The notes under the pieces are model-generated. The model did not search any database and was not told the DNA's origin. It saw nothing but the letters and a program-made list of their open reading frames with translations. From positions 1 to 34,651 of the forward strand of contig PWJC01000030.1 in the NCBI GenBank assembly GCA_003560165.1: 34,651 bases of DNA. The letters are read 5' to 3'. This document shows positions 1 to 34,651 of the stretch, one piece after another (position 1 is the stretch's first letter; each line of letters starts with the position of its first letter). The stretch comes from Bacteroidales bacterium. Its GTDB lineage: Bacteria; Bacteroidota; Bacteroidia; Bacteroidales; UBA7960. The translations under genes and the position numbers were made by a program.

Positions 1-96
1 CAACTCTTCAACTTTTCAACTTTTCAACTTTTCAACTTTTCAACTTTTCAACTTTTCAACTTTTCAACTTTTCAACTTTTCAACTTTTCAACTTTT
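1..96. repeat. 8-bp tandem repeat array (CAACTTTT)n
   Basis: Twelve consecutive 8-bp units fill positions 1-96. All read CAACTTTT except the first, which reads CAACTCTT. The array starts at the first base, so it probably continues outside the window. It lies just downstream of the stop codon of the minus-strand dehydratase gene. No ORF or hairpin is associated with it. The perfect identity of the units suggests recent slippage or expansion, or an assembly edge. There is no spacer diversity, so it is not a CRISPR. Confidence 0.95.
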
Positions 97-97
97 T

Positions 98-145
98 CGT
101 TCCATCGTTCTGTCGTTCCTTTCGTTCCTTCGTTCCTTCCGTTCC
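98..145. repeat. Degenerate CGTTCC repeat
   Basis: Six copies of CGTTCC (one is CGTTCT) start at 98, 106, 114, 123, 131 and 140, so the period is 8-9 bp. The block joins directly to the CAACTTTT array and ends a few bases before the stop codon of the next gene. The similar period suggests the same slippage process acting on a second motif. No function is apparent. Confidence 0.8.
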
Positions 146-150
146 ACCGA

Positions 151-1128
151 TCAGGTTTTGGCCGGGATGTCGCCGGAAGACCACGGCAGCCGTGACAGGT
201 CGGCATTGCCGCCCGAGAGGATGATCCCGGTGCGTTTGCCGGCAAATACCTTCGGATGCTCCATCACGGCTGCCAGGGTCACAGCGGCGCTGGGCTCCAC
301 CACCAGCTTCATGCGCTCCCAGATAAGCCGCATGGCCTTCCCAATGGCCTCCTCGCTTGTGGTCAGGATGCCGGCGGCGCCTTCGAGGATGATCGGGAAC
401 GTAAGGCTTCCCAAAGAGGTACGCAGCCCGTCGGCAATGGTTTGCGGGTTGCTGACCGGGATGAGTATTTTTTGCTGGAAACTCATCCAGGCATCGTTGG
501 CCATTTCGGGCTCAGCTCCGTATACCAGGGTTTGGGGCGAAAAACAGTTTTTGCTCAATATGGTTCCGCTGAGCAATCCCCCTCCGCCAACCGGGGCCAC
601 GAGGCAATCGAGGGGGCCGCTGTCTTCCATGAGCTCGGCAGCAGCCGAAGCCTGCCCGGCAATAATGCGGTAGTCGTTGTAAGGATGTATTTCCAGGGCC
701 GCAGTCTCTTCTATGACCTCTGCCAGGGTCGCCTCCCTGTCAGACAGTGTGGGCCTGCAGAAGCGGATTCTCCCTCCGTAGGCTTCCACCGCCCTGATCT
801 TTACCGTTGCTGCGTTTTCGGGCATCACAATATAGGCCCTGATGCTACGAAGTCTTGCCGCCAGGGCCAGGGCCTGGGCATGGTTGCCCGATGAGTGGGT
901 GGCCACCCCTCTGGCTGCTTCTTTGGCCGAAAGGGTCATCACAGCATGGGTAGCCCCGCGAAACTTGAATGCCCCCCCTTTTTGAAAATTCTCACACTTG
1001 AAAAACAGCCTGGCCCCGCACAGCCTGTCCAGGCTCAGGCTGGTATGCAGGGGAGTCCTGTGCACGAGGAGATCGATGATGCTTCTGCCCGCGAGCAGCT
1101 GCTCGCGGCCAGGAATATCCGTGTTCAT
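151..1128 (-). CDS. Threonine/serine dehydratase family PLP enzyme
   Basis: A 325-aa fold-type II PLP enzyme, likely L-threonine or serine ammonia-lyase, or serine racemase. The PLP lysine is K55 in the motif GGAFKFRGA. The SSGNHAQALA segment (substrate/PLP loop) and the phosphate-binding loop GGGGLLSG follow, and VEPSAAV near the C-terminus matches the family's metal-site region. There is no C-terminal ACT regulatory domain, so it is of the short catabolic type (TdcB/serine racemase length) rather than biosynthetic IlvA. The ATG at 1128 is chosen because it overlaps the TGA of the upstream phosphatase gene as ATGA, which indicates translational coupling. Longer upstream starts would run deep into that gene. 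Substrate preference cannot be read from sequence alone. Confidence 0.88.
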   Translation of the reverse strand: MNTDIPGREQLLAGRSIIDLLVHRTPLHTSLSLDRLCGARLFFKCENFQKGGAFKFRGATHAVMTLSAKEAARGVATHSSGNHAQALALAARLRSIRAYIVMPENAATVKIRAVEAYGGRIRFCRPTLSDREATLAEVIEETAALEIHPYNDYRIIAGQASAAAELMEDSGPLDCLVAPVGGGGLLSGTILSKNCFSPQTLVYGAEPEMANDAWMSFQQKILIPVSNPQTIADGLRTSLGSLTFPIILEGAAGILTTSEEAIGKAMRLIWERMKLVVEPSAAVTLAAVMEHPKVFAGKRTGIILSGGNADLSRLPWSSGDIPAKT

Positions 1129-1610
1129 GCTTTTTTGTTGTGGGCCTGCTGCAGCCCGGCGATGTCGTTTGCGATTACTTCGCAACTGGTCTTGAGCAGT
1201 TGAAATACCTTTTCGAAGCCGTCGCTGCCCCCGTAGTAGGGATCGGGCACCTGCCTGTCTTCGCCGGGGCAGGCAGCATTCAATATCAGGTCGACCTTGC
1301 TGATGTCACGGGAGTCCCTGGCCAGGGCCAGGATATCCTCCAGATTGCTCCGGTCCATGGCATAGATCCGGTCGAACTGGTCAAAATCGGCCCTGGTGAA
1401 CCTGCGTGCCCTCTGTCCCGAAATATCGATGCCGTATTTTTTGGCGATCTTTTGGGAGCGCCCATCAGGGGGTTCGCCCACATGATAGGCCGCAGTGCCG
1501 GCAGAGTCGACCTCGTGAACGGAGTCCGAGCGGCTGAGCTTTTCCTTCAATATTCCTTCGGCCAGCGGAGAGCGGCAGATATTGCCCAGGCATACCATCA
1601 ATACCTTCAT
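1125..1610 (-). CDS. Low-molecular-weight protein-tyrosine phosphatase
   Basis: A 161-aa cytoplasmic phosphatase of the LMW-PTP (arsenate reductase-like) fold. The P-loop CX5R is at the N-terminus (CLGNICRS, residues about 7-14), and the general-acid loop appears as VPDPYYGG near residue 115, both intact. The family removes phosphate from tyrosine (sometimes arginine) residues. The start at 1610 puts the P-loop seven residues in, as is normal for the family; an upstream in-frame start would add 24 residues with no family similarity and run into the terminator region. The gene overlaps the dehydratase by 4 bp. A near-match to the Bacteroidota -7 element lies at about 1632-1639 on this strand, between the dnaA terminator and this start. 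Confidence 0.93.
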   Translation of the reverse strand: MKVLMVCLGNICRSPLAEGILKEKLSRSDSVHEVDSAGTAAYHVGEPPDGRSQKIAKKYGIDISGQRARRFTRADFDQFDRIYAMDRSNLEDILALARDSRDISKVDLILNAACPGEDRQVPDPYYGGSDGFEKVFQLLKTSCEVIANDIAGLQQAHNKKA

Positions 1611-1641
1611 TGCAGCGAATCTTTTAGCTGTCAAAGTAAAT

Positions 1642-1674
1642 AAAAAAACCCGGAACAACGGCCATGTTCGCGGG
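1642..1674 (-). terminator. Rho-independent terminator after dnaA
   Basis: On the minus strand a hairpin with arms CCCG-c-GAACA and TGTTC-CGGG (nine pairs, one bulged C, 7-nt loop) is followed directly by seven T residues. It lies 23 bp past the dnaA stop codon and 32 bp before the phosphatase start, so dnaA is transcriptionally separated from the two genes downstream. Confidence 0.85.
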
Positions 1675-1696
1675 CAAAACAATCAGAGAGGGGTGT

Positions 1697-3148
1697 TTAA
1701 TACATTTTGATGAGGTGTTTCAGGTCGTCTACGTATTTTTTGAAACGTTTGTCGGTTTCCACCAGGTTCTTGATGGTCTTGCAGGCATGCAGCACGGTGG
1801 CGTGGTCCTTGTTCCCGCATTTGCTACCGATGGCCGCCAGCGACGACTTGGTGTAGAGCTTTGAAAAATACATGGCAAACTGCCTGGCCTGCACAGTCTC
1901 GCGCTTGCGGCTCTTTGACTGCAATTTTTCAAGGGGGATGTCAAAATACTTGCTCACGGATTGCTGTATCGAATCGACGGTAAGCTCCCGGGGCGAATGC
2001 CTGACAAATTTTTCGATGGTTTTGGCCGCCAGCTCCAGGGTGATCTCTTTCTTGTTCATCGACGAATGAGCCAGTATGGAGATCAGGGCCCCTTCCATTT
2101 CACGGATATTGGTCGTGATTTTCGTGCCGATGAGCTCCAGCACCTCGGCCGGCATTTCTACCCCGTCGTTGTAGATCTTTTTTTGCAATATGGCCATCCT
2201 GGTTTCAAGGTCGGGCAGTTGCAGATCGGCCGCAAGCCCCCATTTGAATCGCGAAAGCAGCCTGGGCTCGATGCCACTCATCTCAACCGGAGGCTGGTCG
2301 CTGGTAATGACGATCTGCTTGCCGCTTTGGTGAAGCTGGTTGAAAATGTGAAAGAACACGTCCTGGGTCTTGGGCTTGCCGGCCAGGCAATAGATATCGT
2401 CTACGATCAGCACGTCGATCATCTGATAGAAGTGCACAAAATCGTTTTGGTTGCCATTGCGGATGGAGTCGATGAATTGGTTGGTAAACTGTTCCGCTGT
2501 TACGTACAACACTGTTTTTTCGGGAAAATGCGACTTGACCTCTATGCCGATGGCATGCCCCAGGTGGGTTTTGCCCAGCCCGTTGGCGCTGTATATCAGC
2601 AGGGGATTGAAAGAAGTTTTTCCCGGGTTCTGCCCTACGGCCAACCCGGCGCTCCGTGCCAGGCGGTTGCAATCGCCCTGGATGAAGTTGTCAAAGTTAT
2701 AGGAGTCGATGAGTTGGGGATGGATGTTCAGTTTCTTCAGGCCCGGTATCACAAAGGGGTTGGGAACGCTTTTACCATCGTCAGCCTTTTTGTTCAGATC
2801 GAGGGGCATGTTGATGGGGGGGTTCTTGAGGGCTTTCTTGTTCAGCGTGGGGGCATGTATGGTAAAGGGGCCCGACTGGCCGGAACGCAGGGAGTTGTCC
2901 ATGACAATGCTGTATTCGAGCCTTCCCGAACTGCCCAGCTCTTTCTTGATGGTCTTTTTCAGCAGGTCGATATAGTGTTCCTCAAGCCATTCGTAAAAGA
3001 ACTGGCTGGGAACTTGCAGGGTGAGCACTTTCTCAATCAGACGAACCGGCTTGATGGGAGCAAACCATGTATTGAAGCTATTGGGACTGATGTTGTCCCT
3101 GATAACCTTCAGGCAATCCGACCAAACCTTTTCGTAAGCTTTCTCCAT
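1697..3148 (-). CDS. dnaA: Chromosomal replication initiator DnaA
   Basis: A 483-aa replication initiator that binds DnaA boxes at oriC and opens the origin with ATP. Domain I is at the N-terminus (VWSDCLKVIRDNISPNSFNTWF). After a variable linker comes the AAA+ domain, with Walker A at about residues 188-196 (NGLGKTHLGHA, where most DnaAs have GVGLGKTHL), Walker B (VLIVDDI) and sensor/arginine-finger segments (GIEPRLLSRFKWG). The C-terminal domain IV carries the DnaA signature as CGNKDHATVLHACKTI, slightly divergent from the usual GGRDHSTV. Length is normal. It is monocistronic: a strong terminator follows and a 149-bp gap precedes it. No cluster of TTATCCACA boxes is visible beside it, so the origin is probably elsewhere. 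Confidence 0.97.
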   Translation of the reverse strand: MEKAYEKVWSDCLKVIRDNISPNSFNTWFAPIKPVRLIEKVLTLQVPSQFFYEWLEEHYIDLLKKTIKKELGSSGRLEYSIVMDNSLRSGQSGPFTIHAPTLNKKALKNPPINMPLDLNKKADDGKSVPNPFVIPGLKKLNIHPQLIDSYNFDNFIQGDCNRLARSAGLAVGQNPGKTSFNPLLIYSANGLGKTHLGHAIGIEVKSHFPEKTVLYVTAEQFTNQFIDSIRNGNQNDFVHFYQMIDVLIVDDIYCLAGKPKTQDVFFHIFNQLHQSGKQIVITSDQPPVEMSGIEPRLLSRFKWGLAADLQLPDLETRMAILQKKIYNDGVEMPAEVLELIGTKITTNIREMEGALISILAHSSMNKKEITLELAAKTIEKFVRHSPRELTVDSIQQSVSKYFDIPLEKLQSKSRKRETVQARQFAMYFSKLYTKSSLAAIGSKCGNKDHATVLHACKTIKNLVETDKRFKKYVDDLKHLIKMY

Positions 3149-3297
3149 CCTATTGAACTCCTTGCAGATTTTTCAGGTGAGCAATGTGCTGGCGTTTGAT
3201 TTCCAAACACTACGGATTTTGTCGCAACCCGGAATTCACCACTAACAAAATTTGTTCAAAAAAAGTTTATAAAAAAATGTTTCTGCCCTTGTATTTG

Positions 3298-4221
3298 TTA
3301 AAGATTAATTGTATTCGCTTCGATGAAAACCTCGTCAGAACCCTGGCTAAAGTAAATTTCCATTTTTCCCATATAGGTCCCCCCCGATCCGGCCTGGCCG
3401 ATGACCACCGGCTGTTGTTGCAGATTGCGCACCCTGGCGGGGGGGTTCAGCAGGTCGTGGGTATGCCCCCCGATAATAATGTCGGTATGCCGGGTATTCT
3501 GTCCGATCGTGGTGTCGCTTACCTTTTTTCCCTGGTAGTCAAAACCCAGATGCGACAGGCATACGACCAGCTTGCAATGGTGGCGTAATTTGAGTATCTG
3601 TTCCGTTTCCCTGGCCTTTTCGATGGGGTCGAGGTAGTTGGTATCACCGTACAGGTTTCTTGCCACCAGGCCTTCGAATTCGATCCCCAGCCCGTAGAGC
3701 CCAATCCTGACACCGGCCTTCTCCACCACGGTGTACTCCCTGGTCTTTCCGGCCAGCAGGGTCTGGCTGAAGTCGTAATTGGCCACCAGAAACGGGAAGC
3801 TGGCTAATGGAAGTACCTCCAGAAAGCCGTCGAGCCCGTTGTCGAATTCGTGGTTGCCAAAAGCAGCCGCATCGTAGCCCATCTTGCTCATCAACCTGAG
3901 CTCGGGCTCTCCTCCGTAAATATTGAAATAGGGGGTGCCCTGGAAAATATCGCCGGCATCAACCACCAGCAGATCCGAATCCTGCTCCCGGTAGTTTCTG
4001 ATGAGGGCGGCCCGCCTGGCATACCCTCCCATGCCCGGATAAACCGGGTCGTTGGAGGGGTAGGGGTCGATGCGGGAATGGGTGTCGTTGGTGTGCAGCA
4101 GGGTGATCTTTTGCAGCCCGGAGTCGCGCAGGGCCAGGGCCGGCAGCCCGGCAAAGGCCGCTGCCCCGGCGATGCCCAGGGTTTTCAAAAACGTTCTTCT
4201 GCCGGTATGCCTTTGCTTCAT
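3298..4221 (-). CDS. Tat-exported 5'-nucleotidase-type metallophosphatase (N-terminal catalytic domain only)
   Basis: A 307-aa calcineurin-like phosphoesterase matching only the N-terminal half of UshA-type 5'-nucleotidases. The leader contains a twin-arginine motif (RRTFLK) followed by a hydrophobic alanine-rich stretch, so Tat export to the periplasm is likely. Metal-ligand motifs are in order: HTNDTHSR, VDAGDIFQGTP, GNHEFDNG, and GGHTHDLL near residue 250. The protein ends soon after the last motif, and the substrate-binding C-terminal domain is missing. That domain is encoded separately in the gene just upstream, overlapping by ATGA (4218-4221). The two products probably assemble into one nucleotidase at the membrane or in the periplasm. 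Substrate (nucleotide, UDP-sugar or other phosphoester) is unknown. Confidence 0.9.
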   Translation of the reverse strand: MKQRHTGRRTFLKTLGIAGAAAFAGLPALALRDSGLQKITLLHTNDTHSRIDPYPSNDPVYPGMGGYARRAALIRNYREQDSDLLVVDAGDIFQGTPYFNIYGGEPELRLMSKMGYDAAAFGNHEFDNGLDGFLEVLPLASFPFLVANYDFSQTLLAGKTREYTVVEKAGVRIGLYGLGIEFEGLVARNLYGDTNYLDPIEKARETEQILKLRHHCKLVVCLSHLGFDYQGKKVSDTTIGQNTRHTDIIIGGHTHDLLNPPARVRNLQQQPVVIGQAGSGGTYMGKMEIYFSQGSDEVFIEANTINL

Positions 4222-4991
4222 TCCATGCGTATTCTGCCGTCGAGTTCACTGCGGATCATTTCTCCACGGCGGTGTATCAGTTCCATGTATTCGATAATGG
4301 CGTCCCTGATCTTCATGTCGAGGGGCTCTGAATCGATGGGGTTTAAAAAAAACACCATGTTGTCGCCCCCCCCGGCCAGGTAATCGGAGGTAAGCACCTT
4401 GTAGTTCCTGTCGCCCGCAAAAGGCTCCCCGCCGATGCTGGCCTCTTTTATCCTTTCGTCTTCAATCACGATCCTCAGACCCGATATGGGCATCCCCCTG
4501 CTGGCAGCAGCCAGGTAATCGAGGGCCTCACGTGTTTTTTCCGGACTGAGGGTAATGACCACCATCTCGTTGTCAAAGGGCATCAGTTCAAATACCCTCG
4601 ACAAGGTTACCGGCCCCTGGGGGATGGTGGTGCGCAGCCCGCCGTAATTGAGCAGGCAGAAATCGATCGGTTTCCCGTCGGCGGGTTCGTAGATCTGCCG
4701 GCCGGTTTCGTATACCAGGTCGGCCACGAAATTGTTCAGCAATCCTTCTGGGGAGGCCTTTTGCATATACCGGGCCGAATGGGCGACGACCCTGTTCATG
4801 GTCTCTTCCAGGGCTTCGCGGTAGATCCCGATCACCGAATCCACTTCGGGGTCTTTTTCAGGTATCCTTACGCTGTCGATGGGGATCAGCTTGCCCGTAA
4901 GCTCGAAGCCTGGTTCGGGCGCAGGGCAGCCGGTCAGCAGAAAGAGTAAAACTATTGCCTTACCGATTGAATTAATTCGGTGCTTAAACAT
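4218..4991 (-). CDS. 5'-nucleotidase C-terminal domain lipoprotein
   Basis: A 257-aa lipoprotein with a hydrophobic leader and lipobox LLTGC (acylated Cys near residue 22). The rest matches the C-terminal substrate-binding domain of 5'-nucleotidases: LLNNFVADLVYE, the NYGGLRT motif, and DYLAGGGDNMVFF, which carries the aromatic residue typical of the base-stacking site. It has no metallophosphatase domain; the next gene supplies that, with a 4-bp overlap. A fused nucleotidase is thus split, in reversed gene order relative to the fused protein (C-domain first). The two halves apparently use different export routes (Sec/lipoprotein here, Tat there). No clear promoter was identified upstream. 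Confidence 0.88.
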   Translation of the reverse strand: MFKHRINSIGKAIVLLFLLTGCPAPEPGFELTGKLIPIDSVRIPEKDPEVDSVIGIYREALEETMNRVVAHSARYMQKASPEGLLNNFVADLVYETGRQIYEPADGKPIDFCLLNYGGLRTTIPQGPVTLSRVFELMPFDNEMVVITLSPEKTREALDYLAAASRGMPISGLRIVIEDERIKEASIGGEPFAGDRNYKVLTSDYLAGGGDNMVFFLNPIDSEPLDMKIRDAIIEYMELIHRRGEMIRSELDGRIRME

Positions 4992-5119
4992 AGTAAATGG
5001 ATGTTTCGCGGAAACAAATCAGAATAACAATATTAGTGGTTATTCCCGGGATACGCAATAGCCGGAAAAAGAATATTTAAAATTTTAATTGTTCTATTTA
5101 AGCTTTCCAGCTGCATTTC

Positions 5120-5135
5120 GTAAACGATTGTTTAC
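5120..5135. other. Inverted repeat GTAAAC-GATT-GTTTAC
   Basis: A perfect 6-bp inverted repeat with a 4-bp spacer in the 208-bp gap between the nucleotidase lipoprotein gene and yigZ. No T-run follows on either strand, so it resembles an operator more than a terminator. The binding protein is unknown. Confidence 0.45.
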
Positions 5136-5169
5136 AGGCAAATTGGGCATATTTTTACTTACCTGTCAA

Positions 5170-5185
5170 TGACCGGATCCGGTCA
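5170..5185. other. Perfect 16-bp palindrome TGACCGGATCCGGTCA
   Basis: A perfect palindrome with no spacer, 14 bp past the yigZ stop codon on the minus strand. As RNA it could form a 6-bp stem with a GATC loop, but no U-run follows, so termination would be weak. It could equally be a protein-binding site for the nucleotidase pair that begins 180 bp downstream. Confidence 0.5.
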
Positions 5186-5199
5186 AATGGAAAAAAATT

Positions 5200-5832
5200 T
5201 TACGACAGATCAACCTGATCCGTGGGCAAAATGCCGATCGTCAGCCCCGGTATCTGCTCCAGCTGAGAGAGGACATGGGGGGATTTTTTCAGCCTTACCG
5301 AAAATTCGAGGCTGCATCTGAGGCCGAAGTCATGCGAGCCCTGTGAGAGGCCGTTCTCTTTCAATATCCGCATGACCCGGTCCATGACCGGATAATCGAA
5401 GTCGAGGCGGTAGTTCTCCACGATGGTCTTTGCGATGATGCGGTTGTTGTCGATGGCGTCTTTTGCCGCTCCCCTGTAGGCATTGATGAGGCCCCTGACG
5501 CCCAGCTTGGTCCCACCGAAGTAGCGGACCACGATGATGAGCACCCGGGTAAGCCCGTAAGACAGGATCTGCCCGTAAATGGGCTTGCCGGCACTGCCCG
5601 CAGGCTCGCCGTCGTCGTTATGCCTGTGCAGCTCGCCCCGCCGACCCAGTGCCCAGGCAAAACAATGGTGGTGGGCGTCGTGGTATTGTTGTTTGGTTTC
5701 TTCCAGCCGCTTTTTGATGTCGTTCTGGTTCTCAACTGGCCATGCCAGGGCAATGAATTTGCTTCCCCTGTCCTTGTAAAGCCCCTGTGAGGGCTTCCAG
5801 AGGGTTTTGTATGTGTCCGGTTCCCCGCTCAT
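5200..5832 (-). CDS. YigZ/IMPACT family protein
   Basis: A 210-aa member of the YigZ/IMPACT (UPF0029) family. The family signature region is clear (DDGEPAGSAGKP, then GLTRVLIIVVRYFGGTKLG, about residues 75-115), and the C-terminal ferredoxin-like domain is present. Length is typical. IMPACT proteins in eukaryotes act on the GCN2 pathway; the bacterial role is not settled, with nucleic-acid or ribosome-linked roles proposed. The start codon overlaps the ribD stop as ATGA (5829-5832), so it is translationally coupled to ribD. It appears to be the last gene of the minus-strand operon. Confidence 0.92.
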   Translation of the reverse strand: MSGEPDTYKTLWKPSQGLYKDRGSKFIALAWPVENQNDIKKRLEETKQQYHDAHHHCFAWALGRRGELHRHNDDGEPAGSAGKPIYGQILSYGLTRVLIIVVRYFGGTKLGVRGLINAYRGAAKDAIDNNRIIAKTIVENYRLDFDYPVMDRVMRILKENGLSQGSHDFGLRCSLEFSVRLKKSPHVLSQLEQIPGLTIGILPTDQVDLS

Positions 5833-6872
5833 CGTTTCATCAGGAACAGGCTTTCTTCGCCGATCGTGATATGGGAAGTGGTTTTGGCTTTATCCAGGGT
5901 GGGGGCAGGCACCCCGCGACGAAAATACTGAGTTCCCATAAATACCCTGGCTTCGTCCCAGAGGTCCTGGTCGGCAAGGCTCTGTATCAGGTGCCGCCCG
6001 CCTTCGACAAATACCGACTGAATGCCTTCGGCAACCAAAAACCACATAACGGACTCCAGCAGCCGGTGGTCGAAGGGCACCCTGACGTAACGAATCAGCC
6101 CCTTTGTCTTCTCCTCGGCCTGGTTGAACACGATGGTGGGCTGGCTGTTGTCAAAGAGCATCAGCTGCGGGGGAAGGCTGAGGTCTTTGTCCAGGACCAT
6201 CCGCAGGGGCTGGGGTCCTTGCCAGTCGCGTACGTTCAGCCGGGGGTTGTCTTTCAGTGCGGTCTGCCTGCCCACCAATATGGATTGCTCTTCGCTGCGC
6301 CATTTGTGTACCAGCATCCGCAGCCTTTCGCTGCTGATCCAGGTAGGGCGGTTTGCAGCGCCGGGCATGCGTTCGATGTCAATAAAGCCATCGGCGGTTT
6401 GGGCCCATTTCAGGATGATGTAGGGGCGCTTGTGCTGATGAAAGGTAAAGAAGCGCTTGTTGAGCTCCCTGCACTCCTGTTTCAGGTTGCCCACTTTCAC
6501 CTGGCAGCCATGGCTTCGCAGCCGGGCGATGCCTTTTCCCGCAACCGAGTCGAAGGGATCGGCGGTGCCGATCACCACCTGTTTGATACCCGTTTTCAGG
6601 ATCAGATCGGTGCAGGGAGGCGTTTTGCCATGATGGCAACAGGGCTCCAGGTTTACATACAGGGTGGAGTGGGGAAGAAGTGCCGGCCGTGCAACCGACT
6701 CGATAGCCCTCACCTCGGCATGAACATCTCCAAAGCGACGGTGGTAACCCTCTCCGATGATTTCCTGCCCGTACACAACCACGCTGCCCACCATGGGGTT
6801 GGGGGCGGCAGTACCCAGGCCGTGCCGGGCCAGCTCGATGCATCGTTGCATATAGACCTCGTCGGAGTGCAT
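5829..6872 (-). CDS. ribD: Bifunctional riboflavin deaminase/reductase RibD
   Basis: A 347-aa enzyme for two consecutive steps of riboflavin synthesis: deamination of the pyrimidine intermediate, then NADPH reduction of its ribosyl side chain. The N-terminal cytidine-deaminase-like domain has the zinc site HAEVRAIE (His and catalytic Glu, about residues 50-57) and PCCHHGKTPPC (Cys ligands, about 77-87). The C-terminal reductase domain begins near PYIILKWAQTADG and includes FVEGGRHL. Length matches full RibD. It lies 53 bp after the SpoIIE-like phosphatase gene on the same strand and overlaps yigZ, so it may be co-transcribed with the hydrogenase sensor genes. Riboflavin is the precursor of the FMN used by HydB. 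Confidence 0.96.
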   Translation of the reverse strand: MHSDEVYMQRCIELARHGLGTAAPNPMVGSVVVYGQEIIGEGYHRRFGDVHAEVRAIESVARPALLPHSTLYVNLEPCCHHGKTPPCTDLILKTGIKQVVIGTADPFDSVAGKGIARLRSHGCQVKVGNLKQECRELNKRFFTFHQHKRPYIILKWAQTADGFIDIERMPGAANRPTWISSERLRMLVHKWRSEEQSILVGRQTALKDNPRLNVRDWQGPQPLRMVLDKDLSLPPQLMLFDNSQPTIVFNQAEEKTKGLIRYVRVPFDHRLLESVMWFLVAEGIQSVFVEGGRHLIQSLADQDLWDEARVFMGTQYFRRGVPAPTLDKAKTTSHITIGEESLFLMKR

Positions 6873-6925
6873 GGTCGCTTACTTGGCTTGCTGTACCGGC
6901 AAAGATAGTATTTTGTGGCCTTTGA

Positions 6926-8110
6926 TCAGATGTAATTGAGGCTGACTGTTTTGAGGAATTTTTCTTCCAGTATGCGGGCGATCCTTTTCACCACCGATCG
7001 CCTGATCTCCAGCTCCACCGGCAGGTTGGGGTCCTGGTGGGCCACATTAACGGCCGTGCCGGCCAGCAGGGGGATCTCGTCGCTGTCAAGGATTTTTTTC
7101 ACGATCAGGTCGGCCGGTCCGTTGCCCAGCTGGGTGCGGGGGCTGTAGTTATCGAGAATTCCGGCGGTTTTGCTCAGCGTCAGGATGCCTTCGGTAACCA
7201 GGTCAATGTCTTTCATCTTCGAAACAGGGGGCAGCTCGGGGTCCTCAAATTCGAGGGTGTCCTCAATGGGAGTGCCGAGTTCTCTCGAAACGATGTCGGC
7301 CGTAGTTCCTCCGCACAATATCTTCTCTCCCCTGAACTCTTTGACCGTCCGTGCCAGCTCGGGGTCTTTCTCCTTTTCGAATGGGGGGCCCGAACACAGC
7401 AGCAGACGGCGGGGATCACGGCAATAGACCACCACCACGCTGGTGTCGTCCTTGGGCTGGTATCCGTCATTGGCGTGGGCCTTGTTCACGATCAGCGAAG
7501 CCAGTCTGGCGGCCGAGATGCCCGGCTGTTCGTCGATGAGGCCGGCGACCATCTTCTCGACATTTTCCAGCCCCCATCCCAGCAGATACTTTCCCCGGCC
7601 CAGCCCCGATTGGGTGACCCCGTCGCTCATAATCACGATACGGTCTTCTTTTCTGACAACAAGCGAACAGGCCTTGATCTCCTTGCCTGCGTTGTCACGT
7701 CCTTCCAGGGTATATACCTCCCAGTCAGGTCTGTACTGCTCATGTCCCCTCATGATGATGCAGTCGGGATTGTCGTAGTTCAGGATATTGGTTTTCCCGT
7801 TCTCTTCAATATCGACCACTGTAAAGGTGGAATAGCTGATCTTGCGTTCGCTGCATACCGGCAGGGTGTTCATGATGATTTCGGCACCGCTGCGGACATC
7901 CTTGTGCTCTTTGGTGAAATTAAGGGCCATGGTGGCGGTGAGGGTGGCCAGGAGGTTGGCCTTTACCCCGTGGCCCATACCATCGGAAAGCACCGCTACG
8001 GTGCGGCCTTCCTCCTTTACTTTTTCCGAAAGGAATACATCGCCGCAAATGCGTTCGCCGCTGTGGTTTTTCTGTGCGGACCCCACTTCTATGTAGAAAG
8101 GTTCTGTCAT
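6926..8110 (-). CDS. SpoIIE/PP2C-like protein phosphatase with conserved C-terminal extension
   Basis: A 394-aa protein. Residues about 1-235 form a SpoIIE-type PPM serine/threonine phosphatase: CGDVFL (D24), AVLSDGMGHG (D43 region), IVIMSDGVTQSG and PKDDTSVVVVY give the metal-binding aspartates in order. About 160 further residues, including ILCGGTTADIVSREL and a tail rich in charged helices, are not part of the phosphatase fold, and I cannot assign them. There is no membrane segment. It lies 47 bp downstream of the PAS-containing sensory hydrogenase gene in the same direction. Group C sensory [FeFe]-hydrogenases are known to be encoded beside such phosphatases. The likely job is to turn the sensor's redox/H2 state into dephosphorylation of an unknown target. 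Confidence 0.85.
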   Translation of the reverse strand: MTEPFYIEVGSAQKNHSGERICGDVFLSEKVKEEGRTVAVLSDGMGHGVKANLLATLTATMALNFTKEHKDVRSGAEIIMNTLPVCSERKISYSTFTVVDIEENGKTNILNYDNPDCIIMRGHEQYRPDWEVYTLEGRDNAGKEIKACSLVVRKEDRIVIMSDGVTQSGLGRGKYLLGWGLENVEKMVAGLIDEQPGISAARLASLIVNKAHANDGYQPKDDTSVVVVYCRDPRRLLLCSGPPFEKEKDPELARTVKEFRGEKILCGGTTADIVSRELGTPIEDTLEFEDPELPPVSKMKDIDLVTEGILTLSKTAGILDNYSPRTQLGNGPADLIVKKILDSDEIPLLAGTAVNVAHQDPNLPVELEIRRSVVKRIARILEEKFLKTVSLNYI

Positions 8111-8157
8111 ATGGCCGTGCTCATCCCCTGTTTCCGGGATACCGCGATGGGGTGGTG

Positions 8158-10005
8158 TTATTTGGTTTTTTTGAAGGTCCCGATGATGGAGTTCAGCATT
8201 TTTTCGGTCACGCTGGCTCCTTCACCAAGGGAAAACGCAATGTTCTGAACCATTTTCAGGTTTTCGTCGATCACCTCGTTTACCCGGTTCACGATCTCCT
8301 CCTGCCTGACCTCGGCAACGTACATGTCGCGGAAAACCCCGCCCACCACCTTCCCGGGCTTTAATGAGTAAATGCTTACGTTCAGCAGCCGCTCGCCGTG
8401 ATGAACGTCTTTGCCTACAATGTTCTCATCGTTTTCGAGCACATAGGTAAACAGGTTGTAGATGGTGTGTGGCAACAGGCTCTTCAGGTCGGCCCCCGAC
8501 AGCCCCGGAATCACTTCGTTGATCATTTCGGCGTCCTCGCCCAACACCTTGATGAAGCTGTTGTTCGATTCAATGACCTTTAGCTTGTCATCTACAATAA
8601 CCGCTGCCGAAGGAAGATTTTTAAGCAGGGCGGAAGTGGTTTCGGAAGTTTGCCTGATCTTCTGGTTTTCCTCCACCAGGTTTTTTTCTTTCTCCAATAG
8701 GCTTTCCTGCTGTTTTTTCAGTTTCTCGTTGTTGTTTTTCAGGGTTTTGATGTACTCCTGCTTTTTTTTCAGCGAATAATTCAGGCAGATGTCGGGTTTG
8801 CTGAGCCCCTGGCTGATGGAGGCGGCAAAATCGCGGCAACTCCTGAAACCGCATGCCGTGCAGGCGGCATTGTCGTCGGGGCTTTTGCCCAGGCTTTTCA
8901 TGATCTCCTCTACCTGTTCGCTGTCGGGAGCTGGCAGACGCTGGTCGTCGCGGACAAAGCCCCGGCTCAGATCGAGTTGCAGGTAAGTCTCCATGTCTTT
9001 TTCCCACTGTTTTTTGTCAAAATCCTTCAGCCGTTTGTGGGCATAATCGACCACCATGGTGCGCCTGAGGTATTTGTTCGAACGTTCGGTGTTGCCGGGT
9101 CCGGTCAGGCAGCCTGCATGGTAGAACGCATTGAAATGCTTCTTCAGGTTCTCGGTATGACGGTTGAACTCTTCGGCCGCATCCATCATCTTGTTCCTCC
9201 CCTCCACGGTGATCACCTTTCCGTGCATCAGGCTTTCGTTGAGCCCGGCGGCATAAACGATGCCGTTGCTAATGGGGTAAAGCGAACCCAGGTATCCGAT
9301 GGGGGGGTCAAAGTCCGAATACTCCACCCTGGATTCCTTGATCTGGAAACGGTCGAACAACTCCCTGAGTTCGCGAAAGGTGAGCACGGCATCTACCTTT
9401 CCCTCCCTGTCATAGAGCCCGGCTTCGTGCTTTGCCGACAGGCATGGCCCGAAATAGACCACCCCGACGTCTTTTCCGAATGCCTTGCGTACCACCCTGG
9501 CAGTGGCTGTCATGGGGGTCACGATGGGGGCCAGGTTGTCGGTAAGTCCGGGATAGAATTTTTCAATGCAGGAGACCAGGGTGGGGCAGTTGGCCAGCAA
9601 ATAATACTTGCCCCTGAAGTCGGACAGCAGTTCGTGGTATTTGCGGGCCACCAGGTCTACCCCAAAAGATACCTCGTTGACGTAGTGAAATCCCAGGGAG
9701 CGGATCATCTCCACGAACTTGCGGTAATCGGTAATGTCGGGGAATTCACCACTGATGGTAGGGTCGACAATGGCGGCCAGTTTCCGGCCAGACTGCAGCA
9801 TGTCAACCGTTAGTTCCAGTTCGCTGGTGTGCGAAACGGCATTGGACGCACAAACCCACAGGCAACTGCCACAGCCGATGCAGCGGTCGTGGTCCACAAC
9901 CGGCATTTCGTCACTGCTTCGGATCAAGATTGCTTTTACCGGGCAAGTCCTGATGCAGGCATAGGATTTGGTGCAGCGCGTGTGGTCGATCTCAATGATT
10001 CGCAT
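8158..10005 (-). CDS. Sensory [FeFe]-hydrogenase-like protein with PAS domain (group C type)
   Basis: A 615-aa cytoplasmic protein. Order: ferredoxin-like domain with two 4Fe-4S motifs (residues 11-21, 42-52); hydrogenase large-domain homologue (about 70-345); FeS domain CX2CGX4C...C (C382, C385, C390, C407); coiled coil (412-455); PAS domain (about 458-560); short helical tail. The first cluster motif is CTKSYACIRTCP, with Ser14 where the second Cys is expected. The H-cluster loops are altered: L1 is LANCP (C140; the proton-transfer Cys is Asn), L2 is FGPC (C188), and L3 is FYHAGCLTGPG, with C299 but no upstream Cys (Tyr295/His296 instead). One 4Fe-subcluster ligand thus appears lost. It is probably a redox or H2 sensor rather than a catalyst, acting through the adjacent phosphatase. 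It is clearly paralogous to the kinase-fused sensor at 14798. Confidence 0.88.
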   Translation of the reverse strand: MRIIEIDHTRCTKSYACIRTCPVKAILIRSSDEMPVVDHDRCIGCGSCLWVCASNAVSHTSELELTVDMLQSGRKLAAIVDPTISGEFPDITDYRKFVEMIRSLGFHYVNEVSFGVDLVARKYHELLSDFRGKYYLLANCPTLVSCIEKFYPGLTDNLAPIVTPMTATARVVRKAFGKDVGVVYFGPCLSAKHEAGLYDREGKVDAVLTFRELRELFDRFQIKESRVEYSDFDPPIGYLGSLYPISNGIVYAAGLNESLMHGKVITVEGRNKMMDAAEEFNRHTENLKKHFNAFYHAGCLTGPGNTERSNKYLRRTMVVDYAHKRLKDFDKKQWEKDMETYLQLDLSRGFVRDDQRLPAPDSEQVEEIMKSLGKSPDDNAACTACGFRSCRDFAASISQGLSKPDICLNYSLKKKQEYIKTLKNNNEKLKKQQESLLEKEKNLVEENQKIRQTSETTSALLKNLPSAAVIVDDKLKVIESNNSFIKVLGEDAEMINEVIPGLSGADLKSLLPHTIYNLFTYVLENDENIVGKDVHHGERLLNVSIYSLKPGKVVGGVFRDMYVAEVRQEEIVNRVNEVIDENLKMVQNIAFSLGEGASVTEKMLNSIIGTFKKTK

Positions 10006-10034
10006 ACTTTTTCTGAATCGTTAGCGCATGAAAC

Positions 10035-10289
10035 TTAAGCTCCGAGGTGGGTGTCCAGCAGTTCGGTCACCTGAGCGGGATCTGCCCTCAGGTGTTTGGT
10101 TTCCCCAATTGTCAATACCGGCCCTTTGTCGCATTGCCCGAAACAGTGGGAGCCCTTGAACACTACGGCATCTTCCAGCCCCCTGTCTCTCAGGTATTGC
10201 CTGATGATCCCGAGGGCAATTTTATTGCCCCTGGAAAAACAGCTGCTGCCCATGCAGATAACGATCTCCGTTTTCATTTTCCGGTTCAT
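10035..10289 (-). CDS. Thioredoxin-like [2Fe-2S] ferredoxin (NuoE C-terminal-domain type)
   Basis: A small protein (84 aa from ATG 10289; 80 aa from the alternative ATG 10277) with the cysteine pattern of thioredoxin-fold [2Fe-2S] domains: CMGSSC near the N-terminus and CFGQC about 30 residues later. It matches the C-terminal half of NuoE/HydC without the N-terminal helical bundle. An in-frame TTG at 10295 exists but is less likely. It is the first gene of the minus-strand operon, 29 bp before the PAS-containing sensory hydrogenase, and divergent from hydC. It may shuttle electrons to the sensor or to HydB; that is inference from position. Confidence 0.85.
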   Translation of the reverse strand: MNRKMKTEIVICMGSSCFSRGNKIALGIIRQYLRDRGLEDAVVFKGSHCFGQCDKGPVLTIGETKHLRADPAQVTELLDTHLGA

Positions 10290-10339
10290 GGCCAAAGGAT
10301 AATTTGTGGCATTCGGAATCCAAACTTCCCGATAAATAA

Positions 10340-10347
10340 CAAAAATA
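10340..10347 (-). promoter_or_regulatory. Candidate Bacteroidota -7 promoter element for the sensor/phosphatase operon
   Basis: On the minus strand the octamer TATTTTTG matches TAnnTTTG. It lies about 50 bp upstream of the first minus-strand gene of the divergent pair. No good -33 TTTG is visible at the usual distance, so confidence is moderate. Confidence 0.4.
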
Positions 10348-10484
10348 CAGAAAGCTTTCCAGATAATCAGTTAATTCCTTCACATCTTGGGTAAAATTAT
10401 TTCTGCAAAGGTTTTATATTGATCATTGTTAGTCGGGATACCCGGTTTTAAGGCTTTAAACTAGGCAAAAAACAATATTTTGCT

Positions 10485-10492
10485 TATTTTTG
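10485..10492 (+). promoter_or_regulatory. Candidate Bacteroidota -7 promoter element for hydCBA
   Basis: The octamer TATTTTTG fits TAnnTTTG and is the same octamer as the candidate for the divergent operon. It implies a leader of roughly 90 nt before hydC. The -33 element is not clear. The remainder of the roughly 300-bp divergent region (10290-10587) is AT-rich with no ORF. Confidence 0.4.
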
Positions 10493-10554
10493 CTGGAACG
10501 GATTTGGCCGTTTAACTTCTTGATATCAATATATTTTCTACTTTTAACGGCATA

Positions 10555-10572
10555 TTGTGAAATTTGTATCAA
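10555..10572 (+). promoter_or_regulatory. Possible degenerate Rex-type site upstream of hydC
   Basis: TTGTGAAATTTGTATCAA has one perfect Rex-like half (TTGTGAA) and, after 4 bp, a poor second half (GTATCAA against TTCACAA, 4 of 7 matching). It lies 16-33 bp before the hydC start codon. Rex is encoded downstream in the same gene set, so regulation is plausible, but the symmetry is weak. Confidence 0.25.
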
Positions 10573-10587
10573 CATAAACAGGGCGTC

Positions 10588-11067
10588 ATGCAGGATTCAT
10601 TCGATCTGGCGAAGACCTTTGAGCAATACCCGAATCACCGGCGGGAAGATCTGATACCCTTATTGCAAAGCGTACAGGATGCCCGGGGGTATTTGTCTGA
10701 AGACATCATTTCGGCCGTGGGTAATTACCTCGGCATCAGCATAAACAAGATTTATGGGGTTGCTACTTTTTACGATAATTTCCGATTCGGTCCGGTGGGC
10801 AGGTACCATATCCGGGTCTGCCATGGCACGGCCTGTCATGTGGGTAGGGCCGAAACCCTGATCAGGGAACTGGAAAAGTTGTTGAAGATCGCCAATGGGG
10901 AAACAGACAAGGAAGGGCTGTTCAGCCTCGAAGTGGTCAGTTGCCTGGGCGCCTGCGGACTGTCTCCCCTGATAGAGGTAAACCAGGCCTATTACAGCCA
11001 CATGAATCCGGAAAAGCTGAGGGAGCTTCTGGAGTCATTCAGGGAAGAAGAAAATATACAATCATGA
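10588..11067 (+). CDS. hydC: NuoE-like [2Fe-2S] subunit of trimeric [FeFe]-hydrogenase (HydC)
   Basis: A 159-aa subunit with a helical N-terminal bundle (DLIPLLQSVQDARGYLSE, typical of NuoE/HydC) and a thioredoxin-like domain with the four [2Fe-2S] ligands C78, C83, C119 and C123 (VCHGTACHVG and SCLGACGLSP). In HydABC/HndABCD hydrogenases this subunit passes electrons to or from the flavin subunit. The ATG at 10588 is preferred over an in-frame TTG at 10564. Its stop overlaps the hydB start as ATGA (11064-11067), indicating coupled translation. The NuoE family would also fit formate dehydrogenase or complex I, but the adjacent hydB and hydA fix the assignment. Confidence 0.93.
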   Translation: MQDSFDLAKTFEQYPNHRREDLIPLLQSVQDARGYLSEDIISAVGNYLGISINKIYGVATFYDNFRFGPVGRYHIRVCHGTACHVGRAETLIRELEKLLKIANGETDKEGLFSLEVVSCLGACGLSPLIEVNQAYYSHMNPEKLRELLESFREEENIQS

Positions 11068-13013
11068 CCTTACGAACTTCCAGTGAAATCAGGGAATTTC
11101 TGATCAACCAGGTTTTACTCGACCCACAGAGGGATACCGGGGCCGGACTGAAGAAGGAATTGTCCTACATCGGTGGCGAACGGGTGCACCAACCGCTGAT
11201 TTACGTCGGGATGGCCAGTTGCGGCCGGATTGCCGGTGCCGGGGCCACCTACCAGGCCATCGCCGCTTACCTGGCCGAACACGGTCATCAGGCAACCCTG
11301 GTGGAAGGCGGCTGCGTAGGCTATTGCGCAGCGGAACCCCTGGTCGATATCCAGCTGCCCGGAAAAGCCAGACTCTCCTTTTCCGGTGTCACGTCCGAAA
11401 AAGTAGGCCCCCTGCTGGATGAGGTGTTGAACGATCACCTGCCCGACCTCCCCCTGATCGGGCAGTACAAAAGTGCCCTGCTGCAACATTGGGAGAAGGT
11501 CCCATTTGTTAACGACCATCCGTTTTTTGTTCACCAGCGCCGCATATTGCTCGAACACTGCGGACTGATCGACCCTGGGTCGGTGACTGCCTTCATCGCC
11601 AGGGGCGGATACTGGTCATTTGCCGATTCCATTTCGAGGCATACTCCCGCCCAGGTATGCGAACTCGTTGAGAAAAGCGGATTGGCCGGCCGCGGCGGCG
11701 GCGGCTACCCTACCGGCCAAAAATGGGCCACTGCCCTCCGGACCCCTGGCGACCAGAAGTTTTTTGTCTGCAATGCCGTGGAGAGCGACCCGGGCAGCTA
11801 CATGAACCGGGCCATTATCGAGAGCAACCCCCATAGGCTGATCGAAGCATCCCTGATCTCGGCCTATGCCATGGGCGCGGGCAGGGTATATCTTTTCATC
11901 CGTGAAGAATTCACCCTTGCCAGGCAGCGGCTCGACCAGGCCATTGCCCAGGCGAGGGAGTACGGCCTTATCGGGCACAACATCCTGGACTCGGGCGTCA
12001 ACATCGATGTGGTGGTAAAAAGCGGGGCCAGGGCCTTTGTATGCGGCGAGGAAACCGCACTGAATAACAGCATCGAAGGGAAAAGGGCCATGCCATCATC
12101 CAAACCTCCTTACCCTGCCGAGAAAGGCTTGTGGGACAAACCCACCATTGTCAACAATGTGGAAACCCTGTTCAATATACCCCTGATCATGAAAAACGGC
12201 CCGGAGTGGTTCCGCAGCCTGGGTACACAGCAAAGCAAGGGGACCAAGCTCTTTACCCTTTCGGGGAAGCTGAAGCGTTATGGAACGGTGGAAGTGGAGA
12301 TGGGCATGAGTTTTCGCGACATTGTGGACAAGATCGGCGGGGGGCTGAAAGACGGACTTACCTTCAAAGCCATTGTCCTTGGCATCAACAGCGGCAGTTA
12401 CATCACCTCCGAAACACTGGACAAAAGAGTGGATTTTGAAGACCTCAGGCAAATGGGTTCCGCTTTGGGCAGCGGAGCCTTTGTCGTGCTCGACCAGGGG
12501 GTCTGCATGGTTAACCTGGCCAGGTTCTTTACGGCATTTTTCAAAAAGGAAAGCTGTGGCAAATGCATCCCCTGCCGGGAAGGCACCGCCAGGATGCTGG
12601 AGGTCATGGAACACGCCACAAAAAGGCCGACCGAAAAAAACTCATTTCAAACCCTGGAACGCTTCAAGGGAGTGATGCAGCTAAAGGGCCTGGCAGCCGT
12701 TTTGCAGGATACTTCACTCTGTTCGTTGGGAAAATCTGCCCCCAATTCCATCATGAACACACTCAAATACTTTAAGGAAGAATTCGATAGCCATATTTTT
12801 GAAAGGGAATGTCCGGCCGGGGTATGCACCGATCTGAGAATATTCCTGATCGATGTGGACGCCTGTACCGGCTGCACCGCCTGTTTTAAAAAATGCCCGG
12901 TCGACGCCATCATCGGCTCCCCGCGCTACCCGCACTTTATTATCGGGGACAAATGCATCGGCTGCGGGAACTGTTATGAAGCCTGCAAGTTCAATGCTGT
13001 TGTCATCAAGTAG
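11064..13013 (+). CDS. hydB: NuoF-like flavin subunit of trimeric [FeFe]-hydrogenase (HydB)
   Basis: A 649-aa subunit that binds FMN and NAD(H). Order: thioredoxin-like domain with C53, C84 and C88 (only three obvious ligands); NuoF core with glycine loop GRGGGGYPTGQKW (about 209-221), NAVESDPGSYMNR (237-249), and CGEETALNNSIEG (327-339); 4Fe-4S site C498-C501-C504 plus C553; two C-terminal 4Fe-4S ferredoxin motifs (C601-C611, C631-C641). This architecture is that of HydB/HndC. Odd point: canonical NuoF reads NADE at the flavin/NADH site, whereas here it reads NAVE, so a usually conserved Asp is Val. The start at 11064 overlaps hydC by 4 bp; hydA follows after 20 bp. Whether the complex bifurcates electrons between NADH and ferredoxin cannot be told from motifs alone. 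Confidence 0.94.
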   Translation: MTLRTSSEIREFLINQVLLDPQRDTGAGLKKELSYIGGERVHQPLIYVGMASCGRIAGAGATYQAIAAYLAEHGHQATLVEGGCVGYCAAEPLVDIQLPGKARLSFSGVTSEKVGPLLDEVLNDHLPDLPLIGQYKSALLQHWEKVPFVNDHPFFVHQRRILLEHCGLIDPGSVTAFIARGGYWSFADSISRHTPAQVCELVEKSGLAGRGGGGYPTGQKWATALRTPGDQKFFVCNAVESDPGSYMNRAIIESNPHRLIEASLISAYAMGAGRVYLFIREEFTLARQRLDQAIAQAREYGLIGHNILDSGVNIDVVVKSGARAFVCGEETALNNSIEGKRAMPSSKPPYPAEKGLWDKPTIVNNVETLFNIPLIMKNGPEWFRSLGTQQSKGTKLFTLSGKLKRYGTVEVEMGMSFRDIVDKIGGGLKDGLTFKAIVLGINSGSYITSETLDKRVDFEDLRQMGSALGSGAFVVLDQGVCMVNLARFFTAFFKKESCGKCIPCREGTARMLEVMEHATKRPTEKNSFQTLERFKGVMQLKGLAAVLQDTSLCSLGKSAPNSIMNTLKYFKEEFDSHIFERECPAGVCTDLRIFLIDVDACTGCTACFKKCPVDAIIGSPRYPHFIIGDKCIGCGNCYEACKFNAVVIK

Positions 13014-13033
13014 AGCAAACCCCAAATCCTGCC

Positions 13034-14761
13034 ATGGAATTCAAGATCGAAGTAAATAACCGACAGATTAGCGTAAGGGAAGGAGACAGCCTGCTGACGG
13101 CCTTGCGCGGGCATGGGTTCAAAATCCCCACCCTTTGCCATATGAACCGTTTTTCACCAACGGGTGCCTGCCGTCTATGTGTGGTTGAGGTGGAAGGCAA
13201 GCGAGATCTGATCACATCCTGTTCCTATCCGGTTGAAGAAGGCATGAAGGTAATGACCAATTCGCAGCGGGTAATCAGGGCAAGAAAGTCTCTGGTAGAG
13301 CTTTTGCTGTCGAATCACCCCGACGATTGCCTCTACTGCCAGCGTAACGGAAATTGCGAGCTGCAGTGGCTTGCCGAGGAGATGAATGTGAGGGAGCGAA
13401 AATATTTCGGGGAAAAGAATACCGCTTTCCCCGACTACTCCAGTACGGCTGTGGCCAGAGAGCCTGCCAAATGTGTTCTTTGCAGCCGCTGTGTGCGCAT
13501 TTGCGAGGAAGTGCAGCTGGTGACGGCCGTCGATTTTATATCGAGGGGCAACCAGACAAAGGTCAACAGTGCGTTTCATAAGGGCCTCAATGTGTCCAGC
13601 TGCATCCACTGCGGGCAATGTGTTCAGGTATGCCCTACCGCCGCCCTGCTCGACATCTCCCACATTGAGAAAGTGCAGGCGGCCCTGGGCAAGGCAGAGC
13701 TCGAGGTGGTCTTTTTCATCAGCCCCTCGGTGGCTGCTTCGGTGGCCGAACACTCAGGCCTCAGGCCCAAACAGGACGTCATGGGCCGCATGGTCGCCGC
13801 ATTGAAACGCTGCGGGGCCTCCCGGGTGTTCGACCTGGGTTATGCCAACGACATCAATATATTGGCCGAGGCCAGGTTGCTGGCAGAGCGGATACGCAAT
13901 AAGGAAGCCCTTCCATTGCTCTCGTCGTGCTGCCCGGCATGGGTGCGTTACGCCGAGGAGTTCAGGCAGGAACTGCTGCCCCGGCTGGCAGGGGTCAAAT
14001 CGCCCCAGCAGATACTGGGCAGCCTGATCAAGACCAAATGGGCCGAAGATGCCGGCCTGAAAGCCGACCATGTGTTCACGGTATCGGTAATGCCCTGCCT
14101 GGCCAAAAAATACGAGGCTTCCCGTGAGGAAAACACCCACAAGGGAGTCTCTGAGGTGGATGCCGTTTTAACGGTCAGGGAGTTCTTCCGCCTGCTCAGA
14201 AGCTTTGGCCTGGAAATTGAGAGCATCGAAGAGGAAGCAGCCGACCCGCCTTTTCACATTTGCTCGGCCTCGGCGTTTAAGCTCGGCTATTCGGGCGGTA
14301 AGGCCGAAGCCGTGGCCAGGGAAACCTTCAGGCTGCTGGGCGGCTCGCCCGCTGAGGGGTTCAGGTTCAATTTGCCAAAAAATACCGCCCTTAAACGCGA
14401 AACCAAAGTCAGCATCGGCGACATCCATATCGGCTTTGCCTGGGCAAGCAGCATTTCGGAAGCGGAGGCTTATTTAAACACCCTGGCCGAAGAAAACCGC
14501 AGTGACATCCATTATGTGGAAGTGATGGCCTGCCTGGAGGGTTGCGCGGGGGGAGGCGGACAGCCTGTCAGCCGGGGCTTTGAAAAAACCAGGGCCAGAA
14601 GGCGGTTGTGTGCCGACATGGAAAAGAACCAGCCGTTCAGGGCGGCAGGTGAACATCCCGGACCTCTGGCCTGCTTTACGGATCACCGCCTGGATACCGG
14701 CAACGAAAGGGCTAATGGGTGGTTAAAACCAAGTTTCAAAAAAAGGAAGGGCCCCCTGTAA
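13034..14761 (+). CDS. hydA: Catalytic [FeFe]-hydrogenase subunit (HydA, group A type)
   Basis: A 575-aa catalytic subunit interconverting H+ and H2. Cluster sites in order: [2Fe-2S] C35, C46, C49, C63; His-Cys 4Fe-4S H95, C99, C102, C108; 4Fe-4S C147-C157 and C190-C200; H-cluster motifs L1 SSCCPAW (C299, C300), L2 VMPCLAKKYE (C355) and L3 VMACLEGCAGGGGQ (C500, C504). All H-cluster ligands and the proton-transfer Cys are present, so it should be active. By hand alignment to Clostridium pasteurianus CpI, which shares almost the same numbering, E279 and R286 are kept but E282 is Leu and S319 is Ala, two positions of the known proton path. The segment LGYSGGKAEAV replaces the usual FGATGGVMEAA. 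It lacks the extra C-terminal [2Fe-2S] domain reported for Thermotoga HydA. Confidence 0.95.
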   Translation: MEFKIEVNNRQISVREGDSLLTALRGHGFKIPTLCHMNRFSPTGACRLCVVEVEGKRDLITSCSYPVEEGMKVMTNSQRVIRARKSLVELLLSNHPDDCLYCQRNGNCELQWLAEEMNVRERKYFGEKNTAFPDYSSTAVAREPAKCVLCSRCVRICEEVQLVTAVDFISRGNQTKVNSAFHKGLNVSSCIHCGQCVQVCPTAALLDISHIEKVQAALGKAELEVVFFISPSVAASVAEHSGLRPKQDVMGRMVAALKRCGASRVFDLGYANDINILAEARLLAERIRNKEALPLLSSCCPAWVRYAEEFRQELLPRLAGVKSPQQILGSLIKTKWAEDAGLKADHVFTVSVMPCLAKKYEASREENTHKGVSEVDAVLTVREFFRLLRSFGLEIESIEEEAADPPFHICSASAFKLGYSGGKAEAVARETFRLLGGSPAEGFRFNLPKNTALKRETKVSIGDIHIGFAWASSISEAEAYLNTLAEENRSDIHYVEVMACLEGCAGGGGQPVSRGFEKTRARRRLCADMEKNQPFRAAGEHPGPLACFTDHRLDTGNERANGWLKPSFKKRKGPL

Positions 14762-14797
14762 AGCGACGCTGTTTGCTGATTGCGGCCGAATGAATAC

Positions 14798-16855
14798 ATG
14801 GATATGACAGAGCAGAAGAAAAATGAGATCATCTATACCGTAAAGGACCGCTGCAAGGTCTGCTATACTTGCGTACGCGAATGCCCGGCTAAGGCCATTA
14901 AGATCAACAACGGACAGGCCGAGATTATCCCGAGCCGCTGCATTGCCTGTGGCAACTGCATCAGGGTGTGCTCCCGCGATGCCAAGATGTTTGCCTTTTC
15001 GATCGACAAGGTGAAAAAGCTTCTCGACACCGGGCAACCGGTAGCCGCGATCGTAGCACCCAGTATTGCCGGAGAATTCACCGACATTGCCGATTACAAG
15101 CACTTTGTGGGCATGATCCGGGCACTGGGCTTCGACTATGTGAACGAGGTGGCTTTCGGCGCCGAGCTGATCGCCAACAAATACAAGGAACTGCTCGAAT
15201 CAAAGCCCGACCGTCCGCTGATCTCCACCAGCTGCCCTTCCATTGTCAGCTACGTGGAAAAACACCATCCCCAGATCATTGATTCTCTGGTACCCCTGGT
15301 TTCGCCAATGATCGCCACGGCCAGGGTGCTGAAAAAAATGCACGGCGACCACCTGAAGATCGTGTTCATTGGTCCCTGTATCGCCAAAAAGGTGGAAGCC
15401 GGTGAAGAGCAGTTCAGGGGACTGATTGACGAGGTGATCTCATTTGTGGAGTTGCGGCGCATGTTTGCTGAGAAGAGCCTGTCCGAGAACAATGTGGAGG
15501 CTTCGGAGTTCGATCCGCCCATAGCCGGGAAGGGATCCATCTTTCCCATCAGCGGAGGGATGCTTCAAACCATCGACCTGGAAGAAGACTTCGTGAAGGG
15601 CGACATTGTGGTGGCCGAGGGCAGGCACGACATCATCGAGGTTTTGCGTGAATTTGAGGAAGGACACCTGGAAGCCAAGATGTTTGATCTGCTTTGCTGC
15701 AACGGCTGCATCAACAGCCCGGGAATGAGCCACAAACATCAGTTTTTCAACAAGCGGAAAAACATTTCCAATTTTGCCAAAAGGAAATTCGACCGCCTCG
15801 ATCTGAATCGCTGGCAGGAAGACCTGGCCACTTATTTGCAGCTGGAACTCGGAAGGAGTTTCCAGGCCGACGATCAGCGTTTTCCCAACCTGCCCTGTGC
15901 CGGGGAGATTCGTGAGGTGCTCAGGGAATTTGGTAAAAAGGAGCCGGAAGATGAACTCAACTGCGGTGCCTGCGGCTACGACACCTGCCATGAGCATGCC
16001 GTGGCCATATTGCAGGGGCTGGCCGAATCGGAGATGTGCCTTCCGTATACCATCGACAAGCTCCATGAGTACATCCTGGAGCTGGATGTGTCGAACCAGA
16101 AACTGGCCTCCACCCAGGCTGCGCTGAAGCAAAGCGAGAAACTCGCTTCCATGGGTCAGCTTGCTGCAGGTATTGCCCACGAAGTGAACAACCCCCTGGG
16201 AGTCGTGATCATGTACAGCCACATCCTGCTCGACGAAATGGACCCTGCCTCGCCCCTTTACCGTGACCTGAAGCTGATTGTGGAGCAGGCCGACCGTTGC
16301 AAGAAAATTGTTGGCGGCCTGTTGAACTTTGCCCGCAAAAGCAAGGTGACCATCGACGAGGTAAATGTGAAGCAATTGATAAAGAATGCCCTCAAGGGGG
16401 TCATTCTCAGCCAGTCTATCGAATTGCAGATTGCCGTCAATACCAGGGACCCCATGCTGGAATGCGACCACGACCAGATGGTGCAGGTGTTTTCCAATTT
16501 GTTTAAAAACGCGGTGGATGCCATGCCCGGAGGGGGCAAACTCTCTGTTTTGATCAATGACGCCGCCGGAAGCGGGCAGTTGGAATTCCAGGTCAGTGAC
16601 ACCGGCTCCGGAATTGAGAAGGAGAATATGGACCGGATGTTCGAGCCCTTTTTTACCACCAAGGAAACCGGCCAGGGCACGGGACTGGGCCTTCCCATTA
16701 TTTACGGCATCATCAAGATGCACCGGGGAAGCATCCGGGTGGAATCGAACAACGACCCCCAAAAAGGCCCCACAGGAACCACATTTTTTGTTTCCCTGCC
16801 GCGCAAGGCCAGCGACACCTCCGATGAAAATGCCGGTGAACCCATTACCGGATAA
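14798..16855 (+). CDS. Sensory [FeFe]-hydrogenase-histidine kinase fusion
   Basis: A 685-aa soluble protein. Order: two 4Fe-4S motifs (CKVCYTCVRECP and CIACGNCIRVC, residues about 23-58); hydrogenase-like domain (about 75-345) with L1 STSCP (C146), L2 IGPC (C194), and L3 LLCCNGCINSPG (C300, C301, C304); FeS domain (C389, C392, C397, C414); coiled coil; and a complete histidine kinase: H461 in AAGIAHEVNNPLG, N-box NLFKNAVDAM, VSDTGSGI, and TGQGTGLGLPI. The proton-transfer Cys of L1 is Ser, as expected for a sensor rather than a fast catalyst. No PAS and no membrane segment. It is placed 36 bp after hydA and followed by two receiver proteins. The likely role is to sense H2 or cellular redox state and autophosphorylate. 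ATG 14804 is an alternative start. Confidence 0.92.
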   Translation: MDMTEQKKNEIIYTVKDRCKVCYTCVRECPAKAIKINNGQAEIIPSRCIACGNCIRVCSRDAKMFAFSIDKVKKLLDTGQPVAAIVAPSIAGEFTDIADYKHFVGMIRALGFDYVNEVAFGAELIANKYKELLESKPDRPLISTSCPSIVSYVEKHHPQIIDSLVPLVSPMIATARVLKKMHGDHLKIVFIGPCIAKKVEAGEEQFRGLIDEVISFVELRRMFAEKSLSENNVEASEFDPPIAGKGSIFPISGGMLQTIDLEEDFVKGDIVVAEGRHDIIEVLREFEEGHLEAKMFDLLCCNGCINSPGMSHKHQFFNKRKNISNFAKRKFDRLDLNRWQEDLATYLQLELGRSFQADDQRFPNLPCAGEIREVLREFGKKEPEDELNCGACGYDTCHEHAVAILQGLAESEMCLPYTIDKLHEYILELDVSNQKLASTQAALKQSEKLASMGQLAAGIAHEVNNPLGVVIMYSHILLDEMDPASPLYRDLKLIVEQADRCKKIVGGLLNFARKSKVTIDEVNVKQLIKNALKGVILSQSIELQIAVNTRDPMLECDHDQMVQVFSNLFKNAVDAMPGGGKLSVLINDAAGSGQLEFQVSDTGSGIEKENMDRMFEPFFTTKETGQGTGLGLPIIYGIIKMHRGSIRVESNNDPQKGPTGTTFFVSLPRKASDTSDENAGEPITG

Positions 16856-16872
16856 CAGGATAACCGGATAAC
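16850..16872 (+). repeat. Three GGATAAC direct repeats, 8-bp period
   Basis: GGATAAC occurs at 16850, 16858 and 16866, overlapping the stop codon of the hydrogenase-kinase gene and filling much of the 37-bp gap before the receiver gene. It may be simple slippage or a small regulatory element; no hairpin forms. Confidence 0.5.
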
Positions 16873-16892
16873 ATATAAAGCCCATAACAGCC

Positions 16893-17291
16893 ATGTTAAA
16901 GAACACAAAAAAGACCATCCTGATCGTAGATGACGATATGGATTATTTATTTCAAATGAAAACGGGTGTGCAAGACATGGGTTTCGATGTAATAACCGCC
17001 GACACCCAGCGCGAGGCCGAAAGCATTATCGAAAGAACAAAGCCCGATCTGGCCATCCTCGATTTGATGATGGAAAACCAGGATACCGGTTTTATCCTCT
17101 GCCACAAGATTAAGCGCAAATACCCCGATGTGCCCATCATCATTGCCTCTGCCGTTACCTCCGAAACCGGGATGCTGTTCGATGTGACCACCCAGGAAGA
17201 ACAGGAGTGGATCAAGGCCGATCTCTTTCTTGACAAGGGCATCCGGATGGATCAGCTGCAAAGGGAGATCAAAAAATTGCTAAAGATCTGA
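16893..17291 (+). CDS. Single-domain response regulator (CheY-like receiver)
   Basis: A 132-aa lone receiver domain. Acidic pocket D13/D14 (LIVDDD), phospho-acceptor D57 (LAILDLMM), switch residue S86 (IIASAV) and K115 (FLDKG) are all present. The loop after beta-4 is longer than usual and acidic (FDVTTQEEQEW). There is no DNA-binding or enzymatic output domain, so it should act by protein-protein contact or as a phosphorelay intermediate. It lies 37 bp after the hydrogenase-kinase and 3 bp before the receiver-kinase gene, making it the natural first target of the hydrogenase-kinase. Confidence 0.93.
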   Translation: MLKNTKKTILIVDDDMDYLFQMKTGVQDMGFDVITADTQREAESIIERTKPDLAILDLMMENQDTGFILCHKIKRKYPDVPIIIASAVTSETGMLFDVTTQEEQEWIKADLFLDKGIRMDQLQREIKKLLKI

Positions 17292-17294
17292 CAT

Positions 17295-18419
17295 ATGGGA
17301 AAACTGAACTTGTTGGTGGTAGACGATGAGCCCGGCATCAGAAGCGGGGTAAGCCGGATACTGGAAAATTTTTCGGTGAGTTACCCCTTCATGGACGAAG
17401 ATTTTGAATTCAATGTGTTTTTGGCCGAAACCGGCGAGGAGGCCCTGGACATCCTCAGGAGGCAGCCACTGGATATTGTGCTGCTCGACAACAAGCTGCC
17501 CGGCATACAGGGCATCGACGTGCTGGACCACATTAACCAGGAGAACATCGACGTGGTGGTGGTGATGATCACCTCCTATGCCTCCCTCGACCTGGCAGTG
17601 AGAGCGACCAGGCAGGGCGCTTATGATTTTGTCCCCAAGCCATTCACACCCAAAGAACTTAGAGCATCCATCGAAACCATCACAAAACAGCTGTTTCTTC
17701 GGCGAATGACCGAGAAACTCAATGTGGAAGGACGGCAGGTGAGGTTTCAGTTTCTTTCCGTACTCTCTCACGAGCTCAAGGCACCCCTGAATGCAGTTGA
17801 AGGTTATCTGGAGATGATGCAGGAAAAAAAGTTCGGCGACTCCCTTGGAAAATACGACGAGATCGTCGACAGGTCCTTGTTCCGTATCCAGGGAATGCGC
17901 AACCTGATTCTCGATATGCTCGATTTTACCCGCATCGAATCGGGCAAGAAATCCAGGAAGATCGAACCCCTGCATCTTTGCGAGATCGTACAGCACTGCA
18001 TTGATTCGTTTCAACACCTGTCTATTCAGAAGGATGTGGATGTTTACCTGAATTGCAGCGAAAAAACCCCGCTGAAGGCCGACCGCCAGGAAATGGAGAT
18101 CGTAGTGAATAACTTGGTTTCCAATGCCATAAAATACAACAAACAAGGGGGACGGGTCGACATCAATTTGCGTAAGGACAACGGGCACATCCAGCTGTCG
18201 GTGGAGGACACCGGCATCGGCATGAAAAAGGAAGACATCGACAAACTGTTTGAGGACTTTGTCCGCATCCGCAGCGAAGACACCAAAAACATCAGCGGCA
18301 GCGGTCTCGGACTGTCTATTGTCAAAAGGCTGCTGAACCTTTACGATGCCACCATCCACGTGGAGAGCCAGCCCGGCAAAGGCAGCAGTTTTGCCATTAC
18401 CTTCCCCGATAACCAATAG
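17295..18419 (+). CDS. Receiver-histidine kinase (response regulator fused to HisKA/HATPase)
   Basis: A 374-aa cytoplasmic protein with a receiver at the N-terminus (D10/D11, phospho-acceptor D65 in VLLDNKLPG, T93, K115 in PKPF) followed by HisKA (H159 in LSHELKAPLNAV) and a HATPase domain (NNLVSNAIKYN, N277; VEDTGIGM, D305; GSGLGLSIVKRL). There is no sensor domain and no membrane segment, so its input is most likely phosphorylation of its own receiver by an upstream kinase such as the hydrogenase-kinase two genes earlier. The output target is unknown, because no DNA-binding response regulator is encoded beside it. It ends 29 bp before rex. Confidence 0.93.
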   Translation: MGKLNLLVVDDEPGIRSGVSRILENFSVSYPFMDEDFEFNVFLAETGEEALDILRRQPLDIVLLDNKLPGIQGIDVLDHINQENIDVVVVMITSYASLDLAVRATRQGAYDFVPKPFTPKELRASIETITKQLFLRRMTEKLNVEGRQVRFQFLSVLSHELKAPLNAVEGYLEMMQEKKFGDSLGKYDEIVDRSLFRIQGMRNLILDMLDFTRIESGKKSRKIEPLHLCEIVQHCIDSFQHLSIQKDVDVYLNCSEKTPLKADRQEMEIVVNNLVSNAIKYNKQGGRVDINLRKDNGHIQLSVEDTGIGMKKEDIDKLFEDFVRIRSEDTKNISGSGLGLSIVKRLLNLYDATIHVESQPGKGSSFAITFPDNQ

Positions 18420-18448
18420 GCAACCGATAGTAAACCAGCAGATCTACC

Positions 18449-19081
18449 ATGACTCAGATCAAACACAACCAATTGCCGGGAAAGACCGTCGAACGGCTCA
18501 GCCAGTACCGGCGAATCCTTTACAACAGTATCCGCGAAGGGAAAACCAATATTTATTCGCATGAGCTGGCAAAAATGATGAACCTGACCCCTGTACAGGT
18601 GCGCAGGGACCTGATGCTGATCGGCTATTCGGGCAGCCAGAGCAAGGGCTATGTGATCAAGGACCTGGTCGATCTGATCGGCAGGATCATCGACAGCAAA
18701 GAAGGCCAGAAGATCATCATCGTGGGGATGGGGAACCTGGGCCGGGCCATCACCAGTTATTTCGTGGGTAAACGGGAAAAACTCTTTATTGTAGCTGCTT
18801 TTGACAACGACCTTCAGAAAACGGACCGGATTGTAGCCGGAGTTCCCTGTTACCATGTCAACCGCCTTAAAGAAGTGATAGAAAAGGAAAGCATCCGTAT
18901 TGCGGTACTTACCCTTGCCCCCGAGGCCACCCATGAAGTGGCCAGAAAACTGTTGGATGCAGGCATCAGGGGAATATTGAACTACACCTCTGTTCCCCTT
19001 ACGGTGCCCCCCGGCATCTACCTCGAAGAATACGACATCGTTACCTCACTCGAAAAACTGGCTTATCTCGTTAAACAATGA
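18449..19081 (+). CDS. rex: Redox-sensing transcriptional repressor Rex
   Basis: A 210-aa dimeric repressor that binds DNA when the NADH/NAD+ ratio is low and releases it as NADH rises. The N-terminal winged helix includes YSHELAKMMNLTPVQVRRDL (residues about 36-55). The Rossmann domain has the dinucleotide loop IVGMGNLGRAI (about 91-101), then LAPEATHEVARKLLDAGIRGILN, typical of the family. Length is standard. Rex commonly controls hydrogenase and fermentation genes, so its place in the HydABC gene set fits. Its stop overlaps the ribF-like start (ATGA, 19078-19081). Confidence 0.96.
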   Translation: MTQIKHNQLPGKTVERLSQYRRILYNSIREGKTNIYSHELAKMMNLTPVQVRRDLMLIGYSGSQSKGYVIKDLVDLIGRIIDSKEGQKIIIVGMGNLGRAITSYFVGKREKLFIVAAFDNDLQKTDRIVAGVPCYHVNRLKEVIEKESIRIAVLTLAPEATHEVARKLLDAGIRGILNYTSVPLTVPPGIYLEEYDIVTSLEKLAYLVKQ

Positions 19082-19998
19082 AGGTTTACCATCAATTTGC
19101 CGAAGCCGGCAACAATGTGAAAAATGCCGTGGTGACCACCGGGTCTTTCGACGGTGTGCATGTGGGTCATAAGGTGATCATCGACCGCCTCAACGAAATT
19201 GCCCGCGAAACAGGAGGGGAGTCGGTACTGGTGACTTTCTCTCCGCATCCGCGCAAGGTGCTTTATCCCGACCACAAAAACATGAAACTGATCAATTCGC
19301 AGGAAGAGAAGATCGAATTGCTGAAAAAGGCGGGACTTCAAAACCTGTTAATCGTCCGGTTCACCCTGGAATTTTCAAAGACCACCTCCAGAGAGTTTGT
19401 CAGCGATATGCTGGTCGGCGAGCTGGGTGCCAGGGTGGTGGTGGTGGGCCACGGTCATCATTTTGGCTATGCCCGGCAGGGCGATTATTCCTATCTCTAT
19501 GGCCTGGGCCGTGAAATGGGCTTTGCGGTGGAGGAGATCCCCCTGAAGGATATTGAAAACGAAGTGGTCAGCTCAACCAAAATACGCAAGGCTTTGTCCG
19601 AAGGGAACATACAACGGGCCAACGCCTACCTCGACCACCAGTATATCATTACCGGGGCATTGTTTCCCGGCCTTGGCAATCCCCTGTTGCCGGCCAACCC
19701 CACCATTGGCATCGAGGTGTCGGCCGCCGACAAGCTCATTCCGCCGCCCGGTATCTATGCCGGAAACCTGCTGGCCGGCAAGGAATGCCTCAAATGCATG
19801 ATCTTTATTTTTGATAGTCCGGATAGCGAAAGAAAGGTGGAGTGTTTTCCGGTATTCGATACGGTACTGCCCGGGGCCAGACGGGGGACACTGTATTTTT
19901 ACAAGGAGATCTGGCGGGGCAACCCGCTGAACATGGCCGAACTGAGCGAAGACACCCTGTCGGAAGCCAGGGAGACTGTAGAAGAACTCATCTATTAA
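19078..19998 (+). CDS. RibF-like FAD synthetase with degenerate riboflavin-kinase domain
   Basis: A 306-aa protein of RibF length. The N-terminal nucleotidyltransferase (FAD synthetase) domain is recognisable: GSFDGVHVGHKVII, TFSPHPRKVL, and VSSTKIRKAL. One loop reads GHGHHFGYARQGD where Bacteroidota RibF usually has GYDHHFGRNREG. The C-terminal riboflavin-kinase domain is strongly altered: where canonical RibF has GRGRxxGxPTAN, this protein has GNPLLPANPTIG, and the NIGxxPT segment is absent. It is therefore likely a paralogue with at most FMN adenylyltransferase activity or another role; the housekeeping RibF may be elsewhere. It is translationally coupled to rex and followed 15 bp later by the MBL hydrolase. 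Confidence 0.8.
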   Translation: MKVYHQFAEAGNNVKNAVVTTGSFDGVHVGHKVIIDRLNEIARETGGESVLVTFSPHPRKVLYPDHKNMKLINSQEEKIELLKKAGLQNLLIVRFTLEFSKTTSREFVSDMLVGELGARVVVVGHGHHFGYARQGDYSYLYGLGREMGFAVEEIPLKDIENEVVSSTKIRKALSEGNIQRANAYLDHQYIITGALFPGLGNPLLPANPTIGIEVSAADKLIPPPGIYAGNLLAGKECLKCMIFIFDSPDSERKVECFPVFDTVLPGARRGTLYFYKEIWRGNPLNMAELSEDTLSEARETVEELIY

Positions 19999-20013
19999 TG
20001 ACAACCTCTCCCC

Positions 20014-20793
20014 ATGGCCGATAAGCAGCCCATTGACGTTACCTTTCTCGGAACGGGGACATCCACCGGGGTGCCCGTGGTGGCCTGCGACTGCGTGGTT
20101 TGCAGAAGCAATGACCCGAAAGACCATAGGCTGAGGACCTCGGTGATGCTGGAAGCCTCTGGACAGCACTTTGTGATCGACTGCGGACCTGATTTTCGTT
20201 ACCAGATGATCCGGGAAGGGGTGGAGGACCTATCGGCTATTTTGTTCACCCACGGCCACCGCGACCACATTGCCGGACTGGACGACGTGAGGGCCTTTAA
20301 CTATGTGCTGAACAAAACCGTCGACATTTATGCCAGCGCCGGGGTCATTGAGGCCATCAACAAGGAGTTTCCCTATATCATGCAGGAAAAACGTTTTTTC
20401 GGGGCTCCCCAGCTGAACTTCTGCGAAATAGACCACAAACCTTTTCTGGTGAATGGGGTGAAGTTTACCCCGGTTGAGGTCATGCATCACAAAATGAGGG
20501 TTTTCGGCTTCAGGGTTGGCGACTTTACCTATATTACCGACGCAAGCCATATTCCGGTTCAGGAAAAGGAAAAGATAAGGGGGAGCAGGGTGTTGGTAAT
20601 TAACGCCTTGCGAAAATCAAAGCATATTTCCCATTTTTCCCTTTCCGAAGCTTTGGAAGAAATTGCCGGGCTGAAACCACAGCAGGCCTACATCACCCAC
20701 CTGAGCCATTTCATGGGTCTGCACGAGAGCATACAGAACTCCCTTCCGGACAACGTTTTTCTGGCATACGACGGTTTGAAAATAAGGGTCTGA
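20014..20793 (+). CDS. MBL-fold metallo-hydrolase (PhnP-like)
   Basis: A 259-aa metallo-beta-lactamase-fold hydrolase. The metal motif is FTHGHRDHIAG (H80, H82, D84, H85), with further ligands likely in EVMHH and TDASH. The N-terminal CDCVVC (C25, C27, C30) matches the structural zinc site of PhnP, a cyclic phosphodiesterase. THLSHFMG near the C-terminus completes the family pattern. It is probably a phosphodiesterase of unknown substrate. No phn genes are nearby. It is the last gene of the plus-strand run that begins at hydC; a 166-bp gap with a promoter follows. Confidence 0.88.
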   Translation: MADKQPIDVTFLGTGTSTGVPVVACDCVVCRSNDPKDHRLRTSVMLEASGQHFVIDCGPDFRYQMIREGVEDLSAILFTHGHRDHIAGLDDVRAFNYVLNKTVDIYASAGVIEAINKEFPYIMQEKRFFGAPQLNFCEIDHKPFLVNGVKFTPVEVMHHKMRVFGFRVGDFTYITDASHIPVQEKEKIRGSRVLVINALRKSKHISHFSLSEALEEIAGLKPQQAYITHLSHFMGLHESIQNSLPDNVFLAYDGLKIRV

Positions 20794-20900
20794 CCCGGTG
20801 TTTTCCGTTGTCATCCCACCAAAAGGACGGCCAATGAACCGGCCATGCCCAATCAGGTAATTCAGTATTTTAATCGGTTGATTGCATATTTGTGGTGATT

Positions 20901-20934
20901 TTGTCCGTGCATAGCGTAAGAATGATTAACTTTG
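20901..20934 (+). promoter_or_regulatory. Bacteroidota-type promoter for hydG
   Basis: TTG (20901-20903) and the -7 element TAACTTTG (20927-20934) are separated by 23 bp, within the accepted range. Transcription would start about 20 bp before the hydG ATG. The -7 element runs into TTGTGA (20932-20937), the same hexamer seen before hydC, a possible Rex half-site; no second half is visible. Confidence 0.6.
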
Positions 20935-20959
20935 TGATGAAAAAAAAGCGTCTCAAAAC

Positions 20960-22387
20960 ATGATCTACCATCCCGAAAAATACCGAATTGAAGACAAGCG
21001 GATGCAGCCGTTTATCGACCCCGGCGAAATATGGGAGATCATCAGAAATACCAGGGCCGACAAACAAAGGGTCAGGGACGTCATACAGGCTTCGCTCGAC
21101 AAGAAGCGGCTTTCGCTCGGGGAAACGGCTGTGCTGATCAATGCCACAGATCCCGGTTTGATCGAGGAGATCAAGGAAGGGGCACGCAGTCTCAAGGAAA
21201 AGGTATACGGTGAACGCATCGTGCTGTTCGCCCCCCTGTATGTGGGCGATCTGTGCACCAACAATTGTCAGTACTGCGGATTTCGCTCTTCGAACAAGGA
21301 GACCAAAAGGGTCACCCTGAACAGGGAGGAACTGATCCTGGAAACAAGATCCCTCATCGATCAGGGGCATAAACGGCTGATCCTTGTTTACGGGGAGCAC
21401 CCCAAATACACTGCCGGATTCATTGCCGAAACGGTGGAGACCGTTTACGGTGTGAAACACAAAAACGGGGAGATACGGCGTGTCAATATCAATGCGGCCC
21501 CTTTTGACATCCCCGGGTTCAGGGTGATCAAGGATTCGGGCATCGGTACTTACCAGGTGTTCCAGGAGACCTATCACGAACCCGCCTACAGGAAAGTTCA
21601 CCTTGGCGGGGTAAAGCGCAATTACGACTGGCGGCTTACCTCCCTTGACAGGGCCCAGGAAGCTGGTATTGACGATGTGGGCATCGGGGCATTGTTCGGA
21701 TTGTACGACTGGCGTTTCGAGGTCATGGGTCTGGTCAGGCATGTGAACCATTTCGAGGCCGTGTACAACGTGGGTCCGCACACCATTTCCTTCCCCAGGA
21801 TACAAAATGCCTTTTCGATGGATATCTCCAGAGAGTACCTGGTCAGCGACGGGGACTTTGTCCGCCTGGTCTCCATCCTCAGGCTGGCTGTTCCCTATAC
21901 CGGAATGATACTGACCGCCCGGGAGCCCTCCCACATACGCGATCAGGTCTTGCGTTTCGGCGTGAGTCAGATAGACGGGGGCACCAATCTGGAACTGGGA
22001 GGCTATTCGAAGGGAAAACAGGAGGTACAGGATCTGAGCAAGGGGCAGTTCCAGATCAACGACAACCGTTCGCTGGCCGAGATCATGGACGAACTGATCA
22101 GCTCGGGCTATATCCCCTCATTCTGTACGGCCTGTTATCGTCTGGGTCGCACCGGTGAACATTTTATGGAGTTTTCCGTACCGGGCTTCATCAAAAGGTA
22201 TTGTGCCCCCAATGCCATGCTGACCCTGGCCGAATACCTCGAAGATTATGCCAGCGAAGATACCCGGAAGGCCGGATACAGCCTGATCGAAAAAAAGGTG
22301 GAGGAACTTGCCAAAACCCGGGATACCGGCAAGCTCAGGCAAAAACTCGGGCAGATTAAACAAGGCAAACGAGATCTGTATTTTTAA
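20960..22387 (+). CDS. hydG: [FeFe]-hydrogenase H-cluster maturase HydG (radical SAM)
   Basis: A 475-aa radical SAM tyrosine lyase that makes the CO and CN ligands of the H-cluster. The SAM cluster motif is CTNNCQYC (C99, C103, C106; CX3CX2C), followed by GFRSSNKE typical of HydG/ThiH. The C-terminal cluster motif CX2CX22C (FCTACYRLGRTGEHF...KRYC) is diagnostic of HydG and absent from ThiH. Length is typical. It is preceded by its own promoter and followed 11 bp later by two TM1266-type genes. The partner maturases HydE and HydF are not in this window and must lie elsewhere if the hydrogenase is active. Confidence 0.97.
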   Translation: MIYHPEKYRIEDKRMQPFIDPGEIWEIIRNTRADKQRVRDVIQASLDKKRLSLGETAVLINATDPGLIEEIKEGARSLKEKVYGERIVLFAPLYVGDLCTNNCQYCGFRSSNKETKRVTLNREELILETRSLIDQGHKRLILVYGEHPKYTAGFIAETVETVYGVKHKNGEIRRVNINAAPFDIPGFRVIKDSGIGTYQVFQETYHEPAYRKVHLGGVKRNYDWRLTSLDRAQEAGIDDVGIGALFGLYDWRFEVMGLVRHVNHFEAVYNVGPHTISFPRIQNAFSMDISREYLVSDGDFVRLVSILRLAVPYTGMILTAREPSHIRDQVLRFGVSQIDGGTNLELGGYSKGKQEVQDLSKGQFQINDNRSLAEIMDELISSGYIPSFCTACYRLGRTGEHFMEFSVPGFIKRYCAPNAMLTLAEYLEDYASEDTRKAGYSLIEKKVEELAKTRDTGKLRQKLGQIKQGKRDLYF

Positions 22388-22398
22388 ACCCTTCAACC

Positions 22399-22665
22399 AT
22401 GCAACAAACCATGATCCTTGGAATTCTGTTATTCGACCGAATTAAGGAAGCCGGCCGCACCCAGGAGATCCTGACCCGTCATTCTGATGTGATCCGCACC
22501 CGCCTGGGTTTTCATGAGTTGTCCGACAAGGTATGCAGCCGGGTAGGGACTATTTTGCTGGTACTTCAGGGCGATGCGGCAAAATGGGAGCAACTCGAAG
22601 CCGACCTGGCGGAGATAGGGGGCATTGAGATCCAAAAAATGAAATTCGAACAATTGTTCCGGTAA
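22399..22665 (+). CDS. TM1266-type putative iron-only hydrogenase system regulator (copy 1)
   Basis: An 88-aa protein of the small TM1266 family found in [FeFe]-hydrogenase maturation loci. The family pattern ILGILLFDR...RTQEILTRHSDVIRTRLGFHEL...GTILLVLQGD is present. The family has an ACT/NikR-C-terminal-like ferredoxin fold and is annotated as a regulator by context; its ligand is unknown. An ATG 12 bp further in is an alternative start. It lies 11 bp after hydG, with a related gene 12 bp downstream. Confidence 0.88.
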   Translation: MQQTMILGILLFDRIKEAGRTQEILTRHSDVIRTRLGFHELSDKVCSRVGTILLVLQGDAAKWEQLEADLAEIGGIEIQKMKFEQLFR

Positions 22666-22677
22666 ACAATACGCACT

Positions 22678-22929
22678 ATGTCTGAAATAAGGATTCTGGG
22701 CGTTCTGGTCGAAGACAGGAGCCAGGCCGCCGTTAGGGTACAAGAAGTGCTGACCAAATATGGCTGTACGGTGAAGACCCGGCTGGGCATCCACGAACTG
22801 GATGTGCCCGGATGGGACGCAAGCGGACTGATCATCCTGGAATTGACCGGGAGCGCCGACGAATGCCTGCGCCTTGAAAATGAATTGTGGAACATCGACA
22901 GGGTGAAGTTGCAGAAAATGGTATTCTGA
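22678..22929 (+). CDS. TM1266-type putative iron-only hydrogenase system regulator (copy 2)
   Basis: An 83-aa paralogue of the preceding gene, sharing the layout ILGVLVEDR...VQEVLTKYGCTVKTRLGIHEL...GLIILELTG and ending QKMVF where copy 1 has QKMKFEQLF. The two are clearly homologous but well diverged, so the duplication is old or the copies have different roles; a heterodimer is possible. It is followed 32 bp later by the Rrf2 regulator. Confidence 0.87.
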   Translation: MSEIRILGVLVEDRSQAAVRVQEVLTKYGCTVKTRLGIHELDVPGWDASGLIILELTGSADECLRLENELWNIDRVKLQKMVF

Positions 22930-22961
22930 TACCTGCCGACCTGATTAATAAACTAATAAAT

Positions 22962-23369
22962 ATGGCTAAACTGGTCCATTTTTCCGAGGCTGCTTCCCTG
23001 GCCCTTCATGCCATGGTGCTTATTGCCAAATCGAAGAATTACGTGAACGTGAACAGCATTGCCACCGAAATGGGGGCTTCCCGCAACCATCTGGCGAAGG
23101 TATTGCAACAACTGGTAAAGAACAATTACCTTTCGTCTGTCAGGGGGCCCAGCGGTGGTTTTGTATTGAAAAAGCCGGCCGACCAGATCTCTGTCCTTGA
23201 GATCTATGAAGCCATCGAAGGCCGGATAAACGTGCCCGAATGCCCCCTGGACCGCAAGATCTGCCCGTTCGACAAATGCCTGATGAATGGGCTGGTCACC
23301 GATGTGACCATGCAATTCAAAACCTATTTCCAGGAGCACACTCTGGAGGATTTTGTAACCCGCTCCTGA
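22962..23369 (+). CDS. Rrf2-family regulator with Fe-S-type cysteines
   Basis: A 135-aa winged-helix regulator. It shows the Rrf2 helix-turn-helix and wing (VNSIATEMGASRNHLAKVLQQL, then VRGPSGGFVLKKP, about residues 25-70) and the three-cysteine loop ECPLDRKICPFDKC (about 92-105), which in IscR/NsrR relatives binds an Fe-S cluster. It is likely a cluster-sensing repressor or activator. The start at 22962 gives the usual short N-terminus; a longer reading frame would overlap the TM1266 copy-2 gene. Its place after hydG and the TM1266 pair suggests it responds to Fe-S or redox state for the hydrogenase genes. Confidence 0.92.
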   Translation: MAKLVHFSEAASLALHAMVLIAKSKNYVNVNSIATEMGASRNHLAKVLQQLVKNNYLSSVRGPSGGFVLKKPADQISVLEIYEAIEGRINVPECPLDRKICPFDKCLMNGLVTDVTMQFKTYFQEHTLEDFVTRS

Positions 23370-23374
23370 GCACC

Positions 23375-24208
23375 ATGACCTCCGATTGGATTTTTAGCAC
23401 ACAGGATGTTCTGATCGCTTTCGGGCTTACCCTGTTCGCCGGGCTGTCTACAGGGATCGGCAGTGCCATAGCCTTTTTTGCCAAAAAGACGAATACCCGT
23501 TTCTTGTCGGTGGCCCTGGGCTTTTCGGCCGGGGTCATGATCTACCTGTCGTTTGTTGAAATATTTCCCAAAGCCAACGAGATCCTTGCCGGTGAGCTGG
23601 GCCCCCAGTCTGCATACATGCTGACGGTGATCGCATTCTTTTCGGGCATGTTTCTGATCGCCCTGATCGACAGGCTGGTCCCGGATTTTGAAAACCCCCA
23701 CGAGATCAAACGTGTTGAGCAAATGCAGTTGGACAGTTCACAGGCTGCCAAAAACAAGAAGCTTTACCGCATGGGGGTTATGTCGGCAGTGGCCATTGCC
23801 CTGCACAATTTTCCCGAAGGCCTGGCTACCTTTCTGGCTGCACTCCAGGACATTAAGCTGGGTCTGCCCATTGCCATCGCCATTGCCATACACAATATTC
23901 CGGAGGGCATTGCCATTTCGGTGCCCATACACCATGCCACAGGAAGCAAGCGAAAAGCCTTTACCTATTCTTTCCTTTCAGGTCTGGCCGAACCCCTTGG
24001 GGCGCTGATCGGGTTTTTCATCCTGATGCCCTTTATCAACGATGTGGTGTTTGGCTTTTTGTTTGCCTCGGTGGCCGGCATCATGGTGTTTATCTCGATC
24101 GACAACCTGTTGCCGGCGGCCAGGGAATACGGCGAACACCACCTGTCTGTATACGGACTGGCCGGAGGGATGGCCCTTATGGCCCTCAGCCTGGTATTTT
24201 TCCTCTGA
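23375..24208 (+). CDS. ZIP-family divalent metal transporter (ZupT-like)
   Basis: A 277-aa inner-membrane protein with about eight hydrophobic segments. The two ZIP signature metal-binding helices are present: IALHNFPEGLATF and IAIHNIPEGIAIS (His, Asn, Pro-Glu). It imports zinc, and often iron and other divalent cations. The start at 23375 is 5 bp past the Rrf2 stop, so it is likely co-transcribed with the regulator. In this setting an iron-supply role for hydrogenase clusters is possible, but it is inferred from position only. Confidence 0.92.
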   Translation: MTSDWIFSTQDVLIAFGLTLFAGLSTGIGSAIAFFAKKTNTRFLSVALGFSAGVMIYLSFVEIFPKANEILAGELGPQSAYMLTVIAFFSGMFLIALIDRLVPDFENPHEIKRVEQMQLDSSQAAKNKKLYRMGVMSAVAIALHNFPEGLATFLAALQDIKLGLPIAIAIAIHNIPEGIAISVPIHHATGSKRKAFTYSFLSGLAEPLGALIGFFILMPFINDVVFGFLFASVAGIMVFISIDNLLPAAREYGEHHLSVYGLAGGMALMALSLVFFL

Positions 24209-24272
24209 ACAATCAGCTCCTTTGCTGTCTTTTGCCAGAACAACAAAACAAGCAGTTGCGTGAAAATGGTGC

Positions 24273-25328
24273 TTAGGGGAGGGCGATGATGAAACTGTCG
24301 GGGAAGCCGTGGTCCCTGAGCCGGCTCCTCAACTCCAGGGCCTGTTGCCTTTCGGAAAAACTCCCCATGATCAGTTTATACAGTCGGCGTCCGTTTTCGT
24401 CCGATATCTGGATAAAGACGGGGTGGCCGAACTGCTGCTGGTAGCCGGCCGCGGTGGCAGCCAGGTTGTCGGGCCGGGAAAAGGAAACGATCTGTACCCC
24501 CATGCCTCCGGGGGCGGTTTCTTTGAGCGAGATATCGTACAGGCCCCCGGGCAGGCCGTTCAGGTCGATGGGTTCAAGGCGATGTTCAAGGGCTTTGGTT
24601 TCCTGTTCCCACAGGGGCTCTTTCGGGGCCGGATGGGAAGGTTCCTGCCCTTTTGCCAGATGGGGTACCGCCTCTTGCTCACGGCCGAGGGCGATCAGGG
24701 TATTTCCCATATAGTAATGGAATGTGCCCTCTCCTTCAAAAGTAATGGCCGCAATGTGCAGGTCGGCAAGGGCCTCTTCGTGGAGCCCGTTATGGTAGGC
24801 TGCCATGCCGCGGTAAAGATACCCCTCGGCGAAACCTGGGTTGAGGCGCAAGGCCATATTGAAGTCCTGAAGTGCATTCCCGTATTCGTTAATGGCCAGG
24901 AAGGCCTTGCCCCGCTGAAAAAGAGTGGAATGATCGGGATTGACCCGGATGGCCTCGCTGTAGTGGTGGATTGCTGAGTGGTGATCGCCCAGGGCGGCGT
25001 AAGCAAGGCCACTGAAATACCAGGCCTGTTCGGAGAGCTGGTTGTCCAGCCGCATTAGCCCGGTAAAATCGTCGATGGCCTCCTGGTAAAGGCCCAGTTC
25101 GATGTAGGCAAGCCCCCTGTAAAGATAGACGTCGCCATAGTGGGGATCGAGTTCGAGGGCCCGGCCGAAGGATTCAATGGCCCCCTCAAAATTGTTTTCC
25201 ACTCCCTGCCTGACCCCCTCACCAAAGGCCTCCCTGGCAAGCCGAAGGTTGCGGTCGGCGACCTGTGCCGTCGACAGCAGGGAAACAATCATAAACAGGG
25301 TCGTCAGATAAGTGTTGAGATGCTTCAT
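24273..25328 (-). CDS. Exported TPR-repeat protein with C-terminal SPOR domain
   Basis: A 351-aa protein with an N-terminal signal peptide (hydrophobic LTTLFMIVSLLSTAQ). About five to six tetratricopeptide repeats follow (residues about 30-215, e.g. GAIESFGRALELDPHYGDVYLYRG). A proline-rich linker leads to a C-terminal SPOR-like domain (about 272-350: GVQIVSFSRPDN...RRLYKLIMGSFSERQQAL). SPOR domains bind denuded peptidoglycan, so this is likely a periplasmic scaffold at the cell wall. It is convergent with the ZIP transporter gene; the 64-bp gap holds no clear terminator. A candidate promoter lies just past the end of the upstream aminotransferase gene. Confidence 0.85.
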   Translation of the reverse strand: MKHLNTYLTTLFMIVSLLSTAQVADRNLRLAREAFGEGVRQGVENNFEGAIESFGRALELDPHYGDVYLYRGLAYIELGLYQEAIDDFTGLMRLDNQLSEQAWYFSGLAYAALGDHHSAIHHYSEAIRVNPDHSTLFQRGKAFLAINEYGNALQDFNMALRLNPGFAEGYLYRGMAAYHNGLHEEALADLHIAAITFEGEGTFHYYMGNTLIALGREQEAVPHLAKGQEPSHPAPKEPLWEQETKALEHRLEPIDLNGLPGGLYDISLKETAPGGMGVQIVSFSRPDNLAATAAGYQQQFGHPVFIQISDENGRRLYKLIMGSFSERQQALELRSRLRDHGFPDSFIIALP

Positions 25329-25363
25329 CGTGAAAGCCTATTGACTGAATGCAGGCGTCAGAA

Positions 25364-25371
25364 CAAAAATA
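25364..25371 (-). promoter_or_regulatory. Candidate -7 element for the TPR-SPOR gene
   Basis: TATTTTTG on the minus strand matches TAnnTTTG, about 35 bp upstream of the TPR-SPOR start and just past the aminotransferase stop. A TTG (complement of CAA at 25397) lies 25 bp further up, slightly beyond the normal spacing. Confidence 0.4.
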
Positions 25372-25378
25372 TGAATTA

Positions 25379-26263
25379 TTAGTTTCCTGCGGCGGGCAAG
25401 CCCAAGCTGCCGGTCGAAGTATCTGCCATTTCGTTCAGCAAACCGTTGAGTTTGCGCGACAACCCGTTGTAATACCTTTTATTCCCGTAGCTACCCACCC
25501 AGCGGATGCCCTGTACGGCATTGGTCAGAAAAACCTCTTCAGCTTCTTCCAGCAAAACCGGCGGCAATGCCTCTTCCGACAGGTCCAGCCCGTATTTGGC
25601 GGCCATTTCGATGATCACCGAGCGCATGACCCCGTCGACGCAGCCCTCCGAAAGGGGTGGGGTGATTATTTTCCCCTTCCCGGCCACAAAGATGTTGGAG
25701 GCAGAAGCCTCCACCACGTGGCCTATGTTGTTCAGAAGCAGGCAATCTCCCAGCCCGTTCTCCCTTTTGTAGATGCCGGCCATCACATACAACTGGGCAT
25801 TGATCGTTTTCAGGGGTGAAAAGGCATTGACGGGTTTGCAGAGATCAGCGAACAGGCCGATGTGTGCACCCCTGGTGTTGAGTGAAAAGCCGGCCTGGCC
25901 CAGGGCTTCGGATTCAATCAGATAGGAAGCCTTGTTGCACAGGGGGGCATACAACCCCCCTCCGGAGCGGAACAGGGCAAGTCTGAACCTGGCCGCAGGG
26001 TCGTTGGGATGATTGGCTTCGTACAGGGCCGCAGCGCAATCCTGCAGAAAACCGGCCGACCAGCCGGCGGGTAACTGCATTTTCAACAACTTTGCCGAAA
26101 CCCTGAGGCGGTCAAAGTGTTTTTCGGGCCAGAGTACCTTTCCCCCCACCACACGCATGCTTTCGAAAACCCCGTCGCCATAGCGGAAGGCGCGGTTATC
26201 CGGGGGCAAGGCAAAGGATGCCTTGTCGAGCATGTTTCCGTTGTACAGGATCTTTGAGTGCAT
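25379..26263 (-). CDS. Aminotransferase class IV (aminodeoxychorismate lyase/branched-chain aminotransferase family)
   Basis: A 294-aa fold-type IV PLP enzyme. Typical features: FRYGDGVFESMRV near residue 27, the PLP lysine in SPLKTINAQLYV, LLLNNIGHVVEASASNIF, and the phosphate-cup segment EGCVDGVMRSVI. The family includes PabC (aminodeoxychorismate lyase, folate synthesis), IlvE and D-amino-acid transaminase; sequence alone does not separate them here. No pabA/pabB is in the window. The ATG at 26263 is used because a longer open frame would run through the rhomboid gene upstream. The gap to that gene is 16 bp, so they may be co-transcribed. Confidence 0.88.
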   Translation of the reverse strand: MHSKILYNGNMLDKASFALPPDNRAFRYGDGVFESMRVVGGKVLWPEKHFDRLRVSAKLLKMQLPAGWSAGFLQDCAAALYEANHPNDPAARFRLALFRSGGGLYAPLCNKASYLIESEALGQAGFSLNTRGAHIGLFADLCKPVNAFSPLKTINAQLYVMAGIYKRENGLGDCLLLNNIGHVVEASASNIFVAGKGKIITPPLSEGCVDGVMRSVIIEMAAKYGLDLSEEALPPVLLEEAEEVFLTNAVQGIRWVGSYGNKRYYNGLSRKLNGLLNEMADTSTGSLGLPAAGN

Positions 26264-26279
26264 AAAGGTACAGAAAGGC

Positions 26280-26888
26280 TTAAAAAACGTAATCGATGAA
26301 ACGCAGAAGCAGTGAAAAATCGAGCAGGGCCGTAAACACAATGCCGAAAACCGCTCCCCAAAAGTGGACATCGTGCCCGATCTGGTCGGTTCCCCGCTTT
26401 GCCATATAGGCCGAATAGAGCAGGTAAAGCAACCCGAACACGAAGGCGGGAATGGGAACCGGAAAGAAGATGAACACCACCGAGCCCTGGGGATAGACCA
26501 GTATGCTGGCAAACAATACGGAAGATACCGCTCCGCTGGCCCCCACGGCATTGTAGTGTGGGTTGCCCATGTGTTTCAGATAGGCCGGGACCACGCTGAA
26601 CAGCAGTCCGCCAATGTAAAGAAGCACGTAATAGAGCCGCCCGCTTTCACCGAAATGATCCCTGAAAATAATCTCAACGTTGTTCCCGAAAGAAAAGAGC
26701 ACAAACATATTCACCAGCAGGTGCATATAATCTACATGCAGCAGTCCGTAACCCAGGAAGCGGTAATATTGATTTTGCTGCCTGATATCATGGGCGTTGA
26801 ATTTCAGTTGCTCGAACACCCGGGGGTTCCCAAAGGCCGAGATCGAGATCAGGACGGTGGCAATGATGATGAACAGTGTCGCGGTCAT
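26280..26888 (-). CDS. Rhomboid-family intramembrane serine protease
   Basis: A 202-aa integral membrane protein of about six helices. The catalytic serine motif GASG (AVGASGAVSS, about residue 108) and the catalytic histidine in a later helix (HDVHFWGAVFG) are present, with the conserved loop histidine/asparagine segment HLLVNMFVLFSFG. It should therefore be an active rhomboid cleaving membrane proteins in the lipid bilayer. Substrate is unknown. It sits between an S41 protease gene (29-bp gap upstream) and the aminotransferase. A second, different rhomboid gene lies 1.9 kb away on the other strand. Confidence 0.93.
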   Translation of the reverse strand: MTATLFIIIATVLISISAFGNPRVFEQLKFNAHDIRQQNQYYRFLGYGLLHVDYMHLLVNMFVLFSFGNNVEIIFRDHFGESGRLYYVLLYIGGLLFSVVPAYLKHMGNPHYNAVGASGAVSSVLFASILVYPQGSVVFIFFPVPIPAFVFGLLYLLYSAYMAKRGTDQIGHDVHFWGAVFGIVFTALLDFSLLLRFIDYVF

Positions 26889-26917
26889 GGGATTGGGTTC
26901 AGGATCAGGGATCCGGC

Positions 26918-28525
26918 TTAATAGCGTATGTTCAGGCGGTCGAAGGTATCGTCGCCGATGATGCGGATGGCCTCCTGAAAGGCATCGTCCTGTTGCATCA
27001 CCACCCGGATATAGGCCGCAAAATCAAAAAGGTTACGTGCAATCAGGCCCTTGAGCTGGTTTCCGATATAGGCTGCCGAAGCCTCGTCTTCTTCGGCATC
27101 CCTTTCTATATCGTGGGCTGCGGCATATTGGTACAATTCGGCCATCAGGTCCTGATCAACCTCAAATTCGCCGATAAAGGTATCCAGGTCGGGATAGGCC
27201 GCAGAGAGTCCGGCACGATTGCGGTTGGTGTACTCAATGCCGAAGCTGTTGAGCAGGCCCCGGCGCAGCATCCGGGAATAAAACTCTGATACCCGGGCTG
27301 TGTCGATGGGAATGAAGTAATCGGGCATGATGCCCCCGCCGCCATAAACCACCCGTTGATTGAGCTTGGTATAAAATTTCAGGGAGTCGGGAAACCGGAT
27401 GTTTTCCGGGCTTACCAGTTCCCCGGCCGACAACCTGTCGGAGAGGTCGTCGTAATACCGGTCGGTGCCTTCGTCGTAGGGTTTTTGAATGCTTCTGCCC
27501 GTGGGTGTATGGTACTGTGCGGTGGTCAGGCGGATGGCCGATCCATCGGGAAGCTCAAAGGGACGTTGCACCAGGCCTTTCCCGAACGACCTTCTGCCTA
27601 CCAGTACGCCCCTGTCCCAGTCCTGAATGGCACCGGCAACGATCTCGCTGGCCGATGCACTGCCTTCGTTAACCAGCACCACCACCTTGCCTTCCCTGAA
27701 GTTTCCCCTGGATGTGCCCCTGAACTCCTGTCTGGGGGCCGCATGACCTTCGGTGTACACGATCATCTGGTCGCTGTCCAGGAACTGATCGGCCAGGTCA
27801 ATGGCAACGTCAAGGTAGCCCCCCGAGTTGTAGTTCAGATCAAGGATCAGGTGTTGCATACCCTGATCACGCAACTGCCGGGATGCCTCGCGGTATTCGC
27901 GCATGGTCGTGCGGGCAAAGCGGTTCAGCTTGATGTAGCCGATACCGGGAGCTGCCATAAAGGCAGCATCGACCGAGTGAATGGGAATCCGGTCGCGGGT
28001 GATGGTGAATTCAAGCAGGCCGGGGGCACCCATGCGGTATACCTTTACGTCGACCCGGGTACCTCTTTCCCCGCGCAGCCTGTCCTGGACGAACTGATTG
28101 GTGACATGTCCGCCGTGGGCGGTTTCGCCATCAATTTCCACGATCTTGTCTCCTGGCATCAGACCCACCTTTTCGGATGGCCCGCCTGGTATCGGGCTCA
28201 CCACCATGATGGTGTCGCTGATCAGGTTGAACTGCACCCCAATGCCTTCGAAACTGCCCTCCAGGGGCTCGGTGGCCCGACGGAGTTCATCGGCCGAGAG
28301 GTATACACTATGGGGATCCAGGTTGCGGAGCATTCCCCGGATGGCCTCTTCCACCAGCGTTTCATCATCAACATTTTCGATGTATGCGAACTCGATGAAC
28401 TGCAAGGCCCTTTGCAGCTTTTCAACCTGGTTCTGACGCACCTGGGCCTGGCCGGCCGGTACGATCAGAAAAAACAAACCAAAAATAAGTATGATGCGTC
28501 TGAGCATGCTTTTTGTCATTTTCAT
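26918..28525 (-). CDS. S41 carboxyl-terminal processing protease (CtpA-like)
   Basis: A 535-aa exported protease. Signal peptide (IILIFGLFFLIVPAGQAQ), helical N-terminal domain, PDZ domain (about 91-165, including GLMPGDKIVEIDGE), then the S41 core with catalytic Ser289 (NEGSASASEIV) and Lys316 (RRSFGKGLVQ). A C-terminal domain of about 150 aa follows, common in Bacteroidota members. It acts in the periplasm on C-termini of substrate proteins. It is the first gene of the minus-strand run S41-rhomboid-aminotransferase and is divergent from the second rhomboid. Confidence 0.95.
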   Translation of the reverse strand: MKMTKSMLRRIILIFGLFFLIVPAGQAQVRQNQVEKLQRALQFIEFAYIENVDDETLVEEAIRGMLRNLDPHSVYLSADELRRATEPLEGSFEGIGVQFNLISDTIMVVSPIPGGPSEKVGLMPGDKIVEIDGETAHGGHVTNQFVQDRLRGERGTRVDVKVYRMGAPGLLEFTITRDRIPIHSVDAAFMAAPGIGYIKLNRFARTTMREYREASRQLRDQGMQHLILDLNYNSGGYLDVAIDLADQFLDSDQMIVYTEGHAAPRQEFRGTSRGNFREGKVVVLVNEGSASASEIVAGAIQDWDRGVLVGRRSFGKGLVQRPFELPDGSAIRLTTAQYHTPTGRSIQKPYDEGTDRYYDDLSDRLSAGELVSPENIRFPDSLKFYTKLNQRVVYGGGGIMPDYFIPIDTARVSEFYSRMLRRGLLNSFGIEYTNRNRAGLSAAYPDLDTFIGEFEVDQDLMAELYQYAAAHDIERDAEEDEASAAYIGNQLKGLIARNLFDFAAYIRVVMQQDDAFQEAIRIIGDDTFDRLNIRY

Positions 28526-28654
28526 TAGTTACTGGTCTAAAATTGATGAACACTATCCGGGGATTGGCTTCCGGTGATCATTCCACTGCAAAAACCCCAC
28601 CATTTTTTCCGGTCGCGAAGTCCGGGGAACATTTCCCGGTTTGCCCACCAGATT

Positions 28655-28684
28655 TTTGCAATGAAAAAAATTCATGTACTTTTG
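28655..28684 (+). promoter_or_regulatory. Bacteroidota-type promoter upstream of the second rhomboid
   Basis: TTTG (28655-28658) and TACTTTTG (28677-28684, matching TAnnTTTG) are 18 bp apart, a good -33/-7 pair. Transcription should start near 28690. It lies in the 278-bp gap between the divergent S41 and rhomboid genes; nothing else was seen there apart from a run of ten A residues at 28732-28741. Confidence 0.7.
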
Positions 28685-28803
28685 TTTGTTGTCACTACAT
28701 AGTCAACAAAACAGTCAGGCAAAGTGTTTTCAAAAAAAAAATACTGATTCTGGAAACCGGCGGCAGTCACAAAATTAATAAAAAGCGGGAAAAGGGCAGG
28801 TTT

Positions 28804-29499
28804 TTGTCCAGCCTGGTCTATCCATTGGGTTTCGTATTGCTGATCTGGACCATAAAAGCCGTTCAGCTGGTGTTCGACCTCGAGTTTTACCGCCTGGGTA
28901 TCTATCCCCAAAGTCTGGAAGGCCTCAAAGGCATCGTATTTTCGCCCTTTATTCATGGCAGTAGTTCCCACCTGGCCTCCAACAGCCTCCCCCTGCTGAT
29001 TCTGGGTACAGGGCTTTTTTATTTTTACCGGACCGTGGCTTTCCGGGTGGTTTTGTGGTCAGTGCTGATCACCGGTTTCTGGGTATGGATCATCGGCCGG
29101 CCTTCCTATCACATTGGTGCTAGCGGGATACTTTACAGCCTGGCCAGTTTTTTGTTCGTCAGTGGGATGATCAGGCGTCATCCGCGGCTGATGGCGTTGT
29201 CGCTGTTGGTGTCCTTCCTTTATGGCAGCATGGTCTGGGGGGTCTTTCCCATCAGGGATGGGATGTCGTGGGAGTCGCATTTAATGGGTGCGATTTCGGG
29301 CATTGTACTGGCTCTGTTTTTCAGAAGCCATGGGCCACAACGTCCCCTTTATTCCTGGGAACTGGAAGAGGAAGAGGAAGAGGAAGAGGAGACTGGCATT
29401 CCGGTAGGCCCGGGCGATGAAGGGCCGGGCATTTCGGGGGGAGAAGGGGGGGGGCCGGAGCCTGAACCTGAACCCTGGGTGAGAGACAGCACCTACTGA
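28804..29499 (+). CDS. Rhomboid-family membrane protease (second), non-ATG start, acidic low-complexity tail
   Basis: A rhomboid of about 231 aa if started at TTG 28804. Membrane segments begin at LVYPLGFVLLIWTIKAV. HGSSSHLASNSLPLLILG matches the rhomboid loop/helix-2 histidine-asparagine region; the catalytic serine is in HIGASGILYS and the histidine in SWESHLMGAISG. No in-frame ATG exists between the promoter at 28655 and the first membrane helix. TTG 28804 has a purine-rich AAAGGGCAGG before it; ATT 28774 is an alternative that keeps a basic N-terminus. The C-terminal roughly 45 residues are a Glu run followed by Gly/Pro/Glu-rich sequence, not part of the protease fold. Confidence 0.8.
   Translation: MSSLVYPLGFVLLIWTIKAVQLVFDLEFYRLGIYPQSLEGLKGIVFSPFIHGSSSHLASNSLPLLILGTGLFYFYRTVAFRVVLWSVLITGFWVWIIGRPSYHIGASGILYSLASFLFVSGMIRRHPRLMALSLLVSFLYGSMVWGVFPIRDGMSWESHLMGAISGIVLALFFRSHGPQRPLYSWELEEEEEEEEETGIPVGPGDEGPGISGGEGGGPEPEPEPWVRDSTY
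29364..29391 (+). repeat. GGAAGA microsatellite coding a Glu run
   Basis: Near-perfect 6-bp repeats of GGAAGA encode a stretch of nine glutamates in the C-terminal tail of the second rhomboid. Slippage here would change tail length in steps of two residues without a frameshift. Confidence 0.8.
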
Positions 29500-29507
29500 C
29501 TCACCGC

Positions 29508-29528
29508 TGCCGCTGAGAAGTGGCGGCA
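29508..29528. terminator. Possible bidirectional hairpin between convergent rhomboid and smpB
   Basis: TGCCGC and GCGGCA form a 6-bp GC-rich stem with a 9-nt loop in the 40-bp convergent gap. There is no T-run on either side, so an intrinsic terminator is uncertain. Confidence 0.35.
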
Positions 29529-29539
29529 TGGACATGCAT

Positions 29540-29986
29540 TCAGCTTCTGTCTCTGTCCATTTCGCGCTGCAGGTCTTTTTTCTTAAGCGTGTCTCGCTTA
29601 TCGTACAGCTTTTTGCCCCTGGCCAGGGCGATTTCCAGTTTTGCCAGCCCCTTCTGGTTAATCAGCAGCCGGGTGGGGATCAGGGTAAGTCCCTTTTCAT
29701 CCAGTTTGGTCTTCAGTTTTCGCAACTCCCGTGAGGTGAGCAGCAACTTGCGGTCCCTTTTTGGTTCGTGGTTGTGGTAGGTGCCGTATTCGTAAGGGGC
29801 GATGTGCATATTCCTGACAAAAAGCTCAGAGCCCGTAAAGGAGCAATAAGCCTCGTTCAGGCTTATTTTTCCTGTCCTTACCGACTTGATCTCGGTACCG
29901 GTGAGCACCATGCCACAGCTGAATTTTTCCAGCAAGTGGTATTCAAAGGAAGCCTTTTTGTTTTTTGCAATGATACTGTCGGGCAT
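29540..29986 (-). CDS. smpB: SsrA-binding protein SmpB
   Basis: A 148-aa tmRNA-binding protein for trans-translation and rescue of stalled ribosomes. Family hallmarks: NKKASFEYHLLEKFSCGMVLTG...EIKSVR at the N-terminus, HIAPYEYGTYHNHEPKRDRKLLL in the middle, and the basic C-terminal tail KKLYDKRDTLKKKD that enters the mRNA channel. The ATG at 29986 is preferred over GTG 30004, because a -7 promoter element at 30004-30011 would start transcription inside the longer version. No tmRNA gene was recognised next to it. Confidence 0.96.
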   Translation of the reverse strand: MPDSIIAKNKKASFEYHLLEKFSCGMVLTGTEIKSVRTGKISLNEAYCSFTGSELFVRNMHIAPYEYGTYHNHEPKRDRKLLLTSRELRKLKTKLDEKGLTLIPTRLLINQKGLAKLEIALARGKKLYDKRDTLKKKDLQREMDRDRS

Positions 29987-30003
29987 GTTGTTGCTTGTTG
30001 CCA

Positions 30004-30011
30004 CAAAGATA
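30004..30011 (-). promoter_or_regulatory. Candidate -7 element for smpB
   Basis: On the minus strand TATCTTTG matches TAnnTTTG and lies 17 bp before the smpB ATG, giving a very short leader. No clear -33 element. Confidence 0.45.
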
Positions 30012-30070
30012 AGAAAATTAAGGCGTCAGTAATCCCGGCAGGCCTAGCAGTCAATTTGGCAAAATAAATC

Positions 30071-30100
30071 TTGTTCAGTTTGTAAAAAAACATACTTTTG
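30071..30100 (+). promoter_or_regulatory. Bacteroidota-type promoter for the DUF2795 gene
   Basis: TTG (30071-30073) and TACTTTTG (30093-30100) are separated by 19 bp. The -7 octamer is identical to that before the second rhomboid. Transcription would begin about 20 bp before the ATG at 30127. Confidence 0.65.
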
Positions 30101-30126
30101 CAAAAAATATAACTGATTGGCAAATT

Positions 30127-30348
30127 ATGTACTGGACACTTGAACTTGCTTCCAAACTGGAAGATGCACCATGGCCCGCCACAAAGGACGAACTCATCGA
30201 TTATGCGCTTCGTTCGGGAGCACCCATGGAAGTAATTGAAAATCTTCAGGAAATTGAAGACGAAGGGGAGGTATACGAAAGCATCGAGGATATTTGGCCT
30301 GATTACCCGACCAAGGACGATTTCTTTTTCCATGAAGACGAATATTGA
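30127..30348 (+). CDS. DUF2795 domain small acidic protein
   Basis: A 73-aa very acidic protein. LEDAPWPATKDELIDYALRSGAP matches the short DUF2795 domain, in which a Pro-Trp-Pro-like segment precedes a helix; in Bacteroidota these small proteins are widespread, conserved and of unknown function. The tail (EDIWPDYPTKDDFFFHEDEY) is rich in Asp, Glu and aromatics. It has its own promoter and is separated from secA by a terminator. Confidence 0.85.
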   Translation: MYWTLELASKLEDAPWPATKDELIDYALRSGAPMEVIENLQEIEDEGEVYESIEDIWPDYPTKDDFFFHEDEY

Positions 30349-30374
30349 GCTTACCCGGCAGATCGCCCGGTTTC

Positions 30375-30404
30375 AAAGGCCTGCAGTAATGCCGGCCTTT
30401 TTTT
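30375..30404 (+). terminator. Rho-independent terminator after DUF2795 gene, before secA
   Basis: AAAGGCC and GGCCTTT pair as a 7-bp stem with a 12-nt loop, and the right arm continues into a run of seven T. It lies 26 bp past the DUF2795 stop. The left arm (GGCCTG, 30378-30383) could also pair with CAGGCC at 30406-30411, so an alternative fold exists. Confidence 0.75.
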
Positions 30405-30429
30405 ACAGGCCGTCTGTCGCGGATTTCAT

Positions 30430-30437
30430 TAACTTTG
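30430..30437 (+). promoter_or_regulatory. Candidate -7 element for secA
   Basis: TAACTTTG matches TAnnTTTG and is the same octamer as in the hydG promoter. It is 31 bp before the secA ATG; the -33 element is poor. A purine-rich AAGGAG lies at 30447-30452, somewhat far (16 bp) from the ATG for a classic Shine-Dalgarno. Confidence 0.45.
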
Positions 30438-30468
30438 TTGATCCTTAAGGAGAAAAAAAACCAAGCAT

Positions 30469-33400
30469 ATGCTCAACCTGATTCAAAAGCTTTTCGGTAG
30501 CAAGGCCGAAAGAGATTACCGGGAAATCAAGGATCTATTGGCCAGAACCCTGGCGGTGTATGAAGAAATCCGCCTGCTTGACAACGATCAGCTGAGGGCC
30601 AAGACCCTGGAGTTCAGGCAGCGGCTCTCTGCCCACGTGGAGGAGGAGCAGCGCCAGATCGATACCCTGAGCGAGCGGGTGGAGAACAATTATGACATCG
30701 ACATTGAGGAAAAGGAACGCATCTATGAACAGATAGATCAGCTGGGTGAGCTCCAGAACGAGAAAACCGAAGGAATGCTGATAGATCTGATCCCTGAAGC
30801 CTTCTCCGTGATCAAGGAAACGGCCCGGCGCTTCAAGGAAAACAGCGAGGTGGTTGTAATGGCCAATGATTTTGACCGCCACCTGGGGGCAAGCCAGCCA
30901 AGCATTGAGATCAGGGGCGATCAGGCTGTGTACAGCAATCAGTGGATGGCCGGGGGCAATATGATCACCTGGGATATGGTGCACTACGACGTGCAGCTCA
31001 TAGGGGGCATCCACCTGCATGCGGGAAAGATCGCCGAAATGGCTACCGGTGAGGGGAAGACCCTGGTGGCTACGCTGCCGGTGTATCTGAATGCCCTGAC
31101 CGCAAAAGGGGTACACGTGGTTACGGTAAACGATTACCTGGCCAAGCGCGACTCCGAATGGATGGGAATGCTGTACCAATTCCACGGGCTGAAGGTTGAC
31201 TGCATCGACAAACATCTCCCGAATTCACAGGAAAGAAGGGATGCCTATCTGGCCGATGTAACCTATGGGACCAATAACGAGTTCGGTTTTGACTACCTGC
31301 GCGACAACATGACGCGCAACCCCGGTGAGCTGGTGCAACGCAAACACAATTATGTGATCGTCGATGAGGTCGACTCGGTGCTGATCGACGATGCCAGAAC
31401 GCCACTGATTATATCCGGCCCCACACCCCGGGGCGAAAAGCATGAGTTTCATGAAATGAAACCCAAGGTGGAGAAGCTGGTTCACGCCCAGCGGAGCCTG
31501 GTCACCCAACTGCTGGCAGAAGCCAGAAAATTGCTGTTGCCCAAAGAAGGCGAACCGGATGAGAAAAAAGGGGGGGAGTTGCTGCTGCGTTGCCACCGGG
31601 GCCTGCCCAGGAACAAGGCCCTGATTAAGCTCCTATCGGAAGGCGGTATGAAGACGATACTTCAGAAAACCGAGAATTTTTATATGCAGGAGCAAAGCAA
31701 GCACATGCACATTATTGACGATGAGTTGTTCTTTGTGATTGAGGAAAGGACCAACAGCATTGAACTGACCGAAAAAGGCATCGACCTGATCACCAGCCAG
31801 ACCGACGACCCCGGCTTCTTCATCCTGCCGGATATGGGTTCCGAAATGGCCGAATTGGAGAAAGCTGGCCTGCCCACCGAAGATAAGCTGCAAAAAAAGA
31901 ACGAACTGCTCAACGACTTCAGTGTCAAAAGCGAACGGGTGCACACCATCAACCAGCTGCTGAAGGCCTATACCCTGTTTGAGAAGGATACCGAATACGT
32001 TATCATCGACAACAAGGTCAAGATCGTTGATGAACAGACCGGACGCATCATGGAGGGCCGGCGGTATTCGGACGGCCTGCACCAGGCCATCGAGGCAAAG
32101 GAAAACGTGAAGATCGAGGCGGCCACCCAAACCTACGCCACCATTACCCTTCAGAACTACTTCCGCATGTACCGCAAACTTGCGGGCATGACGGGTACGG
32201 CCGAAACAGAGGCCGGCGAATTCTGGGATATTTACAAACTCGATGTGGTGGTTATTCCCACCCACCGGCCTATTGTCCGGCTCGACAGGGAAGATCTGGT
32301 ATACAAAACCAAGAGGGAGAAGTACAACGCGGTGATCGAGGAGGTCAATCAATTGGTGAATGCCGGTCGCCCTGTATTGGTGGGTACCACCTCGGTTGAA
32401 ACTTCCGAACTGCTGAGCCGCATGCTCAAGCTCAGGTCGATCAAGCATAACATACTGAATGCCAAGCAACATCAGAGGGAGGCCCAGATCGTTGCCGAGG
32501 CCGGGCAGGCCGGCAATGTGACCATTGCCACCAACATGGCCGGACGGGGCACCGACATCAAGCTAAGGGAAGGCGTCCGGGAAGCCGGTGGGCTTGCCAT
32601 CCTGGGTACCGAAAGGCATGAGTCGAGGCGGGTTGACCGGCAGTTGCGCGGACGGGCCGGGCGGCAGGGCGACCCGGGATCCTCTCAGTTTTTTGTATCT
32701 CTCGAAGACGACCTGATGCGGGTGTTCGGCTCGGGCAGGATCAGCTCCCTTATGGACCGCATGGGCCTGAAAGAGGGGGAGGTGATCCAGCACAGCATGA
32801 TCACCAAATCCATTGAAAGAGCGCAGAAAAAAGTCGAAGAGAACAACTTTGGCATCCGTAAACGTTTGCTGGAATACGACGACGTGATGAATGCCCAAAG
32901 GGAAGTGATCTACAAAAAACGCCGGAACGCCCTCTTTGGTGACAGGTTGGCCGTGGATATCGCCAATATGATGTACGACACCTGCGAGCAGATGGTTTTG
33001 GAATACCAGGATGCGGGCGATTTTGAGGGTTTTACATTCGAACTCCTGCGCACTTTTGGCATTGAGCCACCTTTTGACGAAAAAGAGTTCCTCGAACAGA
33101 AATCCGCCTCACTCAACGAAAGACTGTACACCAGATCGTTGGAGTCGTACCGGAAAAAAAACGAATTCATTTCTGAATCTGCATTCCCGGTGATCAAAGA
33201 AGTGTATGAGCGGGCAGCCCAGAAGTACGAGAACATTGCCATCCCCATCACCGACGGGATGAAGACCATGAATGTGATTGCCAACCTGAAAAAGTCCTAT
33301 GAGAGCAATGGGCGGGAAGTGTCTCTGGCAATTGAGAAGGGGATTACCCTGGGCATTATCGACAATGCCTGGAAAGACCATTTGCGGGAGATGGACGACC

Positions 33401-33750
33401 TGAAGCAATCGGTACAGGGTGCTGCCTACGAACAGAAGGATCCCTTGCTGATCTACAAGTTCGAATCGTTTGAACTCTTTAAGCGGATGATCCAGAAAGT
33501 GAACAAGGATATTATTTCCTTTTTGGGTAAGGCCAGGCTGCCGGTCAGGGATCCCGACCAGATACAGCGGGGTACCGATCACGAACGTACCGACATGAGC
33601 CAGATGCAGACCGGCCGCAGCGATCTGCCCGGCCGGCAGCAGGAAAGGCAGAAGGCCCAGCCGGTAAGGGTGGAGAAGAAAGTGGGGCGCAACGAGCCCT
33701 GTCCATGCGGAAGTGGGAAAAAGTTCAAGCATTGTCACGGAAAAACATAG
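30469..33750 (+). CDS. secA: Preprotein translocase ATPase SecA
   Basis: A 1093-aa motor that pushes unfolded preproteins through SecYEG. Nucleotide-binding domain 1 has Walker A in [13 protein letters not shown] (about 191-203) and the DEAD-type motif [15 protein letters not shown]; the preprotein cross-linking region and the second ATPase domain ([26 protein letters not shown]) follow. The C-terminus ends in the zinc-binding SEC-C motif [16 protein letters not shown]. Length is the long Bacteroidota form, with extra residues in the N-terminal domain (about 50-110) and between the DEAD box and cross-linking domain. A 5-bp gap leads to the thioesterase gene. Confidence 0.98.
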
Positions 33751-33755
33751 CCCTT

Positions 33756-34169
33756 ATGTTCACGTTCGAAACACAACTTCGCGTCAGGTATGCCGAAACA
33801 GACCAGATGGGTTTTGTTTATTACGGGAATTACCCCCAGTATTATGAAGTAGCCAGGGCAGATGCGATGCGCAAAATGGGGATGACCTACAGGGAAATGG
33901 AAGAAAAAGGGGTGGTCATGCCCATTGCCGACCTGCACATCAAATACATCCGTCCGGCCTATTACGACGATTTACTGACCATACGTACCACAGTACCTTC
34001 CCTGCCGGCTGCCCGGATGCATTTTGACTACGAGGTGTACAATGAGGCGGGCAGATTGCTCAACAAGGGCAGCACGGTGCTTGCCTTCATCAGCAAGGAA
34101 ACCGGCAGGCCCTGCCAGGCCCCCGGCTGGTTTGTGGATCAGCTGAAGCAAAAACTACCGGAAACCTAA
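33756..34169 (+). CDS. 4HBT-superfamily acyl-CoA thioesterase (YbgC/FadM-like)
   Basis: A 137-aa hot-dog-fold thioesterase. The catalytic-region signature is RVRYAETDQMGFVYYGNYPQYYE near the N-terminus, with the active-site Asp (TDQMG) and the following YxGNY typical of YbgC-type enzymes. It hydrolyses acyl-CoA thioesters; the acyl chain is unknown. The start at 33756 follows the secA stop by 5 bp; an upstream in-frame start inside secA is less likely. It is probably co-transcribed with secA and the OsmC-like gene. Confidence 0.92.
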   Translation: MFTFETQLRVRYAETDQMGFVYYGNYPQYYEVARADAMRKMGMTYREMEEKGVVMPIADLHIKYIRPAYYDDLLTIRTTVPSLPAARMHFDYEVYNEAGRLLNKGSTVLAFISKETGRPCQAPGWFVDQLKQKLPET

Positions 34170-34189
34170 ACGAAATAATCCAGGATACT

Positions 34190-34585
34190 ATGCAACAAAT
34201 GAAGATCGTGCTGGGAGAAAACCAGCGGGTTGAAGCCCATTACAAGAATTTTGTGATTAAGTCCGACCAGCCTGCGCGCGATGGGGGAGACGAAAGCGCC
34301 CCTTCGCCCTTCGACTTGTTTCTGGCTTCCCTTGGCAACTGTGCCGGTTATTATGTTAAAAAGTTCTGTAAAGAGCGGAACATCCCCGAAGAGGGCATTG
34401 AGCTGTTGCAACGCATGCACCGCAACAAGGATACGGGCATGATCGCCCGCATTGACATCGACATTGTGCTTCCCCCCGGTTTCCCCGAAAAATACAAGGG
34501 TGCGGTGGTCAAGGCAGCCGAAGCCTGTTCGGTCAAAAAACACATTGGCAGTGCACCCGAATTTATCCTCAGGGCCAGTCAGTGA
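34190..34585 (+). CDS. OsmC/Ohr-family redox protein
   Basis: A 131-aa OsmC-like protein. The family's two conserved cysteines appear in SLGNCAGYYVKKFC (about residue 52) and EACSVKKH (about 119), with the preceding PSPFDLFLASLG segment. OsmC/Ohr enzymes reduce organic hydroperoxides using these cysteines; some homologues (YhfA-like) have other roles. It starts 20 bp after the thioesterase gene. The window ends in a tandem repeat that begins right after its stop codon. Confidence 0.9.
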   Translation: MQQMKIVLGENQRVEAHYKNFVIKSDQPARDGGDESAPSPFDLFLASLGNCAGYYVKKFCKERNIPEEGIELLQRMHRNKDTGMIARIDIDIVLPPGFPEKYKGAVVKAAEACSVKKHIGSAPEFILRASQ

Positions 34586-34651
34586 GGAAGGTGGAGGGTG
34601 GAAGGTAGAGGGTAGAGGGTAGAAGGTAGAAGGTAGAAGGTAGAAGGTAGA
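34586..34651. repeat. 7-bp tandem repeat array (AGAAGGT)n
   Basis: Nine full 7-bp units and a partial one run to the end of the window. Early units are variants (GGAAGGT, GGAGGGT, AGAGGGT), while the last four full units are all AGAAGGT. The array begins at the base after the stop codon of the OsmC-like gene and surely continues beyond the edge. Increasing identity toward the edge is what recent expansion would give. Confidence 0.95.

Follow-up and report, generated by a model that had tools for sequence, protein, structure and literature searches.

Introduction

The cysteines that hold the cubane of the H-cluster in [FeFe]-hydrogenases are usually taken as fixed, and non-cysteine ligands are known from engineered enzymes. 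In the canonical loop L3 two of these cysteines form a C-x3-C motif (Cys499 and Cys503 of CpI), and Lys358 of CpI contacts a cyanide of the diiron unit, which depends on this lysine for its stability. According to work cited in one report, an [FeFe]-hydrogenase in which a cubane cysteine was exchanged for histidine remained active with an altered catalytic bias (PMC11376134). Sensory group C enzymes (HydS) carry a C-terminal Cx2Cx4Cx16C iron-sulfur motif (PMC8163306). The hfs operon of Thermoanaerobacterium controls fermentation products: deletion of hfsA or hfsB resulted in higher ethanol yield, an effect that requires intact hfsC and hfsD (PMC5707799, PMC11837493). A precedent for group C proteins that seem to be devoid of the H-cluster comes from Hydrogenedentota, whose group C1 proteins were reported without recognisable H-cluster motifs (PMC11406978).

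Here we describe a locus in a window of 34,651 nucleotides of DNA from a Bacteroidales bacterium (contig PWJC01000030.1 of assembly GCA_003560165.1) that encodes a HydS/HfsB-type group C sensory [FeFe]-hydrogenase homologue. A preliminary description had proposed that this protein may hold a 4Fe cluster with a histidine or tyrosine ligand, an altered H-cluster or no diiron site, and yet remain a sensor.

Results

The sensor, whose strand had not been given before, is encoded on the minus strand by a single open reading frame of 615 amino acids (Table 1). Pfam searches detected ferredoxin motifs, the hydrogenase large-subunit domain (PF02906, 1.8e-33) and the C-terminal iron-sulfur motif, in which C382, C385, C390 and C407 show the Cx2Cx4Cx16C spacing. 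One cysteine of the two N-terminal [4Fe-4S] ferredoxin motifs is exchanged for serine, as had been noticed beforehand: motif 1 reads C11-x2-S14-x2-C17-x3-C21, with TCC as codon 14. The AlphaFold model of the sensor has a mean pLDDT of 78 and matches [FeFe]-hydrogenases (CpI, CbA5H) over residues 1–354 with a best Z of 37.7; a profile comparison with PDB sequences ends ahead of L3. The PAS assignment in the window protein is a weak match (E 0.13 for the whole protein, 0.02 for the C-terminal piece); PAS_8 was matched by 29 of 35 relatives at E up to 1, with a best value of 5.7e-6, and the region has mixed alpha/beta secondary structure in the model. A 2Fe-2S ferredoxin gene, the sensor gene and a phosphatase gene are adjacent on one strand.

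Table 1. Coordinates of the sensor gene, its functional residues and neighbouring genes in the window.
Feature	Positions	Strand	Remarks
SpoIIE/PP2C-type phosphatase, 394 aa	6926..8110	-	SDGMG, SDGV, DDTS motifs; 47 bp downstream of sensor
HydS/HfsB-like sensor, 615 aa	8158..10005	-	2 ferredoxin motifs, [FeFe]-hydrogenase H-domain, C-terminal FeS, coiled coil, PAS-like
Coiled coil (residues 408-462) and PAS-like domain (about 464-560)	8326..8784	-	
C-terminal FeS motif C382-x2-C385-x4-C390-x16-C407 (PF04060)	8785..8862	-	
L3 loop F294-G304 (FYHAGCLTGPG)	9094..9126	-	
Cys299, bridging-ligand position (CpI Cys503)	9109..9111	-	
His296 codon (CAT)	9118..9120	-	Site of upstream L3 cluster ligand (CpI Cys499 by homology)
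L2: ligand Cys188, then Ala191 three residues on	9433..9444	-	Ala191 replaces diiron-contacting Lys (CpI Lys358)
L1: Asn139 and ligand Cys140	9586..9591	-	Asn139 at proton-transfer Cys position (CpI Cys299)
N-terminal 2x ferredoxin domain, residues 1-58	9832..10005	-	Ser14 in place of second Cys of motif 1
Thioredoxin-like [2Fe-2S] ferredoxin, 86 aa	10035..10295	-	29 bp upstream of sensor
hydCBA-like genes (NuoE-like, NuoF-like, group A HydA)	10564..14761	+	
Kinase-fused group C paralogue	14780..16855	+	All H-cluster cysteines and Lys
HydG maturase	20960..22387	+	

The translation agrees with the earlier reading of L3 as FYHAGCLTGPG with the bridging Cys299 retained, and the alignment places a histidine where the upstream cubane cysteine had been reported absent. 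Tyr295 and His296 had both been named as substitutes; of the two, only His296 stands. L3 of the sensor family is one residue shorter than the canonical loop and mostly reads Y-C-x2-C, but some members (L249, L253, L256, L161) have the full-length loop (FYCDGNC, FHCDGSC, FYCDGGC), and since the residue after tyrosine aligns with CpI Cys499 in these members, the missing ligand is position 296. Tyr295 was rejected as a ligand because 176 of 180 relatives have Tyr or Phe there, independently of the residue at position 296. The kinase-fused paralogues carry Cys at position 296 without exception (108 of 108), with Cys, Phe, Leu or other residues at position 295; where the latter is Leu, as in L062, L066 and L068, only the second of the otherwise adjacent cysteines is invariant. 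The window's own kinase-fused paralogue, which reads LLCCNGCINSPG, indeed keeps all ligands, and three Clostridia HydS homologues have CxxxC loops in the same register (MCEGSC, ACNGSC, ACDSSC). The window sensor itself has three of the four H-cluster cysteines, with histidine at position 296.

C146, which had been considered as a possible fourth ligand, falls in a column where most relatives have Tyr, Phe or Leu, which contradicts this role, and no further near-invariant Cys or His that could stand in as ligand was found in the H-domain of members without Cys at position 296. Nor do the relatives compared support this form of L3 as standard in active group C enzymes: the kinase paralogues and the three Clostridia HydS homologues keep both the cysteine and the lysine, and conservation of the four H-cluster-ligating cysteines has been reported for sensory enzymes, HydS of Thermotoga maritima (TmHydS) among them (PMC10055695). 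His296 is found in the window and in all 20 aligned His-type relatives, even though many pairs within the genus are close to saturation at silent sites, so that chance or sequencing error was rejected as an explanation.

The distribution of this exchange was followed in 47 genomes of the window's family, 393 of the order and 395 of the phylum, together with 80 loci from named MAGs of Bacteroidales or Bacteroidota, many of them from sediment samples. Distinct homologues with a length of 440 residues or more, 180 in all, were aligned, and in these position 296 is occupied by Cys (86), Asn (37), Asp (27), His (20), Lys (5), Gly (4) or Arg (1); as the set includes close relatives, these are counts of sequences and not of independent events. 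Residues other than Cys are therefore found in 94 of the 180 sensor homologues, compared with 0 of 108 kinase paralogues. In a tree built without the ligand columns, the sensor family forms one clade (support 100) and His296 is limited to the window's genus (clade support 97), with Asn and Asp in neighbouring lineages; the Tyr/His form is a clade trait, a point that the preliminary description had singled out for checking. Position 296 changed state at least 15 times, with at least 6 changes between Cys and other residues, although these are rough counts because the quickly built tree has many weak inner branches. Judged from alignment and tree, loss of the canonical L3 cysteine is a trait of the family rather than a one-off.

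The remaining cysteines of the site behave differently. Among the 85 members with Asn, Asp, His or Arg at position 296, C140 is retained in 84 of 84, C188 in 84 of 85 and C299 in 85 of 85, the lone exception being Ser188 in the single Arg296 protein (L226:6458-8365), in which the site is possibly undergoing a third, independent degeneration. Two clades have lost more: in f8 (five sequences with Lys296) C188 and C299 are gone and C140 is replaced by Asp in two, and in f42 (four sequences) all four H-cluster cysteines are missing. Both clades retain the ferredoxin and C-terminal iron-sulfur cysteines, and apart from position 14 these sets are kept nearly everywhere in the family.

Further changes affect the surroundings of the diiron unit. 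Position 191, the third residue after the L2 cysteine and by alignment the equivalent of CpI Lys358, is Lys in 1 of 180 sensor homologues versus 108 of 108 kinase paralogues. The adjacent Lys192, present in 174 of 180 sensor homologues, hardly varies and could compensate for the lost lysine. Position 81 (CpI Ala230) is mostly Asp in the family, and the exchange of the proton-transfer cysteine of L1 for Asn was correctly noted before (N139-C140).

The same alignments yielded several separate observations. Ser replaces the second cysteine of ferredoxin motif 1 in the window (9964-9966) as well as in 57 of 180 relatives. The tree implies at least 8 changes at this position, and the exchange may go along with a [3Fe-4S] or Ser-ligated cluster; no association with loss at position 296 was drawn, as there were too few independent pairs. 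L150 carries two divergent sensor copies on a single contig, one with YCQCC in L3. Four HydA-like proteins encoded near the sensor in f8 and f23 (L181:287-2023, L184:10910-12643, L167:11578-13287, L182:2272-4026) also lack the Lys358 equivalent, with the motifs NCSAAK, SSCTAAK, TSCTASK and PCVGSK at this site.

The gene neighbourhood has been conserved. Of the 162 relatives' loci with enough flanking sequence, 154 have a SpoIIE gene directly beside the sensor gene and in the same orientation, including all 82 testable loci without Cys at position 296, and in the clades short of most or all H-cluster cysteines both the SpoIIE and the ferredoxin gene are adjacent in 9 of 9. Pairwise dN was far below dS in all usable pairs, including those from the clades that lost the site (H-domain of L184/L255, 0.17 versus about 2.0; of L178/L179, 0.28 versus 2.2), whereas many other pairs were saturated at silent sites. 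The sensor domain is under purifying selection even in these clades, and the earlier expectation that the protein is still of the sensor type is borne out.

The genome encodes a full HydE/HydF/HydG set, with HydE and HydF on another contig. Of 80 sensor-bearing genomes nearly all contain HydF and HydG, and the clades that lost the site have these as well as HydE, so absence of maturases was rejected as the cause of site loss. Separately, five f23 genomes (G068, G181, G277, G354, G417; completeness 92–100%) contain one or two canonical HydA each, most of them along with group C proteins, and no HydE, HydF or HydG over the cut-off, which reflects either a binning gap or unusual maturation. Because these genomes also carry canonical HydA, their lack of maturases is uninformative on the sensor.

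Discussion

We consider it about 50% probable that the window protein descends from an H2 sensor and acts as a redox sensor, in which three cysteines hold a [4Fe-4S] cluster, the fourth iron has a non-cysteine or open site, and the diiron unit is probably absent or abnormal. Its signal is probably something other than, or beyond, H2. In the mechanism that we propose, in which we infer the cluster state, the signal and the direction of control, the cubane of the H-domain would be held on Cys140, Cys188 and Cys299, and its fourth iron would face His296 (Asn or Asp in sister lineages) and be either His-ligated or open, while the diiron subsite would probably be absent or badly held. The ferredoxin motifs together with the cubane would sense how reduced an electron carrier is, and the change could be relayed via the C-terminal iron-sulfur domain, the coiled coil and the PAS-like domain to control how active the adjacent phosphatase is.

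The retention of C140, C188 and C299 in the members with Asn, Asp, His or Arg at position 296 argues that these proteins still bind a cluster, and loss of the lysine together with the cysteine at position 296 argues that the diiron unit has been lost or altered. Between an altered H-cluster and no diiron site, the latter is somewhat favoured, as the Lys358 equivalent has disappeared from almost the whole family. Asn would be unusual as a cluster ligand, so an open site fits the series better than one new type of ligand. The clades without the site retain the module, which indicates that it can be kept without an H-cluster. Genetic work on the homologous hfs operon, where regulation depends on hfsC, also favours this reading (PMC5707799). 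Several points speak against the redox sensor with a probably missing diiron unit: HydE, HydF and HydG are encoded in the genome and could supply the diiron unit, the bridging Cys299 is strictly kept although a plain cubane might tolerate its change, Lys192 might stand in for the lost lysine, and an [FeFe]-hydrogenase with a cubane Cys-to-His exchange is still active (cited in PMC11376134). Since the clades that lost the site also have maturases and may have other hydrogenases, the presence of maturases does not decide the diiron question.

The encoded maturases would fit a complete, working H-cluster whose cubane rests on three cysteines and His296 (Asp or Asn elsewhere), so that H2 is still sensed at a shifted potential, as a naturally occurring analogue of the engineered Cys-to-His enzyme. 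The location beside hydCBA and an intact kinase-type sensor would fit as well, as would the retention of all three remaining cysteines, the bridging one among them, in lineages without Cys at position 296 and the shift in catalytic bias caused by cubane-ligand mutations such as Cys to His (PMC11376134). We nevertheless regard this as unlikely, because the Lys358 equivalent is missing in 179 of 180 homologues, position 81 is mostly Asp and L1 has Asn, and because Asn is frequent at position 296 and sister clades do without the site altogether.

Still less probable is an H-domain without metal that serves as scaffold or partner, perhaps paired with the kinase-fused paralogue, while the redox work falls to the ferredoxin and C-terminal clusters. 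The two clades that lack two to four site cysteines, and kept both purifying selection and neighbourhood, are compatible with such a role, but the invariance of three cysteines in the Asn, Asp and His lineages, bar one protein, would be hard to explain without a cluster. Decay of a redundant gene under relaxed selection, once the kinase-fused copy had taken over, could account for repeated ligand loss beside an intact paralogue in the same locus, but is largely refuted by dN values far below dS in all usable pairs, by the SpoIIE synteny and by almost invariant ferredoxin and C-terminal cysteines.

Within one family, the homologues form a natural series from Cys via Asn, Asp or His to complete loss, with the protein under selection throughout. 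It is possible, and we propose it tentatively, that the redox sensor of the window belongs to a natural lineage with an H-cluster cubane on three cysteines and His, Asp or Asn, standing between an H2 sensor and H-cluster-free sister clades with the same module, in which a sensor of H2 came to respond to a different redox signal. This Bacteroidales ligand series was not found in the literature searched, which mostly excluded subscription journals. Counts of group C hydrogenases by homology would overstate H2 sensing in Bacteroidales, and two questions become accessible to tests, namely the role of a cubane with a non-cysteine or open site and the way in which sensors switch their signal.

In the window itself, the kinase-fused paralogue shares the N-terminal half with the sensor (34% identity over the pairwise alignment) but has all cluster cysteines and the lysine, and a histidine kinase domain as output. 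Cys362, the residue exchanged for histidine in CrHydA1 variants, occupies the same L3 position as His296. These variants, which are cited in PMC11376134, differ from the natural series in being engineered forms of a group A catalytic enzyme with the remaining pocket residues intact. The Hydrogenedentota C1 proteins were recognised by a motif search, and the accessible portion of that study contains neither a stepwise ligand series nor a phosphatase module (PMC11406978). TmHydS has a domain plan like that of the window sensor, and its proton-transfer cysteine is replaced too (Ala131), but its H-cluster cysteines are reported to be conserved and it binds a working diiron site (PMC10055695). HfsB of Thermoanaerobacterium (hfsABCD), likened here by its description, is hydrogenase-like with a PAS domain and is encoded beside the serine phosphatase HfsC, as in the window module, but in a Firmicutes host and within one operon that also encodes a HydA2-type hydrogenase. 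HydS of Ruminococcus albus 7 (pRUMAL01, WP_013483411) resembles the window sensor in domain order, as do relatives on Acetoanaerobium and Monoglobus records, and both R. albus pRUMAL01 and Monoglobus have the gene order of the window, with a 2Fe-2S ferredoxin (NuoE-like), HydS and a SpoIIE phosphatase. The HydS proteins of R. albus, Acetoanaerobium and Monoglobus, however, have CxxxC in L3 and Lys after the L2 cysteine, where the window sensor has His296 and Ala191.
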